Assembly: GCA_001782675.1 (NCBI GenBank)
Contig: MFPJ01000022.1
Location: 1-59,979 of the forward strand
Direction: 5' to 3'
Length of the DNA: 59,979 bases
DNA from: Candidatus Levybacteria bacterium RIFCSPLOWO2_12_FULL_39_17
GTDB lineage: Bacteria; Patescibacteriota; Microgenomatia; Levybacterales; GWA1-39-11
The notes beneath the pieces were generated by a model. It had not been told where the DNA came from, made no database searches, and was given only the letters and a program-made list of their open reading frames with translations. Both the position numbers and the translations under genes were made by a program. Position 1 is the stretch's first letter, and each line of letters starts with the position of its first letter. Shown here one piece after another: positions 1-59,979 of the stretch.

Positions 1-1
1 C

Positions 2-1165
2 GGGTTTGGATTTGAAAATTTGACAGCGGATCTAAAAAATAGAAAACTTAGGCCTGTATTTGTTTGGCTCGGAGCATTCGTTTTAATATTTATTACACTG
101 TGGACTATTTCTTTGTCAGGATTCTTTTTTCCGGAAGGCAAATCACAAATATCCTTATCAAACTTAAAACTCCCCACACTTCTTCTTTTGGCATCGGTCT
201 TTATTATTTTGTCAGGGCTTTTTATAAAAATTAAAAATATTTTTATCATTATTTCAGCCTTATTAATTTTGTTAACGGCTTTTGATGTCTTAAGATTTGC
301 CATAAAATGGCAGCCTTTTAAACCAAGAGAGCTGGTGTATCCTGAAGTTCAAATCTCAAAATTCTTATCAAAACTTTCAGGATATGACAGAGTTTTGGCG
401 AATTTCGGCTCTGAAGCCTCTACCACTTTCAGAATTCCGTCCGTTGAAGGGTACGACCCGCTCTATATTAAAAGGTATGGAGAACTCGTGATTGCTCTCT
501 CGGATGGACAGTATCACAAAGCGGAGCGATCAGTTGTTTTATTTCCCAAAAAGGGAACATATACGGGTACAGCATTAAACTTGTTAGGAATAAAATATGT
601 TGTCCATAAAATTGCCGATGGGAGAGAAGTTTGGGCTTTTCCTTTTTGGACTTATCCCACAGATCAATTCAAGATGATACATGAGGACCCAAATTATCAA
701 GTATATGAGAATCAAAAAGTTTTCAGGAGGGCATTTCTGGTAAATAATATTAAAATCGAAAAATCGGAAAAAAAGATACTCGGATTAATTTTAAAAGAGG
801 GAGTTGATCTTAAAAAACAGGCGGTTGCGGAAGAAAATATAGAACTCACGGGGAAATCAATCGATATCGGTGAAGCTGAAATCAAAGAGTACAAACCCAA
901 TAAAATAACTATAGAGGCAGATTCGAAAGGAAAAAATCTTCTCATATTGACAGACCCTTTTTATCCGGGATGGAAAGCTTATGTCGACAATAAGTTTTCG
1001 AAAATTTACAGAGTAGATTATGCTTTTAGGGGAATTGTAGTCCCCGATGGGAAACATAGGGTTGTATTTAATTATGCTCCCGAGAGTTTCAGAATAGGAC
1101 TTTTATTGGCGGGGTTGGGTATAATTGGAGCAGGAGCACAAAGCTTTTATCTTAGAAAAAAATGA
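2..1165 (+). CDS. YfhO-like polytopic membrane protein, C-terminal part (5' cut by window edge)
   Basis: The reading frame is open to base 2 (GFGFENLTAD before the track start), so the TTG at 20 is an artefact and the gene is truncated by the window edge. It aligns by eye with the second half of the two large neighbours at 3314 and 9061. It has membrane segments near residues 15-35, 50-70 and 75-95, then a soluble domain with the shared motif VEGYDPLYIKRYGEL. Next comes the block DPFYPGWKAYVD, then a final membrane helix followed by a basic tail. This layout resembles the YfhO/GT-C family, which in Gram-positives decorates lipoteichoic acid from a polyprenyl-phosphate sugar. Substrate is unknown. 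It overlaps the next gene by 4 nt (ATGA), implying translational coupling. Confidence 0.8.
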   Translation, partial: GFGFENLTADLKNRKLRPVFVWLGAFVLIFITLWTISLSGFFFPEGKSQISLSNLKLPTLLLLASVFIILSGLFIKIKNIFIIISALLILLTAFDVLRFAIKWQPFKPRELVYPEVQISKFLSKLSGYDRVLANFGSEASTTFRIPSVEGYDPLYIKRYGELVIALSDGQYHKAERSVVLFPKKGTYTGTALNLLGIKYVVHKIADGREVWAFPFWTYPTDQFKMIHEDPNYQVYENQKVFRRAFLVNNIKIEKSEKKILGLILKEGVDLKKQAVAEENIELTGKSIDIGEAEIKEYKPNKITIEADSKGKNLLILTDPFYPGWKAYVDNKFSKIYRVDYAFRGIVVPDGKHRVVFNYAPESFRIGLLLAGLGIIGAGAQSFYLRKK

Positions 1166-1908
1166 TTTCAGCAATAATTATTTCAAGAAACGAGGAGAGT
1201 GTAATTTCCGATTGCATAAAATCAATAAAGAACTTGGCAGATGAAATAATTGTTGTTGATGATTCGGATGATAAAACCGCTAAAATCGCAGAAGATTTAG
1301 GAGCCAAGGTGACTAAAAATAAACTTCAGGATTTTTCTTCCCAAAGAAATCTGGGAGCATCTCTAGCAAAAAATGAGTGGATTTTTTACATTGATTCGGA
1401 TGAGAGAGCAACCCCAGGGTTTATTGCCGAGGTCAAGGAAAAGATAAAAAATTTTGATTATAAAAAAAACATCGCAGGTTTTTTTGTCAGAAGAAAAACC
1501 TTTTTTTATGGCCAAGATTGGGGATTTGAAGACCGCGTTCAAAGAATTTTTTATAAGCCTCGTTTAAAAGGTTGGAAAGGCAGTGTTCATGAGACTCCGG
1601 AAGTTGTAGGAGAACTTTTGGAGATTGAGAGTCCTATTCTTCATTATACACACAGGAATTTAACTCGAATGGTTGAAAAAACTAATGATTGGTCTGAGTT
1701 TGAAGCTGATTTGAGATTTAAGTCAAATCATCCGAATATGAGTCTGTGGAGATTTTTCAGAGTGATGATTACGGCTTTTTTGAAATCATATTTCAAAGAA
1801 GGAGGATATAAAAATGGAACACTTGGAATAATTGAGGCAATTTATCAATCCTTTTCAATGTTTATAACTTATGCAAAATTATGGGAAAAACAATCCGGTA
1901 GGAAATAG
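1162..1908 (+). CDS. GT2 glycosyltransferase, WaaE/KdtX-like
   Basis: A GT-A fold family 2 glycosyltransferase of about 248 residues, cytoplasmic. The N-terminus ISAIIISRNEE begins directly with the nucleotide-binding strand. IIVVDDSDD and the DXD motif in YIDSDERA would bind the divalent metal and sugar nucleotide. The pattern SQRNLGASLAKNEWIFYIDSD and the downstream Tyr/Trp-rich region (FFYGQDWGFEDRVQRIF, GSVHETPEV) are typical of the WaaE/KdtX-like beta-1,4-glucosyltransferase subgroup. The ATG overlaps the stop of the YfhO-like gene. A paralogue lies at 24949. Acceptor and sugar cannot be read from sequence. Confidence 0.88.
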   Translation: MISAIIISRNEESVISDCIKSIKNLADEIIVVDDSDDKTAKIAEDLGAKVTKNKLQDFSSQRNLGASLAKNEWIFYIDSDERATPGFIAEVKEKIKNFDYKKNIAGFFVRRKTFFYGQDWGFEDRVQRIFYKPRLKGWKGSVHETPEVVGELLEIESPILHYTHRNLTRMVEKTNDWSEFEADLRFKSNHPNMSLWRFFRVMITAFLKSYFKEGGYKNGTLGIIEAIYQSFSMFITYAKLWEKQSGRK

Positions 1909-1931
1909 ATACTAGGGACTCTACAAACTAG

Positions 1932-2165
1932 TTACTTGCTGGGCTGGATCCAGGAACGAATTTCTTTTAGTGTTAATCTTTTTTCGGCAAATCTAAAAAG
2001 ATAAATAATCTCAAGTATTCCAAGAGTATTCAATACGAGGATTGCGATAAACCAGTTTCTCTGAGAAAGGTTTGCCGTTCTCCACAAGGCGAGTCCCTTC
2101 CATATCAAAGACCAAATGTAAATTGCCAAAAGAAGGATAGGATTTCCAAAAATTTCTTGATTCAT
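1932..2165 (-). CDS. Small DUF5652-like membrane protein
   Basis: A 77-residue protein with two predicted membrane segments (about residues 10-28 and 38-57). The pattern IWSLIWKGLALWRTANLSQR followed by WFIAILVLNTLGILEIIYLF matches my recollection of the DUF5652 family, which is common in CPR genomes and of unknown function. It is convergent with the GT2 gene ending at 1908 and divergent from the GT4 gene at 2251. It has its own promoter-like sequence (TTGCCA-17-TAAATT) ending 6 nt before the ATG. The overlapping ORF 2011-2220 on the same strand is a shadow in another frame. Confidence 0.75.
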   Translation of the reverse strand: MNQEIFGNPILLLAIYIWSLIWKGLALWRTANLSQRNWFIAILVLNTLGILEIIYLFRFAEKRLTLKEIRSWIQPSK

Positions 2166-2171
2166 ATAAAC

Positions 2172-2200
2172 AATTTAACATAGCAATTCGAATTTGGCAA
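2172..2200 (-). promoter_or_regulatory. Promoter for the DUF5652-like gene
   Basis: On the minus strand TTGCCA (2200-2195), a 17 nt spacer, then TAAATT (2177-2172). Only six bases (GTTTAT) separate the -10 from the ATG at 2165, so transcription would start at or next to the start codon. No Shine-Dalgarno sequence is present. Inferred by eye. Confidence 0.5.
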
Positions 2201-2212
2201 TAGTTCTTCTCT

Positions 2213-2240
2213 TTGTTCAAGGCAAGGGTTTTGGTACAAT
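2213..2240 (+). promoter_or_regulatory. Promoter for the GT4 gene at 2251
   Basis: TTGTTC (2213-2218), a 16 nt spacer, and TACAAT (2235-2240) preceded by TGG, an extended -10. The start codon ATG follows 10 nt later, leaving an untranslated leader of only a few bases. Supports choosing 2251 rather than the track start at 2194, which lies upstream of this promoter. Confidence 0.6.
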
Positions 2241-2250
2241 TGATTTAAAT

Positions 2251-3321
2251 ATGCGAATAGGAGTCTTTGATCCTTACCTTGATGACATGGGAGGAGGAGA
2301 GAAGTACATGCTTACTATAGCTCAATGCCTATCTTCCGACAACGAAGTGGTCTTATTTTGGGATAATCAAGAGGATTTAAAAAAAGCAACAGAAAGATTT
2401 TCCGTTGATTTATCAAAAATAAGGATTGCAAAAAATATCTTTTCTCCACAATTCGGACTTTTGAAAAGATTGCTGGAAACGAAAAAATATGATGCAATAA
2501 TTATTATCTCTGACGGAAGTATCCCTTTTGTTCTCTCAAAAAAACTCTTTATTCATATCCAGCAGCCCATACCTAATGCAAAATCTGATTTTAAAACTAG
2601 AATTAAAATAAAAAGAATAAGAAAGGTCTTTTGTAATTCTTATTTTACAAAATCATTTGTTGATAAAGATTTTGGAGTAGAAAGCTTAGTTGTTTATCCC
2701 CCCATTGTCCTAAAACCAAAAAAGGAAAAGAAAGAAAATATTATTCTTCATGTCGGAAGATTTAGAGTGAAAAATATAGCAATAGGGGATTATAAAAAAC
2801 AGGGAGTAATGATCAAAGCTTTTAAATCAATACTTAAGAAAGGATTACAAAACTGGCGTTTTGTTCTAGCGGTAAGCATAAGAGATAGGGATTATGAAGA
2901 ATTTTCCAAAATGAAAAAAGAAACAAAAGGATTTCCTATTGAGTTTCTGATAAACAAATCAAATGATGAGCTCTGGGATATTTATTCAAGGGCAAAAATA
3001 TATTGGCATGCTGCGGGATTCGGAGAGGATTTGGAGACTCACCCAGAGTACGCCGAGCATTTTGGTATCTCAACGGTTGAAGCAATGGGAGCGGGGGCAG
3101 TACCGGTAGTGATTAATGCCGGAGGGCAAAAGGAAATTATAGAGGATGGAAAAAACGGATTATTATGGAATACTCTTTCAGAACTTCAGGAGAAGACTCT
3201 AATGCTGACTCGCGAGGATAAAATCCTTGAAAAAATGTCCAAAGAGGCAAAGAAAAGAGCAAATGATTTTGCAGGAAAACGATTTTGCGAGGAAATTAAA
3301 AAAATAATAGAGAATGATTAA
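2251..3321 (+). CDS. GT4 family glycosyltransferase
   Basis: A GT-B glycosyltransferase of 356 residues. The start at MRIGVFDPYLDDMGGGEKYM is chosen because it begins the first Rossmann strand and the glycine-rich acceptor loop, and because a promoter ends just upstream. The C-terminal half carries the EX7E signature in EHFGISTVEAMGAG followed by PVVINAGGQKEII, the nucleotide-sugar site of GT4 enzymes. The HAAGFGEDLETHPEYAEHFG stretch recalls the ALG11-like branch. Likely a retaining, cytoplasmic enzyme working on a lipid-linked acceptor. It overlaps the next gene by 8 nt. Confidence 0.88.
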   Translation: MRIGVFDPYLDDMGGGEKYMLTIAQCLSSDNEVVLFWDNQEDLKKATERFSVDLSKIRIAKNIFSPQFGLLKRLLETKKYDAIIIISDGSIPFVLSKKLFIHIQQPIPNAKSDFKTRIKIKRIRKVFCNSYFTKSFVDKDFGVESLVVYPPIVLKPKKEKKENIILHVGRFRVKNIAIGDYKKQGVMIKAFKSILKKGLQNWRFVLAVSIRDRDYEEFSKMKKETKGFPIEFLINKSNDELWDIYSRAKIYWHAAGFGEDLETHPEYAEHFGISTVEAMGAGAVPVVINAGGQKEIIEDGKNGLLWNTLSELQEKTLMLTREDKILEKMSKEAKKRANDFAGKRFCEEIKKIIEND

Positions 3322-5605
3322 GTTGTTAACTAAAAGGTTTTATTTAATTCTATTTTCAATAGTAGTATTGATTTTCTTCTCAAAAACTTTATTTTCCGCT
3401 CTTCTTCCCATTCCGGCAGATACTATTGTGGGACTATATCATCCTTTTCGTGACCTTTATGCAAAAGAATATCCCCGCGGAATTCCTTATAAAAATTTCT
3501 TAATTACCGATCCGGTTAGACAAATTATTCCATGGAAAAATTTATCGGTGGAATCATTGGCACGCTTCGAATTTCCCTTGTGGAATCCTTATGAAATGGC
3601 AGGGAAACCCCATATTGCAAATTTTCAGTCCGGCACTTTTTATCCGCTGAATTTAGTCTTATTTATTAAGCCTTATTACATCTCTTGGTCAATTTTTGTA
3701 ATGCTTCAACCTGTTCTTGCAGGATTTTTTATGTTTGCTTATCTCAAAAATCTTAAATTAGATTCACGGGCAAGTATTTTGGGAGCAATTTCTTTTTCTT
3801 TCTCAGGTTTTTCTATCGCTTGGTTTGAATGGGGAAATATCGTGCATACGGCGTTGTGGTTGCCACTACTATTGTTATCTGTGGATAAAATTTTCGAACA
3901 CTTTCAAGAAATATCAAATATTAAATATAAAAAAGCAAATATACATAGCAAAAATAAAAAATTATTAATTTGGTTCGGAGTTTTATTGTTTTCGAGTATC
4001 TTTTCATTTTTTGCAGGCCACCTTCAGATTTTCTTTTATCTTTCGGTCATGTCGATAGCTTATTTTATTTTTAGATGGTTTGAGTATGGGAAAAAGTTTA
4101 GAACGATAGGTCTATTTATTATTTATTATTTATTATTTATTATTACGACAGCAATACAGTGGATTCCGACTCTTCAATTTATTAACCTTTCGGCTCGAAT
4201 TCAGGATCAAGCATGGATACAGGAGGGTTGGTTTGTTCCACTGCAACATCTCGTTCAGTTCTTAATACCGGATTTTTTTGGAAATCCTACGACTCTTAAT
4301 TATTGGGGAACATGGAATTATGGAGAATTAATAGGTTATGTGGGAATCATCTCCTTGGTTTTTGTTATGTTCTCATTGGCTTCAGATCTTAATCGAAATA
4401 AATTATTTTTCTTAGGTACAATTGTTGTTGCGTTATTGTTTGCGACAGAAAATCCCATCTCTAGGCTTCCATATGAATTCGGAGTTCCCTTTATCTCATC
4501 TTCACAGCCCACGCGATTAATATTCTTAATCGCTTTTGGGTTATCAGTGTTATCAGCGATTGGATTTGATTTTTTAATCAAGCAGAAAAAGATGACAAAG
4601 AGAGTTTTGGTTTCGGTCCTCATACCATTAGTGGTTTTAGTATTGGTTTGGGTAGCTTCAATTGGGAATCCGTTCGGCATCTCTCAAGAAAATTTATCGG
4701 TTTTAAAAAGAAACTTAATCTTTCCTTCGATGATTTTTGTTGTTGGGATTTTTTTAATAATAATCTTCTCAATGGTGAAGAAAGATAGCTTAAGGAGATT
4801 TGTTTTGCTGGGTATTATTCTTGTTGTTTCTTTTGACTTGCTTAGGTTTGGGTGGAAATTTACTTCCTTCACAAAATCCGAATATTTTTATCCGCAGACA
4901 AAAACAATCAAATTCCTGAAAAAGGACAAGGATGTTTTCAGGATTGCGTCAACTGATTCCCGGATTTTTCCTCCAAACTTTTCAACATATTATAAAATTC
5001 AATCGATTGAAGGGTATGATCCTCTCTACCTTAACTCCTATGCAGAGTTAATGGCTGCATCAGAACGAGGAGAACCAAATATTGATCCGCCTTTTGGGTT
5101 TAACCGGATCTTAACACCTCATAACTTAGATTCTAAATTTATAAATTTATTAAATGTTAAATATGTACTTTCCTTCTCGGATCTTGATCCATCAAGATTT
5201 GAGAAAGTATTTGAAGAAGGAGAAACAAAGATATTTTTAAATAGAGAATTTTTAAGCAGAGCTTTCTTTGTAGAAAAAATAATTGTTGAAAAAAGGAAAA
5301 ATGCCCAATTAAGCGAAATGTTCTATCAAAATTTAAATAAAACTGCTATTGTTGAGGATCAGGTGGATACAAAAAACCTCAATATTGGTAAAGCAAAAAT
5401 TATGCAGTATTCCGATAATAAGGTTATTATAGAAACAGAGAATCCAGGCGATGGGTTCCTATTTTTTGGAGATGTTTATTATCCCACCTGGAAGGTTTCA
5501 ATAGACGGAAAAAAATCAAAAATATATAAAACGAATCACACTTTTAGAGGAATTTTTGTTCCTCCGGGAAACCATAGGATAGTATTCTATAATTCACTTT
5601 TCTAA
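3314..5605 (+). CDS. YfhO-like polytopic membrane protein, C-terminal helix missing
   Basis: A 763-residue membrane protein with about 12 hydrophobic segments in the first 510 residues, then an extracytoplasmic domain. The first external loop carries LPIPADTIVGLYHPFRDLYA and the motif FPLWNPYEMAGKPH, matching FPLWNPY-type loops of YfhO-like GT-C proteins. The soluble domain has IEGYDPLYLNSYAEL and DVYYPTWKVSIDGKK, as in the paralogues at 2 and 9061. Unlike both, it stops at GNHRIVFYNSLF and lacks the last transmembrane helix. The gene contains a heptanucleotide tandem repeat (4113-4144) and an AT-rich degenerate heptamer tract near 3909-3965. Probably a polyprenyl-phosphate-sugar-dependent transferase; substrate unknown. 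Confidence 0.82.
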   Translation: MIKLLTKRFYLILFSIVVLIFFSKTLFSALLPIPADTIVGLYHPFRDLYAKEYPRGIPYKNFLITDPVRQIIPWKNLSVESLARFEFPLWNPYEMAGKPHIANFQSGTFYPLNLVLFIKPYYISWSIFVMLQPVLAGFFMFAYLKNLKLDSRASILGAISFSFSGFSIAWFEWGNIVHTALWLPLLLLSVDKIFEHFQEISNIKYKKANIHSKNKKLLIWFGVLLFSSIFSFFAGHLQIFFYLSVMSIAYFIFRWFEYGKKFRTIGLFIIYYLLFIITTAIQWIPTLQFINLSARIQDQAWIQEGWFVPLQHLVQFLIPDFFGNPTTLNYWGTWNYGELIGYVGIISLVFVMFSLASDLNRNKLFFLGTIVVALLFATENPISRLPYEFGVPFISSSQPTRLIFLIAFGLSVLSAIGFDFLIKQKKMTKRVLVSVLIPLVVLVLVWVASIGNPFGISQENLSVLKRNLIFPSMIFVVGIFLIIIFSMVKKDSLRRFVLLGIILVVSFDLLRFGWKFTSFTKSEYFYPQTKTIKFLKKDKDVFRIASTDSRIFPPNFSTYYKIQSIEGYDPLYLNSYAELMAASERGEPNIDPPFGFNRILTPHNLDSKFINLLNVKYVLSFSDLDPSRFEKVFEEGETKIFLNREFLSRAFFVEKIIVEKRKNAQLSEMFYQNLNKTAIVEDQVDTKNLNIGKAKIMQYSDNKVIIETENPGDGFLFFGDVYYPTWKVSIDGKKSKIYKTNHTFRGIFVPPGNHRIVFYNSLF
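4113..4144 (+). repeat. Heptanucleotide tandem repeat (TATTTAT)4 plus partial copy
   Basis: Four exact head-to-tail copies of TATTTAT (4113-4140) plus TATT, inside the YfhO-like gene where it encodes part of a membrane helix (IIYYLLFII). Since 7 is not a multiple of 3, gain or loss of one copy shifts the frame. Confidence 0.9.
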
Positions 5606-5607
5606 AT

Positions 5608-6546
5608 ATGAAATTCAGTGTCATTATTCCAAATTATAACGGTTTTGAACTTATAAAAAAGAATCTTCCAAAAGTTATAGAATCTTTAAGCAAATTTGAT
5701 GCTGAAATAATTATTGTTGATGATGCGTCCAAGCAAAAAGAATACCAGGAGCTTAAAAATTTTGTAAGTGAGTTAGATAAGAGAGAGAGGATTACTATTA
5801 AACTAATTAGGAATGAAAAAAATCTAGGATTTTCTTCAGCGGTAAATAAAGGAACTTTGGAATCAGAAGGAGAATTCCTGGTTTTATTAAACACAGATGT
5901 TGTTCCAGAGAAAGATTTTCTTAACCCTATAATTGCCGATTTTGAAGCAGATGAAAAATTATTTGGAATTGGATGCATGGACAAAAGTATTGAGGGAGGA
6001 AAAATAGTTTACAGAGGAAGAGGGGAGGCCGTATGGGAAAGAGGCTTTTTGGTTCACAGGAAAGGTGAGGTTGATAAGTCTGATACATTCTGGATATCAG
6101 GTGGAAGCTCCATAATTCGGAAGAAGTTTTTTGAGGAACTTGAAAGATTTGATCCGCTTTATAACCCCTTTTATTGGGAGGATATAGATTTATCATATAG
6201 GGCTAATAAATCAGGCTACAATCTCTTGTTTGAAAAAAGGAGCGTGGTTGAACATAAGCATTCTGAAGGAGCTATCAAGCAATATTATTCGGATTTTAAA
6301 ATAAGAACTATTGCATACAAAAACCAATTTATTTTTGTTTGGAAAAACATTTCAGACCAAAATTTTATTTTATCTCATATCTTTTGGTTGCCGTGTCATT
6401 TGTTCTCGGCCATTATAAGACTTGATATTGCTTTCTTTTTAGGATTCATTCTTGCCGGTTTGAGCCTTCCTGCTATAATTGGGAAAAGGTTCCGGCAGAA
6501 AAAACTATATAAAAAGAAAGATTCGGAAATTATAGCAATCTCATGA
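5608..6546 (+). CDS. GT2 glycosyltransferase, rhamnosyltransferase-like
   Basis: A GT-A enzyme of 312 residues. It starts FSVIIPNYNGFELIKKNLP, has IIIVDDAS, the LLNTDVVPE metal site (an NTD variant of DXD typical of WbbL-like rhamnosyltransferases) and FYWEDIDLSYRANKSGY, where the acidic ED pair provides the catalytic base region. A hydrophobic stretch near residues 250-290 may anchor it to the membrane. It lies 2 nt after the YfhO-like gene and overlaps the next GT2 by 4 nt, so it is part of the same operon. Sugar specificity is not readable. Confidence 0.87.
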   Translation: MKFSVIIPNYNGFELIKKNLPKVIESLSKFDAEIIIVDDASKQKEYQELKNFVSELDKRERITIKLIRNEKNLGFSSAVNKGTLESEGEFLVLLNTDVVPEKDFLNPIIADFEADEKLFGIGCMDKSIEGGKIVYRGRGEAVWERGFLVHRKGEVDKSDTFWISGGSSIIRKKFFEELERFDPLYNPFYWEDIDLSYRANKSGYNLLFEKRSVVEHKHSEGAIKQYYSDFKIRTIAYKNQFIFVWKNISDQNFILSHIFWLPCHLFSAIIRLDIAFFLGFILAGLSLPAIIGKRFRQKKLYKKKDSEIIAIS

Positions 6547-7256
6547 AGTTATCAATTATAATCCCTGTTTTTAATGAGGAGAAAACAATTGGAACTGTAA
6601 TTGAAAAAGTATACAACCTCAAAATAAAAGGAGCCAGTAAAGAAATTGTGGTAGTCGACGATGGCTCAACAGATACTACCGCAACTGAAATTAAAAAATT
6701 AAAATTAAAAATTAAAAATTTCGAGTTTTTTCGTCATAAGAAGAATATGGGGAAGGGGGCAGCGGTGAAAACCGCAATAGAAAATGCAACAGGTGATTAT
6801 ATAATAATTCAAGATGCCGATTTGGAATATGATGTCAATGATATACCAAGACTTTTCAGTAATATAAAAGGCAAAAGGGATGTCATATATGGGACAAGAC
6901 TAAATAGACTGCCAAATCTCAAGAAAGAGGAAAGGAGGATAAGATTTCTCATACATTACTTGGGAAACCGTTTCTTAAGCCTATTAACCAGTATTTTATA
7001 TGGACAGTGGATTACGGATATGGAGACATGTTATAAATTATTTCCCAGAAGCGAGGCAAAAAGCATAAGACTAAAATCAAAACGCTTTGACTTTGAACCG
7101 GAAATCACTTCAAAACTTCTTAAAAAAGGATTGAGGATAAAAGAAATCCCAATTACCACAAATCCCCGAGGTTATGAGGAGGGAAAAAAATTAAATACCT
7201 TTAGGGATGGAATAGTTGCATTTTGGAGTTTAATTAAATATAGATTTATTGATTAG
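6543..7256 (+). CDS. DPM1-like GT2, polyprenyl-phosphate sugar synthase type
   Basis: A 237-residue GT-A enzyme. KLSIIIPVFNEEKTIGTVIEKV, IVVVDDGSTD, the DXD in IQDADLEYD and the C-terminal SKRFDFEPEI...IKEIPITTNPR pattern are those of dolichyl/polyprenyl-phosphate mannose or glucose synthases. No C-terminal membrane helices follow, so it is the short type. Such enzymes charge polyprenyl phosphate from an NDP-sugar at the inner membrane face, making the donor used by GT-C enzymes outside. An AT-rich tract of TTA(4-6) units (about 6690-6721) encodes EIKKLKLKIKN and interrupts an otherwise ordinary helix. It is convergent with the next gene and overlaps it by 4 nt. Confidence 0.87.
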   Translation: MKLSIIIPVFNEEKTIGTVIEKVYNLKIKGASKEIVVVDDGSTDTTATEIKKLKLKIKNFEFFRHKKNMGKGAAVKTAIENATGDYIIIQDADLEYDVNDIPRLFSNIKGKRDVIYGTRLNRLPNLKKEERRIRFLIHYLGNRFLSLLTSILYGQWITDMETCYKLFPRSEAKSIRLKSKRFDFEPEITSKLLKKGLRIKEIPITTNPRGYEEGKKLNTFRDGIVAFWSLIKYRFID

Positions 7257-7966
7257 AGCTTCGGGGGATTTAATTTGTAATTTAAAATTAATAGAATCAT
7301 ATTAAGTCCAACCTTTACAGATTTTCGAAATGACCCCGTTATTTTTGAGATACCCACTCTTCTATTATAATGAACAGGCAACTCAAGAATTTTTCCTCCT
7401 AAAATGCTGGTTAAAACTACTGTTTCGGGTAGAAAATGAGAAGTGCCTACCGTAAAATATGGAAGCATTTTTTTAACAAATATCTTCTTAAAGACTCTAA
7501 AGGTGCACCCGCAATCAGACATATTTCCGGTTGAGAACAAAAACTGCATGAATTTTGCAACCGAAATATTTCCATACCGAAGCATAAAACCCATATTTGC
7601 CCCATTTCCAATAAATTTTTTATTGGTTCTAGTCCCAATTACCAAATCGTATTTATTCATTTGCGAGAGAAGAGTCTTTAAATCTTGAGAAGAAAAAGTT
7701 CCGTCGGGTTCACAAAGGACTATATAATCTCCATTTGCTTGCTTAAGTCCATGTCTTAACGCAAATCCATATCCTTGTTTCTTTTCAAAAACAACTTTTG
7801 CCCCCGCTTTCTTTGCTATGTCATTTGTCCTGTCTGTAGAATTGTTGTCTACAACAATTATTTCGTCTACTGATTTTGTTGCTTTGAAATCCTTAACCGC
7901 TTGCGCAATATTTTTCTCCTCATTGTAAGCGGGGAAAACAATACTGACTTTTTTTCCTAAATACAT
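7253..7966 (-). CDS. DPM1-like GT2 glycosyltransferase
   Basis: Minus-strand GT-A enzyme of 237 residues. The track start at 8104 adds 46 residues unlike any GT2; the real start is MYLGKKVSIVFPAYNEEKNI at 7966, where a promoter ends 7 nt upstream. IIVVDNNSTDRT, LKQANGDYIVLCEPDGTF (acidic metal site) and ELPVHYNRRVGISKITGS match polyprenyl-phosphate sugar synthases, with RVGxSKxxGS a common C-terminal signature. It is transcribed away from the SDR gene at 8045 and convergent with the previous GT2. Confidence 0.87.
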   Translation of the reverse strand: MYLGKKVSIVFPAYNEEKNIAQAVKDFKATKSVDEIIVVDNNSTDRTNDIAKKAGAKVVFEKKQGYGFALRHGLKQANGDYIVLCEPDGTFSSQDLKTLLSQMNKYDLVIGTRTNKKFIGNGANMGFMLRYGNISVAKFMQFLFSTGNMSDCGCTFRVFKKIFVKKMLPYFTVGTSHFLPETVVLTSILGGKILELPVHYNRRVGISKITGSFRKSVKVGLNMILLILNYKLNPPKL

Positions 7967-7973
7967 TGAGCTT

Positions 7974-8002
7974 ATTATATAGAAACTGAGTAATTTACTC
8001 AA
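7974..8002 (-). promoter_or_regulatory. Promoter for the minus-strand DPM1-like gene
   Basis: Minus strand TTGAGT (8002-7997), 17 nt spacer, TATAAT (7979-7974), then seven bases AAGCTCA and the ATG. This is the clearest promoter in the window. It stands back to back with the plus-strand promoter; the two -35 boxes are adjacent. Confidence 0.72.
7987..8001. promoter_or_regulatory. Inverted repeat between divergent promoters, possible operator
   Basis: TGAGTA-ATT-TACTCA, perfect 6 bp arms with a 3 bp spacer. It overlaps the -35 box of the minus promoter and abuts the -35 box of the plus promoter, so a dimeric regulator bound here could affect both. No regulator gene was seen in the window. The operator role is inference. 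Confidence 0.4.
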
Positions 8003-8032
8003 TTGATAATCATCATCAATATTGCTTATAAT
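8003..8032 (+). promoter_or_regulatory. Promoter for the SDR gene at 8045
   Basis: TTGATA (8003-8008), 18 nt spacer, TATAAT (8027-8032). The ATG at 8045 follows 12 nt after the -10, giving a leader of about five bases. No Shine-Dalgarno sequence fits. Confidence 0.68.
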
Positions 8033-8044
8033 GTTTATTAAATT

Positions 8045-9082
8045 ATGACCCCATCTAAATATAAGATTTTGATTACAGGAGCAGCAGGATTCATGGGGAG
8101 CCATCTTGTCGATGATTTACTTGATATGGGGCATGAAGTATATGGCGTTGATGATTTATCTGGAGGGTATATGGATAATGTAAATCCCAAAAGCTATTTT
8201 ACAGTGCTTGATCTAAGGGATCGCGAGAAAACAGAAGAGTATATCAAAAAGGTAAAACCGGAAATAGTTTTTCATTTAGCGGCAGATGCGACAGAAGGAA
8301 GAAGTCAATTTACACCCATTAATTGCACGCAAAGAAATTACATGGCCTATCTTAACCTTCTTGTTCCATGTGTAAGTACAGGTTTTAAAAAAATGATTTT
8401 AACTTCTTCGATGAGCGTTTATGGCTCACAGAACCCTCCTTTTGAAGAGAGGATGGAAAGATGTCCTGATGATGTTTATGGCGTTTCAAAGGCGGCCATG
8501 GAAAAGACGACTGAAATTTTAAGTGAGGTTCATGGATTTAAATATGTAATAATCAGACCTCATAATGTATATGGTCCGAGACAAAACATGGCGGATCCTT
8601 ATAGAAATGTTATCGCAATTTTTATTAACTGCCTTCTAAATAATAAAAATTTCTATATTTATGGTGATGGAAATCAAAAGAGGGCCTTTTCTTATATTGA
8701 TGATTTTACTCCATATATAATCAGAGCAGCATTTATTAAAGAAGCGGAGGGAGAAATTTTTAATATTGGCCCAACAAAAGAATATTCAATTAATGAGCTG
8801 GTGAGGGTAGTTTTAAAAAGTTTCTTCCCTAATGGAAACATCCCTAAAAATCTAAAACCTAAATTTTTGCCAATAAGGCCAAAGGAAGTAATTAATGCTT
8901 GGTGCACGGTAAGCAAGGCGGAAAGAAGTCTTGGATATAAGACAACGATAGGTCTTGAAGAAGGTGTCAAGAAAATGATTGAATGGGCAAGAAAAAAAGG
9001 AGCTCAGAAATTTATGTACCTGGATGATCTGGAAATAAAAAATGACAAAACTCCCCTTACATGGAAAAAAAAGCTTATCTAG
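8045..9082 (+). CDS. Extended SDR, UDP-glucose 4-epimerase-like NAD-dependent epimerase
   Basis: A 345-residue extended short-chain dehydrogenase. ILITGAAGFMGSHLVDDLL is the NAD-binding GxxGxxG motif, LTSSMSVYGSQNPPF gives the catalytic Ser, and VYGVSKAAME gives the YxxxK pair. RPHNVYGPRQN and GDGNQKRAFSYIDDF match the sugar-nucleotide-binding region of GalE/WbpP-type epimerases. It probably epimerises or dehydrates an NDP-hexose in the cytosol; position and substrate are uncertain. It has its own promoter and overlaps the next gene by 22 nt. Confidence 0.85.
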   Translation: MTPSKYKILITGAAGFMGSHLVDDLLDMGHEVYGVDDLSGGYMDNVNPKSYFTVLDLRDREKTEEYIKKVKPEIVFHLAADATEGRSQFTPINCTQRNYMAYLNLLVPCVSTGFKKMILTSSMSVYGSQNPPFEERMERCPDDVYGVSKAAMEKTTEILSEVHGFKYVIIRPHNVYGPRQNMADPYRNVIAIFINCLLNNKNFYIYGDGNQKRAFSYIDDFTPYIIRAAFIKEAEGEIFNIGPTKEYSINELVRVVLKSFFPNGNIPKNLKPKFLPIRPKEVINAWCTVSKAERSLGYKTTIGLEEGVKKMIEWARKKGAQKFMYLDDLEIKNDKTPLTWKKKLI

Positions 9083-11466
9083 AATTATTAATTATTTTTT
9101 TTATTTTTACTTTTCTTTCTCTTTTCATTTTTCACCCTATTTTTTTGGACAAAATTCCCTTCAATAGTAACCTTTTGGTTGCCTTCTGGTCTCCATGGAA
9201 ATTTATCATTTGGGAAAAATTTCCCACAGGTATTCCTTTTAAATTTATGAGTGTAGATGAAGTTAGGGAGTTTTATCCTCTTTTGGATTTTACTTATGAT
9301 TCGATAAAAAACAAAACCGTACCGCTTTGGAATCCTTATAATTTTTCAGGCTATCCCCATCTTGCTAATTGGGCAAGCGCCGTTTTTTATCCCCTCCACC
9401 TTTCGATGTTATTTTTTTCAAAAGTTCAAACTTTAATATTTTTGAAACTTAGCGCCGTTATTTTATCAGGATTTTTTACATATCTTTATCTAAGATCAAT
9501 ACTTTTATCCAAATACTCTTCTTTTGCCGGAAGCCTCTTCTTTTCTCTATCATCCACTATGCTTATTTGGAATGCCGAAATTTGGCAATCAGTTCATTCC
9601 TTTTTATGGCTTCCTCTTGCGCTTTTTTCAATTGAAAAATTTGCTCGAACAAATAAATTATCTTTTTTGATTCTTCTTTCAATAAGCATTGCTTTGTCTA
9701 TTATGGCCGGATACATTCAGCCTACGATATATCTTTTAATTTTTGTTTTTACCTATGCCTTATTTAAAACATTTTTGTCAAAAAAAAAGAGGGTTGGAGA
9801 TTTCATTAAACTCAGCGTAGGTATTCTGCTTGGGTTCGGAATATCTGCGGCTCAACTTGTACCGGGAATTGAATCTTATATATTGTCTCCCAGAAGTTCC
9901 GTTGGTCTTAAAGATTTAAACATTAGCTTTCTTATTCCCCTGAATCAGCTGGTAACATTTATTGTCCCTGATTTTTTTGGCAATATTACTACCCAAAATT
10001 GGTTTTTATCAAGACCGGGGCAATATTATGAAAACATGATTTATGTAGGGCTGGTTCCTTTGATCCTTTCTTTTTTTTCTCCTCTTTACAAAAAAGCAAA
10101 ATCTTATTTTGTCTTTTTTTTGTTTTCCGCTCTTATATCTTTGTCATTAGCCTTGGATTTTCCTACCTCAAGAATGTTATATGATTTTTCCGTACCCTTT
10201 CTATCTTCGGCAATTCCAATAAGGGTAGTGTTTGTCTTAAGCTTTGCGGTTTCTATCTTGGGCGCTCTGGGTCTTGAGTGGTGGATTGAAAACAGCGACA
10301 ATAAGAAAAAGCTACTTGCCATACTTCCTCCTTTTTTGATCTTTGCGATTTTAGGGCTATTTTTAATCTATGCCATTCGGACAAATCTCCAAATTAAAGG
10401 TTTCCCAAACGATTGGTATATAATTTCAGCCAGAAATTCGGCTATCCCCTTTGCTGTTTTTATTTTTTGTCTTTCGATTGTTTTGCTCGGGTTTTTCAAA
10501 AAAAGTTTAAGAAAACCTTTGGTTTTGGTTTTGTATTTGATATTCGCATTGCAATCATTTGTTTTTGCGCAAAAATATTTTGCGTTCTCGAATGCCGAAT
10601 TTCTTTATCCAAGAGCGCCTTTTCTTGAATTCATAAAGAAAAATCAAGGCTTACACAGGTATTGGGGTTATGGTTCCGCATCGCTTGCCAATAATTTTGC
10701 AACAGTTTATAAAATATATTCACCGGAAGGGTATGACCCCGTTAACATAAGAGCATATAACGAATTGCTCTCTTCTTCAAGAAAAGCAAAATATGATGGA
10801 ATATTCTCAAGATCAGATGCTCTTCTTTATCCGGTCTCAGATTTTCCTTTTGAAAGCGCAATGAGTACAAAGTACAGGATAATGGATTTATTGGCTATAA
10901 AATATATAGGTTTTGAGAAGTCGGAGTTTGAGAAAATAAATAAGCAGAGGCTCTCTCCTGAAAGATTTAAGAAAGCATGGGAGGATAAAAATTTTATTGT
11001 TTTTGAAAATCTGAAAGTTTATCCAAGAGCGTACCTTTCATCTTTTTACCTAAATATTCAGGATCAGAAAAAGGCAATCAATAAATTGTACGAGCCTTCA
11101 TTTGATAGCCGTAAAACCGTAATACTCTCAGAAAAAGTTCCCCTAGCCGGAAAGGTTGGGGTAGGATCGGCTTCAATAGTATCTTATTCCCCCAATAGAG
11201 TAGCAGTAAAAGTTGCAAGTGAAAAACCTCAGGTTCTGGTTTTGTCAGATGCTTTTTATCCGGGTTGGAAGGCAGAAGTTAACAATATGCCATCTAGAAT
11301 ATTTCTCGCAAATTCGGCGCTTCGAGCAGTTGTTGTCCCGGAAGGAAAAAGTAATGTAATTTTTGAATATAAGCCTTTAAGTTTTTATCTCGGTATATTC
11401 ATAACTCTTTTCAGCCTGGCTGTTTCGGGAGGAGTAGTTTTTCTATCCGGCAAAAAACACCTTTAA
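9061..11466 (+). CDS. YfhO-like polytopic membrane protein
   Basis: An 801-residue membrane protein, the most complete of the three YfhO-like paralogues here. About 12 membrane segments occupy residues 1-510, with VPLWNPYNFSGYPH in the first external loop and the LVTFIVPDFFGNITTQNW loop also seen in the 3314 paralogue. The external domain carries PEGYDPVNIRAYNEL and DAFYPGWKAEVNN, and a final helix closes the protein (SFYLGIFITLFSLAVSGGV). The family is thought to transfer a sugar from a polyprenyl-phosphate carrier to a surface glycan. The gene starts inside the 3' end of the SDR gene. Confidence 0.85.
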   Translation: MEKKAYLELLIIFFIFTFLSLFIFHPIFLDKIPFNSNLLVAFWSPWKFIIWEKFPTGIPFKFMSVDEVREFYPLLDFTYDSIKNKTVPLWNPYNFSGYPHLANWASAVFYPLHLSMLFFSKVQTLIFLKLSAVILSGFFTYLYLRSILLSKYSSFAGSLFFSLSSTMLIWNAEIWQSVHSFLWLPLALFSIEKFARTNKLSFLILLSISIALSIMAGYIQPTIYLLIFVFTYALFKTFLSKKKRVGDFIKLSVGILLGFGISAAQLVPGIESYILSPRSSVGLKDLNISFLIPLNQLVTFIVPDFFGNITTQNWFLSRPGQYYENMIYVGLVPLILSFFSPLYKKAKSYFVFFLFSALISLSLALDFPTSRMLYDFSVPFLSSAIPIRVVFVLSFAVSILGALGLEWWIENSDNKKKLLAILPPFLIFAILGLFLIYAIRTNLQIKGFPNDWYIISARNSAIPFAVFIFCLSIVLLGFFKKSLRKPLVLVLYLIFALQSFVFAQKYFAFSNAEFLYPRAPFLEFIKKNQGLHRYWGYGSASLANNFATVYKIYSPEGYDPVNIRAYNELLSSSRKAKYDGIFSRSDALLYPVSDFPFESAMSTKYRIMDLLAIKYIGFEKSEFEKINKQRLSPERFKKAWEDKNFIVFENLKVYPRAYLSSFYLNIQDQKKAINKLYEPSFDSRKTVILSEKVPLAGKVGVGSASIVSYSPNRVAVKVASEKPQVLVLSDAFYPGWKAEVNNMPSRIFLANSALRAVVVPEGKSNVIFEYKPLSFYLGIFITLFSLAVSGGVVFLSGKKHL

Positions 11467-11527
11467 TTTTATGGCTTTTAAGAATAAAGTTCTTTTAGGT
11501 TTTATTAGTTATCAGGAGAAAGTATCT

Positions 11528-12766
11528 ATGAATTTGAAACTGGACACCGTTCTTGCTTACGCTCTTATAATCCCCTACATACTTTCCGTCGGACTTGCGC
11601 CAAAAAGTACTCCTTTTTGGCTTTTTACATTAATTTTTATCGGGTTAATTTCTTATTTGGTTCTTGACCTTTCAAAATTAAAACAAGTCTTTTACGAAAG
11701 AGCTAAAAACATACTTCTTTGGGCCCTTTTAATTGTCATAATAGGTAGCAGTTTCTTTTCGACAATTTTTACAAGGTATACAACTTTTCCTACATACCAA
11801 GTTCACGATATTATTATTCAGCAGGAGGCAGCAATTCGTTTTCTTTTGATTGGAAAAAATCCATATTCCGAACATTATCTTGAAACTCCTCTTGCCAAGT
11901 GGCGCTATTCAGATAATCCAAATGAAAAAAATCCGGCACTATGGCATTTTGTTATGGAACCTTTTTATCTCTTGTTCTCTTTACCATTTTATTTTATAAG
12001 CGGGAGGCTATTTGGATACTTTGACGGAAGATTTCCTCTAATTTTTCTTTTTTTTACTACATTATTTTTCGCTTATAAATTAATAGCAGAAGGGGAGAAA
12101 AAACGCTCCTTCCTGCTTCTTCTGGCATTTAATCCGTCCATGATATATTACACTCTGGAAGGACGTTCCGATTACTTCATGTTTGGATTTCTTTTCGCAG
12201 GATTCTATTTCTTGTTTAAAGAGAAGTTGTTTTTATCAGCGGTCTTGATGGCTTTTGCTTTTGCCGTTAAGCAATCGGCTTGGCCTTTATTCCCCTTTTA
12301 TTTTGCATATTTATTTTTTAAACATAAAAACAAAATTTTTAAAACTCTTAGTCTTTTTTCTTTTACTTTTGCAAGCGTCGTATTGCCTTTTGTTCTCTGG
12401 AATCCTAAGGCATTTTACAAAAGTACAATTCTTTACCTTTCCGGCAACACAGAATTCAGCTATCCTATTTCAGGGTATGGTTTTGGAATGCTGCTCAATC
12501 AATTCGGAATCATTAAGGACATTCATGACAAGACTTTCCCATTTTTTATCTTCCAGCTTGTCGTGGGACTGCCTCTTCTTTGGTTTCTGATCAAATATCT
12601 TAAAAAAAATCTTTCGGTTAAAATCCTTGTTATTGTTTATGGAATATTTCTATTTGTTTACTGGTATTTTTCAAGATACTTTAATAATAATCACATAGCT
12701 TTCTTGTCTTTACTTTTCACCTCCGCCTATTTTTGGCCTCAAAAAAATGAAGTTGTTAATAAATAA
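11528..12766 (+). CDS. GT87/DUF2029-like polytopic glycosyltransferase
   Basis: A polytopic protein with about 11 membrane segments. The track starts it at 11471, but an internal ATG at 11528 is preceded by AGGAGAA, one of the few strong ribosome-binding sites here, and gives MNLKLDTVLAYALIIPYI, where the first helix begins; 11528 is preferred. VHDIIIQQEAAIRFLLIGKNPYSEHY, LAFNPSMIYYTLEGRSDYFM and FAFAVKQSAWPLFPFYFAYL resemble the DUF2029 (GT87) mannosyltransferases, GT-C enzymes that use polyprenyl-phosphate mannose. A conserved Asp sits in the first external loop. The sugar is not certain. It overlaps the next gene by 20 nt. Confidence 0.75.
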   Translation: MNLKLDTVLAYALIIPYILSVGLAPKSTPFWLFTLIFIGLISYLVLDLSKLKQVFYERAKNILLWALLIVIIGSSFFSTIFTRYTTFPTYQVHDIIIQQEAAIRFLLIGKNPYSEHYLETPLAKWRYSDNPNEKNPALWHFVMEPFYLLFSLPFYFISGRLFGYFDGRFPLIFLFFTTLFFAYKLIAEGEKKRSFLLLLAFNPSMIYYTLEGRSDYFMFGFLFAGFYFLFKEKLFLSAVLMAFAFAVKQSAWPLFPFYFAYLFFKHKNKIFKTLSLFSFTFASVVLPFVLWNPKAFYKSTILYLSGNTEFSYPISGYGFGMLLNQFGIIKDIHDKTFPFFIFQLVVGLPLLWFLIKYLKKNLSVKILVIVYGIFLFVYWYFSRYFNNNHIAFLSLLFTSAYFWPQKNEVVNK

Positions 12767-14381
12767 CAAATTTAAAAACATCTTTTTCTTAATTTTAGTG
12801 TCATTAATATTTGTAATTCCTCTTTTTTCCTCAAATTTTTATGCTTCTCACGACGGGGAGGCGATAATTGCAAGATTTGGCGCTTATGTTAAAGCATCTA
12901 ATGACGGTCAGTTTCCCCTGCGTTGGGCGGGGGATCTAAACTTCAGATATGGATCGCCTGTTTTAATTTTCTATTATCCCCTTCCGGGAATCTTTTTGAT
13001 TCCTTTAAATGCTATAGGTATAAGTTTGGAAAATACTTTTAAAATAATTATCGGTTTTTCATTTATCCTTTCATTCGTCTCATTTTATCTTTGGATTCGT
13101 GAATTAGTGAAAGACGAATATGCCGCTTTGCTTGGGGGTATATTATATGGTCTGACCCCATATCATTTTCTTAATTTATATGTTAGAGCCGGAGTTGCGG
13201 AGCTCATGGCTTTGTCTCTTGTTCCATTGGTCTTTTTATTTATAGAAAAAGCATCAAAAAAAGTAGACCTAAGATATGTTATCGCCGGAGGAGTTCTCTA
13301 CGGGCTTTTAATTCTCTCCCACAATTCTGTCAGTTTATTATTCACTCCAATTTTCTTAGCATATTCTTTTTTGAGAGGCAAAAACAAACAAGCTATTTTC
13401 CAGAGCTTATCGATATTAATTCTGGGACTTTTTATTTCTGCTTTTTTTTGGCTTCCTGCAATTGTTGAGGCAAAATATACAAATGCAAAATTATTTATTG
13501 ATATGTTTAAGCTTCAGTTTCCTTCTTTTTGGAAGCTTGTCTATTCCCCTTGGGGTTTTGGACCGGAAGTAAATAGGGAGAGAGGGCTGTCTCCGCAAAT
13601 AGGCCCCATGAACCTATTTTTAGTCATAATTTCGCTATTATTTCTGTTTAAAAAAAACGAATCTAAAAAACTTTTTATATTCTGGTTCGTAGTTTTTCTG
13701 CTTTCGACTTTATTAATACTTAATATATCTACTCCTGTTTGGGAAATTGTTCCCTTTTTGAAAAGCCTGCAATATCCCTGGAGAATTGTTGGAATTTCAA
13801 GTTTTGCAGCTGTGGTTCTGGTTTCTCTTTGGTTGAGGTCTGTTAATAATTTTTTTCGACTCGCGATCCTCGCAGCAATTTTAATCTATTCTATTCAATT
13901 TCTGAAAGTAAATTACATTCCTTCAAAACCAGACTCTTTCTATTTTAATTATTCATCAACAACTTATTATCATAGCGAGGCAAGTCCCATTTGGACAGCA
14001 GGGGATTTCGGAGATTATCCCAAAAAAAATATCGAGATAATATCGGGTCAAGGTTCAATAAATGCCTCAAAAAGGAAATCAAATATTCATGAATTCACAG
14101 TGAAAGGCGAAACGGCTTTGGAAGTCTTGGACAATACAGTTTATTTTCCGGGATGGCAGGTCTTGGTAGATGGGGGAAAAACACCGATAGAGTTTCAGAA
14201 CGCCTATCATAGAGGATTAATAACTTTTAGAGTTCCAAAAGGAGAACATCTCATTAAGGTTATTTTTGGAGAATCTCCTCTCCGTTTATTTGCTGATTTG
14301 ATTTCGTTGACTACTTTGTTTTGCATCTTCTTGCTGATTCTTCTAAAATCTAAATTGGAGAAACTAATTTTAAAATTTTGA
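12747..14381 (+). CDS. Polytopic membrane protein with PTPS-related domain (pfam10131-like)
   Basis: A 544-residue protein with about 12 membrane segments and a C-terminal external domain. The N-terminal loop FYASHDGEAIIARFGAYVKA followed by FPLRWAGDLNFRYGSP, then YHFLNLYVRAGVAELMAL, are features of the 6-pyruvoyl-tetrahydropterin-synthase-related membrane family. Despite the name these are GT-C-like proteins, not pterin enzymes. The external domain ends in VYFPGWQVLVDGGKTP, the same YFPGW motif found in YfhO-like proteins, and a last helix. A paralogue lies at 29701. Function is inferred as extracytoplasmic glycosyl transfer. Confidence 0.75.
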   Translation: MKLLINNKFKNIFFLILVSLIFVIPLFSSNFYASHDGEAIIARFGAYVKASNDGQFPLRWAGDLNFRYGSPVLIFYYPLPGIFLIPLNAIGISLENTFKIIIGFSFILSFVSFYLWIRELVKDEYAALLGGILYGLTPYHFLNLYVRAGVAELMALSLVPLVFLFIEKASKKVDLRYVIAGGVLYGLLILSHNSVSLLFTPIFLAYSFLRGKNKQAIFQSLSILILGLFISAFFWLPAIVEAKYTNAKLFIDMFKLQFPSFWKLVYSPWGFGPEVNRERGLSPQIGPMNLFLVIISLLFLFKKNESKKLFIFWFVVFLLSTLLILNISTPVWEIVPFLKSLQYPWRIVGISSFAAVVLVSLWLRSVNNFFRLAILAAILIYSIQFLKVNYIPSKPDSFYFNYSSTTYYHSEASPIWTAGDFGDYPKKNIEIISGQGSINASKRKSNIHEFTVKGETALEVLDNTVYFPGWQVLVDGGKTPIEFQNAYHRGLITFRVPKGEHLIKVIFGESPLRLFADLISLTTLFCIFLLILLKSKLEKLILKF

Positions 14382-16072
14382 AGTATTTTTTTCTTCCTTT
14401 GTTATTTGTAATGCTTTTAGGTTTAGTCTTAAGACTTGCGTTTTTGGGTCAAATACCGCAAGGGCTTCATAGGGACGAGGCATTTTTGGGCTACAATGCT
14501 TATTCAATTCTGAAAACAGGCTCCGATATCAGCGGGAATTTTTTACCGATACACCTTGAGTCTTTTTACTTTAGTCCAAATGGGTACTCATATTTTTCGA
14601 TTCCCTTCATATTGATTTTCGGTCTTAATTCTTTTTCAATTAGGCTTGCCTCATTTTTATTCGGTTCCCTTACTATTCCATTAATCTACTTTTTATCCGT
14701 GAAACTATTTGAAAAAAATAAGAACAAAAGATTAATATCCCTGCTTTCAGCTTTGTTTTTGGCAATTTCTCCCTGGCATATCAATTTATCCAGAACCGCA
14801 ACTGACAATGTCATTGTGCTTTTTTTCATAACCTTAGCAGTATGGATTTATGTTTCCTCAAATAAAAATGTTTACTTAAGAGTTCTTTCTTATCTATTTT
14901 TCGGAATAAATACTTTTATTTATCAAGCTCCTCGAGCTTTTACGCCTCTTTTAATTCCAATATTGTTTTTATTTACTTCATGGATGCAGAAGAGAAATCG
15001 CGGAAAATTATTACTTGAGATTGTTTTATTCTTGGTTATAATTATTGCTCCGATTTTGATAATACTTTCAAATAAGAACTTGACGGCAAGAATTAGTGAT
15101 TTAAGCATTCTTAATCATCCGCAAACAAAATTGGTACTTCAAGAGCAAATCACGATAGACTCGGTAGCAGGACTACCTTACCCGTTGATTCGGCTTTTTC
15201 ATAATAAGATTACCGGATATTTTTTGACGATGAGTGAAAATTATTTCAAACATTTTTCATTCGATTTTCTCTTTTTGGATAAAGGTTTTCCTGACAGATA
15301 TAGAATCCCGGGATCGGGACTCTTATACATCTTTCAACTGCCCCTTATTTTGATAGGATTATTTTTACTCTTTAAAAAAGAAATAAGGACAGGAATATTT
15401 TTATTGCTGTGGCTTTTAATTTCTTTTGTAGGCTCGGCTCTGACATTTGATGATATCCCGAATCTTCAGCGGACATTATTTGCTGTTGTACCTTTTTCTA
15501 TATTGTCAGCATATGGAGCAGTATGCTTTGCGCATCCTGCCAGCCCGCTTCGCCGAATCGAGGCGAGCAGGCAGGTAGTAAATATGCATATAAAATATTT
15601 AATATTTTCTTTATGTATTTTATTTTTAATGTTTAATTTTTTATATTATATTGTCCAATATTATATTCAGGGGAAGGTTTACAGACCATGGTATAGGCAA
15701 GACGGATATAAAGAATTAGTTGAAAATGTAAATACTTACATTCCCAGTTATAAATATGCGATTATTACTTCAAGAGAAACAGCTCCTACAATATTTTTCC
15801 TTTTTTTCGGCAAATATGATCCGGCTCTTTTCCAAAATCAAACTAAAAATATAGATATGGAAAAGTCGGATCATGTAAGCTTTGCAAATTATAGATTTTC
15901 TGAAGAAGAATGTCCGTTGAAAGTCGATCCTAAAACTGAAGCTTTAACAGGAGAGAAGGGAATCCTATATGTGAACAGTTCTTTATGCAAAGACCCTAAA
16001 GGAGCCAGGGTAATAGATGTAATAAAAAGGGCAGACGGTTCGGAAGTTTTCCGGATTTTAGATTTAAAATAG
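14378..16072 (+). CDS. GT39/GT83-like polytopic glycosyltransferase, array member 1
   Basis: A 564-residue GT-C protein; the start is TTG overlapping the previous stop (TTGA). The first external loop GLHRDEAFLGYNAYSILKTG holds the acidic DE pair that in PMT/ArnT enzymes acts at the catalytic centre. Next come LFLAISPWHINLSRTATDN and LVLQEQITIDS, then an external C-terminal domain ending GILYVNSSLCKDP. It is the first of five paralogues sharing DE-x-GYN(A/S)YS and AISPWH. A GC-rich hairpin insert (15536-15575) codes for HPASPLRRIEASRQ within an AT-rich stretch, and the adjacent 55 bp are nearly identical to part of the 19378 gene. Confidence 0.83.
   Translation: MKYFFLPLLFVMLLGLVLRLAFLGQIPQGLHRDEAFLGYNAYSILKTGSDISGNFLPIHLESFYFSPNGYSYFSIPFILIFGLNSFSIRLASFLFGSLTIPLIYFLSVKLFEKNKNKRLISLLSALFLAISPWHINLSRTATDNVIVLFFITLAVWIYVSSNKNVYLRVLSYLFFGINTFIYQAPRAFTPLLIPILFLFTSWMQKRNRGKLLLEIVLFLVIIIAPILIILSNKNLTARISDLSILNHPQTKLVLQEQITIDSVAGLPYPLIRLFHNKITGYFLTMSENYFKHFSFDFLFLDKGFPDRYRIPGSGLLYIFQLPLILIGLFLLFKKEIRTGIFLLLWLLISFVGSALTFDDIPNLQRTLFAVVPFSILSAYGAVCFAHPASPLRRIEASRQVVNMHIKYLIFSLCILFLMFNFLYYIVQYYIQGKVYRPWYRQDGYKELVENVNTYIPSYKYAIITSRETAPTIFFLFFGKYDPALFQNQTKNIDMEKSDHVSFANYRFSEEECPLKVDPKTEALTGEKGILYVNSSLCKDPKGARVIDVIKRADGSEVFRILDLK
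15536..15575 (+). repeat. GC-rich palindromic insert inside GT39-like gene
   Basis: Imperfect hairpin: CCTGCC (15536-15541) pairs with GGCAGG (15570-15575), and GCTTCGCC with GGCGAGC inside it. It is far richer in G+C than the surrounding gene and adds about a dozen polar residues (HPASPLRRIEASRQ) next to a membrane helix. Confidence 0.75.
15574..15630 (+). repeat. Near-identical block shared with the 19378 gene (copy 1)
   Basis: From TAGTAAATAT through ATATAAAATATTTAATATTT to CTTTATGTATTTTATTTTT this matches 20561-20612 with about three differences, although the paralogues diverge strongly on both sides. It encodes NMHIKYLIFSLCILF. Confidence 0.7.
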
Positions 16073-16073
16073 T

Positions 16074-17717
16074 ATGTTTAAGAGGATAAATTTTTTATTA
16101 CTTTTAATTTTCTTTTTAGGTTTTGTTTTACGATTTTGGAACTTGGGAAATATCCCCTCTGGTTTTGACGCAGATGAAGCAGCTTTTGGCTACAACTCCT
16201 ATTCAATATTAAAAACCGGTGCCGATGAATATGGAAAAATCCTGCCGTTAACACTTAAGTCTTTTGGAGAATACAAGCCAGCTTTGTATTCATATCTTGC
16301 GATCCCTTTTGTCTATTTTTTTGGACTTACCCCTTTTGCCGTAAGATTGCCCTCTGCTATTTTTGGTTCTTTGACTGTGGTTCTTTTTTATTTCTTCATT
16401 TCAAATTTATTCAAAGATAAAAAGCTAGCGTTTTTTGCATCTTTTATTCTTGCGATTTCTCCCTGGCACATTAACTTATCAAGGACGGTTAGCGAAGTTG
16501 TAGTTTCCATTTTTTTTGTTTTGTTAATGCTTTATTCTTTAAATGTTTTTACAAAAGAAAATAAAAACAAATGGTTTATAGTCTCCTTTATTTGTGCTAT
16601 TTTATCGGTTTTGTCTTATACTGCTTCGCGCATTTTTATTCCTATGCTTCTGTTGATTTTTCTATTCTCCTTTCAAAAGAAAGACAATTTTTCAAAAATC
16701 AAGAAAAAATACTTTGTTTTTTTTGCAGTAATTATTTTTTTTGTCGCGGCATATACTCTTCTTGATTCTGCCAGTAGAATTCGCCAAATAAATATCTTTG
16801 AACATCCCCAAACCAAACTGGTTTTAGAAGAACAAATAAGGGAGAACGGATCGATTCCTGCGATTGTAACGAGAGTATTTCATAATAAGGTGATTAACTA
16901 TTCCAGAACGGCCTTTGAAAATTATCAGAAGTATTTTACGCTTGACTATTTCTTTCTAAACGGAGGACTGCCGCAAAGAATGAAAATTCCCGATTCTGGA
17001 TTAGTTTTTTTCTGGCAATTACCATTTGTTTTGTTGGGTTTTTATTTGGCATTTAGGAAAAAAATCCCCGAAGTAATGCTTATGATATTATGGTGGCTTG
17101 TTTTGCTGATCCCCGTTTCACTAACGTTTGATGAAGTACCAAATGTGTATAGATCTGCCATTATAATTTTTCCTATATCTCTTCTTTCTTCTTTTGGACT
17201 AGTATCTTTTTTTGAAGGCAAAATTCCATTTATTAAAAAGGTCTTGATAGCTTTTCTTATAATATTCGCATTTTGGGAACTATCTTATTATTTGTTGCAG
17301 TATTACGTGAGACAGGAAAATCATAAGCCATGGTATAGAGGATATGCTTTTAAAGAATTGGTGGGAGAAATAGGCAAACAATATCCTCGCTATCGAAAAA
17401 TAGTAATAACAAAGGCTCACCCTAGCCCATACATATATTTGCTTTTTTACAGTCAATTTGATCCTAATAAATACCAGAATATGGGATCGCCCAAAGATAT
17501 TGGAGGATTTGATAAGTTTGTTTTTATTCCTTATGATTGCCCTTTATCATCTGAATACAATAGTGAGGGAGAACTTAACGGCGAGAAGAATGTTCTGTAT
17601 GTTAACAGCGGAGCATGTCCGATACCTGCAAAAAATGTGAAGGTAGTAAGAATTGTAAAATGGAAAGATGGATCAAGCGCTTTTAATATGATGGAATATT
17701 TTCCACCAAACAAATAA
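16074..17717 (+). CDS. GT39/GT83-like polytopic glycosyltransferase, array member 2
   Basis: A 547-residue GT-C protein with about 12 membrane segments. GFDADEAAFGYNSYSILKTG gives the acidic first loop, then SFGEYKPALYSYLAIPF and FILAISPWHINLSRTVSEV. HPQTKLVLEEQIREN corresponds to HPQTKLVLQEQI of the preceding gene, making these two the closest pair. The C-terminal external part ends NVLYVNSGACPIPAKNVKVV. It begins one base after the previous stop and has no clear ribosome-binding site. Probably transfers a sugar from polyprenyl phosphate; donor and acceptor are unknown. Confidence 0.83.
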   Translation: MFKRINFLLLLIFFLGFVLRFWNLGNIPSGFDADEAAFGYNSYSILKTGADEYGKILPLTLKSFGEYKPALYSYLAIPFVYFFGLTPFAVRLPSAIFGSLTVVLFYFFISNLFKDKKLAFFASFILAISPWHINLSRTVSEVVVSIFFVLLMLYSLNVFTKENKNKWFIVSFICAILSVLSYTASRIFIPMLLLIFLFSFQKKDNFSKIKKKYFVFFAVIIFFVAAYTLLDSASRIRQINIFEHPQTKLVLEEQIRENGSIPAIVTRVFHNKVINYSRTAFENYQKYFTLDYFFLNGGLPQRMKIPDSGLVFFWQLPFVLLGFYLAFRKKIPEVMLMILWWLVLLIPVSLTFDEVPNVYRSAIIIFPISLLSSFGLVSFFEGKIPFIKKVLIAFLIIFAFWELSYYLLQYYVRQENHKPWYRGYAFKELVGEIGKQYPRYRKIVITKAHPSPYIYLLFYSQFDPNKYQNMGSPKDIGGFDKFVFIPYDCPLSSEYNSEGELNGEKNVLYVNSGACPIPAKNVKVVRIVKWKDGSSAFNMMEYFPPNK

Positions 17718-17740
17718 ATTTTGTTGTTTCGGGTTTCATA

Positions 17741-17746
17741 TATAAT
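17741..17746 (+). promoter_or_regulatory. -10 element before array member 3
   Basis: TATAAT at 17741-17746, seven bases before the ATG at 17754, in a 36 nt intergenic gap. TTTTGT with 16 nt or TTGTTG with 14 nt spacing are poor -35 candidates. The position supports the 17754 start over the track start at 17721. Confidence 0.5.
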
Positions 17747-17753
17747 ATCAGTA

Positions 17754-19385
17754 ATGAGGAAGTACTTCTTTATAGCATTAATTTTAATGCTTGCGATTTT
17801 TCTTCGCTTTTTTTCAATTTCAACCAATCCTCCTTCTCTAACATGGGATGAGGCTGCTTGGGGATACAATGCTTATTCTTTGGGAACAGACGGGAGAGAT
17901 GAGTTCGGGAAATTTTTGCCTTTGACATATATCGAATCTTTCGGCGACTATAAACCTCCCCTTTATGCGTATCTGGCGGTTATTCCGGTAAGAATATTCG
18001 GTTTAAACGAATTTGCAACCAGATTCCCTTCCGCTTTCTTTGGAGTTTTAACGGTTTTAATAACATACTTTTTGACGAAGAGAATATTTAATGTGAGTTC
18101 GAAATTGGAAATTGGAAATTGGAAATTGGAAATTCTGCCGCTTTTGGCGGCAGGACTGTTAGCAATTTCTCCCTGGCATATTCTTTTATCAAGAGCGGCT
18201 TTTGAAGCAAATGTTGCAACTTTTTTTATAGTTTTGGGAGTTTTTCTGTTTTTCAGTTCGCTTAGCAATAAATGGCTTCTTCCTCTGTCTGTAATTTCTT
18301 TTATCATTTCAATGTACACATTCAACACTGCAAGAATTCTTGCTCCTCTTCTTCTCTTGGTTCTTCTAATTTCACAAAGAAAATATCTTCTTTTTGCTTT
18401 GAAAAAGCAACTTTTCGTAAGTTTAATTTTGGGGGCAGTATTTTTTTTGCCCTTGTTTCTTTTCCTTTTAACTCCCCAAGCCAAGCTTAGGTTTCAAGAG
18501 GTAAATATTTTTACGGATAGCCAGGTTGTTGATAGAGCAAATCAACAGATAGCAAATGACAACAATGCTTTCTGGTCGAAAATAATTCACAACAGAAGAT
18601 TAGGCTTTGCAGCTTCATTCCTTAATCACTATTTTGATAATTTCTCTCCCGAATTCCTGTTTATAAAAGGAGATGGTAATCCTAAATTTTCGATTCGTGA
18701 TGTAGGGCAAATGTACATTTGGGAAATTCCGTTTTTTATAGCAGGAATTCTTTTGCTTTTTAGGAAGCGTGAAGGATACTGGTGGATTATTCCGATTTGG
18801 TTGATCTTAGGAATAATTCCGGCAGCAACAGCTCGTGAGACACCTCATGCTCTGCGTATTGAAGCGGTTCTGCCGACATTTCAGATTCTTACAGCTTATG
18901 GCCTCTACCATTTAATTTCAAATTTCAAACTCCGTCCAATTTTGAGCGGATTAGTTTCGATAGTCGCTATTTTTAATTTCCTATACTTCTATCACAATTA
19001 TTTTGTTCATTATCCTCGTGAATTCTCCAGTGAGTGGCAATATGGATATAAGGAGGCTATAGGATTTGTAAAGAATAACGAAGCAAAATATGACAAAGTA
19101 ATATTAACAGAGGATTTAGGGAGACCATATATTTATGCTTTATTTTACACAAAATACGACCCTTCAGGCTTCAGGAAAGAAGCCCGAATAGAACGAGAGG
19201 TTTACGGATTTGTGCATGTTAGGGAATTTGGGAAATACAAATTTTCCGAATCGGTGAAAAATAATATTGACAGAAGCAAAGAAATACTTTATTTGGATAC
19301 TCCCGGCAAAATTCCAAGCGATGCAAATATTCTTAAAAAGTTTAAACTTTTGGACGGAAACGAAATTTTGGTTGCATATGAATAA
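17754..19385 (+). CDS. GT39/GT83-like polytopic glycosyltransferase, array member 3, with heptamer repeat
   Basis: A 543-residue GT-C protein. The start MRKYFFIALILMLAIFLRFF follows a -10 box and begins the first helix. LTWDEAAWGYNAYSLGTDGRDEFGKFLP is the family's acidic first loop, and LLAISPWHILLSRAAFEANV is conserved. Five tandem copies of GAAATTG/C (18101-18135) encode KLEIGNWKLEIGNWKLEIL, an extra segment absent from array members 1 and 2. Two AATTTCA copies (18914-18927) occur later. A hairpin CTGCCGC-N5-GCGGCAG (18135-18153) directly follows the main repeat. A frame change at the repeat would abolish the protein after about 120 residues. Confidence 0.85.
   Translation: MRKYFFIALILMLAIFLRFFSISTNPPSLTWDEAAWGYNAYSLGTDGRDEFGKFLPLTYIESFGDYKPPLYAYLAVIPVRIFGLNEFATRFPSAFFGVLTVLITYFLTKRIFNVSSKLEIGNWKLEILPLLAAGLLAISPWHILLSRAAFEANVATFFIVLGVFLFFSSLSNKWLLPLSVISFIISMYTFNTARILAPLLLLVLLISQRKYLLFALKKQLFVSLILGAVFFLPLFLFLLTPQAKLRFQEVNIFTDSQVVDRANQQIANDNNAFWSKIIHNRRLGFAASFLNHYFDNFSPEFLFIKGDGNPKFSIRDVGQMYIWEIPFFIAGILLLFRKREGYWWIIPIWLILGIIPAATARETPHALRIEAVLPTFQILTAYGLYHLISNFKLRPILSGLVSIVAIFNFLYFYHNYFVHYPREFSSEWQYGYKEAIGFVKNNEAKYDKVILTEDLGRPYIYALFYTKYDPSGFRKEARIEREVYGFVHVREFGKYKFSESVKNNIDRSKEILYLDTPGKIPSDANILKKFKLLDGNEILVAYE
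18101..18135 (+). repeat. Heptanucleotide tandem repeat, five copies (GAAATTG)
   Basis: Units at 18101, 18108, 18115 and 18122 are GAAATTG; the fifth at 18129 is GAAATTC. In frame it reads KLEIGNW twice plus KLEIL. A change by one unit shifts the reading frame. Confidence 0.93.
18135..18153 (+). repeat. Perfect inverted repeat after the heptamer array
   Basis: CTGCCGC (18135-18141), TTTTG loop, GCGGCAG (18147-18153), coding for LPLLAAG. The equivalent sequence in the 19378 paralogue is not a perfect palindrome although the protein is identical. Confidence 0.75.
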
Positions 19386-21036
19386 ATTATTCTTGCTTAC
19401 AATTATTGTAGTAGCGATTCTGATTCGATTTTGGCAAATAGGAAATGTGCCTCCTTCTCCTGATTGGGACGAAGCGTCTTTAGGATATAATGCCTACTCT
19501 ATAATGCTGACCGGAAAAGATGAATATGGAAAATTTTTGCCTATTATCCTAAGGTCTTTTGACGATTATAAGCCTGCATTATATGCATATTTAATTATCC
19601 CTTTTATAAAGATTTTCGGTTTAAATATTGTTGCAGTCAGACTTCCTGCAGCAATATTCGGGGTATTGGGAGTATTAGGTACCTACTTTCTAGTAAAGGA
19701 GCTGTTTAATAAAAATTCGAAACGATTAGAAATTCTGCCGCTTTTAGCAGCAGGTTTATTGGCGATATCCCCTTGGCATGTGCAGTTCTCCCGTGTTGCT
19801 TTTGAAACGCAGGTGGGACTGGCTTTTAATATATTTTCAATCCTTTTCTTTTTAAAAGGTTTCAAGCAAGGAGCTTATCTATTTATTTCTGCTTTTTTTG
19901 CTGCCCTAAGTATTTATGTTTATCAAAGCGAAAAAGTCTATATTCCTATTCTCTTTTTTGTTTTTGCATTAATTTATTGGAAAGATATTTTGGCTATACC
20001 GAAGAAATGGTTAATATCGGCTTTACTTTTCGGAGCCATATTTGTATTCCCTATGTTTTGGACTCTTGTATCAGACCCCAATTCCTTAATGAGAGCACGA
20101 GGGGTGAGTGTTTTCTCGGACCAAACTCAATTTTTAAAAAAAAATGTTCAAAAACTTGAGCAGGATAGGAAAAATAATGACTATTTGGGGCTCATTTTAG
20201 ACAACAGAAGGGTTGAATATTCAAAGTCTATAATTTCGGGATACATATCTCACTGGAACTTGAACTGGCTGTTTATAACGGGCGATATAGAGCGTCATCA
20301 TGCCCCATTTATGGGTCTAATGTATTTGGTTGAACTTCCATTTTTGCTTGCGGGAATTTATTTTCTGCTTTTTGGCAATTATCCTAAGAAAACTAAGCTT
20401 ACGATCTTGGCACTGTTCTTAATTGCGCCAATTCCTGCGTCTGTGACAAGCGGAGTTCCGCATGCCGTGCGAACCATAAATTTTTTACCAACATTTCAAA
20501 TATTCACAGCAATAGGAGCGCTTGCTGCCGCAAGCTTTATATCAAATATAAAATATAAAATAGTAAATATAAATATAAAATATTTAATATTTGCTTTATG
20601 TATTTTATTTTTTATTTTTAATATTCTATATTATCTCAATCAGTATTTTGTACAGCAAAATTATTATTATTCTCAAGCTTGGCAGTATGGATATAAGCAG
20701 GCCATAGACTTCATTGCTCCTATTAAAGGTCGCTATCAGAAAATAGTAGTTTCAAATGTAAGCCCTTTGGATCAATCCTACATGTTTTTCTTATATTATT
20801 TGAAATTTAATCCTGCCTCATATCAAAAACTAGGAGGAACATTAAGCGGAGGATTTGCGCAAGATCATAAGGGTTTTGATAAGTTTACATTTAAAGAAAT
20901 AGTCTGGGATAGTGAGAAAAAAGAGAAGACCCTTTTCGTTGGGACCATGGATGATTTTGGAGATGGAGCAAAAATACTTAAAAAAATTAATTATTTGGAC
21001 GGAAAATCAGCTATTGTAATTGCAGAAGTTCAATAA
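19378..21036 (+). CDS. GT39/GT83-like polytopic glycosyltransferase, array member 4
   Basis: A 552-residue GT-C protein. The track start at 19267 adds 37 residues inside the previous gene; MNKLFLLTIIVVAILIRFWQ at 19378 overlaps the previous stop by 8 nt (ATGAATAA). PSPDWDEASLGYNAYSIMLTG is the acidic loop, then LRSFDDYKPALYAYLIIPF and LLAISPWHVQFSRVAFETQ. LEQDRKNNDYLGLILDNRRVEYSKSIISGY resembles the same region in array member 5, and SYMFFLYYLKFNPASYQKLGGT is shared with that gene, so these two form a sub-pair. A degenerate AAATATA heptamer tract lies at 20544-20571. Confidence 0.84.
   Translation: MNKLFLLTIIVVAILIRFWQIGNVPPSPDWDEASLGYNAYSIMLTGKDEYGKFLPIILRSFDDYKPALYAYLIIPFIKIFGLNIVAVRLPAAIFGVLGVLGTYFLVKELFNKNSKRLEILPLLAAGLLAISPWHVQFSRVAFETQVGLAFNIFSILFFLKGFKQGAYLFISAFFAALSIYVYQSEKVYIPILFFVFALIYWKDILAIPKKWLISALLFGAIFVFPMFWTLVSDPNSLMRARGVSVFSDQTQFLKKNVQKLEQDRKNNDYLGLILDNRRVEYSKSIISGYISHWNLNWLFITGDIERHHAPFMGLMYLVELPFLLAGIYFLLFGNYPKKTKLTILALFLIAPIPASVTSGVPHAVRTINFLPTFQIFTAIGALAAASFISNIKYKIVNINIKYLIFALCILFFIFNILYYLNQYFVQQNYYYSQAWQYGYKQAIDFIAPIKGRYQKIVVSNVSPLDQSYMFFLYYLKFNPASYQKLGGTLSGGFAQDHKGFDKFTFKEIVWDSEKKEKTLFVGTMDDFGDGAKILKKINYLDGKSAIVIAEVQ
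20544..20612 (+). repeat. Degenerate heptamer tract plus block shared with 15574-15630 (copy 2)
   Basis: AAATATA at 20544, 20551 and 20565 with the variant AAATAGT at 20558 give four heptamers in register. The adjoining TAGTAAATAT...CTTTATGTATTTTATTTTT is almost identical to the copy in the 14378 gene. It encodes NIKYKIVNINIKYLIFALCILF. Confidence 0.75.
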
Positions 21037-21038
21037 GA

Positions 21039-21734
21039 CTATTTTTTTCTTGCAATTACAATTAAAGAAACTCCCAGTGGCGGCTTTATGATCCCCTCAA
21101 TTATTTTAAGAACAGGAACTAATTTATCAAACAATGCAACTTGATAAAGTTTTAATGTGTGGCCCCTTTCAATTTTATCCCTAACAATCCAGCTAAACAA
21201 ACCGATAAAATTGAAAAAATAAGTCTTTTCTATAGTAAATCCTGCCGATTTTATTTTTTCGATCAATTCTTCTTTTTCATACCGTCTATAATGCCCGAGT
21301 GCTTTATCAAGCCCTGTATATGCGAATTTTTTTGCGGGAACCAGAATAAAAAGCCTCCCTCCCTGAACAAGAAGCCGATGCAGATTTCTAAAAGCTTTCC
21401 CATCGTCATTTATATGTTCCAAAACGTTTATAGCTATCGCGCTTTTGAAATGCCCTTGTAAAGTTCGTAGTATTTCTTTTGAGATATCCAGAGTGTTAAT
21501 TTTTATATTTTTTCGTTTAAATTTATTTTTTAAGTGAGTAATTAATCCCGGGTCTTTATCTGTTAAAAAAAGTTCTTTTTGTTGCGAGAAATAAATGCTT
21601 ATATTTCCCGTTCCTGATCCTACTTCTATAACGGGAGATTTAAGTTTTTTTATAAAATTTTCGGCAATCCAGGAGTTATAATTTGATGCACCTTCCAATA
21701 TTTCAAGGGTAGAGAAGCCTTTATAAGAAATCAT
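21039..21734 (-). CDS. Class I SAM-dependent methyltransferase
   Basis: A minus-strand protein of 231 residues from MISYKGFSTLEILEGASNYN. An upstream in-frame ATG at 21755 overlaps the best TATAAT (21759-21754), so the inner start is preferred. SPVIEVGSGTGNISIYFSQ is motif I for SAM binding, LFLTDKDPGL supplies the acidic ribose contact, and AIAINVLEHINDDGKAF is the usual post-motif. A hydrophobic patch near residues 160-175 and the closing segment may contact the membrane. The substrate is possibly a lipid-linked sugar or isoprenoid, judged only from the neighbourhood. It is convergent with array member 4 (2 nt gap) and divergent from the next GT-C gene. Confidence 0.83.
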   Translation of the reverse strand: MISYKGFSTLEILEGASNYNSWIAENFIKKLKSPVIEVGSGTGNISIYFSQQKELFLTDKDPGLITHLKNKFKRKNIKINTLDISKEILRTLQGHFKSAIAINVLEHINDDGKAFRNLHRLLVQGGRLFILVPAKKFAYTGLDKALGHYRRYEKEELIEKIKSAGFTIEKTYFFNFIGLFSWIVRDKIERGHTLKLYQVALFDKLVPVLKIIEGIIKPPLGVSLIVIARKK

Positions 21735-21736
21735 AT

Positions 21737-21783
21737 TTGGACAATAATATAGCATTATACTATACTCTAAGAGTTCTTAGTAA
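21737..21783. promoter_or_regulatory. Divergent promoter region with palindrome
   Basis: Plus strand: TTGGAC (21737-21742), 18 nt, TATACT (21761-21766), with the ATG at 21784. Minus strand: TTACTA (21783-21778), 18 nt, TATAAT (21759-21754). A perfect inverted repeat CTAAGA-GT-TCTTAG occupies 21767-21780, downstream of the plus -10 and over the minus spacer and -35, where a bound protein could block both. Read by eye. Confidence 0.45.
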
Positions 21784-23295
21784 ATGAAGGCATTCAATAT
21801 TCTTATATACATATTTTTAGGAACAGCTCTTGTTTTTGGGATTATGCTTAGGTCTGTTGATCTCCTAAGCGGGAATTATCTTTTTGGATTTGATCAGGGG
21901 AGAGATTATCTCGCGGTAAAAAAAATCGTTGTAGACCACAAACCAACACTGATAGGATCGGAAATCGGTGCGGGGGCGGCAGGGTTTAGGGGAATATTTC
22001 AGGGACCATTTCATTATTATTTTCTCTCCATCCCTTTCTTATTAAGCGGAGGAAATCCATACGGAGGGATTATTTTAATGTTTCTTTATGGGATATTAAC
22101 GATAATCTTAGGCTATCTGTTGGGAAAAGAGCTGTTCGGTAAATTAGGAGGCTTATTGGTTGCTGCTTTGATTTCGTTGTCTCCGCCGTTTATTTCTCAA
22201 TCCAGGTTTGTATGGAATTCTCATGGTGCTCCGGTTTTTATCTTACTCGCATTTTACTGCGCTTATAAGTTGTCTCTTGCCAAAAATAATAAGTATATTT
22301 TTGGAGCGTCATTTTTTTCCGCATTTATTTATAATTTTCAATTTGCTATTGCTGTACCAATGTCAATTGGACTGCTTGTTTACTTGGCTTTAATTTTAAA
22401 AATTAGAAGTTTTAAAAAATATTTAGTCGTGTTTTCCGGATTTGTATTGGCATTGTTGCCAATGGTTCTGTTTGAAATAAAACATAATTTCATGGCGATA
22501 AGGGGATTTCTGGATTACTCCTCAAATCCGGATAAAACAGAGATTACACTAATGTTTATTAAGCTATTACTGCGAGACCATCTGGGATCATTCATTTTTA
22601 ATGTTTTTGACAGTTTTCCCAAACAGAATTTTGCTTCGGGAGAATTTATCGCTATTTTTCTTCTGGCATGTACTTTGTTCTTTATTGTTAAAGAAAAGGA
22701 TAAAGATAAGAAGAGTTTCATTATCTACTTACTATCGTTGCCTTTTGTAACTTTTTTGATTTTGGGATTTTTGAGGAATGCAGTTTATTCCTACTATCTT
22801 TTGCATTTAAGTCTGGTTTATGTGGTCTTATTGGTTTATATTCTGATCTCGTCTATCCAAGCGAAGAAAGTTCTCCCTCAAATTATAGTTTTAATTTTCA
22901 TATCAATATCTTTTCCGCAAGCTTTTCCTAATATAATAAAAACATTCGTCTATGATTATAAAGATTACGGAGGGACTGCAAAGATTGCCGGCAAGAAAAA
23001 CGCTATGGATTATATTTACAAAGATGCGGGGAAAAAGGAATTTAACTTATTAATATTTTCTCCACCCGTGTATATTTATCCATATGATTATCTTTTATGG
23101 TGGTACGGGAGTAAAAAATACGGATTTGTTCCGGGGAACAAAAAAGAAGGAACTTTTTATCTTTTGATGGAGCCGGATTCTTCAAAACCGTGGTCTCATA
23201 AAGGGTGGCTTGAAACTGTTATAAAAGAAGGAGAGGTTGTTTGGGAGAAAAAACTTCCGAGCGGCTTCATTATTCAAAAAAGAATTAATGAATAA
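21784..23295 (+). CDS. GT39-like polytopic glycosyltransferase
   Basis: A 503-residue GT-C protein with about 11 membrane segments, distinct from the five close paralogues around it. The first external loop is GFDQGRDYLAVKKIVVDHKP, with an acidic D-x-x-x-D in place of the DE pair, followed by GIFQGPFHYYFLSIPFLL. ISLSPPFISQSRFVWNSHGA corresponds in position to AISPWHxxxSR of the neighbours. The C-terminal external region is short, with two Trp-rich stretches (YDYLLWWYGSKKYGF). It has its own promoter region shared with the divergent methyltransferase. Confidence 0.75.
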   Translation: MKAFNILIYIFLGTALVFGIMLRSVDLLSGNYLFGFDQGRDYLAVKKIVVDHKPTLIGSEIGAGAAGFRGIFQGPFHYYFLSIPFLLSGGNPYGGIILMFLYGILTIILGYLLGKELFGKLGGLLVAALISLSPPFISQSRFVWNSHGAPVFILLAFYCAYKLSLAKNNKYIFGASFFSAFIYNFQFAIAVPMSIGLLVYLALILKIRSFKKYLVVFSGFVLALLPMVLFEIKHNFMAIRGFLDYSSNPDKTEITLMFIKLLLRDHLGSFIFNVFDSFPKQNFASGEFIAIFLLACTLFFIVKEKDKDKKSFIIYLLSLPFVTFLILGFLRNAVYSYYLLHLSLVYVVLLVYILISSIQAKKVLPQIIVLIFISISFPQAFPNIIKTFVYDYKDYGGTAKIAGKKNAMDYIYKDAGKKEFNLLIFSPPVYIYPYDYLLWWYGSKKYGFVPGNKKEGTFYLLMEPDSSKPWSHKGWLETVIKEGEVVWEKKLPSGFIIQKRINE

Positions 23296-24952
23296 GCTGA
23301 AAACAGCCTGCCTGCCGGCAGGCAGGGTTTTATTAATTATAATCTTTATTCTTGCCTTGTTTTTTAGGTTTTTTAATCTTTCTTCAATACCTCCCCAACC
23401 TACAGTAGATGAAGTTTCAATAGGTTACAATGCTTATTCAATTCTCAAAACGGGAGCCGATGAATATGGGAATAAGTTTCCTATTTTACTTCGTGCTTAT
23501 GACGACTATCGACCGGCTCTTTATGTTTATTTGGCAGTTCCATTCGTTGGTTTATTTGGTTTAAATCCGCTTGCAGTTAGACTTCCCTCCGTAATTCTTT
23601 CAACGCTAAGCGTAATAGCCGTCTATTTTCTCATAAAGGAGTTAGCCATAGGTGCCAAATCCATTCGACTTGGAAAATCACAACTCGATCTGTCCTTTGT
23701 TACGACTTGTCTATTTGCTATTTCTCCATGGCATATTTACATATCAAGATTGGGACACGAGGTAAATGCTTCTTTTTCCTTCTTAATTTTTGGACTACTG
23801 TTTTTTTTAAGGTTTATTAATAAACAAAAGTGGAATCTTTATTTATCTGCTTTATTTTTCGGGCTTTCTTTCAATTCCTACCAAAGCACTAAACTTGTAG
23901 CTCCATTAATTTTAGCTGTTTTGGCTATATTGCATTTTAAAACTTTAATCGCAAATAAAAAAACCGTAATTATTTCTGCAATTATTGGATTTATCGTTGC
24001 CCTGCCTATACTTTCAACTTCATTCGATCAGAACGCACTTATCCGCTTCAAAGCAACAAATTTATTAGAATATTCAGTCGATTATTTTAAAATACAAAAA
24101 GAAAGGCTTGATGAAAATAGGGCAAAAGGTGATTTAGTTGGAGTTTTATTTGATAATAGAAAAGTAGCATCCGGTCTTTTGATATCAAAAGCCTATCTTT
24201 CACATCTTAATCCCCAGTGGTTGTTTTTAAACGAGGGCGGTGAACAATTTAAAGCGCCGGCACTCGGGCTTCTATATTTGTTCGAACTGCCGCTATCTAT
24301 CCTAGGGCTTCTGTTTTTAACTCGGACTGGAATTCCTACAAAAACCGTAATATTTATTTTTGCTTGGAGCGTAATTGCTATTATTCCAGGGGCAATAACA
24401 ACAGGTTATGCTCATCCAATGCGAATTTTTTCTATCCTGCCTGTTCCGCAAATCTTTGCAGCGGTTGGGTTTTTGATTTTTATAAATTATTTTCAAAAGT
24501 TTCGGCCGGTAGTTTTAGCAGGATCGGTGTTCGTAGCGTTTATATTTGCCCTGTGGTTTTTTCACTCGTACTTTACTTTGGTTCCAAGGGAGCTGTCGAG
24601 CCATTTTCAATATGGAATTCTCAATGCTTTTGCCCGGGCAGAAAAAATTGAGGATAGATATGAGAAAGTAGTTGTGTCAAACACGGACCGACTTTTTGAA
24701 AGCTATATGTTTTATCTGTACTATAAAAGATATGACCCGGAGCTTTACCAAAAAATAGGAGGAACAGTATCGGGCGGGTTTGCAGAAGAGCACAGAATTG
24801 ACAATTATGTATTCGGGAGAGTAGATGATAAAATCAGTAAAAATACTCTATACATAATAAATCCTCATGAAGAGAAAGAGTTTATGCGTGTTCTTTACAG
24901 AATCCCATATCTTAATGGAGAAACAGCATTGCTTGTGGCGGAAATAAAATGA
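23288..24952 (+). CDS. GT39/GT83-like polytopic glycosyltransferase, array member 5
   Basis: A 554-residue GT-C protein. MNKLKTACLPAGRVLLIIIF at 23288 overlaps the previous stop by 8 nt, just as at 19378; the track start at 23237 lies deep in the previous gene. TVDEVSIGYNAYSILKTGADEYGN is the acidic loop, then LRAYDDYRPALYVYLAVPF and LFAISPWHIYISRLGHEVN. YMFYLYYKRYDPELYQKIGGT matches array member 4. A 20 bp perfect palindrome near codons 7-13 encodes CLPAGR immediately before helix 1; the other members go straight into the helix, so this is probably an insertion. Confidence 0.85.
   Translation: MNKLKTACLPAGRVLLIIIFILALFFRFFNLSSIPPQPTVDEVSIGYNAYSILKTGADEYGNKFPILLRAYDDYRPALYVYLAVPFVGLFGLNPLAVRLPSVILSTLSVIAVYFLIKELAIGAKSIRLGKSQLDLSFVTTCLFAISPWHIYISRLGHEVNASFSFLIFGLLFFLRFINKQKWNLYLSALFFGLSFNSYQSTKLVAPLILAVLAILHFKTLIANKKTVIISAIIGFIVALPILSTSFDQNALIRFKATNLLEYSVDYFKIQKERLDENRAKGDLVGVLFDNRKVASGLLISKAYLSHLNPQWLFLNEGGEQFKAPALGLLYLFELPLSILGLLFLTRTGIPTKTVIFIFAWSVIAIIPGAITTGYAHPMRIFSILPVPQIFAAVGFLIFINYFQKFRPVVLAGSVFVAFIFALWFFHSYFTLVPRELSSHFQYGILNAFARAEKIEDRYEKVVVSNTDRLFESYMFYLYYKRYDPELYQKIGGTVSGGFAEEHRIDNYVFGRVDDKISKNTLYIINPHEEKEFMRVLYRIPYLNGETALLVAEIK
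23307..23326. repeat. Perfect 20 bp palindrome encoding CLPAGR
   Basis: CCTGCCTGCCGGCAGGCAGG reads identically on both strands and contains the word CCTGCC also found in the 15536 insert. Peptides such as CLPAGR recur in CPR proteins where such repeats have entered genes (from memory, not checked). Confidence 0.9.
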
Positions 24953-25725
24953 AAAAATTATCAGTAGTTCTTGCTGTCTATAATGAGGAAGAAAGTATCG
25001 GAAGATGTCTTGAGTCCGTAAAGGACTTGGTTGATGAAATTGTGGTGGTTGATGGAACATCAAATGACAGGACGGTTGAAATTGCCAGAAGATTTGGAGC
25101 CAGGGTAAAAATAACGACTAACAAGCCTAATTTTCACATTAATAAGCAGATGGCAATAGATATGGCAGAAGGTTCATGGATTCTTCAAATGGATGCCGAC
25201 GAGGTAGTATCTCCCCGGCTTGCTTCGGAAATTAAGTCCAAAATCCAAAATCCAAAATCTGAGATAAACGGCTACTGGATGCCCAGGAAAAACTATTTCT
25301 TAGGAAGGTTTTTAATGAAGGGCGGGCAATACCCGGATTACACACTTCGTTTATACAAAAAAGGGAAAGGTAGGCTTCCTCAAAAGGATGTTCATGAACA
25401 GGCTGTTGTTGAGGGAAAAGTGTCTTACTTGGAAAATGCCTTGCTTCATTATCCCTACAAAAGCTTTAGTTTCTATTTATTAAAATGGAACAGATACAAT
25501 GATTTGCTCGCAGGGCAAATAAGAGAAGAGCTCGGGAATAAAAATAAAATTGAAAGAATTGCATATGCAATAGCATATTTATTTATCAAACCCTCGCATT
25601 GGCTCTTGACTACTTATTTAAGGCACAAAGGTTTCATGGATTCATGGCAGGGTTTTGTATTTTCTTTTTTTTCAGCACTTCGTTTCCCCGTTTCTTTTAT
25701 TGTATATTTGACATCTAAGTCATGA
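24949..25725 (+). CDS. GT2 glycosyltransferase, WaaE/KdtX-like
   Basis: A 258-residue GT-A enzyme. LSVVLAVYNEEESIGRCLESV, IVVVDGTSNDRTV, and the DXD in LQMDADEVVS place it in the WaaE-like subgroup, a paralogue of the gene at 1162. The C-terminal RHKGFMDSWQGFVFSFFSALRFP is characteristic of this subgroup. Three copies of TCCAAAA (25237-25257) encode KSKIQNPKSE in a surface helix after the DXD motif. It overlaps both neighbours by 4 nt, so it is coupled to the GT-C genes. Confidence 0.87.
   Translation: MKKLSVVLAVYNEEESIGRCLESVKDLVDEIVVVDGTSNDRTVEIARRFGARVKITTNKPNFHINKQMAIDMAEGSWILQMDADEVVSPRLASEIKSKIQNPKSEINGYWMPRKNYFLGRFLMKGGQYPDYTLRLYKKGKGRLPQKDVHEQAVVEGKVSYLENALLHYPYKSFSFYLLKWNRYNDLLAGQIREELGNKNKIERIAYAIAYLFIKPSHWLLTTYLRHKGFMDSWQGFVFSFFSALRFPVSFIVYLTSKS
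25237..25259 (+). repeat. Heptanucleotide tandem repeat (TCCAAAA)3
   Basis: TCCAAAA at 25237, 25244 and 25251, then TC. It lies in the WaaE-like GT2 gene around codons 97-104, so a one-copy change would shift the frame. Confidence 0.9.
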
Positions 25726-27128
25726 AAATGGCAAAATTTTTTTTGTTTGGTTTATTTTTTATTTGTTTTTCTTTTCTGCTTTTTTATAAGCTCGGAGACA
25801 ATTATTTTTCAAACTGGGATGAAGCTTGGTACGCGGATATTATTCGAAATATGGCAACTGACGGTAATTATATGAGGCCCATTTGGAATGAGGAGCCTTT
25901 TCTTGAAAAACCGCCCCTTTTCTATTGGATTTCTATAATTCCTTTTAATTTTTTAAAAGCAGAGCTTTCTACAAGATTGGTTTCGGCGATATCCGCTCTT
26001 GCTACCGCACTTTTTTTATTTCTTCTTGCAAAAAGATTATATAATTTCGAAGTTGCTTTAGCCTCCACTATTATTCTCTTTTCATCTATCGGATTTATTT
26101 TTAGGGCTAGAACCGGCAATATAGATTCTCTTTTGTCATTCTTTATCTTCGCGTCTTTGTTTTCATTTTTTATGGCACAAAAAAATAAAAGATGGTATGT
26201 ATCATTGGGATTTTCGATAGCTTTGGGATATTTAACCAAAGGGTTAATTGCTTTTTTGGTAATCCCCGTAATTTTGCTTTATTTTATTATTTCAAAAAAA
26301 GCCAGAGAGATTATCAATCCGTGGTTGATAAGAGGCTTAATAATTGCTCTTCTAGTTCCTCTTTTATGGATATTTGTTTCGATAATTTTAAACGGAGATG
26401 AGTTTGTAAAAACATATATATTCAAGCAAACAGGTAAATTTTCTACAACAGCATTTTTCTGGAATAATTTTTCTTTTGATTTCATCCCCTTTTTAAAAAG
26501 CGGTCTTAAATATTGGTTTGTAATTTTTCTTCCCGGTGTTTTTTATATGTTGATTAGGGAACGGAAAAAGTCTTCTATTATATTTCCATTGTATTTTTTG
26601 TTTTTCTTTTTTATCCTTCTTTTTTCAGAAAACAAAAGCAATTGGTTTTTGGTTCCTCTTTATCCTGTAGTAGCTTTAATTACCTCTTGGGCGATATTTG
26701 ATATAAATAAAAGATACATAAGGATAAATTCAGGAATTATAGTTTTTATTATCTTGGCATTAGCGGCATTTATCAATTTGAAGTTCAAAAATGAATTTAT
26801 GGTTCCTGATATTGTAAGAGATGAAGTAGCGGTTGCCGTAAAAGCAAGAGAATTGACAAGTGAAGGAGATTCTATTTTTATGACTAATCATTATTACCCG
26901 ACAACTGTTTACTATAGTCAAAGAAAGGTATATTCTTTATTTTCCGATAAGCATAGCCATGAGTGGTGGATTAAAAATAGAGGGGAGTGGAAAAATATTT
27001 TAAAAAAATCAAACCTATTTATTATTTCTACTCCTTCTGAATTCGAAAGTTTAAAAAGAAATTACCCTAGGTATCAATTTGAAACGATCTTCAAATCAGA
27101 AGAGAAATTACTTATAAAAAAGATATAA
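25722..27128 (+). CDS. ArnT-like (GT83/PMT_2) polytopic glycosyltransferase
   Basis: A 468-residue GT-C protein, closer to classical ArnT than the array members. NWDEAWYADIIRNMATDGNYM holds the catalytic acidic pair, and PFLEKPPLFYWISIIPF is the canonical KPPLxYW motif of PMT_2 enzymes. GYLTKGLIAFLVIPVILLYF is also typical. About 11 membrane segments are followed by a short external C-terminal region. ArnT enzymes move an aminoarabinose or mannose from undecaprenyl phosphate; the sugar here cannot be inferred. The gene overlaps the GT2 before it, and a TATAAT for the following galE covers its stop codon. Confidence 0.85.
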   Translation: MKMAKFFLFGLFFICFSFLLFYKLGDNYFSNWDEAWYADIIRNMATDGNYMRPIWNEEPFLEKPPLFYWISIIPFNFLKAELSTRLVSAISALATALFLFLLAKRLYNFEVALASTIILFSSIGFIFRARTGNIDSLLSFFIFASLFSFFMAQKNKRWYVSLGFSIALGYLTKGLIAFLVIPVILLYFIISKKAREIINPWLIRGLIIALLVPLLWIFVSIILNGDEFVKTYIFKQTGKFSTTAFFWNNFSFDFIPFLKSGLKYWFVIFLPGVFYMLIRERKKSSIIFPLYFLFFFFILLFSENKSNWFLVPLYPVVALITSWAIFDINKRYIRINSGIIVFIILALAAFINLKFKNEFMVPDIVRDEVAVAVKARELTSEGDSIFMTNHYYPTTVYYSQRKVYSLFSDKHSHEWWIKNRGEWKNILKKSNLFIISTPSEFESLKRNYPRYQFETIFKSEEKLLIKKI

Positions 27129-27129
27129 T
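27124..27129 (+). promoter_or_regulatory. Possible -10 box for galE
   Basis: TATAAT contains the stop codon of the previous gene and lies seven bases before the ATG of galE. The spacing fits the pattern of other genes here, but no -35 box is convincing and chance is possible. Confidence 0.3.
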
Positions 27130-27136
27130 TAGAAAT

Positions 27137-28117
27137 ATGAAGATACTTGTAACTGGTGGTGCAGGATACATAGGAAGTTTTATGGTCAAAAGACTGCTTG
27201 ACCAAGATGATCAAGTCACGGTTATAGACAGCCTTGAGCGTGGACATCTTGAGGCAGTTGACAGAAGAGCTGATTTTATAAAGCTTGACATCCGAGACCT
27301 CAAATCGCTCACGGATTTCTTTAGCGGAAAACATTTTGATGGTCTCATACATTTTGCCGGATACATTTCAGTTGAAGAATCTTCAAAATACCCTAAAAAA
27401 TATTACGAAAACAATGTGGAGGGTTCGAAAAATGTATTTTCAATTGCAGTTGGTTCGGGAGTAAATAAAATTATATTCTCTTCAACAGCGGCAGTATATG
27501 GAAATCCCATAAAAATTCCGATTCCGGAAGACCATCCTAAAAACCCCACGAGCCCATATGGCGAAACAAAACTTGCGACAGAAGAAACGCTTAAGGCGTT
27601 GAGAGAAAAAAATGCCAATTTGAGTTTTGCTGCGCTTCGTTATTTTAATGCGGCAGGCGCAGCTTTAGACGGTTCAAATGGAGAAAATCATGATCCCGAA
27701 ACCCATATTATTCCACTTGCAATGAGAGCATTGTTAACCGGTTCCGAATTTAGCCTTTATGGAACAGATTACGACACGCCTGATAGAACATGTATTCGGG
27801 ACTATATCCATGTTTTGGATTTGGTAGAGGCCCACATCAAGGCTTTTAATAGAATCGAAAAAGATCGAGGTTGCTACTACTATAATATTGGAACAGGGCA
27901 GGGCCATTCAAATAGGCAGGTTTTGGATATGGTTGAAAAAGTAACCGGGCGCAAACTTAAAATTCGAGAGGAGGAGCGGCGGGCGGGCGACCCAGACCGA
28001 TTGGTCGCAGATCCCTCGAAGATAAAGTCTGAACTTGGATTTTCCCCAAAATACTCGAATTTAGAAGCAATTGTTAAATCTGCTTGGACTTGGCACACTA
28101 GAAATTTGAAATTTTAA
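27137..28117 (+). CDS. galE: UDP-glucose 4-epimerase
   Basis: A 326-residue extended SDR with all GalE hallmarks. MKILVTGGAGYIGSFMVKRL binds NAD, FSSTAAVYG supplies the catalytic Ser, SPYGETKLATEE the YxxxK pair, and ALRYFNAAGA the substrate loop. HIIPLAMRALL and the closing block YDTPDRTCIRDYIHV complete the signature. It interconverts UDP-glucose and UDP-galactose (or the N-acetyl forms), feeding galactose to surface glycans. Length is normal for the family. Two GAAATTT heptamers form the last codons before the stop (28101-28114). Confidence 0.93.
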   Translation: MKILVTGGAGYIGSFMVKRLLDQDDQVTVIDSLERGHLEAVDRRADFIKLDIRDLKSLTDFFSGKHFDGLIHFAGYISVEESSKYPKKYYENNVEGSKNVFSIAVGSGVNKIIFSSTAAVYGNPIKIPIPEDHPKNPTSPYGETKLATEETLKALREKNANLSFAALRYFNAAGAALDGSNGENHDPETHIIPLAMRALLTGSEFSLYGTDYDTPDRTCIRDYIHVLDLVEAHIKAFNRIEKDRGCYYYNIGTGQGHSNRQVLDMVEKVTGRKLKIREEERRAGDPDRLVADPSKIKSELGFSPKYSNLEAIVKSAWTWHTRNLKF

Positions 28118-28118
28118 A

Positions 28119-28649
28119 TTGAAAATTGGAATTACACTTATTTACTTATTCTTGCTAGCAAGTCTTTTCTTAGTTACAGCTAAAGAATCATTTGCTGTTT
28201 CAAGTTATGTTCTTCCTTACCCTTCGGTAATGCCGGGAAATATTTTTTATAAATTAAACCTTATTCAAGATGAACTCTTAAGATTTTGGTATTTCGGGGA
28301 TTTTGGAAAATTCCATTACAATTTGAAACAATCGGACAAATATTTAGTTGAGGCAAAAACTTTGTTTGAGTACAAGCAATATTTACTGGCACATAAAGCT
28401 CTTCTCAAATCAGATTTATATTTCAAAAATTTAAAACCAATTCTAACAAAAGCAAAAGAACACGGAAAAGACACTTCCGAGAAAAATGTTCTTCTTGCTT
28501 TCGCTTCGGAAAAACATATTGAGATTCTCACTAAATTAAGAATAGAGGTGCCTCAAGTTTTTGAATGGAAGCCTGAAGGAAAAAAACCAAAAAATTTAAA
28601 ATTAATGGAGAGCTTGGGAGAATCCATAATGATTCGGGAGTCCATATGA
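28119..28649 (+). CDS. Secreted DUF5667-like protein
   Basis: A 176-residue protein; the start is TTG one base after the galE stop. Residues 1-28 are a signal peptide or N-anchor (IGITLIYLFLLASLFLVTAK, then SFAVSS). The mature part begins YVLPYPSVMPGNIFYKLNLIQDELLRF, resembling DUF5667 proteins of CPR bacteria (YPLPYPGxLPDHPLYxLK...), followed by a helical, probably coiled, region. No catalytic motif is visible. Lying between galE and a GT-C gene, with a 4 nt overlap into the latter, it may be an extracytoplasmic partner of the glycan machinery; this is inference. Confidence 0.72.
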   Translation: MKIGITLIYLFLLASLFLVTAKESFAVSSYVLPYPSVMPGNIFYKLNLIQDELLRFWYFGDFGKFHYNLKQSDKYLVEAKTLFEYKQYLLAHKALLKSDLYFKNLKPILTKAKEHGKDTSEKNVLLAFASEKHIEILTKLRIEVPQVFEWKPEGKKPKNLKLMESLGESIMIRESI

Positions 28650-29728
28650 TAAGTTTTTTCCTTTTTATTTTTTCTTTAATTTTATTTTCTCTTTTTTCAT
28701 ATGGTTTTATTGATCCAAACTTAATTTACTTTAGAAATATTTTTACAAATTTTGCCTTCCAACAAAGGGAACTTACTACTTTTATCTATGGCGCTCTTGT
28801 TTTGTCTTTGTTTATTTCTTTTTATTTCATTTTCAAGAAACCAAAATTCGATTTTAAGAATATAAGGAATCTAATTATTTTAACTACTATTATTCTCCTT
28901 TTCTCCTATCCGGCAACCTTGTCTTATGACATTTTCAACTATATAACTACGGCAAAAGTCACTTTCCATTATCAGGAGAATCCATACATCGTTTTTCCAA
29001 TCGAATTCGTTAATGATCCATACATTCTTTTTACGAGAGCTGCCAATAAAACCGCTCTCTACGGACCGTTTTGGATTTTACTTTCAGCAGTCCCTCATTT
29101 TGCGGGACTTTCAAATTTTGTTTTAACTTTATTTTCATTTAAAGCGTTTATCGCTTTATTTTATATAGGAACGGTTTATTTACTTCAAAAAATCGATAGA
29201 AACGCGGTTTTGTTTTTTGCTCTTAATCCTCTTGTCATTATCGAGACTTTAGTTTCTGCTCATAACGACATTGTAATGATTTTTTTTGCACTTCTTGCCT
29301 TTTATTTTATTAAAACAAAAAAGCTTTTTTCAATATTTGCTCTTATCGGTTCGATTTTAATAAAAGTTGGAACCATTTTCCTAGTTCCGGTTTACCTACT
29401 AACACTTTTGAATAAAGTTAAGGGAGAAAAAGTTTACATTTATGCCACAATTTCAATGTTTTTTGTTTTTCTTCTTTCGCCACTGCGTGAAGAACTTTAT
29501 CCTTGGTATGCTATTTGGTTTTTAGCTTTTGTTTCTTTAATTCCCGGAAGAGAAAAAATGAAAGAATTATTAATATTCTTTTCGCTCGGGCTTATGCTGA
29601 GATATATTCCCTATATGTGGAGCGGCAACTATTTTGGCGCAACTCCTTTAGTTCGAAATCTTTTAATGGTGATTCCTCCTATTTTATATTTATTTAGTTT
29701 ATGGTTAAAAAGAATTTATCGATCATAG
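28646..29728 (+). CDS. MptB/GT87-like polytopic mannosyltransferase-type protein
   Basis: A 360-residue GT-C protein with about 10 membrane segments. LSYDIFNYITTAKVTFHYQE and NPYIVFPIEFVNDP give an Asp in the first external loop and an NPY motif. LYGPFWILLSAVPHFAGL and NPLVIIETLVSAHNDIVMIF match MptA/MptB-type polyprenyl-phosphomannose-dependent alpha-1,6-mannosyltransferases and related DUF2029 enzymes. Smaller than mycobacterial MptB. It probably uses a polyprenyl-phosphate sugar on the outer face. It overlaps the next gene by 28 nt. Confidence 0.75.
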   Translation: MISFFLFIFSLILFSLFSYGFIDPNLIYFRNIFTNFAFQQRELTTFIYGALVLSLFISFYFIFKKPKFDFKNIRNLIILTTIILLFSYPATLSYDIFNYITTAKVTFHYQENPYIVFPIEFVNDPYILFTRAANKTALYGPFWILLSAVPHFAGLSNFVLTLFSFKAFIALFYIGTVYLLQKIDRNAVLFFALNPLVIIETLVSAHNDIVMIFFALLAFYFIKTKKLFSIFALIGSILIKVGTIFLVPVYLLTLLNKVKGEKVYIYATISMFFVFLLSPLREELYPWYAIWFLAFVSLIPGREKMKELLIFFSLGLMLRYIPYMWSGNYFGATPLVRNLLMVIPPILYLFSLWLKRIYRS

Positions 29729-31398
29729 CAGTAATTATTGTTTCAATTATTGCTGTCCTCGACCTTTCAAATTATGGGATTCCTCCGACACATGATGGAG
29801 AATATCATGTTATTCGCTTTCAGCAATTCTATAAGGTTTTGAGCGAAGGAGTCCTATATCCTCGTTGGTCGCCTGATTTTAATAATGGTTTTGGTATTCC
29901 CTTGTTTAACTATGTTTATCCTTTGCCCAATTACATGGCCGCGATTTTCCATGCTTTAGGTTTTGGGTTCATAGACTCTTTCAAACTTAATATGGCAACG
30001 GCAACTATAGCAGGGGCGATATTTATGTACTTATGGGCAAAAAAATATTGGGGAGATTTAGGCGGGATTGTTTCTTCTGTTTTTTACACTTTTTCGCCAT
30101 ACCATTTCTTAGACATTTACGTGAGAGGTTCGGTTGGAGAGGTATGGAGTTTAGGTTTGGCTCCGGGCCTTTTCTGGTCATATCTCAATTTTCTTGAAAC
30201 AAGGAAAAGGTTTTTTTTAATTTTGTCAGGAATTTTTCTCGCACTTTTGGTTTTGGCGCACAATATCCTGGCGCTCGTATTTTTCGGATTCTTTGTTATT
30301 TACGCTGCGTTTTTGATTAGTAACGGATTTAGGAAGATTGGGAAAGTTGGGGATGTTAGGGATTTGGGGTTGATCGTTTTTACGGGGTTGGGGTTGGCGG
30401 CGCCTTTTTGGTTGCCGGCACTTCTTGAAACAAAATCTGTTCAGGGTCTTCAAATATTCAATCCCATAGAACATTTCCCAAAGCTTTATCAATTAGTCTA
30501 CTCGTCATGGGGTTATGGATTTTCAGGAATCGACCCCGCGAACGGGGTAAATAGGGCTGGGCAGATGTCTTTTCAAATAGGTATAGCCAATCTAATAGCG
30601 TTTATGGGTTCGATAGTAGTTTTATTCCTTTCAAGAAATAAAAAGATTTTGCTCTTTTTCATTGTTTTATTTTTAGCGACAGTATTTTTAATTACTCCTT
30701 TTTCCATCATCTTATGGAAAAACATTCCAATTATGGCATATATTCAGTTCCCATGGAGACTTTTAAGCGCTGTTGTCTTGATAACTGCATTCTTAGCAGG
30801 AGCCCTTGTTCATGCCGCTTTATATAAAAAGAAGAAAAAATTGCAAATCGTTATTTTTATAGCGTTGATTTTTAGTCCCATAGCTTTAAGCATTGGATAT
30901 GCAAAAGCCCCCTTTTATCATAAGCGAAATGACATCCACTATTTAACCAGAAGTAACTTTAAAGACGGAACCAATAGTCCCGGCAACTCTTTTAATACAA
31001 GGTGGCTTATGGGAGCGCCCAAGAAACGAAAAGATAAAATTGAAGTTCTTTCCGGTTCCCCTAAAATAAAAATAACCGAATTCAAGTCGATATCTTATTC
31101 CTTCACTATAGATTCGAAAGAAAATTCGAAACTTTTGATAAATACAGCCTATTTCCCCGGCTGGGCAGCAGAAATCAATGAGAAACGAACAAATATAAGT
31201 GAAAATGAAGGGAGAATGGTGCTTGCTTTACCTTCGGGGACCAACAAGATACGAGTCTTCCTTGATAACACCCCAATCCAAAAACTCTCATACATTTATT
31301 TCCTCGCTTCAACTTTAATATTGGTATTATACCCAGGTGTCAAGCTAATCCACCCTCCAGGTGGATTACGCAGGCACGTGGATTTCTCCGGTGCGTAA
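29701..31398 (+). CDS. Polytopic membrane protein with PTPS-related domain (pfam10131-like)
   Basis: A 565-residue paralogue of the 12747 protein. YGIPPTHDGEYHVIRFQQFY and YPRWSPDFNNGFGIPLFNY are the acidic first loop; YHFLDIYVRGSVGEVWSLGL matches YHFLNLYVRAGVAELMAL of the paralogue. VYSSWGYGFSG and the external IDSKENSKLLINTAYFPGWAAEINEK are also shared. The protein ends KLIHPPGGLRRHVDFSGA, which is encoded by an inverted-repeat element instead of family-like sequence, so the natural C-terminus appears to have been replaced. Role inferred as extracytoplasmic glycosyl transfer. Confidence 0.75.
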   Translation: MVKKNLSIIAVIIVSIIAVLDLSNYGIPPTHDGEYHVIRFQQFYKVLSEGVLYPRWSPDFNNGFGIPLFNYVYPLPNYMAAIFHALGFGFIDSFKLNMATATIAGAIFMYLWAKKYWGDLGGIVSSVFYTFSPYHFLDIYVRGSVGEVWSLGLAPGLFWSYLNFLETRKRFFLILSGIFLALLVLAHNILALVFFGFFVIYAAFLISNGFRKIGKVGDVRDLGLIVFTGLGLAAPFWLPALLETKSVQGLQIFNPIEHFPKLYQLVYSSWGYGFSGIDPANGVNRAGQMSFQIGIANLIAFMGSIVVLFLSRNKKILLFFIVLFLATVFLITPFSIILWKNIPIMAYIQFPWRLLSAVVLITAFLAGALVHAALYKKKKKLQIVIFIALIFSPIALSIGYAKAPFYHKRNDIHYLTRSNFKDGTNSPGNSFNTRWLMGAPKKRKDKIEVLSGSPKIKITEFKSISYSFTIDSKENSKLLINTAYFPGWAAEINEKRTNISENEGRMVLALPSGTNKIRVFLDNTPIQKLSYIYFLASTLILVLYPGVKLIHPPGGLRRHVDFSGA

Positions 31399-31399
31399 T
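31346..31399. repeat. Two overlapping inverted repeats at the 3' end of the 29701 gene
   Basis: TAATCCACC (31346-31354), loop CTCCA, GGTGGATTA (31360-31368) is a perfect 9 bp stem. ATTACGCA (31365-31372) pairs with TGCGTAAT (31392-31399). The two stems share ATTA, so they exclude each other in RNA. No T-run follows, which argues against an intrinsic terminator. Confidence 0.8.
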
Positions 31400-31423
31400 T
31401 AGTACGGAATGCAGATATGCTGA

Positions 31424-31429
31424 TATAAT
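31424..31429 (+). promoter_or_regulatory. Extended -10 promoter for the GT4 gene at 31436
   Basis: TGA-TATAAT forms an extended -10; six bases (TAACGA) separate it from the ATG. No good -35 is seen (extended -10 promoters can lack one). Confidence 0.55.
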
Positions 31430-31435
31430 TAACGA

Positions 31436-32503
31436 ATGAAGATCGCAATAGATGTTTCGCCCATAAGCAAAAGTTCAACTTCTGCTCACAAAATTCGGGG
31501 TGTAGGATTTTATATTAATTTATTAATTGAAAATCTTGCTAAATATGATAAAAAAAATAAATATTATTTTGTTGAAGATAAAAAATTTCCGGAAGACGCG
31601 GACCTAATCCATTATCCTTATTTTGATCCTTTCTTCTTAACATTACCAAGAAAATTTCGAGCCAAGACGGTTGTTACCGTGCATGACTTAACGCCAATTG
31701 TTTATAAAGAACACTTTCCGGCAGGTATTTTGGGAAATATAAAATGGATTATTCAAAAAAACAGACTTAAAGGGGTAAGCGGGGTTATCACAGACTCGGA
31801 ATGTTCAAAAAGAGATATAGTTAGGATATTAAAATTCCCGGAGAGAAAAGTTAAAGTTGTTTATCTTGCCGCAGACCCCATTTTCAGGAAATTGTCGAGC
31901 GAAGCGAGATCCCGCTCTGCGGGAGAAATTAGCAAAAAGTATTCGCTTCCCGAAGACTTTTTGCTGTATGTGGGCGACGCAACCTGGAATAAAAATCTTC
32001 CCAAATTAATAGACGCGGTTTCAAAAACTTCTTTTAGACTTGTTCTCGTAGGAAAGGTTTGGGAAAATAAATCGTCCGAAATCCCAAAAAATCCATGGAA
32101 TGATGATTTGGCCTCGGTTCTTAAAAGAATTGAAAATGATTCACGATTTATTCGGTTGGGATTCGTTCCAACAGAGGATTTAATAAGAATATACAATTTA
32201 GCAACATGTTTGGTTTTGCCTTCAATATATGAAGGGTTTGGTTTGCCTATTCTTGAAGCAATGCAGTCAGGGTGCCCTGTTATTTGTTCCAATTCCTCAA
32301 GTCTTTCCGAGATTGCTCAAGATTCTGCCCTTTTTTTTGATTCTCAAAATACTGATTCGATAAAAGATGCTATTCTTAGGGTTTTTCAAGACAGTTTGCT
32401 ACGAAAAAAACTCTCACAAGACGGACTCAAGCAAGCACAAAAATTCTCATGGAAGAAAACCGCGGAAGAGACGATAAGAGCATACGAAGAATTTGCAAAA
32501 TGA
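31436..32503 (+). CDS. GT4 family glycosyltransferase
   Basis: A 355-residue GT-B enzyme. MKIAIDVSPISKSSTSAHKI and GVGFYINLLIENL form the acceptor-side Rossmann start; VVTVHDLTPIVYKEHFP is the usual HDL motif of this GT4 branch; DFLLYVGDATWNKNLPKLID and YEGFGLPILEAMQSGCP carry the donor-binding Lys and the EX7E motif. The segment SSEARSRSAGE, encoded by a GC-rich palindromic element (31894-31924), interrupts the linker between the two domains. The gene has an extended -10 promoter and overlaps the flippase gene by 4 nt. Confidence 0.88.
   Translation: MKIAIDVSPISKSSTSAHKIRGVGFYINLLIENLAKYDKKNKYYFVEDKKFPEDADLIHYPYFDPFFLTLPRKFRAKTVVTVHDLTPIVYKEHFPAGILGNIKWIIQKNRLKGVSGVITDSECSKRDIVRILKFPERKVKVVYLAADPIFRKLSSEARSRSAGEISKKYSLPEDFLLYVGDATWNKNLPKLIDAVSKTSFRLVLVGKVWENKSSEIPKNPWNDDLASVLKRIENDSRFIRLGFVPTEDLIRIYNLATCLVLPSIYEGFGLPILEAMQSGCPVICSNSSSLSEIAQDSALFFDSQNTDSIKDAILRVFQDSLLRKKLSQDGLKQAQKFSWKKTAEETIRAYEEFAK
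31894..31924 (+). repeat. GC-rich palindromic insert inside GT4 gene
   Basis: Contains CGAGCGAAGCGAG followed by the perfect hairpin TCCCGC-TCT-GCGGGA (31910-31924). It encodes SSEARSRSAGE between the two domains, where related GT4 proteins have a short linker. Confidence 0.7.
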
Positions 32504-33768
32504 AAAAGAAAATATCTTATCTTGTAAATCATCCATTAATTTCGGGAAGCAGCATAATCTTTCTGGGATTGTTCTCCTCTTACTTTGTACATTATCTTTT
32601 TAATTTAGCAATGGGCAGACTACTCAAGCCGGCCGAATATGGATTGGTTACATCTCTGGTTTCCGTTACTATTCTTTTTGCCGTATTTCAAGCAAGTCTT
32701 ACAGGTATTTTTGCCAAGTTTTCCGCAAAGTTCAATGCGCTAAAAGATCAAGGTGCTTTACTGGGGTTATTTAATCAGGGATTTAAATTCACCTTCATTT
32801 TCTCAATGATAATAGTAGGTATATTACTGATTTTCTTTAAACCATTCATGGATTTTCTTCATATTTCAGATTTCAGAATGGTCGCTCTTACCTATTTTTA
32901 TATTTTTCTCTCCATTGTTGCTTCTGTTCCAAACGGTTTGCTTCAGGGTGAGATAAGAGTTTATCTTTTCTCCTTTTTGAATATTTTCGGGGCTTTGCTA
33001 AAAATTTTACTAGGTATAGTTTTCGTATTGATAGGATTGAAAGCATATGGCGCAATGTTTGCTATAGTGGTTTCGGCTTTTATACCTTACGTCCTATCCA
33101 TTATCATAATTAGAAAAGGTATTAAAAAAAATGCTGCCGGCGATTCAAAAGTGGATGCCTCCTTTATCAAGGAACTTAAAGGATATAGCTTAAAGTTTTT
33201 CTTGGCGACTTTGGGTATAACTGTTTTTACAAGTATTGATACCATTTTTGCTCGCCATTTTTTCAGTCCGGTTCTTGCAGGTCAGTACGCAGCTTTATCT
33301 TTAATGGGAAAGTCAATTTTTTATTTTACATCTCCTATCCATTTTGTGTTATTTCCATTAGTTGCTCAAAAGAAAGAAAAAAAAGAAAAAGTAGCTGAAA
33401 TATTAGTGTTGGGAGCATCTTTGGTTGCGCTTACTTCAGTTGCAGCTTCCTTTTTCTACTTTCTTTTTCCGGGATTGGTTTTGGCAATTTTTTTTCCCAA
33501 CCCCGAATATAAAATGCTCATTCCTTATTTAGGCCCATTTTCTTTATTTATAATTGTATTTTCTCTTGCATATTTGCTTAATAATTATTTATTATCTTTA
33601 GGCAAAACCGAAGTATTTAAAATAAATATTTTTTGCGCCCTTCTTCTTACTATTCTTTTTTTCTTTTACCATTCATCTTTTTTCCAGGTAATAGGAGTTT
33701 TATTTGGAAGTGCTTTTTTACTTTTGGTTCTCCTTCTTTTATACTACTGGTACAATGGGAGAGATTAA
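32500..33768 (+). CDS. Wzx-type polysaccharide flippase (MOP superfamily)
   Basis: A 422-residue membrane protein from MKKKISYLVNHPLISGSSII at 32500; the track start adds residues inside the previous gene. About 12 membrane segments, with the N-terminal pattern FNLAMGRLLKPAEYGLVTSL typical of polysaccharide-transporter (PST/Wzx) members of the MOP superfamily. TSIDTIFARHFFSPVLAGQYAALSLMGK is a family-like central stretch with an Asp in helix 7. It likely flips lipid-linked glycans to the outer face, and it is the only flippase or exporter in the window. ATGA overlap upstream, 14 nt overlap with the next gene. Confidence 0.85.
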   Translation: MKKKISYLVNHPLISGSSIIFLGLFSSYFVHYLFNLAMGRLLKPAEYGLVTSLVSVTILFAVFQASLTGIFAKFSAKFNALKDQGALLGLFNQGFKFTFIFSMIIVGILLIFFKPFMDFLHISDFRMVALTYFYIFLSIVASVPNGLLQGEIRVYLFSFLNIFGALLKILLGIVFVLIGLKAYGAMFAIVVSAFIPYVLSIIIIRKGIKKNAAGDSKVDASFIKELKGYSLKFFLATLGITVFTSIDTIFARHFFSPVLAGQYAALSLMGKSIFYFTSPIHFVLFPLVAQKKEKKEKVAEILVLGASLVALTSVAASFFYFLFPGLVLAIFFPNPEYKMLIPYLGPFSLFIIVFSLAYLLNNYLLSLGKTEVFKINIFCALLLTILFFFYHSSFFQVIGVLFGSAFLLLVLLLLYYWYNGRD

Positions 33769-34501
33769 GCTTTTGTCCTTAGTTGTTCCATCATTCAGGC
33801 AAGAAGAAACCATTGTTGAAGACATTTTGAAGATCAAGGAAGTTCTTGAAGGATTATCATATAGCTTTGAAATAATAGTGGTAATAGATGGTGCTCCTAA
33901 GAAAACATATTGTAAATTACTTCCTTATGTTAGACATTCGAAAAAAATAAAAGTTTTTAAGTATAAAAAAAATAAAGGAAAAGGATATGCGGTTAGATAT
34001 GGGATGTTAAGGTCAAGGGGAGACATAGTGGGTTTTATAGACGCGGGGATGGAGATAAATCCGAGCGGAATAGTAAGACTAATAGATTTTCTTAAAAATT
34101 ACAAAGCAGATATTGTAGTCGCAAGTAAGCTCCATCCTGATTCTAAGGTTAAGTACCCAATCTACAGGCTGCTTTTTTCATATATATATAGGAAAATGAC
34201 TCATTTGCTTTTTGGATTTCAAGTTAGGGATACACAAGTCGGTTTCAAGATATTCAGAAGAGAAGTAGTAGATACCGTGTTTCCCAAGTTGGTTGTTAAC
34301 AATTTTGCTTTTGACATAGAGGTATTGGCTATTGCTTATTCAAAGGGATTCAGGAGAATTGTTGAGGGACCTGTCGAACTAGACTTTAATAGAGCAAGTA
34401 GCATAACTTCTGCCAATTTTTGGAAGATAATATCTCACATGATAATAGATACAATACTTATTTTTTATAGAATAAAATTTACTAATTATTATTTGAGATA
34501 A
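33755..34501 (+). CDS. DPM1-like GT2 with altered DXD motif
   Basis: A 248-residue GT-A enzyme from MGEIKLLSLVVPSFRQEETI at 33755, inside the 3' end of the flippase gene. IIVVIDGAPKKTYCK and KNKGKGYAVRYGMLRSRGDI match polyprenyl-phosphate sugar synthases. The metal site reads GFIDAGMEINPSGI, so the second Asp of DXD is Gly; the paralogue at 52576 has FIDCDLEI. DTQVGFKIFRREVVD and FAFDIEVLAIAYSKGF are preserved, so this could be an active variant subfamily or one with changed donor use. No C-terminal membrane helices. Confidence 0.83.
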   Translation: MGEIKLLSLVVPSFRQEETIVEDILKIKEVLEGLSYSFEIIVVIDGAPKKTYCKLLPYVRHSKKIKVFKYKKNKGKGYAVRYGMLRSRGDIVGFIDAGMEINPSGIVRLIDFLKNYKADIVVASKLHPDSKVKYPIYRLLFSYIYRKMTHLLFGFQVRDTQVGFKIFRREVVDTVFPKLVVNNFAFDIEVLAIAYSKGFRRIVEGPVELDFNRASSITSANFWKIISHMIIDTILIFYRIKFTNYYLR

Positions 34502-34505
34502 AATT

Positions 34506-34514
34506 TGTTAGAAT
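34506..34514 (+). promoter_or_regulatory. Possible extended -10 before the GT4 gene at 34530
   Basis: TGT-TAGAAT with TTATTA 17 nt upstream, 15 nt before the ATG, in a 28 nt intergenic gap. Weak but plausible. Confidence 0.35.
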
Positions 34515-34529
34515 ATCAAAATACTTTTC

Positions 34530-35642
34530 ATGAAAATTTTAATATTAAACTGGAGGGACATTAAGCATGAGTGGGCGGGAGGGAGTGAGGTTTATATTTT
34601 TGAGCTTGCAAAAAGATGGGTTAAAATGGGACATAAAGTTTCACTATTTTGTGGGCAGGATATTCGAGAAAAATTACCGGATGAGGATTTAATTGATGGA
34701 ATAAAAATCTATAGAAAAGGCGGGCGCTATTCGCTGTATTTTTGGGCCATTTGGTATTACTTCAAAAAATTGAGAAAAGAATGTGATACCATAGTGGATG
34801 TCCAAAATGGAATCCCCTTTTTCTCTATTCTTTATTCAAGAAAACCAAAAATTGCTATTGTTTACCATGTCCATGGCAGGCAGTTTTTCATTGAGCTTCC
34901 ATTCCCCCTCAATCTTATAGGTTTTATTACTGAAAAATTTATTTTTCCTCTTTTCTATTCGAATATAAAAATCATGGCTATTTCTGAAACTACTAAAAAA
35001 GCTTTAATAAAACTGGGTTTCAATAAAAAAAATATTAACATAGTCTACTGTGGAATAGGAGAAAAAAACAGGAAAATTTCAAATAGTTTTTCCAAATTTT
35101 CTCAGCCTACAATTCTATACTTAGGAAGAATCAAAAAATATAAAAGAGTGGATTTACTTGTAAAAATAATGCCTGAGATTTTAAAAATTGTTCCTCGTGC
35201 TCGTTTATTGATAGCAGGTTGGGGAACTGAAGCTTCCGCAGTTGCTGATCTTTCCATGAGGAGTATCCAAAGAAGGAGGGTCCGAATAATTGGTCCCGTC
35301 TCAGAATTTGAGAAAAGGCTATTATTATCAAGATCATGGGTTTTTGTTAATCCATCAATTGGCGAAGGATGGGGAATATCAATCATTGAGGCAAACCTTT
35401 ATGGTTCTCCTGCTATTGCTTTTAAAGTTGCAGGACTTTCTGAATCAATAAAGACCGGAGAAACCGGATATTTAGTTTCCAACGAAAAAGAGTTAATTGA
35501 GAAAATATGCTTACTTTTAAGTAATGAAAAAAAGAGGGTGACATTAAGTAGAAACGCAAAAGACTGGGCATCATCATTCAGCTGGGAAAACGCGGCGAAT
35601 GAATCAATCGAAATTATCGAAAGGACAGCGAGAAGCAAATGA
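34530..35642 (+). CDS. GT4 family glycosyltransferase
   Basis: A 370-residue GT-B enzyme. ILNWRDIKHEWAGGSEVYIF contains the glycine-rich acceptor loop, with GGSE in place of the common GGxE. TILYLGRIKKYKRVDLLVKI holds the donor-side Arg/Lys pair, and GEGWGISIIEANLYGSPAIAF the EX7E motif (E-GWGISII-E). It is a cytoplasmic retaining enzyme of unknown sugar. ATGA overlap with the following GT-C gene. Confidence 0.88.
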   Translation: MKILILNWRDIKHEWAGGSEVYIFELAKRWVKMGHKVSLFCGQDIREKLPDEDLIDGIKIYRKGGRYSLYFWAIWYYFKKLRKECDTIVDVQNGIPFFSILYSRKPKIAIVYHVHGRQFFIELPFPLNLIGFITEKFIFPLFYSNIKIMAISETTKKALIKLGFNKKNINIVYCGIGEKNRKISNSFSKFSQPTILYLGRIKKYKRVDLLVKIMPEILKIVPRARLLIAGWGTEASAVADLSMRSIQRRRVRIIGPVSEFEKRLLLSRSWVFVNPSIGEGWGISIIEANLYGSPAIAFKVAGLSESIKTGETGYLVSNEKELIEKICLLLSNEKKRVTLSRNAKDWASSFSWENAANESIEIIERTARSK

Positions 35643-36964
35643 GTATTATAAAAAAAAGGTTTAACCTAATTTGCTTGATAGGAATTATTCTGTTGGGTTA
35701 TTTTCTCAGGAACCATAATATAAATACTTGGCCGAGATTGGGAGCAACATTTGACGAGTATGCATGGGCATGGCAGGGCATAAGCTTAATTCAAAATAAG
35801 GTTCCAACCTCCTGGTCTTATCATCCTCAATATAAAAATAGAAAATTGGTTATCTATCAAAAAACAAATTTTATATTGGTTACTCCATACCTTGAGCACC
35901 CCCCACTTTTTGGTCTTGTTGCGGGAGGCTACGCGTTGCTCTCCGGATCAGAGGGAATGTTTGACATAGATATTAAAAATATTCGGGGACTTGCTCTTAT
36001 TTTGGGAACACTGAGCATATTAATGGTTTTTCTTCTTGCCAGTAAGCTTTATGGGAAAGGTATTGGGTTGTTGTCCGCTTTTTTGTATGCAACCATTCCA
36101 ACAGTGGTGGTAGGGTCAAGAATTGTTCAGAATGAAAATTTTTTTATTCCCGTTTGGCTCGCCTCTTTGTATCTTGCCGCATCGTATCTTAAAAACAAAA
36201 GAATTTGGATGAGAAATTTGGCGGCAGTACTTTGCGGACTGTTAATCCTGGCAAAGGTCCCGTGGGTGGCAGCACCTTTTTCTATTTTTATAATTTTTCT
36301 ATACCATAGAAGGTATAAAGATGCTTTAATTACTGCGGCTATTGTTATTCCAATTTTTCTTACTTATTTTGTCTACGGATTTTATTATGACAAAGATGTG
36401 TTCCTAGGACTGTGGGGACTACAACTAAATCGTTATGACATATCATTTTCAAGCGTTTATGCTCTATTTCAGAAGCCTTATTTGGCAGATAGATTCTTCC
36501 TAGACGGGTGGATATACTGGGGATGGTTTTCCTTTATATTGCTGCCATTAAAAGAATTTAAAAAACATCTATTTGTTATTTCAGCACTTATTTCATATTT
36601 CTTAGTATTCATTATAGCCATTCCCGATGAAGGGGGGCATGGTTGGTATCGTTATCCTTTTTATCCCTTCCTAATTATATCGATCGCTCTGTTTATAAAG
36701 GAATATCTTGCTAGGAATTTTCTGTACACTTTTCTTTTCCTTGTGATAGTAGGCACGGGTCAGCTGGAGCTTACATGGAAAGTGACTTTTGGATTTTCAT
36801 ATCCGATTTTTAGACTCGCAATTTTTTCATGGGGGTTGGTTTTGATACCCCTATATCTTTCAAATAAAAAAACGTTAAAAATGGGAAAGGTTGTTTCTTA
36901 TGCCTGGTTTTTTATTTTTATCTTAATGAATATTTGGGCAGTTATGATTTATAACGAGATGTAA
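35639..36964 (+). CDS. GT39-like polytopic glycosyltransferase
   Basis: A 441-residue GT-C protein with about 11 membrane segments. GATFDEYAWAWQGISLIQNK supplies the acidic first loop and YLEHPPLFGLVAGGYALLSG the HPPL motif corresponding to KPPL of ArnT-like enzymes. FLYATIPTVVVGSRIVQNEN follows where SPWHxxxSR lies in the array paralogues. There is no large external C-terminal domain, unlike most neighbours. Translationally coupled to the GT4 gene and one base from the methyltransferase gene. Confidence 0.8.
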   Translation: MSIIKKRFNLICLIGIILLGYFLRNHNINTWPRLGATFDEYAWAWQGISLIQNKVPTSWSYHPQYKNRKLVIYQKTNFILVTPYLEHPPLFGLVAGGYALLSGSEGMFDIDIKNIRGLALILGTLSILMVFLLASKLYGKGIGLLSAFLYATIPTVVVGSRIVQNENFFIPVWLASLYLAASYLKNKRIWMRNLAAVLCGLLILAKVPWVAAPFSIFIIFLYHRRYKDALITAAIVIPIFLTYFVYGFYYDKDVFLGLWGLQLNRYDISFSSVYALFQKPYLADRFFLDGWIYWGWFSFILLPLKEFKKHLFVISALISYFLVFIIAIPDEGGHGWYRYPFYPFLIISIALFIKEYLARNFLYTFLFLVIVGTGQLELTWKVTFGFSYPIFRLAIFSWGLVLIPLYLSNKKTLKMGKVVSYAWFFIFILMNIWAVMIYNEM

Positions 36965-36965
36965 T

Positions 36966-37802
36966 ATGTTTGGTTCCGAATACTCGAATCAACCTGAAAT
37001 TCTTCTTTCCTCATTTGAGGAAATGTCTCACGATTATAAAAAAAAGACAATTAATCAAAAAAAATTAGGAATTCGCTTCTTGCAAAAACTCTATATAAAA
37101 TTATTCGGTATCCCCGAAGTAGGATTCCAAATTCGTAGTTTATACTTCGAAAACATAATTAAGCCTCTTTTTAATAAAAAGTTTAAACATATTCTCGATG
37201 CCGGAAGTGGAATAGGAACCTATTCTATGTGGTTAGCAAGAAAATATCCTGACGCAAGGATTTTTGGTGGAGATGTGAGTCGTGAAAAAATAAAATTTAG
37301 CACCGAATTTGCTAAAAAAACGAATGTCTCAAATGTTGACTTTGGATACCTTGATATTACAAAGGCTAAGGTCGGCAAGAAGTTTGACTTGATAGTAAAC
37401 ATAGACGTTTTAGAGCACATAAAAGACTACAAAAAGGTTATTCACAACTTTTATAATCTACTTGCAAAGAATGGCTATTTGTATATCCATACCCCCCAAC
37501 CCGGACAAAGAAGAATATTTAAGTCACTTCGTGCGTGGTCGCACGAGGAACACATCCATGAAGGGTATACGCCTGAAGAACTTACTTTAGAATTAAAAAA
37601 AGCGGGGTTTAGGATTATAGTTCTACTTGAAACCTTTGGCTTTTTTGGTAAGCTAGCATGGGAGCTTAACCATCTATCTTTTAAAAAAGGATTTATAATC
37701 TCAGGCATACTTTATCCATTTTTGTACCCCATCGCGTGCCTTGATCCTGTTTTCAGAAATAAAAACGGTTTGGGCACAGTGATTCTCGCAAAAAAGCTAT
37801 GA
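36966..37802 (+). CDS. Class I SAM-dependent methyltransferase
   Basis: A 278-residue protein. KHILDAGSGIGTYSMWLARK is SAM motif I, IFGGDVSREKI the acidic loop, and IVNIDVLEHIKDYKKVIHNF the DVLEH motif. YIHTPQPGQRRIF follows, and a long N-terminal extension (about 75 residues) precedes the core. The C-terminus is moderately hydrophobic (GFIISGILYPFLYPIACL), perhaps for membrane contact. Neighbours suggest a glycan or lipid-linked sugar substrate. Overlaps the next GT2 by 4 nt. Confidence 0.82.
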   Translation: MFGSEYSNQPEILLSSFEEMSHDYKKKTINQKKLGIRFLQKLYIKLFGIPEVGFQIRSLYFENIIKPLFNKKFKHILDAGSGIGTYSMWLARKYPDARIFGGDVSREKIKFSTEFAKKTNVSNVDFGYLDITKAKVGKKFDLIVNIDVLEHIKDYKKVIHNFYNLLAKNGYLYIHTPQPGQRRIFKSLRAWSHEEHIHEGYTPEELTLELKKAGFRIIVLLETFGFFGKLAWELNHLSFKKGFIISGILYPFLYPIACLDPVFRNKNGLGTVILAKKL

Positions 37803-38815
37803 ATCAGTTACCTAAAATTACAATTATCATTGTTACTTTGAATAATGAAAGGACGATAGGAGAATGTGTGCGCACGATTATGACCCAAGATTATCCAAAA
37901 CATCTCATAGAATATATTAATGTGGATGGCGGATCGACAGATGCTACAAAAACGATACTCAAAAAAAACAAGTTTCGCATAATAGACTCTCCTATTAAAA
38001 AAAATGCTGAAGCACAAAGGGCCATCGGTTTAAAACATGCAAAGAACAATTTAATTGTTTCATTAGATGCAGATAACTACCTTCCTCATAAAAAGTGGAT
38101 AACACAAATGGTAAGACCATTTTTAGAAAATAAAGATATTGTTCACGCTGGGACATTGCACTTTACGCATAAAAAAAACGACCCAGCCCTTAACAGATAT
38201 GTTGCATTATTTGGCGTTGTTGATCCCACTGTCTATTACATTGGTAGGCCAGATAGAGTGCCATGGTTTAAGAATAAATGGAGTGGTGGTGATATTTTAA
38301 GAGAAACGCCAGAATATTACATAGTACGATTTAACCGTGATTCATTGCCAACAGTTGGTTGTAATGGTGTTGTATATAGGAGAGATATATTGTTAAAAAA
38401 TGCACAAAGCGATCCCTCAAGATTTATACATATCGACGTTTTTGCTGATTTATTTGAAAAAGGACACGATAAATATGCAGTTGTTAAAAACGATGTAATA
38501 CATGATACCGCTATTAACTTAACAACTCTTATGAAAAAAAGAATAGCCTTTCTTTATGCATACTACTATTTGAATTCAAATAAAAATGTATTAAAAAGGA
38601 GATATTTAATATATAATCCCAAGAAACCACAAGATGTCTTTAGGCTTTTTGTATTTATTTTTTATACGATTACTTTTGTAAAACCATTAATCGACAGCAT
38701 TAGAGGATATTTCATAGTAAGAGATGTAGCGTGGTTTCTTCATCCCATTATGTGCTGGGTATATCTTTATGCTTACAGTTTGGCAACAATTAAGAAATTC
38801 TTAGGAGACAGATGA
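37799..38815 (+). CDS. GT2 glycosyltransferase
   Basis: A 338-residue GT-A enzyme. KITIIIVTLNNERTIGECVRTI, YINVDGGSTDATKTI and the DXD in IVSLDADNYLPH are clear. SPIKKNAEAQRAIGLKHAKNN is the usual donor-proximal helix. The second half (YYIVRFNRDSLPTVGCNGVVY) carries the GCNG acceptor-loop pattern, and the C-terminus has hydrophobic segments that may anchor it. It is flanked by coupled genes on both sides (4 nt overlaps). Confidence 0.85.
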   Translation: MNQLPKITIIIVTLNNERTIGECVRTIMTQDYPKHLIEYINVDGGSTDATKTILKKNKFRIIDSPIKKNAEAQRAIGLKHAKNNLIVSLDADNYLPHKKWITQMVRPFLENKDIVHAGTLHFTHKKNDPALNRYVALFGVVDPTVYYIGRPDRVPWFKNKWSGGDILRETPEYYIVRFNRDSLPTVGCNGVVYRRDILLKNAQSDPSRFIHIDVFADLFEKGHDKYAVVKNDVIHDTAINLTTLMKKRIAFLYAYYYLNSNKNVLKRRYLIYNPKKPQDVFRLFVFIFYTITFVKPLIDSIRGYFIVRDVAWFLHPIMCWVYLYAYSLATIKKFLGDR

Positions 38816-39720
38816 AGAATAAAATATTGCTTACAGGTGCGACAAGTTTTTTAGGAAAAAATCTCTTGGTGAAATTAAAAGAAAGAGATGAGGATATTTT
38901 TGCAACTGCTAGCCATGAAAATATAGAACAAAACATTATAAAAATGGATTTGGTGAGGTTAGATGAAACTAAAAAAGTGGTTAAACTCATAAATCCATCT
39001 ATTGTCTATCATTTAGCGGCACTAGTTAACTTATCTCGTGAATATAATGTTGCCCAACAGTGCATAGAAATAAACATTAAGGGTACGTTCAACCTTCTAG
39101 AGTCTTTTCGAATCACAAAGCCTAGGATAATGGTTTTTATTAGCACAGAAGAAGTTTATGGTAGCGGGCCAATCCCTTATATAGAAGAACAACCCCTCGA
39201 TCCTCCTTCGGGATATGCAATATCGAAAATTGCAGGAGAAAGTCTTTGTCGCATATATGCCCGTGAGTTAGGGTTTAAACTGATAATACTTAGAGTAGGG
39301 ACTATGTACGGTCCTGGCGATAAGGACAACAGATTAATTCCTCAGCTCATTATGAAAGCACTAAAAAATGAAGAAATTCCAGTCAATACAGGAATGAAAA
39401 AAAGAGATTACGTATTTATAGAAGATGTAGTAAAATCTCTTACAAAGGTTTTAGATATTAAAAATATAGATACACATACTGTTATTAATATTGGCGGGGG
39501 TATATCGTATACACTTCTTGATTTGGTAAATATTATTTTGGAAGAAACGCAAAGTAATTCAAATGTCGCTAGAGGAAAAATTCCTGAAAGAATAGGAGAA
39601 GCTAGTGAGTGGTTAATGAATATTGGCAAAGCAAATTACATCTTGGGATGGAAGCCTACAGTATCATTGAAAGTGGGACTAAGAAAGACTATAGATTATT
39701 TTAGAAAAAAAGTTCAATGA
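38812..39720 (+). CDS. Extended SDR, NAD-dependent sugar epimerase/dehydratase-like
   Basis: A 302-residue protein. ILLTGATSFLGKNLLVKLKE is the NAD motif, with Ser in place of the second Gly of TGxxGxxG. VFISTEEVYGSGPIPY gives the catalytic Ser/Thr with an acidic EE pair resembling the STDEVYG of dehydratases, and GYAISKIAGES the YxxxK pair. RVGTMYGPGDKDNR and KKRDYVFIEDVV bind the sugar nucleotide. It could be an epimerase, a 4-reductase or an NDP-hexose dehydratase. A good ribosome-binding site (AGGAG) lies just upstream. Confidence 0.82.
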   Translation: MKNKILLTGATSFLGKNLLVKLKERDEDIFATASHENIEQNIIKMDLVRLDETKKVVKLINPSIVYHLAALVNLSREYNVAQQCIEINIKGTFNLLESFRITKPRIMVFISTEEVYGSGPIPYIEEQPLDPPSGYAISKIAGESLCRIYARELGFKLIILRVGTMYGPGDKDNRLIPQLIMKALKNEEIPVNTGMKKRDYVFIEDVVKSLTKVLDIKNIDTHTVINIGGGISYTLLDLVNIILEETQSNSNVARGKIPERIGEASEWLMNIGKANYILGWKPTVSLKVGLRKTIDYFRKKVQ

Positions 39721-39749
39721 AAAGAAATATTTTACAATTAGGATATAGC

Positions 39750-39784
39750 TTGAGGAATAACACTCAACCATTTTCTTATTGAGT
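39750..39784. repeat. Inverted repeat between SDR and RfbH-like gene
   Basis: ACTCAA (39762-39767), 11 nt loop, TTGAGT (39779-39784) followed by TTTC. TTGAG at 39750-39754 can pair with the same CTCAA, an alternative stem. It could be a weak terminator or an operator; the ACTCAA word also occurs in the operator-like repeat near 8000. Confidence 0.4.
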
Positions 39785-39813
39785 TTTCTATGCTATGCTT
39801 AGATCCCAAATTG

Positions 39814-39819
39814 TATAAA
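39814..39819 (+). promoter_or_regulatory. -10 element for the deoxysugar cassette
   Basis: TATAAA eight bases before the ATG at 39828 in a 107 nt intergenic region. No good -35 box is seen. Assigned mainly from its spacing, which matches other genes here. Confidence 0.4.
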
Positions 39820-39827
39820 AGGGCTTT

Positions 39828-41039
39828 ATGAAAAAAAGAAAAGAACAGATATATTTTGCAAAAACAATTTACGATGATAAGGAAATAAAGGCTGTCGTTG
39901 ATTGTTTAAAAGCAGGTTGGCTTGGGACTGGAAAAATAACGGAAAAATTTGAAAAGCGCTTCGCAAAATACATAGGAATGCCACATGCAAGTTTGGTTAA
40001 TTCGGGTTCGTCAGCTAACCTTTTGGCGGTAAGAGGTTTAAACCTTCCCGAGGGCAGCAAAGTCCTAACTTGCGCGGCAGGATTTCCTTCTACACTTTCT
40101 CCTATTTGGCACTCCCATCTTCAAATCGTTGCGGTGGACTTAGATCTCAAAAGCCTTAATATTAACCTTGACCAGGTCGAAAAAGCATTAAAAAAGCATG
40201 GAGACATTAGGGCAATAATTTTTGCACACACCCTTGGCAACCCGGTTGACATGAAAAGGATAATGCACCTAGCTTCCAAATATAAGCTTCAGGTAATAGA
40301 GGACAATTGCGATGCTTTAGGTAGCGAAGTGTATGGCAAAAAGACAGGTTCTTTCGGAAATTTTTCCACCTGTTCTTTTTATGCAAGCCATCACATAACC
40401 CTCGCTGGAGCTGGAGGAATTGTACTTTCAAAAACAAAAGAATCAGCTTTCCGAATTAAAAGCTTAAAGGAATGGGGGAAAGAACAAGTTACACTAGACT
40501 ACGATAGGGATCATGGTGTCCACTTTGACAGTAGGAGTAATGGTGTTTCATATGATCATAGATATTCATACCCCGAAGTAGGATATAACTTTAAAGTCCC
40601 GGAGATAATGGCGGCCTTTGGCTTGGTTCAAATGGATAGACTTGAAGGAATCCATAGAGCTAGAAGAAAAAATTTTAAATACCTAGAGTCAAAACTAAAG
40701 AAATTCGGAGATTATTTTCATTTTATCGAAGCCCTGCTGGAAGCAAATCCATCGTGGTTTAATTTTCCGGTCACACTAAAAGATGGTGTTCCATTTACAA
40801 GGCAGGAGATAGTGGAATTTCTAGAGAATAATAAAATAAGGACCCGTTTGTTTTTTGCTGGTAATATCCTTCGCCAGAAAGGATTCAAATCCATTCCAGT
40901 GGATGTGGTGGATAAGTTGGATGTGGCAGACAAGGTACATAGAGATTCTTTTTTGCTTGGGGTGCATCCAACGCAGACTCGCGAAATGCTCGACTACATG
41001 GTAGATGCTATCGAGGAATTTGTTAATACTCGTAGGTAG
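39828..41039 (+). CDS. RfbH-like PLP-dependent sugar 3-dehydratase, lacking Fe-S cysteines
   Basis: A 403-residue member of the DegT/DnrJ/EryC1/StrS fold. WLGTGKITEKFEKRFAKYIG, VNSGSSANLLAV, FAHTLGNPVDM and EDNCDALGSEVYGKKTG match RfbH (CDP-6-deoxy-xylo-hexulose 3-dehydrase, E1). The catalytic Lys of aminotransferases is replaced by His (SFYASHHIT, His188/189), the mark of 3-dehydratases. However the Cys-rich block that binds the [2Fe-2S] cluster in RfbH (CWC...NTCG) is absent here (KEQVTLDYDRDHGVHFDS), as in the cluster-free ColD type. Predicted to remove the 3-hydroxyl of an NDP-4-keto-6-deoxyhexose. First gene of a sugar cassette. Confidence 0.85.
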   Translation: MKKRKEQIYFAKTIYDDKEIKAVVDCLKAGWLGTGKITEKFEKRFAKYIGMPHASLVNSGSSANLLAVRGLNLPEGSKVLTCAAGFPSTLSPIWHSHLQIVAVDLDLKSLNINLDQVEKALKKHGDIRAIIFAHTLGNPVDMKRIMHLASKYKLQVIEDNCDALGSEVYGKKTGSFGNFSTCSFYASHHITLAGAGGIVLSKTKESAFRIKSLKEWGKEQVTLDYDRDHGVHFDSRSNGVSYDHRYSYPEVGYNFKVPEIMAAFGLVQMDRLEGIHRARRKNFKYLESKLKKFGDYFHFIEALLEANPSWFNFPVTLKDGVPFTRQEIVEFLENNKIRTRLFFAGNILRQKGFKSIPVDVVDKLDVADKVHRDSFLLGVHPTQTREMLDYMVDAIEEFVNTRR

Positions 41040-41262
41040 TTATTCTAGTTTTGTGTATTATCCAGTACACATGCCAAAAATATATGCTTCTAATAAATGC
41101 AACCATTTTTTTGGTTTACTTGCCTTTATGGGTATAGAAAGGAATTTATTTTACCCAATGCAAAGTGAGATACCGGGTCACATATTTCCTAGTTCTAAAG
41201 GCGAAAGATATAATAAGACTAAATCTATTGTATTTATTGATATATTTTGTTAATATTCCCCT
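41040..41262. other. Noncoding gap of about 223 bases before the RfbF-like gene
   Basis: The longest gene-free stretch. It holds a promoter near its end (TTGTAT-17-TAATAT). The track ORF 41005-41253 has no family-like features and overlaps the previous gene. No terminator hairpin or RNA gene was recognised. Confidence 0.6.
41228..41256 (+). promoter_or_regulatory. Promoter for the RfbF-like gene
   Basis: TTGTAT (41228-41233), 17 nt spacer, TAATAT (41251-41256) preceded by TGT. Transcription would begin at about 41263, exactly where the non-canonical ATT/CTG codons of the RfbF-like frame lie. Confidence 0.5.
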
Positions 41263-42051
41263 ATTCTGAATAAGAAAGATATTCCTGTTGTTATCTTCTG
41301 CGGCGGTCAAGGAGCACGAATGAAGGAGGAAACAGAATTTCGTCCCAAGCCCATGGTGACTGTGGGTGGAAAACCTATCCTGTGGCACATAATGAAAATA
41401 TATGCGTACTACGGTTTTAATGAATTCATTATCGCATTAGGATATAAGGGTGATTACATAAAGGATTACTTTCTTAACGAAGAATATTTTATTCATGACC
41501 TTACAATAGACACTTACACTGGGAAACGAACAATTCATCGTGAGAAAAAAAAGAGACACGACAAATTTAAAATTACATTCGTTGATACGGGGATCGAGAC
41601 ATTAACTGCTGAAAGACTTTTAAGAGTCAAGCCATACATAAATTCCGATATCTTTATGGCGACGTATGGAGATGGTGTAGGTAATATTCCTATTAATGAT
41701 TTAATCGAATTTCACAAAAAGAAGAGGGTCATAGGTACAATTACTGGGGTACATCCAAAATCCAAATGGGGGCTAGTTATATCCGATAAGAACAATATCG
41801 TCGAACGTTTTGAGCAGAAGCCTCAACTAAATCAGTATGTTAATGGAGGATTTATGGTTTTTGATAAAAAAGTATTTGATTATGTTAAGCCAAAAGAAAT
41901 GATTGAAGTTTCTCTAAATAGATTAGTAGAGGAAAGAAAACTTGCTGTTTATATACATGACGGATATTGGTCGGCTATGGATACTTATCAGGACATGGAG
42001 GAAATGAATAAGCAATGGAGAAAAGATCCAAAGTGGAAAATATGGAGATAA
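41263..42051 (+). CDS. RfbF-like glucose-1-phosphate cytidylyltransferase, non-canonical start
   Basis: A nucleotidyltransferase of about 262 residues that makes CDP-glucose (or a related NDP-sugar). The track start at 41320 loses the essential N-terminus: upstream in frame is DIPVVIFCGGQGARMKEETE, the nucleotide-binding GGxGxRxxEET motif. KPMVTVGGKPILWHIMKIYA, GYKGDYIKDYFLNEEYF, YGDGVGNI and VNGGFMVFDKKV continue the RfbF signature. Between the in-frame stop at 41251 and the motif there is no ATG, GTG or TTG; the candidates are ATT at 41263 or CTG at 41266, placed 6 and 9 nt after a -10 box. The start used here is therefore a guess. Confidence 0.8.
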   Translation: MLNKKDIPVVIFCGGQGARMKEETEFRPKPMVTVGGKPILWHIMKIYAYYGFNEFIIALGYKGDYIKDYFLNEEYFIHDLTIDTYTGKRTIHREKKKRHDKFKITFVDTGIETLTAERLLRVKPYINSDIFMATYGDGVGNIPINDLIEFHKKKRVIGTITGVHPKSKWGLVISDKNNIVERFEQKPQLNQYVNGGFMVFDKKVFDYVKPKEMIEVSLNRLVEERKLAVYIHDGYWSAMDTYQDMEEMNKQWRKDPKWKIWR

Positions 42052-42055
42052 CGTT

Positions 42056-43084
42056 GTGAAGAAAGTAATAGTAACAGGAGATAGAGGCTATATAGGGTCA
42101 GTTCTAGTCCCAAAACTATTGACTAAAGGCTATAAGGTAGTAGGGTTTGATACCGGATTTTTTGATAAATGTATTATCAAAGGAAAAAAGGATCCGGTTT
42201 ACAAAAAAATAAAAAAAGATATTAGGAATATTACTGAAAAAGACCTTAAAGGAGTTGATGCAATAATTCATCTTAGTGCGCTTTCAAATGACCCAATGGG
42301 CGAGATTGACCCGAGTCTTACCGAAGAAATAAATTATAAGTCATCTATAAGGCTCGCCAAATTAGCTAAAGAATCAGGGGTGAAAAAATTCTTGTTTTCA
42401 TCATCATGCAGTATATATGGTATTGCAAAAAGCGGAATTGTTGATGAAAAGTCGACCGTGAATCCGCTGACTGCATACGCAAAGTCAAAAATTAAGGCAG
42501 AAAAAGCGCTAAAAAAACTGGCTGGCAAAAACTTTTTTATTGGGCTTATGAGAAATTCTACTGTTTACGGATTTTCCCCAAGATTTAGGAATGATTTAGT
42601 TGTTAATAACTTAGTAACAACTGCTCTTGCATATAAGCAAATAAGGATTTTAAGCGATGGAACTCCATGGAGGCCATTAATTGATGTAAGAGACTTAAGT
42701 GATATATTTATTAAATTTTTAGAGACAGGCACGCAGAACTTAAATGGGAAGGTGATAAACATCGGATTCGAAGAAAATAATTTTCAGGTCAAAGATTTAG
42801 TAGCCGTAATTAAAAAGCAATTGCCTAATTGTAAAGTTGTTTATACCGGAGAACACGGAAAAGACTCAAGAAGTTACCGTGTTGACTTTGCCTTATTTAA
42901 GAAACTCTTTCCAAATGTAAAACAAAAGTGGACATTAACAAAATCCGTAAAAGACATGATTAAAAATCTTAAAAAATCGGACTTCAATAGAACAACTTTT
43001 GAATCGGGAAAATATACAAGACTGGCTGTTCTAAAAAATTTACTGGAGGAGAATAAAGTAAATAAAGATTTATACTTAAATTAA
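42056..43084 (+). CDS. Extended SDR, NDP-sugar epimerase/dehydrogenase of the cassette
   Basis: A 342-residue protein; start GTG with GGAG eight bases upstream. KKVIVTGDRGYIGSVLVPKL binds NAD, IHLSALSNDPMGEIDPSLTE is the loop after the third strand, FSSSCSIYGIAKSGIV gives the catalytic Ser and LTAYAKSKIKAEK the YxxxK pair. RNSTVYGFSPRFRNDLVVN and SDGTPWRPLIDVRDL are typical of SDRs found beside RfbF-like and RmlC-like genes. The reaction (epimerisation, 4,6-dehydration or 4-reduction) cannot be settled; it lacks the GHTGFKGSWL N-terminus of classical CDP-glucose 4,6-dehydratase RfbG. Confidence 0.82.
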   Translation: MKKVIVTGDRGYIGSVLVPKLLTKGYKVVGFDTGFFDKCIIKGKKDPVYKKIKKDIRNITEKDLKGVDAIIHLSALSNDPMGEIDPSLTEEINYKSSIRLAKLAKESGVKKFLFSSSCSIYGIAKSGIVDEKSTVNPLTAYAKSKIKAEKALKKLAGKNFFIGLMRNSTVYGFSPRFRNDLVVNNLVTTALAYKQIRILSDGTPWRPLIDVRDLSDIFIKFLETGTQNLNGKVINIGFEENNFQVKDLVAVIKKQLPNCKVVYTGEHGKDSRSYRVDFALFKKLFPNVKQKWTLTKSVKDMIKNLKKSDFNRTTFESGKYTRLAVLKNLLEENKVNKDLYLN

Positions 43085-43621
43085 ATGAAATTTACAAAAA
43101 CAAAGATCGAAGGGGTTTATGTTATAGACTTGGAACCTAGGGGGGATGCAAGGGGTTATTTTACAAGAGTTTTTTGCAAGGATGAGTTGAGAAAGGTAGG
43201 AATAAAATATGAAATAGCGCAGGTAAACAGGTCATTTACTGTCGAAAAAGGAACAATTCGAGGATTGCATTACCAAAGAAGCCCGGAACAGGAAGATAAA
43301 ATTATCCAGTGCGTGAAGGGGTCTATATTTGATGTTGCTCTTGATTTAAGAAAAAAATCTAAAACTTATGGAAAATGGTTCGGTTTGGAATTGTCGGAGA
43401 AAAATAAAAGAATGCTATTGATCCCAAAAGGATGCGCGCATGCATTCCAAACACTTGTGAAGAACGTAGCGGTGGAATACTTTGTGTCAGAATATTATTC
43501 TCCTAATTATGAATCGGGAATAAGATGGGATGATCCCGCATTTAAAGTGGCTTGGCCAATAAAAAAACCTAAGCTTTCAGACAAAGACGCAAACTGGCCC
43601 CTTGTCACAAAGACAAAATGA
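43085..43621 (+). CDS. RmlC-like dTDP-4-dehydrorhamnose 3,5-epimerase family protein
   Basis: A 178-residue cupin, the usual RmlC length. PRGDARGYFTRVFCKDELRK, VNRSFTVEKGTIRGLHYQ (catalytic His), IQCVKGSIFDVALDLRKKS, LIPKGCAHAFQTL, and EYYSPNYESGIRWDDP (catalytic Tyr and Asp) are all present. It should epimerise C3 and/or C5 of an NDP-4-keto-6-deoxyhexose. The carrier nucleotide may be CDP, given the RfbF-like neighbour, or dTDP. It starts right after the SDR stop and overlaps the next gene by 4 nt. Confidence 0.9.
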   Translation: MKFTKTKIEGVYVIDLEPRGDARGYFTRVFCKDELRKVGIKYEIAQVNRSFTVEKGTIRGLHYQRSPEQEDKIIQCVKGSIFDVALDLRKKSKTYGKWFGLELSEKNKRMLLIPKGCAHAFQTLVKNVAVEYFVSEYYSPNYESGIRWDDPAFKVAWPIKKPKLSDKDANWPLVTKTK

Positions 43622-44490
43622 AAATATTACTTATAGGGAAAAATGGCCAAATAGGCAGAGAGATTTTAAAGCTTGGCAGCAAAAAGAATACAGTCGTAGC
43701 ATTGTCAAAAAAAGAACTTGACATTACAAACTGGAAATCTACGCGGGAAGTAATAACCGAAGTTGGTCCGGAAGTTGTTATTAATGGGTCAGGTTATCAT
43801 GTCGTATCTGATTGCGAGAATTTTCCCGATAAAGCTTTTGAATTAAATACTTTTGCTTTAAAAAATCTCTCCGACATATGCGCTGAGAGAAAAATTACAG
43901 TAGTTAACTTCAGCACCGATAAAGTTTTTGATGGGAAGAAAAATAAACCATATAAAGAAAAAGATGAGGCAAATCCTCTACAGGTTTATGGAATGTCCAA
44001 GCTTGCAGGTGAAATAGTTGCCCATAGCTACTGCGATAAGGCCATTACTATTAGAACATGTGGGGTATACGGAGGTCTTGAGGGAAGTCGTGCCAAAAAA
44101 GGAAATTTTGTCCTTATGATAATAAACGAATCAAAAAACAAAAAGAGCCTGGAAATATCCTCTGAACAATTCGCAAGTTTTATAAATGCTGAAGATTTGG
44201 CAAGAATAACGTTAGAGCTTCTATCAAAAAAAGTAGATAGTGGTATTTACCATGTTGTAAATGAGGGGTACGCTTCATGGGCGGAATTCGGGGATACTAT
44301 AACCAAGATCGCAAATCTGCCCTTGACTGTAGTGCCCAAAGACAGATTGGGATCTTTTAGCAGCGTCAAAATCCCGCTTTTTGCCGGACTGGACGTTTCG
44401 AAAATAAAATCGATCGGAATAAAAGTTAAACCTTGGCAAGACGGATTGAAAGAATACATAAGCTTTTTAAGAAGTCAAAACGTATTATGA
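43618..44490 (+). CDS. RmlD-like dTDP-4-dehydrorhamnose reductase family protein, copy 1
   Basis: A 290-residue SDR. MKILLIGKNGQIGREILKLG is the RmlD-type GxxGQxG NADP-binding motif. NFSTDKVFDGKK carries the Thr but has Lys where RmlD usually has Tyr (STDYVF). LQVYGMSKLAGEIVA keeps the YxxxK pair (Tyr124, Lys128). RTCGVYGGLEGSRAKKGNFV matches the family's R-x-x-x-VYG segment. Probably reduces C4 of the sugar made by the preceding enzymes. Overlaps its paralogue by 4 nt. Confidence 0.88.
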   Translation: MKILLIGKNGQIGREILKLGSKKNTVVALSKKELDITNWKSTREVITEVGPEVVINGSGYHVVSDCENFPDKAFELNTFALKNLSDICAERKITVVNFSTDKVFDGKKNKPYKEKDEANPLQVYGMSKLAGEIVAHSYCDKAITIRTCGVYGGLEGSRAKKGNFVLMIINESKNKKSLEISSEQFASFINAEDLARITLELLSKKVDSGIYHVVNEGYASWAEFGDTITKIANLPLTVVPKDRLGSFSSVKIPLFAGLDVSKIKSIGIKVKPWQDGLKEYISFLRSQNVL

Positions 44491-45353
44491 AAATTTTTGT
44501 TATTGGTAAAAAGGGGCAATTGGGACAGGAAATAGAAAGGCGGTGCGGAGGAGCTCCCTATAAAGTTTTTTCTTATGGTAGGGAAGATCTCGACATAACG
44601 GATCATAAAAAGGTCTCGGAAGTTGTAGGAAAGGTTGGCCCCGATATTGTGGTCAACTGTACGGCCTTGCATGCAAGTCTTGAAAGCGAAAAAAAACCTG
44701 GGGGAATGTTTGAGGTAAACGCTTTTGCAGTCAAAAATTTGGCACTTGTGTGTGCGAAAAATAAAATACCTCTTGTCACTTACAGCACCGACTATGTTTT
44801 CAGTGGAATGAAAGGTGTTCCATACAAAGAAAGTGACCATCCGACTCCGGTCCAAATGTTCGGGATCTCAAAGTATATGGGGGAGTTAATGGCTATTAAT
44901 TACTGTCCGGACAGTATTGTAATAAGGACATCGGGGCTGTACGGAGGGTTGAGGGGAAGCAGGTCTAAGGGTAATTTTGTCTTAAATCTCATACAGGAAT
45001 CAAAGACTAAAAAGACAATTGAAGTTTCATCAGACCAAATATTCAGCCCTACATATGTAGAGGATTTAGTTGCTGCATCTTTTGAACTCTTAAAAAAGAA
45101 AGCAAGACCCGGAATTCACCATATAGCAAATGGCGGCTACTGTTCTTGGGCGGATTTTTCTAAAGAAATTGTAAAAATAATGGGTCTTAAAACAACAATT
45201 GCACCGGTTAATAGAAAAGGGGTATGGGGTGGAATAAAAAGGCCGTTATTTGCCGCTTTAGATAATTCAAAAGTCAAAAAAATGGGAATAGAAATCCCCA
45301 GCTGGCAGAAGGGTCTGGAAAAATACGCGCATTTTTTAGAAAATAACATATGA
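44487..45353 (+). CDS. RmlD-like reductase family protein, copy 2, catalytic Tyr replaced
   Basis: A 288-residue tandem paralogue of the previous protein; start at MKIFVIGKKGQLGQEIERRC (44487), not the track start at 44433. TYSTDYVFSGMKG is canonical, but the YxxxK motif reads PVQMFGISKYMGE, with Phe125 in place of Tyr and Lys129 kept. The remainder (RTSGLYGGLRGSRSKGNFV, SSDQIFSPTYVEDL) is well conserved. It may bind substrate without reducing it, act as a subunit with copy 1, or use another residue. Overlaps the GT2 gene by 4 nt. Confidence 0.88.
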   Translation: MKIFVIGKKGQLGQEIERRCGGAPYKVFSYGREDLDITDHKKVSEVVGKVGPDIVVNCTALHASLESEKKPGGMFEVNAFAVKNLALVCAKNKIPLVTYSTDYVFSGMKGVPYKESDHPTPVQMFGISKYMGELMAINYCPDSIVIRTSGLYGGLRGSRSKGNFVLNLIQESKTKKTIEVSSDQIFSPTYVEDLVAASFELLKKKARPGIHHIANGGYCSWADFSKEIVKIMGLKTTIAPVNRKGVWGGIKRPLFAALDNSKVKKMGIEIPSWQKGLEKYAHFLENNI

Positions 45354-46375
45354 AGAAGAATCCCTTAGTGTCAATAATTATTCTCAACTGGAATGGTAAG
45401 AGATGGCTAAAAGGATGTCTGCCCACAATCAGAAGAGTCAAATATGAACCGATTGAAGTAATCGTAGTGAACAATGGTTCAACAGACGATAGTGCTTCCT
45501 TCCTTCATAACAATTTCCCCGAAGTAAAAGTGGTAGAAATAAAAAAGAATGTCGGTTATGCCGCAGCAAATAACATAGGAGTTAAAAATGCTTCTGGCGA
45601 GTACGTTTTATTAATTAACAACGATACTAAAGTTACGGCCAATTTTCTCAAGCCCCTAGTAGATGCATTAGAAAAAGATCAAAGCATTGGTGTTATCCAG
45701 CCACAGGTGCGGAGCTTAATTAATACTCGCCTTCTCGATTCTGTTGTTTCTTATCTTACATCTACGGGTTTCATGTACCATTTTGGTTATATGAAGCCGT
45801 GGAAGAACAAAAAATATCAAAAGAGAATGTATGGTTTTTCAATAAAAGGCGCATGTTTTATGATGAGGCGAAAAGAATATATCAATCTCGGAGGCTTAGA
45901 TGAAGACTTTGTTTGCTATGTTGAGGAATCAGACCTCTGCTACAGGGTTTGGTTATCAGGGAAGAAGGTAATGTATGAACCAGGAAGTATCATGTACCAT
46001 TGGGGTGGAGGCGATATGCAAGTCATGACAAAGGATGAGGTTACAATGTTGCGGTCTTATAGGAATAGATTTTTGTTGTTTGTAAAAAATGCCAGCATTA
46101 CTCAGTTGATAAAAATACTTCCAATTCTTTTTATTTTTTGCGAAGGCTTTATACTAATGTCCTTAATCAAGGGCAATTTAAAAAGTGCTCTCGGTGCTCA
46201 ACTCGGGGTATTATCTGTACCGTTTACCCTTCCTAAAATGCTTAAGAAGAGACGTTATATTCAAAAAAACATCAGGAAGGTTACAGATCAAGAAATCAAC
46301 AAATATGTGCTTCGCAATCCACGCCTTTCTTATTATTATTTTTTCTTCAATAATCCAAAAGGATACAGAGATTAG
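45350..46375 (+). CDS. GT2 glycosyltransferase, rhamnosyltransferase-like
   Basis: A 341-residue GT-A enzyme. LVSIIILNWNGKRWLKGCLP, VIVVNNGSTDDSASF, LLINNDTKVTANF (NND in place of DXD) and VCYVEESDLCYRVWLSG (acidic catalytic region) match WbbL-like rhamnosyltransferases. C-terminal hydrophobic stretches near residues 240-290 suggest membrane association. Lying directly after a deoxysugar cassette, it probably transfers that sugar; this is inferred from position. Confidence 0.87.
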   Translation: MKKNPLVSIIILNWNGKRWLKGCLPTIRRVKYEPIEVIVVNNGSTDDSASFLHNNFPEVKVVEIKKNVGYAAANNIGVKNASGEYVLLINNDTKVTANFLKPLVDALEKDQSIGVIQPQVRSLINTRLLDSVVSYLTSTGFMYHFGYMKPWKNKKYQKRMYGFSIKGACFMMRRKEYINLGGLDEDFVCYVEESDLCYRVWLSGKKVMYEPGSIMYHWGGGDMQVMTKDEVTMLRSYRNRFLLFVKNASITQLIKILPILFIFCEGFILMSLIKGNLKSALGAQLGVLSVPFTLPKMLKKRRYIQKNIRKVTDQEINKYVLRNPRLSYYYFFFNNPKGYRD

Positions 46376-46381
46376 ATTGCA

Positions 46382-49300
46382 ATGAAATTTTTTATAAAGC
46401 AGAAATTTGTTTTGTGTGAAATTATTATCTTGTTCGTTTTAAGCTTGATTCCTTTTTTATGGTTTGCGCCCAACCATATTATAGTAGGATTGGACTCCGG
46501 ATATCCGGTAGATTACGAGAAGTATTTGGATCAACGAGTTTTCACCTGGATGGCGTCACATAATTTTGGCGTAGATTTTTCTGCGGAAGTTGGCGTCCTT
46601 CCTTATAGTTCCCTAGCTGCATTGCTTAGTCATATTGGAATACCGTACTTTTCTATTCAAAAAGTTCTTTTCTCTTTCTGGTTTTTTGTTATGCTTGGAT
46701 CGACATACCTTTTTTTAAGGTACTTATACTCTCAGGATAAATATTGGTTTGTACGACTAGGCGGTACATTTTTCTATATATTTAATCTTCATTTATATTC
46801 TTTTATGATTCAAGGAGAGCAACCAATTCTTGCTTCGTATACGCTCCTTCCTTTGTTTACTCTAATACTTATTAAATTCATTCGAAATGAACTCTCCATG
46901 TTGAAAACAGCAGTTCTTCTCAATTTTGCCTATCTTCTTTTTGGGGCAGGAGGAGTAAGAGGCGTGCCTCTTATTGGTCCAACAATTTTAATGGGCGCAA
47001 CTATTGTTCTTTATCACTTTATGTTCTCGTGGAAAAAAGAAAGATATTCTTATATTAAAAAATTTGCAGGTTTTCTTATCGCATTCCTCGCTATTTTTAT
47101 ACTTTTTAATGCTTATTATATTATTCCTTTTATCTCCTCATTCAGTCAGGAATTTAACAGTCAGGTAACAATTGCAGGAGGACCTGAGGGTGCAATCTCA
47201 TGGGCAAAGTTTATTAGTAGCAATGCAAGCTTTACTAATTTATTCCGTTTGCAAGGAGATAACAACTGGTATTCCAAACCATATTTATTCTCAAATGCGT
47301 ATCTTGAAAACCCAATTCTTATTCTGCTAAGTTTCGCATTTTCTATTTTGGCGTGGAGCGCACCCCTTTTAGTGAAAGATAAAAAAGAAAAAAGATTATT
47401 GATTTATTTTGCAATTCTGGCTTTGATATCGCTGTTCTTGGCAGCAGGAGCTCACTCCCCGTTTGGTGCCTTATATACCGCTCTCATGAAATTCGTACCG
47501 GGTTTTGCTACTTTTCGCTCCGCTTGGTATAAGTTTATGCCTGGCCTTTTTTTCTCTTACTCTGTTCTTCTAGGTGTGGCAGCGTACTATCTTTTACAAA
47601 AAATAAAATATTTATCTTTAAGGACAGTTTTAGGGATAGGTTTGCTATTATTTATTCTTGCTTATAATTACCCGTATTTTCAGAACAGCAATTTTGTGCA
47701 CAACAAACCTTTTAGTCTTATGGTCGATGTTCCGGAATATGTAAAAGAATTGGTTTCCTTAAGAAATACATCCTCGGACGATTATCGGACTCTTGTAATT
47801 CCTCATGCGAACACGGAGTTTACCATAAAAACCTACAGTTGGGGATATTGGAGCTCTTATCCAATTTTTCCGTTAATGACCGATAAATCTTTTGTACAAT
47901 ACGATACATATTTATTTAATGATGATGAGAATGCATTTATTAAGTATATATATCAAAAACTTCGGGAAAAGGACTATGATAGCTTCAATAAGGTAGCAAA
48001 GCTTGCTCATATCCGATACGTTCTCTTAACGAAAGACGTCGTTTATGACTATTATTTTGCCCCCATGGAATTACCTTCTTTCTACGAGAATATCCTACAA
48101 GACACTTCACGCTTCACTCCTATTTGGAAAAGAGGAGAGTGGGTTTTGTATGAAATAAATGACTTGGCTCAACTTAAAAAAATCGACTCTATTTCATCTT
48201 TAACCATGAATTCATCGCCTGTTCAAACCATTCCCGCATTGCTGGACAATAGCGAACAGCCATTCGTTCTTCAAAGCCAGATTCCTGAGACGCTCCGAAA
48301 AAAACTTCCAATTTCGGAAATCTACGCCTCGTTTAAGTGTTTATCTTGCACGTTGTTGACCGATCCTGATGTGCCAATCATTTATTATTCCAGAGTAAAT
48401 CCGGGCTCTTGGTTATATAAGATAAAAATGCAAAATGATTTAAAGAAAATGCCCCATGATTTCACTAGTTCGTCGAGTATATATTCGATCCTGGGTTTTT
48501 CTATGAAACGTGTAAGCGAACTCGATATAATGAAGCCAAAGATTTTAGTGCAAAAAGTTAAAGACGACGCATTGCTTACTTTTCGTAGTCTTTCAGCCAA
48601 TATCACGGTTCTTGAATCGTATCTTCACCAACAGACTCAAAGCACTTACGATTTTGATTTGCTTAAATCGATGCTTTCTTACTTAACTTTTGAAAGAGAA
48701 AATTTGCAAAAAATTTATGCAGGTGACTTTATGAGAGAGGATACTCAGCTAATTTCTTCTCTTTTATGGTCCACTTCGCATATTGAAAAGTTAGAAACGG
48801 AGTTAAAAGATATATTGCATAAATATAATTGGGAGACGACGTTTATCTATGATCTTGCTCCATCAAATCAGAATACTCGAACGGTTTTTATTGATCATAT
48901 TGGAGTTCAAAAAGACGCTCAGAACAAATCATTACTGCCGTATGCGTACGAAATTGATGGTCGCGTTGCATCGCTGAGCGCGGAAACTTTTTCCAAAGGA
49001 TTAGAATTAAGAGACATTCCGAGTTATGCTTCCCGATTGACTCTTTTTTTTCCAAGCGCACTAAATCTTCTTAATAATCTTAAGCCTTCTTCAGTAAAAC
49101 TTCCAAATTCGACCCTTGTCTGTATGAGTTCTCCAGTACAAGATTACTTGTGGAATAAAAAGTATAGATTAAGTGTCACGTCAACAAATAGTTCAGCGCC
49201 CAAAACGGTATTCATTAAAAGGGATTATTCTTACGTAGCGACATGGGATTATACACCTGAAGTTAACAATTACTTTACTCCCGACATTACGCTTTCCCCG

Positions 49301-49816
49301 AAAAACACAGCAGGGGAGAAAACTAGTTTTGATTTCTCAGGCAAACCTAATGATAAAGGCGCCTCTGTGTATTTATGTACAGACCCGGAATTTGATCCGG
49401 TACAAGTATATTCCGATATATCGGTCAAAGAGATACTAATTCCGCAAGTATACGCTATGGAGCAAAAAGGAATAAACACCAAAAAACAACCAAAAGTAGA
49501 TTTTACTAGAATAAATCCCACACATTACCGCGTTAAGGTTTCAAACGCAACAGAACCTTATATACTTAGTTTTCTTGAAGGATACTCACCTAACTGGAGA
49601 CTTCTTTCTAATAGTAAGTTATTGCCAGATCACTTTCGTCTTAACGCATATGCAAATGGTTGGTATGTTGATAAGCAGGGAAGCTATACGCTCGATATAG
49701 TTTTTTACACTCAAACAACATTCTATAAGGGATTAATAATAACTTTTATTTCGGTAATACTCGGGGGATTGTTTTTGCTTTTCCCATTTCTAAAAAGGAA
49801 AGTAAACAATGTTTAA
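46382..49816 (+). CDS. Very large polytopic GT-C-like protein with extracytoplasmic domain
   Basis: 1144 residues, the largest gene in the window. About 12 membrane segments occupy residues 1-440. The first loop VGLDSGYPVDYEKYLDQRVF carries acidic residues, and FRSAWYKFMPGLFFSYSVLL resembles the FR..KW stretch of AftD/YfhO-like GT-C proteins and of the gene at 58319. A soluble region of roughly 650 residues follows with no recognised catalytic motif, then a last helix near the C-terminus (FYKGLIITFISVILGGLFLLF). Likely an extracytoplasmic transferase with a carbohydrate-binding domain, but this is inference. Overlaps the next gene by 8 nt. Confidence 0.75.
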   Translation: MKFFIKQKFVLCEIIILFVLSLIPFLWFAPNHIIVGLDSGYPVDYEKYLDQRVFTWMASHNFGVDFSAEVGVLPYSSLAALLSHIGIPYFSIQKVLFSFWFFVMLGSTYLFLRYLYSQDKYWFVRLGGTFFYIFNLHLYSFMIQGEQPILASYTLLPLFTLILIKFIRNELSMLKTAVLLNFAYLLFGAGGVRGVPLIGPTILMGATIVLYHFMFSWKKERYSYIKKFAGFLIAFLAIFILFNAYYIIPFISSFSQEFNSQVTIAGGPEGAISWAKFISSNASFTNLFRLQGDNNWYSKPYLFSNAYLENPILILLSFAFSILAWSAPLLVKDKKEKRLLIYFAILALISLFLAAGAHSPFGALYTALMKFVPGFATFRSAWYKFMPGLFFSYSVLLGVAAYYLLQKIKYLSLRTVLGIGLLLFILAYNYPYFQNSNFVHNKPFSLMVDVPEYVKELVSLRNTSSDDYRTLVIPHANTEFTIKTYSWGYWSSYPIFPLMTDKSFVQYDTYLFNDDENAFIKYIYQKLREKDYDSFNKVAKLAHIRYVLLTKDVVYDYYFAPMELPSFYENILQDTSRFTPIWKRGEWVLYEINDLAQLKKIDSISSLTMNSSPVQTIPALLDNSEQPFVLQSQIPETLRKKLPISEIYASFKCLSCTLLTDPDVPIIYYSRVNPGSWLYKIKMQNDLKKMPHDFTSSSSIYSILGFSMKRVSELDIMKPKILVQKVKDDALLTFRSLSANITVLESYLHQQTQSTYDFDLLKSMLSYLTFERENLQKIYAGDFMREDTQLISSLLWSTSHIEKLETELKDILHKYNWETTFIYDLAPSNQNTRTVFIDHIGVQKDAQNKSLLPYAYEIDGRVASLSAETFSKGLELRDIPSYASRLTLFFPSALNLLNNLKPSSVKLPNSTLVCMSSPVQDYLWNKKYRLSVTSTNSSAPKTVFIKRDYSYVATWDYTPEVNNYFTPDITLSPKNTAGEKTSFDFSGKPNDKGASVYLCTDPEFDPVQVYSDISVKEILIPQVYAMEQKGINTKKQPKVDFTRINPTHYRVKVSNATEPYILSFLEGYSPNWRLLSNSKLLPDHFRLNAYANGWYVDKQGSYTLDIVFYTQTTFYKGLIITFISVILGGLFLLFPFLKRKVNNV

Positions 49817-50198
49817 TTTATTTAAGGAAGATCTAAAAGACATTGATGTCCGCATTGCAAAAAAGTTGGCAATGCTTATTTTTGAGAACAGAATTAAAAT
49901 TTATATACTTGTGATTCTATATCTGTTTGTTTTTGTGCTATCAAAAGTACCATATGTCAATCTTTATACGGAATTAATTAACTTTCTGCGTTGGACGTTT
50001 TTATACGTACTTGTAATTCTTGTTTTCGGATTTAAGGAGATAAAATTATATTTAGTTAGCATTTCTCTTTTTGTTATTTTGTCGCTGCTGGTTCTGGTTA
50101 ATAAAGACTCAACAGCAGAACAGCTAGGAGTAGTAGTATATATGCTCCTTATTACTGCAGTAGTGAAAAGCGTTCAAACATCGTTGCAAGAAAAATAA
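49809..50198 (+). CDS. Small membrane protein of unknown function
   Basis: 129 residues with three or four hydrophobic segments (about 30-48, 58-78, 80-98 and 105-122) and a charged N-terminus (FKEDLKDIDVRIAKKLAM). I do not recognise the family. It overlaps the giant GT-C gene by 8 nt and precedes an acyltransferase by 3 nt, so it is in the same operon and may be a partner of one of these membrane enzymes. Confidence 0.65.
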   Translation: MFNLFKEDLKDIDVRIAKKLAMLIFENRIKIYILVILYLFVFVLSKVPYVNLYTELINFLRWTFLYVLVILVFGFKEIKLYLVSISLFVILSLLVLVNKDSTAEQLGVVVYMLLITAVVKSVQTSLQEK

Positions 50199-50201
50199 AG
50201 T

Positions 50202-50816
50202 ATGGAAAGAATATATAAAATGACAACTAATAAAATTAAGAGGAGTGGTTATATAGAATTTTTATATATGTCGCTTGCTGTGTTTGTAGGAAAGCTTTTA
50301 TCAATTATTTCAATATTTTTTTTTCGTTTACGTTGCTATGATATCTCATATTCGGCGAGTCTTTCCAGAAACGTAGTTTTTTTTCAAAGCACTAAAAATT
50401 CAATACGCATTGGTAAAAATGTCGTTGTCGGTTCGGGCGTTTGTCTCAAGGCTGGGTTTAATGGAAAGATTATAATAGGCGATGATGTTTCTATTCACGA
50501 ATATTCTATGATATTTGCTCACAAAAATCTTGAAATTGGAAGAGGAACGATGGTGGCTCCACATTCATTTATTACTGATTTTGATCACAAATTTCCTAGG
50601 CCAGGATACAAAAGGGCTTTACTAAAAGAGGAAAGCTACGTGAGCGTACCCACCAAAATAGGTAAAAATGTTTGGATAGGAACACATAGTGTTGTCTTAA
50701 AGGGAGTAGAGATAGGAGATAACGTTATAATTGGCGCAGGGTCTGTTGTTACCAAATCAATTCCTGGAGGATGCATAGCTGTAGGAAATCCGGCAAGGGT
50801 AATTAAAAAACTCTAA
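50202..50816 (+). CDS. Left-handed beta-helix acyltransferase (WbbJ/LbH family)
   Basis: A 204-residue protein; ATG at 50202, with an alternative at 50220. An N-terminal hydrophobic segment (FLYMSLAVFVGKLLSIISIFFF) anchors it. The hexapeptide repeats begin at IRIGKNVVVGSGVCLKA and run through IGKNVWIGTHSVVLKGVEIGDNVIIGAGSVVTKSI. FITDFDHKF holds the catalytic His region of O- or N-acetyltransferases, and GGCIAVGNPARVIKKL is the standard end. It would acetylate a sugar in the glycan or its precursor using acetyl-CoA. Confidence 0.87.
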   Translation: MERIYKMTTNKIKRSGYIEFLYMSLAVFVGKLLSIISIFFFRLRCYDISYSASLSRNVVFFQSTKNSIRIGKNVVVGSGVCLKAGFNGKIIIGDDVSIHEYSMIFAHKNLEIGRGTMVAPHSFITDFDHKFPRPGYKRALLKEESYVSVPTKIGKNVWIGTHSVVLKGVEIGDNVIIGAGSVVTKSIPGGCIAVGNPARVIKKL

Positions 50817-50823
50817 CTAGATT

Positions 50824-51522
50824 ATGAAAAAACCTTTTTATAACAACCTATTAGGAGATGGTAAAATCATTGGAGATTATTATAAAAATGATCCCTTCCA
50901 CTCGGAGAAGAGGCAATTTGTTTTGGATGAAGTTGGAAAGGGGAAAGTAGTTCTTGACGTGGGATGTAATGAGGGGTTCATTGGGGGGAAATTGATCAAA
51001 AACAAAAATGTTGTATATGGAATCGATATTGTAAATAGAAATTTAATAAAAGCAAAAAGTAAAGGCATGATAGTATCAAATGTAGACATAGATAGGGATA
51101 AACTTCCCTATAGGGACAATTTTTTTGATGTAGTAGTCCTTGCTGATTTCATCGAGCATGTATTTGACACGGATGCTGTCCTTAGAAAATGTGCAAAGGT
51201 TTTGAAAAAAAACGGAAAATTAATCATCACAACCCCTAATATTGCGTCACTGGGGAGGCGTATGATGTTACTTCTAGGCATGAGTCCTTTTACCGAGCAC
51301 TCTTTGGAACTGTCAACAAGTGGGCTTCCCGCTGCAGGACATATACGATACTATACGGTGCCAACTTTAAAGGAACAATTAGAATACGATGGATTTGAAA
51401 ATGTAAAAATTCGTGGTAATGCAGTAAACTTCATAACTTTTAGGAGTAGATTTCTTGGAAAAATTTTCCCATCACTCAGCGTCATGCTTATGGCAATCGC
51501 CCACAAAAAAAACAAGAATTAA
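50824..51522 (+). CDS. Class I SAM-dependent methyltransferase, duplicate pair member A
   Basis: A 232-residue protein. VVLDVGCNEGFIGGKLIKNK is SAM motif I, YGIDIVNRNLIKAK the acidic loop, VVLADFIEHVFDTDAVLRKC the post-motif and LIITTPNIASLGRRMMLLLG the final strand. Most of its length is closely similar to the gene at 57620, including SLELSTSGLPAAGHIRYYTV. The two flank the module between 51.6 and 57.5 kb. Substrate unknown; probably a sugar or sugar-lipid. Confidence 0.85.
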   Translation: MKKPFYNNLLGDGKIIGDYYKNDPFHSEKRQFVLDEVGKGKVVLDVGCNEGFIGGKLIKNKNVVYGIDIVNRNLIKAKSKGMIVSNVDIDRDKLPYRDNFFDVVVLADFIEHVFDTDAVLRKCAKVLKKNGKLIITTPNIASLGRRMMLLLGMSPFTEHSLELSTSGLPAAGHIRYYTVPTLKEQLEYDGFENVKIRGNAVNFITFRSRFLGKIFPSLSVMLMAIAHKKNKN

Positions 51523-51610
51523 TATTTTCCCAAGGTACCATCATGTAATTGCTCAAGTCCCCTTTTTCCGCTCTTATTCTATTTGACATGGCAGGTCTTG
51601 CTCTCTCATT

Positions 51611-52537
51611 TTATCTTTTCACGAGCTTTAAATAATAATCAATGGTTTGTGTAAGACCCTTTTTTAAAGATGTTTGAGGCCGCCATCCTAGTTCCCTTTT
51701 TGCTTTGGTAATTATTCCTCCAGAGTAGAAAGAGTCTGCAGCTTCGCGGTCAATATACTGAATTGTAGGTTTTTTTCCCATAATGCTAGTAATTAACATT
51801 ACAAGGCTTTTAAGCTCTACTTGTTTTCCGCTACCAATATTAAAAGTAAAATTCTTTTTTGCTTGTGCCGCAAGCAAATTCGCTACAGCAACGTCTCCAA
51901 CATAGACAAAGTCTCTAAGTTGGTTTCCACCCCTTATTTGTAAAGGCTGTCCGATAATTAATTGTTTGATAAATGTAGGTATAGCAGCTTGTGAATTAAT
52001 ATTCTGACGTTCTCCGTAAACATTAAAGTATCGAAGAATCGTATGTTTAAAATTGTATCTGCTCGACGCATATTTTATGAATTTTTCTATGGCTTGTTTT
52101 GTTAGTCCATAGGGAGATGAAGGATCGTCCTCATATGACTCCTTTGCCGCAGTTTTGAGTTTGTTCCCATAAATATTTGCTGATGAGGAAAAAATGAAAT
52201 GCTCAAGACCGTTCCTTACTGCTTCCTCTAATAAATTTATCGTCATTGGCACGTCTTTATAAGCTCTACTAGGATTTTTTACTGATAATTCTACGTCTAC
52301 CAAGTTTGACGCGTGGTGAATTATCTGGGTAGGCTTGTACTTTTTTAACATTTTTTTTACATCCACCGCTCTATTTAAATCTACATTGTAATACTCTGCT
52401 CGCGAATTGATATTTCTCTTATTTCCCGTTTTTAAATTGTCGACAGCGACGACGTGGTAATTATTAGAAATAAATTTGTCAACTATATGCGATCCAATAA
52501 ATCCTGCCGCACCAGTAATCAAAACCGTTTTTCTCAT
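51611..52537 (-). CDS. Extended SDR, UDP-glucose 4-epimerase-like
   Basis: A minus-strand protein of 308 residues from MRKTVLITGAAGFIGSHIVD; the track start at 52546 is a TTG three codons earlier. FSSSANIYGNKLKTAA provides the catalytic Ser, SSPYGLTKQAIEK the YxxxK pair, and RYFNVYGERQNINSQAAIP the sugar-binding loop. RGGNQLRDFVYVGDVA is typical of NDP-sugar epimerases. It is divergent from the GT2 at 52576, separated by 38 nt, and convergent with the methyltransferase (88 nt gap with nothing recognisable). Confidence 0.85.
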   Translation of the reverse strand: MRKTVLITGAAGFIGSHIVDKFISNNYHVVAVDNLKTGNKRNINSRAEYYNVDLNRAVDVKKMLKKYKPTQIIHHASNLVDVELSVKNPSRAYKDVPMTINLLEEAVRNGLEHFIFSSSANIYGNKLKTAAKESYEDDPSSPYGLTKQAIEKFIKYASSRYNFKHTILRYFNVYGERQNINSQAAIPTFIKQLIIGQPLQIRGGNQLRDFVYVGDVAVANLLAAQAKKNFTFNIGSGKQVELKSLVMLITSIMGKKPTIQYIDREAADSFYSGGIITKAKRELGWRPQTSLKKGLTQTIDYYLKLVKR

Positions 52538-52540
52538 AAA

Positions 52541-52569
52541 TTGCAAAAGTGCCCAGTTTTTAGTAATCT
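52541..52569 (+). promoter_or_regulatory. Promoter for the second sugar module
   Basis: TTGCAA (52541-52546), 17 nt spacer, TAATCT (52564-52569), then six bases (TGATAG) and the ATG at 52576. It lies in the short gap between divergent genes. Confidence 0.5.
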
Positions 52570-52575
52570 TGATAG

Positions 52576-53298
52576 ATGCAAAAAATTTCCATTGTTATCC
52601 CTTTTTACAACGAAAGCAAAATTATTGGAAAGAATATAAGTGAAGTTAAAAAATACTGTGACAAACATTTTTCAAATTACGAAGTAATTTTTGTGAATGA
52701 TGGCTCATTAGACGATTCGGCAGAAATAGTCAGGTCGTATATAAGGCCATATTCAAGTCTACATATAATATCATATAATAAGAATTATGGAAGAGGGCAA
52801 GCGATTCGCCGGGGGTTTGAAAAAGCAAATGGAGATATTGTTGGTTTTATTGATTGTGATCTTGAAATAAAACTTGAATATCTCGCTAATATTCCCAAGC
52901 TTATAAGCAGTTACGATATTGTAATTGCCTCAAAGTTCGTCCCGGGCGCAAAAGTAAATACAACAATTTTGCGAAAAATTTCAAGCTACTTTTATAACAA
53001 AGTAATAAAAATTTTACTTAACTCTAAGATAAATGATCATCAGGCGGGATTAAAATTTTTCAAAAAAAAAGTTATGTTAGATTTATTGCCAAATACTGAA
53101 GAAAAAGGTTGGTTGTGGGACATGGAAGTACTTTACTTAGCTCAGAAAAAACATTATACTGTTTTGGAAATTCCGATTGAAATTTCCTATGGCTATCGGA
53201 AAATTAGATACTCTTTCTTTACCGATTTTTTAAAACTGCCATTTGCAATTCTCACGCTCAAGAGAAGAGTGGATAAAGGAATAAATGAAAAAAAATAA
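52576..53298 (+). CDS. DPM1-like GT2, polyprenyl-phosphate sugar synthase type
   Basis: A 240-residue GT-A enzyme. ISIVIPFYNESKIIGKNISE, VIFVNDGSLDDSAEI, the DXD in GFIDCDLEIKLEY, and NDHQAGLKFFKKKV and GWLWDMEVLYLAQKKHY in the acceptor half match polyprenyl-phosphate mannose/glucose synthases. The C-terminus is cytoplasmic (no membrane helices). It heads the module with SDR, deacetylase, formyltransferase and GT-C genes, so it may charge polyprenyl phosphate for the GT-C at 55819. Overlaps the next gene by 14 nt. Confidence 0.88.
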   Translation: MQKISIVIPFYNESKIIGKNISEVKKYCDKHFSNYEVIFVNDGSLDDSAEIVRSYIRPYSSLHIISYNKNYGRGQAIRRGFEKANGDIVGFIDCDLEIKLEYLANIPKLISSYDIVIASKFVPGAKVNTTILRKISSYFYNKVIKILLNSKINDHQAGLKFFKKKVMLDLLPNTEEKGWLWDMEVLYLAQKKHYTVLEIPIEISYGYRKIRYSFFTDFLKLPFAILTLKRRVDKGINEKK

Positions 53299-54166
53299 AC
53301 GCATATTAATTACCGGTGGTGGTGGTTTCATCGGAAAACATTTAACAAATCTTCTCAAAGAAAAGGGATACAAGATCTACTTTCTTGATAGGTCGGATAA
53401 AAATATTCCAAGTGATGTAAAAGTTTTTAAAGGTGACGTGAGTGATCCCCGTGTTGTTGCTGCTGCAATGAAAGGTATGGATTATGTCTATCATCTTGCC
53501 GGACTTTTGGGTACAGAAGAATTACTTTTCAATACGGCTGAAGCAGTGAGAGTGAACGTGATTGGCGCGGTTAATGTAATGGAGGAATCCGCTCGTAACA
53601 AAGTAAAACTTCTTTTGGTTTCAAAACCCAATCCTTGGCTTAATACTTATTCCATAACAAAAGAGACCTCCGAAAAGTTCTGCATGATGTATGGGCAGGA
53701 GTTTGGGTTAAAAGCAGCGATTGTAAAGTGGTTTAATGTATATGGGCCGGGACAGAAATATCAACACGTACAGAAAGCAATCCCAACTTTTATAGTCAAG
53801 GCTTTAAGGGGGGAGTCTCTGCCGGTGTTTGATAGGGGAGAGCAAACTGCTGATTTTATTTACACAAGTGACGCGGTTCGCGCAACGGTTGATGTCGCGG
53901 AAGCGCCGGCCGCTGAAGGTAAAGTTGTTGAGATAGGGACAGGAGAGGAAACCAGAGTCATAGATCTGGCAAAAATGATAATCAAAATGACCGGTAGTCG
54001 CTCGAAAATAAAATTCTTGCCTATGAGAAAAGGCGAAGATCTAGGGGCACATGTGGTCGCTGATGTACGGCTTCTTAAACGATTTACAAAGTTCAAACCT
54101 GAAGTTGATCTTGAGACAGGAATGTCCGAAACAGTAGCTTATTATCGTGAAATTATCAAAAAATAA
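53285..54166 (+). CDS. Extended SDR with shortened active-site loop
   Basis: A 293-residue protein; ATG preceded by AAGGA. RILITGGGGFIGKHLTNLLK binds NAD. The active-site region reads LLVSKPNPWLNTYSITKETS, keeping Ser and YxxxK but lacking the roughly 13 residues that usually include xYG after the Ser (compare FISTEEVYG...YAISK in the 38812 gene). KWFNVYGPGQKYQHVQKAIP and FDRGEQTADFIYTSDAV are normal. Probably an NDP-sugar epimerase, dehydratase or reductase. Overlaps the deacetylase gene by 20 nt. Confidence 0.83.
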   Translation: MKKNKRILITGGGGFIGKHLTNLLKEKGYKIYFLDRSDKNIPSDVKVFKGDVSDPRVVAAAMKGMDYVYHLAGLLGTEELLFNTAEAVRVNVIGAVNVMEESARNKVKLLLVSKPNPWLNTYSITKETSEKFCMMYGQEFGLKAAIVKWFNVYGPGQKYQHVQKAIPTFIVKALRGESLPVFDRGEQTADFIYTSDAVRATVDVAEAPAAEGKVVEIGTGEETRVIDLAKMIIKMTGSRSKIKFLPMRKGEDLGAHVVADVRLLKRFTKFKPEVDLETGMSETVAYYREIIKK

Positions 54167-55043
54167 TTCTAGGGCAGATATCCCCGTATTTCTAGTAATT
54201 AATGCAGACGATTTTGGAGTCTCGCTTGGTACTAATCGCGGAATTGAGCGAGCTCACCGAAAAGGGCTTTTAACAAGCACGAGCATTATGCCGTCAGGCC
54301 CAGCATTTGATGACGCCGTCAAAGTTGCAAGGAGAAATCCGAGACTGGGTATAGGGATACATTTATCGTTAACTTGGGGAAATTCTTGTCTTCCAAAAAA
54401 AACAATACCGGATCTTGTAGATAGTGATCAATACTTTTATCCAAGTTTTTTAGGTTTAATAGTTAAGATAATTTTCAAAAAAGTAGCTCGTATTCAGATT
54501 AGGAAAGAGTTTGAAGCGCAAATACAAAGAGTATTAAAAGCAGGAATCAAGCCGGATCATCTCAATGGACAAGTTCATGTCCACTTCTTCCCATACGTCT
54601 TCCCGATTGTTCTCTCGCTTGCCAAAAAATACAAGATTTCTTACGTCAGAATTCCGCTCGAGCCATTATTTGCCACCCCAACTTTTACGAGTTTCGTAAA
54701 ATGGGGTTTCTTACAAATGATAGGTATCATATTAAGAACCAGGAGTGAATTACCAAAAAATGACGTGCGATTCTTTGGAGTTCTTTTTACAAGTAAAATG
54801 ACTAAAGATATTATTAAAAAAATTGTTCAACTAAAAGAAAATTCAATAGTAGAAATTCTTTCTCATCCAGGTGAACATAATTTAAGAAAAACAAACTTTT
54901 CTTACACAAGGCAAAGAGTTGACGAGTTTTTATTAAGTAAAAGTAGACTGTTGGAGCTCATCGCGTTAACTAATAAAGAACTTCTTACATATATAAAAAG
55001 CAGAAACTTCAAGTTAACTACTTTCGCAGGACTTAAATCATGA
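54147..55043 (+). CDS. YdjC/ChbG-like carbohydrate deacetylase
   Basis: A 298-residue protein; start GTG inside the SDR gene, as no ATG precedes the first motif. VINADDFGVSLGTNRGIERA is the family's metal-binding NADDFG motif, GIGIHLSLTWG contributes a His, and HLNGQVHVHFFP matches the PDHxxxHxHxxP metal/substrate motif. EILSHPGEH near the C-terminus is a further family element. YdjC enzymes remove acetyl groups from N-acetylated sugars. Overlap of 4 nt with a formyltransferase gene suggests a coupled two-step modification. Confidence 0.85.
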   Translation: MKLSKNNSRADIPVFLVINADDFGVSLGTNRGIERAHRKGLLTSTSIMPSGPAFDDAVKVARRNPRLGIGIHLSLTWGNSCLPKKTIPDLVDSDQYFYPSFLGLIVKIIFKKVARIQIRKEFEAQIQRVLKAGIKPDHLNGQVHVHFFPYVFPIVLSLAKKYKISYVRIPLEPLFATPTFTSFVKWGFLQMIGIILRTRSELPKNDVRFFGVLFTSKMTKDIIKKIVQLKENSIVEILSHPGEHNLRKTNFSYTRQRVDEFLLSKSRLLELIALTNKELLTYIKSRNFKLTTFAGLKS

Positions 55044-55822
55044 GAATTTTTTTTATTGTTGATGAGTTTCCGTTTTTTTTGCCAAAGTACCTTGATGCTG
55101 TCATCATTGGTTTAAAAGGTAAACATGAGATTGTTGGGATTACTCCACTCATGACACCAAAAAATCACAAAACTCTCTATGATTATATAAAGTCCCAAAT
55201 GTTTAATTTAGGCTTTGCAAGCATTGTAAAACTTGGGATAGAATACTCAAAGCTTAAAGCGAAATATATATTATTTAGTTTTAATATAATAAAAAATCCC
55301 GCGGGTATTTCCCAAGTTGCAAAAAAACATAAGATTAAAATCATTAATACTACCAATGTTAATGATGAAAAATACCTGGAACTTTTGAAAAAAAAGAAGA
55401 TAGACATAATTGTTTCTTCGTGTTCTCAAATATTTAAAAACAAGTTGCTTAATATCCCGCAAACAAGCTGTATTAATAGGCATAGTGCTTTACTTCCGGC
55501 ATACGGTGGGTTATTTCCAATATTTCAAGCTATGATTCACAACGAAAAAATTGTAGGTGCTTCTGTTCACAAAATGATAACTGAAATAGATAAAGGAGAA
55601 ATTCTTGCTCAGCAGAAGTTTAAAATTAAAAAAAACGAGACATTGTTCTCTCTCTACAGAAAATCATATGAAGTAAGTGTTGAAGTAACACTTAATGCAA
55701 TTCACAAATTATCAGGCAAGAGATATAAAAAAATAAAAAGTACTACAAAACCCAGTTATTACTCTTTTCCATCAAAAAATGACTGGAATACATTTTTCAA
55801 AAAACACAAAAAAATTATATGA
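55040..55822 (+). CDS. Formyltransferase of the Fmt/PurN fold, likely sugar N-formyltransferase
   Basis: A 260-residue protein. IDIIVSSCSQIFKNKLLNIP precedes the active-site motif CINRHSALLPAYGGLFP, which keeps the Asn-x-His arrangement and the SLLP-like loop of formyl-THF-dependent enzymes. SVHKMITEIDKGEILAQQ contains the catalytic Asp. It has no tRNA-binding OB domain, which argues against methionyl-tRNA formyltransferase. N-formyl sugars such as Qui4NFo are made by this fold. ATGA overlaps on both sides link it to the deacetylase and the GT-C gene. Confidence 0.83.
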   Translation: MRIFFIVDEFPFFLPKYLDAVIIGLKGKHEIVGITPLMTPKNHKTLYDYIKSQMFNLGFASIVKLGIEYSKLKAKYILFSFNIIKNPAGISQVAKKHKIKIINTTNVNDEKYLELLKKKKIDIIVSSCSQIFKNKLLNIPQTSCINRHSALLPAYGGLFPIFQAMIHNEKIVGASVHKMITEIDKGEILAQQKFKIKKNETLFSLYRKSYEVSVEVTLNAIHKLSGKRYKKIKSTTKPSYYSFPSKNDWNTFFKKHKKII

Positions 55823-57549
55823 AAAAAAAGATATCAGTCTTGCTTCCTTCTTTTCTTCTAGCCCTTTTTTACACTGGCATTTTGCTTTTCTATTATTGGG
55901 ATATTGATAAAGTATATTTTCAACAGGATGAATGGCATGCCTTAGGGAAAACGATTTATTACGCTAACGCAAACTTTTTAGATATATTCGTTAGAAAATT
56001 TGCATTTCATTACATTCCGGTTGCTAATATATATTTTGTAATTGAATATTTGTTTTTTGGAATAGAGCCTAAGTATTACCTTTTTTTCGGTATATTCCTG
56101 CAGTCAATCACGGGAGTTAGTTTTTATATTTTGCTTAAGAAAATGTTCAAGAATTCTGTAGCCGCCTTTGTAGCCGCCTTACTTTTCATAACTAATTTTG
56201 AAGTATCACAAGTTATTATGGTAGAGATGATATCTTTTTACACTTTGTCATTGCTTTTCGTTAATATACTTTTCATTAAGCTTTATGATTTCATTACTTC
56301 AAAATCACAAACAAAAAATGTAGCCAAGGTATTATTGGTGATTTTCTTTATTCTCGCGATCCTTACTCACGAAGCTTGGTTCGCCTTAGTTATATTAATA
56401 CCACTTTTTATTTTAATGTTTCGTTCGAGTGAAGCCAATTTTAATTGGAAAAAAGGCGACTTGTACATCGTGGCGGCTGCTGTTTTATTTATTCTTTTCC
56501 GATTGGCCTTGCAGGTTTTATTACCTATGGACGGAAAAATACCACCCCAGCCCTCTGGGAGATTCGCTATGGCTCATAGCGTGGCAACTTTGCCATTCAA
56601 GGCCACAACCCAGTATATTGTTGGTTTTAACAATATTTTTTCCTTATCAAGGCTGTATCAAAACAAGATGTCTTACTATAGAAACGATAAAACAGTAAAT
56701 CAAGATTTGATGGCAACGACCATTGTTTACGATATGGTTGTTTATTACATAGTAGGATTTCTTCTTATAGCTCTATTATTAATACTGTTTATATGTAAGG
56801 CAAGCCTAAGTCTTAAGAATAAATATATTAGAGCTATGATTTTTGGAATAGGTTGGATTGTGACGATGAGCGTAATCATATCGGCGCAAAAAAGATTCTT
56901 TAATTCGATAGACTCAAGGTATATGTACTTATTTGGTGAGGGAATTATTATTTTTACTACATCTCTAATACTCTATATTTTGAATAATTTCAAAAACGTT
57001 CTATCTGCAAAATTTGCTGTATTGGCAAGTGTATTATTATATGTTTTGATATTCGGACATTATTCATATTTTCAGATACGGAAAACAGAAAATGCTGTGG
57101 TGGAGATTAGTAGAGTAAGAAGTAGCATTATAAGCCAAATAAAAAAGATAAATCCTTCCCTAAATGATAAGACGGTAGTTTATCTTAAGTGTAGCGATGA
57201 TTGTTTATCTAATAATCAATTCGGGATGCCTGCGGACTGGATTGTACCTTTCCAGAACGGATTCGGTTGGACGCTTCTTGTAGTGTATTCAGAAAACGAT
57301 CCAAAAAAATATGCACAATTTTTCTCAAGAGACACTTTCCTGTGGGAAAGATACTCAACTGGATATAAAGAAATTAATGGTAATGGATTTGGTTACTTTA
57401 CTAATGCCAGTGAACTCCGAGATACCATGCGTAAGTACCATTTAAATAAGTCTAATTTGCTAGCGTTAAAATATGAGTCAAAGAAATTTATAGTTAAAGA
57501 AATGACAGACCAAGAAAAAGAATTACTTTTAAGCAGTAGCTTGTTGTAA
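55819..57549 (+). CDS. Polytopic GT-C-like glycosyltransferase
   Basis: A 576-residue protein with about 11 membrane segments. WDIDKVYFQQDEWHALGKTI carries an acidic DE pair in the first external loop, as in GT39/83 enzymes, followed by FAFHYIPVANIYFVIEYLFF. A periplasmic C-terminal region follows from about residue 410 (KNAVVEIS-like start, later VYLKCSDDCLSNN with two Cys). It overlaps the formyltransferase by 4 nt. It probably adds the module's sugar to a surface glycan; family assignment is from topology and motif only. Confidence 0.75.
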   Translation: MKKKISVLLPSFLLALFYTGILLFYYWDIDKVYFQQDEWHALGKTIYYANANFLDIFVRKFAFHYIPVANIYFVIEYLFFGIEPKYYLFFGIFLQSITGVSFYILLKKMFKNSVAAFVAALLFITNFEVSQVIMVEMISFYTLSLLFVNILFIKLYDFITSKSQTKNVAKVLLVIFFILAILTHEAWFALVILIPLFILMFRSSEANFNWKKGDLYIVAAAVLFILFRLALQVLLPMDGKIPPQPSGRFAMAHSVATLPFKATTQYIVGFNNIFSLSRLYQNKMSYYRNDKTVNQDLMATTIVYDMVVYYIVGFLLIALLLILFICKASLSLKNKYIRAMIFGIGWIVTMSVIISAQKRFFNSIDSRYMYLFGEGIIIFTTSLILYILNNFKNVLSAKFAVLASVLLYVLIFGHYSYFQIRKTENAVVEISRVRSSIISQIKKINPSLNDKTVVYLKCSDDCLSNNQFGMPADWIVPFQNGFGWTLLVVYSENDPKKYAQFFSRDTFLWERYSTGYKEINGNGFGYFTNASELRDTMRKYHLNKSNLLALKYESKKFIVKEMTDQEKELLLSSSLL

Positions 57550-57572
57550 GGTTTCGAGGTTCGGTTGTAACC

Positions 57573-57584
57573 CGTGATATCACG
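57573..57584. repeat. Perfect 12 bp palindrome in the gap before the methyltransferase
   Basis: CGTGATATCACG, 36 nt upstream of the ATG at 57620 in a 70 nt intergenic gap. Possibly an operator; no partner regulator is seen and no convincing promoter boxes flank it. Confidence 0.5.
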
Positions 57585-57619
57585 CAAATGCAGCTTTACT
57601 GCGCTAATTGTAAATAATT

Positions 57620-58312
57620 ATGAAAAAATCTGCTAACTTAGTTGATTTCAAAAAACAATTCTATACAGCTTCAGAGGAAGAACATGCTCAGACTGGAGGA
57701 TTCTATTATGAAAAAATCGAGTTTATTAAGCAAAATATTAAATCAAAAAAAATAGTTTTGGATGTAGGGTGTAATGATGGGTATATTGGAGACGAACTGA
57801 TTAAGGAAGGCAATATCGTATATGGAATTGATATTGTTGATAAAGATCTCAAAAGGGCAAAAAAGCGTGGTCTTAAGGTCAAGAATGTAGACGTTGAGAA
57901 TCAGGAATTTCCTTATCAAAGTAATTTTTTCGATGTGGTAATCTTGGCAGATATAATAGAGCATGTTTTTGATACCGATGCGTTACTTAAAAAATCGGCA
58001 CGAGTTCTCAGAAAGGGTGGGAAGCTTATTGTTACTACTCCAAATATCGCGTCTTTAGGAAGAAGATTGATGCTCTTGGCAGGTATTAGTCCGTTTGTTG
58101 AATATTCATTGGAATTACCCACTAACGGATTACCATCAGTAGGACATGTGCGGTATTATACTGTTCCTACCTTGAGAAATCAGTTAGAGTACAACGGATT
58201 TAAAGATGTATCAATAGAAGGTGACAAGTTATATTTTTTTCTGAAGAGTAAAGCTTTAGGAAAAATATTACCTTCATTTAGTACCATGCTAATGGCATCT
58301 TGTAGAAAATAA
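57620..58312 (+). CDS. Class I SAM-dependent methyltransferase, duplicate pair member B
   Basis: A 230-residue protein. IVLDVGCNDGYIGDELIKEG is SAM motif I, VVILADIIEHVFDTDALLKK the post-motif and LIVTTPNIASLGRRLMLLAG the last strand. It is a clear duplicate of the 50824 protein (matching SLELPTNGLPSVGHVRYYTV and DVxxGDKLYFF-like ends). The N-terminal 35 residues differ. A giant GT-C gene follows 6 nt later, as a giant GT-C gene also sits upstream of the other copy. Confidence 0.86.
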   Translation: MKKSANLVDFKKQFYTASEEEHAQTGGFYYEKIEFIKQNIKSKKIVLDVGCNDGYIGDELIKEGNIVYGIDIVDKDLKRAKKRGLKVKNVDVENQEFPYQSNFFDVVILADIIEHVFDTDALLKKSARVLRKGGKLIVTTPNIASLGRRLMLLAGISPFVEYSLELPTNGLPSVGHVRYYTVPTLRNQLEYNGFKDVSIEGDKLYFFLKSKALGKILPSFSTMLMASCRK

Positions 58313-58318
58313 CGTTAA

Positions 58319-59979
58319 GTGAAAAAAAATAAATTATTACTTTACTTACTCGCCGCGGTTTTTATAGCTCTTGTCTTCAAGTCTTGGTTTCTTCCTTTCC
58401 CTTTATCCACGGGTGATTGGAGTTATAAATTTCCGAAAATGATTTCCGAGTTTAATCTGTATCCGTATGCATGGAATACGAGTTTTGGAAACGGTTTCGG
58501 TACAAACGGCATTTTTTTAATGGCTCTAGGTACTTATTTCTCAACGAGCGCAGCTTTTCTCTATAAGCTTAATATTCCATGGGTTTTTATAGAAAAGATT
58601 TTATGGTACTGGCCTTTTATCATAGTGTCTTCACTAGGATCCTTTTTCCTTTTCAAACAGTTATTTACCAAGAGTAACACTTATGCCGCTGTATCTTCTT
58701 TAATTTTTACGGCCAACACTTATTCCCTAATGATTGTTGGCGGGGGCCAAATGGGGGTTGGAATGGGATACGCCATGATTCCCTTAGTATTTTTTTCATT
58801 TATCTCTATTTTAAAAAAGGTAAATTCGTCAAAAAATTTAATAACAATATCAACCTTTGCGGGCATAGTATTTTCAATTCAGCTTCTCCTCGACTTAAGA
58901 ATTGCGTACGTTACAATGCTGTTTATCGGGTTATATTATCTCCTGTCCTTATTGCTAAACAAGTCTATAGGTCTCAAAAAAACCATTTTGCCGTATGTTT
59001 TTTGGCCGACTGCACTTACGCTTTTGCTTCACTTTTTCTGGGTTGTACCATTTATGATTTTAGGTCAAAACCCGCTTGAAAAACTTGGAGAACAGTTTTC
59101 AGGCATTGGGATAATCGAGTTCCTAAGTTTTGCAAAATTTGAAAACACTCTTTCATTACTTCACCCGAATTGGCCGGAGAATCTCTTTGGAAAGGCATAT
59201 TTTATGAGGCCTGAATTTATTCTTCTACCTATATTGGTATTTTCAAATTTGTTTTTTTTAAAAAAAGACCCGAATAAGGATAAAATACTCACCCTTTCTT
59301 TAATTGCTTTAATTGGAGCTTTTTTGGCTAAAGGTTCTAATGAGCCCTTTGGGCAATTGTACGTATGGGCATTTGGAAAAATTCCCGGTTTTATGATGTT
59401 CCGTGATTCAACAAAGTGGTACGGGGTAGTTGCGCTTTCATACAGCCTTTTAATTCCCTACTTTTTGTTCCTTGCATCAAAAATTGAGTTTAAAAAAATC
59501 AAAATGCCGCAAAATGCGCTGGTAATTATTTTTATAGTTTTTTGGGTATTTACCATACGGCAGGTTTTTACTGGCGAATTGAAGGGAACGTTTACTCCAA
59601 AAAAAGAACCTCAAAACTATGTTAAGTTAGCTGACTTTTTAAGTTCGCAAGGAGGATTTTTCAGGACTCTCTGGGTGCCTTCCCTCCACCAGTATACTTA
59701 TTATTCCGATGTTCATCCTGCGGTTTCCGCGGCAGATTATTTCTCAGCCTATTCTTCGGGTGAAATAAGTGACAAACTTAGCGCAAATTTAAGGTTTCTC
59801 GCGGACGCCGGAATTAAATACGTAATTGTTCCGGAAGACACTGAAGGCAAAATCTTTACCGACGACAGAAAATATAGCGAGGAAGTCTACGATAGGACTG
59901 TTAAGGACATTAATAATGTAGAGGGATTAGGAGAGGTAGGTCGGTTTGGAAAAATAAAGGTATTTGAAGTTCCCGGCGC
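58319..59979 (+). CDS. Large polytopic GT-C-like protein (3' cut by window edge)
   Basis: Absent from the ORF track because it runs off the window. From GTG at 58319 the frame is open for 553 codons: KKNKLLLYLLAAVFIALVFK begins helix 1. FPLSTGDWSYKFPKMISEF is the acidic first loop, AWNTSFGNGFGTNGIFLM follows, and KIPGFMMFRDSTKWYGVVAL corresponds to FVPGFATFRSAWYKFMPGLF of the 46382 giant. About 11 membrane segments are followed by an external domain with FFRTLWVPSLHQYTYYSDVH. Family resembles AftD/YfhO-like GT-C proteins. Its end is outside the window. Confidence 0.75.
   Translation, partial: MKKNKLLLYLLAAVFIALVFKSWFLPFPLSTGDWSYKFPKMISEFNLYPYAWNTSFGNGFGTNGIFLMALGTYFSTSAAFLYKLNIPWVFIEKILWYWPFIIVSSLGSFFLFKQLFTKSNTYAAVSSLIFTANTYSLMIVGGGQMGVGMGYAMIPLVFFSFISILKKVNSSKNLITISTFAGIVFSIQLLLDLRIAYVTMLFIGLYYLLSLLLNKSIGLKKTILPYVFWPTALTLLLHFFWVVPFMILGQNPLEKLGEQFSGIGIIEFLSFAKFENTLSLLHPNWPENLFGKAYFMRPEFILLPILVFSNLFFLKKDPNKDKILTLSLIALIGAFLAKGSNEPFGQLYVWAFGKIPGFMMFRDSTKWYGVVALSYSLLIPYFLFLASKIEFKKIKMPQNALVIIFIVFWVFTIRQVFTGELKGTFTPKKEPQNYVKLADFLSSQGGFFRTLWVPSLHQYTYYSDVHPAVSAADYFSAYSSGEISDKLSANLRFLADAGIKYVIVPEDTEGKIFTDDRKYSEEVYDRTVKDINNVEGLGEVGRFGKIKVFEVPG

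Follow-up and report, generated by a model that had tools for sequence, protein, structure and literature searches.

A putative cluster-free sugar 3-dehydratase of the RfbH lineage in a small Levybacteria genome

E1 and ColD reach the same sugar deoxygenation through distinct chemistries, which poses the question of how one type turned into the other. That question bears on a locus in a 59,979-nucleotide stretch of DNA, the window of this analysis, from Candidatus Levybacteria bacterium RIFCSPLOWO2_12_FULL_39_17 (contig MFPJ01000022.1), where a protein of the RfbH/E1 type, P0001, appears to have no site for the iron-sulfur cluster. By which of the two routes, if either, would such a protein work? 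E1, SpnQ and ColD share formation of a Schiff base with PMP, proton removal by the catalytic His and loss of the C3 hydroxyl (PMC8987622). After dehydration, E1 and SpnQ need electrons delivered via the cluster, with a reductase; in ColD, the intermediate is hydrolysed, ammonia is lost and PMP is regenerated from glutamate (PMC8987622).

The protein and its cluster site

The open reading frame of P0001 and its two RfbH-type motifs, FAHTLGNPVDM and SFYASHHIT (which contains H188 and H189), were recovered exactly as first described (Table 1). The protein matches the Pfam family DegT/DnrJ/EryC1/StrS (259.7 bits), and the nearest curated model is RfbH (NF011936), with a score of 397.7 bits, slightly short of the cut-off of 423. 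Among solved structures, Yersinia E1 (3bcx) came far first (2.5e-90, 306 bits, full-length alignment), followed by 9wvy (166 bits) and ColD (143 bits). An AlphaFold2 model built from 56 sequences of the window and the locus has a mean pLDDT of 94.6 (the values for the loop region are given in Table 1); its best fold match is again 3bcx (TM 0.92), and the next are sugar transaminases and ColD (TM about 0.85).

In the alignment, H188 corresponds to H220 of E1 and to the catalytic His of ColD, replacing the aminotransferase Lys that is present at this position in all Lys-type rows (9/9). P0001 matches E1-type proteins at D159, C161, D162, Y185, N254, F311, R340 and N346; of these, D159 and D162 align with E1 D191 and D194, Y185 with Y217, and F311 with F345.

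The four-Cys [2Fe-2S] motif of E1 (C193, C251, C253 and C261) is represented in P0001 by C161 alone, the counterpart of C193. None of C251, C253 and C261 is matched by a Cys, and the corresponding segment reads WGKEQVTLDYDRDHGVHFDSRSNG. The original prediction that Fe-S cysteines are missing is thus correct for the three loop ligands and needs amendment for the fourth, which aligns with a Cys; its wider claim, that the protein is cluster-free, agrees with the alignment with E1, where the absence of the loop ligands suggests that no cluster is bound. A Cys at the C161 position occurs in 255 of the 266 aligned rows, including cluster-free ColD, and is therefore not a mark of a cluster. P0001 has Cys residues at 26, 82, 161 and 182, all four of which are conserved in an orthologue described below, and C182 is common among proteins with the full E1 motif. 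From these comparisons, C161 and C182 look unconnected with a cluster.

The absence of loop Cys is not a matter of chance: each of the 206 E1-type proteins sampled has at least three of them (the class is itself defined by this number), and just one (L061) of the best 80 relatives of P0001 in the genome collection lacks them. The Glu of the GEGG segment that follows the His pair is kept in 206/206 sampled E1-type and 7/7 ColD-type rows; in P0001, the segment is GAGG. With Ala in the place of this Glu, which is invariant in E1-type and ColD-type rows, the active site of P0001 differs from a plain ColD-like one.

G567, a genome from another genus of the same order, encodes an orthologue with 82% identity to P0001, in which the loop reads WGKEQITLGYDKDHGVYFDS. 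Comparison of the two genes gives a pN (proportion of nonsynonymous differences) of 0.106 and a pS (proportion of synonymous differences) of 0.80. Sequencing error and decay are ruled out by the same loop in the orthologue, together with a pN far below pS, and the cluster-free form is, judged from this substitution pattern, under purifying selection.

Table 1. Positions of the genes and of the P0001 segments discussed in the text (coordinates of the window)
Feature	Position	Strand	Details
SDR, epimerase/4,6-dehydratase type	38812..39720	+	TEEVYG...YxxxK site
P0001, putative cluster-free RfbH-type NDP-4-keto-6-deoxyhexose 3-dehydratase	39828..41039	+	403 aa; sequence, alignment, fold matches
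Cys161 codon	40308..40310	+	Aligns with E1 ligand Cys193; sole survivor of four ligands; ColD has Cys too
His188-His189	40389..40394	+	His188 = E1 His220 in alignment, in place of aminotransferase Lys
ITLAGAGG	40395..40418	+	One residue longer than E1 ITMGEGG; without Glu; common to cluster-free clade B
Loop holding CxC...C in E1/RfbH	40482..40550	+	P0001 reads EQVTLDYDRDHGVHFDSRSNGVS, 0 Cys; pLDDT about 68-85
Glucose-1-phosphate cytidylyltransferase homologue (CDP-glucose synthesis)	41266..42051	+	1tzf 1.6e-53; next gene after P0001
SDR, epimerase type (SSSCSIYG)	42056..43084	+	Paired with cytidylyltransferase in G567 too
RmlC-type 3,5-epimerase	43085..43621	+	TIGR01221 183.5 bits, cut-off 155.75
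RmlD-type 4-ketoreductase	43618..44490	+	53% identical counterpart in G567
Second RmlD-type 4-ketoreductase	44487..45353	+	Open from TTG 44433, first ATG 44487

Placement in the RfbH lineage and cluster-free relatives

Phylogenetic placement was examined in a quick tree of 97 rows and in a careful tree of 57 rows from which the loop columns were excluded. P0001 and its orthologue fall on the RfbH side in both, in agreement with the original prediction of a protein distinct from ColD as well as from ordinary Lys aminotransferases. ColD and its relatives branch apart, with support of 99 in the 97-row tree and 100/97 in the careful tree, and the Lys-type aminotransferases are separate from the P0001 pair in the 97-row tree. 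Identity as an ordinary aminotransferase is ruled out by His188 and the tree, and identity as a ColD orthologue by the tree. The exact sister group of the pair differs between the trees, on the RfbH side in each case: in the quick tree, it is clade B (support 44.7), and in the careful tree, phage E1-type proteins (85/92); grouping of P0001 with all E1-type proteins is not rejected (p-AU 0.889).

Clade B comprises 25 cluster-free RfbH homologues (support 99 in the 97-row tree), nearly all from the phylum of the window; in the careful tree, 13 of its proteins form a clade (100/99) that is cluster-free throughout. P0001 had been viewed as an intermediate type, and at the level of residues this description holds, given that it keeps H134, H189 and F311 of the E1 type, which are mostly lost in clade B, and has the one-residue insertion and the change from GEGG to GAGG in common with that clade. 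The implication of a one-off does not hold: clade B, cluster-free as well, is large, and a further loss is nested elsewhere.

The nested loss is found in the window's own family, in genome G694, where the protein L201:1399-2727 (+) scores 534 bits with the RfbH model, above the cut-off, and has no loop Cys. In the careful tree, L201 is nested in the Fe-S group, adjoining Caproicibacter (100/98), and its host genome contains Suf. This Cys-less protein within the Fe-S group indicates that the cluster was probably lost more than once, and the quick tree requires a minimum of four changes between the Fe-S and cluster-free states. Loss of the cluster site in the RfbH lineage was, to judge from these sequences, probably repeated. 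Given that the RfbH model scores Cys-less L201 well over its cut-off, family names are unreliable as a guide to Fe-S dependence.

Additional His-type proteins came to light in the same survey. Seven Cys-less ones (L236, L237, L238, L239, L240, L243 and L244) lie outside both RfbH and ColD and form a branch with the signature STYxAH..TGVGG and an HGRDxIY loop. Among the viral contigs L108-L187, many bear Fe-S-type RfbH genes, and at least seven (L121, L131, L153, L154, L161, L168 and L181) encode, in the same stretch, a second, ColD-side His-His gene (SFYFGHHMST).

Iron-sulfur assembly and gene neighbourhood

The genome that contains the window (G000; 0.91 Mb, 98.9% complete) is small, like those of other sampled members of the phylum. 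No match to SufBD, NifU_N/IscU or Fer2 was detected in this assembly, nor any radical SAM protein above the cut-off, with a single match below it. The expectation of a host poor in Fe-S assembly was thereby borne out better than anticipated. The cell to which G000 belongs may have next to no Fe-S biology.

Among the genomes that were checked for both scaffolds, SufBD or NifU was present in 17 of the 18 with Fe-S-type RfbH compared to 7 of the 22 whose RfbH is of the P0001 type or from clade B (Fisher p 6e-5; only 2-3 independent contrasts on the tree). A comparison corrected for phylogeny had two independent pairs to draw on, too few for any power. These counts fit a one-way dependence, in which Fe-S RfbH needs assembly and the cluster-free form does not. 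The window's order is largely Suf-less regardless, with a match in 21/82 genomes and none in 61/82, and Cys-less L201, whose genome has Suf, runs counter to the link. The absence of Fer2 proteins of the E3 kind is uninformative because nearly all genomes with Fe-S-type RfbH have no Fer2 either (it was found in 4 of 80 RfbH-bearing genomes), and it was accordingly dropped as evidence for cluster-free chemistry. Of the genes examined near P0001, none was recognised as an E3-type reductase; the window's genome encodes two NAD_binding_1 flavoreductase-like proteins.

The genes surrounding P0001 (Table 1) are best explained as a surface-polysaccharide island. The nucleotide-binding GGQGAR motif of the cytidylyltransferase homologue is part of the protein only if translation begins at a non-ATG codon (CTG) near 41266, whereas the start in the list of open reading frames is the ATG at 41320. 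The two RmlD-type reductases are adjacent and diverged, forming a tandem. In G567, the orthologue of P0001 adjoins a homologue of CDP-tyvelose 2-epimerase (348 bits to 9rl0 and 300 to 1orr), and a cytidylyltransferase with 71% identity, the matching SDR, an RmlC-like gene and RmlD are all encoded within about 10 kb. RfbF-type genes occur no more than 7 kb from 9 of the 25 clade B genes. Another member of clade B, L266 (L266:6307-8634 (-), genome G222), is a single frame of 776 aa, in which a cluster-free RfbH-like domain is joined to an RmlB domain identified as dTDP-glucose 4,6-dehydratase (TIGR01181, 390 bits, above the cut-off). The product of dTDP-glucose 4,6-dehydratase is the expected kind of substrate for a 3-dehydratase, and the fusion reads as a two-step deoxysugar enzyme.

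The cytidylyltransferase, the tyvelose-epimerase homologue and the RmlB fusion jointly point to an NDP-4-keto-6-deoxyhexose as the substrate, and, judging from the genes nearby, the nucleotide in the case of P0001 is likely to be CDP. No CDP-glucose 4,6-dehydratase was detected above the cut-off in the window's genome; a TDEVFG-type (RmlB-like) SDR on another contig (L275) is one candidate for the supply of substrate.

Proposed chemistry and comparison with known systems

P0001 does not qualify as a [2Fe-2S] RfbH/E1 on account of its ligands, or as ColD on account of the tree, and hence we regard it as a variant, within the RfbH lineage, that is free of the cluster and probably works as ColD does. 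With moderate confidence, we propose that it is a C3-dehydratase of this lineage that would act on an NDP-4-keto-6-deoxyhexose, most likely a CDP sugar, and finish the reaction in the manner of ColD. For the nucleotide of the substrate, the product, the hydrolytic route and the use of glutamate, we infer the following course. Bound PMP would condense with the C4 ketone of the sugar to a Schiff base, His188 would remove the cofactor proton, and water would leave from C3. The dehydrated intermediate would be left unreduced because neither a [2Fe-2S] cluster nor a reductase would be available, and would instead be hydrolysed, as in ColD, to an enamine sugar and PLP. The enamine would shed ammonia to yield the 4-keto-3,6-dideoxy sugar, and PMP would be regenerated from glutamate. 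Since P0001 lacks the cluster site and its genome shows no means of assembling clusters, an ending as in ColD is the interpretation with the best support. The site is lost in relatives too, mostly in cells unable to make such clusters, and P0001 has thus probably gone over to iron-free chemistry.

P0001 might instead be mainly a sugar 4-aminotransferase that turns over the PMP adduct to a 4-amino sugar, in the way that SpnQ, when its reductase is absent, acts as an aminotransferase with PLP and glutamate (PMC8987622). Sugar transaminases are indeed the fold neighbours of P0001 after E1. However, the Lys that transaminases of this fold use for the internal aldimine is His in P0001 and its orthologue, ColD and E1 gave no transamination under the conditions where SpnQ did (PMC8987622), and the families of the neighbouring RmlC- and RmlD-type genes have 4-keto rather than 4-amino sugars as substrates. 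We consider an aminotransferase unlikely. Retention of E1 Y217 and F345 as Y185 and F311 would also suit an enzyme that is still an E1-type redox 3-dehydratase, receiving electrons from a different source, such as a flavin protein, and operating either without a cluster or with one held by different ligands; the two flavoreductase-like proteins of the genome and the conservation of all four Cys in the orthologue can be read the same way. Against this stand the genome's lack of Fe-S assembly genes and Fer2, the failure to see an E3-kind reductase among the surrounding genes examined, and the fact that C182 is common where the full E1 motif is present and that ColD has C161, so that both residues look unrelated to a cluster; we rate a redox enzyme as slightly less likely still.

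Two features that never vary among Fe-S-type proteins, namely the ligands of the cluster and the Glu of GEGG, are lost in P0001, as might be expected had P0001 lost dehydratase activity and taken on a structural, regulatory or partner role. Such a loss is improbable given the retained catalytic His and cofactor-site residues, the strong excess of synonymous over nonsynonymous differences between the genera and the high confidence of the structural model.

Cluster-free dehydratases as a kind are not new, since ColD is known and the solved structure 9wvy has no loop Cys. In a literature search of open-licence papers, we found no description of a cluster-free branch in the RfbH lineage, of how such a branch recurs in bacteria with small genomes and is linked to the lack of Fe-S assembly, or of the biochemistry of its proteins. 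More tentatively, and as a possibility we hold to be somewhat short of probable, radical, Fe-S-dependent C3-deoxygenation in the RfbH lineage may have been replaced more than once by iron-free hydrolysis in small-genome bacteria without Fe-S assembly, with P0001 keeping most of the E1 active site. If true, this would be a clear case of a pathway kept after the cell had lost the capacity to make its cofactor. Because P0001 combines a mostly E1-like active site with the loss of the cluster site and has both types of relatives nearby, the switch can be tested by swaps of the loop and of the GEGG segment.

Compared with known systems, P0001 is closest to RfbH/E1 of Yersinia (3bcx, 3bb8), the CDP-4-keto-6-deoxy-D-glucose 3-dehydrase, with 38% identity in a nearly full-length fold alignment. 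It has the same fold, His in place of Lys, equivalents of D191, D194, Y217 and F345 and a CDP-sugar gene context; it differs from E1 in having no equivalents of C251, C253 and C261, in the GAGG segment with its extra residue, and in that no E3 reductase with Fer2 was found for it in the genome search. SpnQ, the dTDP-4-keto-2,6-dideoxyglucose 3-dehydrase, would share its chemistry as far as the dehydrated intermediate, but bears a [2Fe-2S] cluster served by ferredoxin or flavodoxin and their reductases (PMC8987622), whereas P0001 is without the four-Cys motif. ColD (2gms, 2r0t, 3b8x), the GDP-4-keto-6-deoxy-D-mannose 3-dehydratase, is likewise cluster-free, with a His-His pair and the PMP/PLP fold; however, it is 26% identical to P0001 in the fold alignment, lies on a separate, well-supported branch and has W, E and H where P0001 and RfbH have F86, D162 and W216. 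The putative NDP-4-keto-6-deoxyglucose 3-dehydratase 9wvy, for which no paper was found under its name among open-licence papers, resembles P0001 in its SFYAGHH motif and in having no loop Cys; it is more distant (166 bits), sits on a long branch and retains GEGG. Members of clade B (for example, L061, L261 and L266) share with P0001 the Cys-less loop, His188, the insertion, the loss of the GEGG Glu and the phylum, but are only about 34-40% identical to it and usually have I, V or N at position 189, L at 311 and a variable residue at 134, positions where P0001 keeps the residues of E1.
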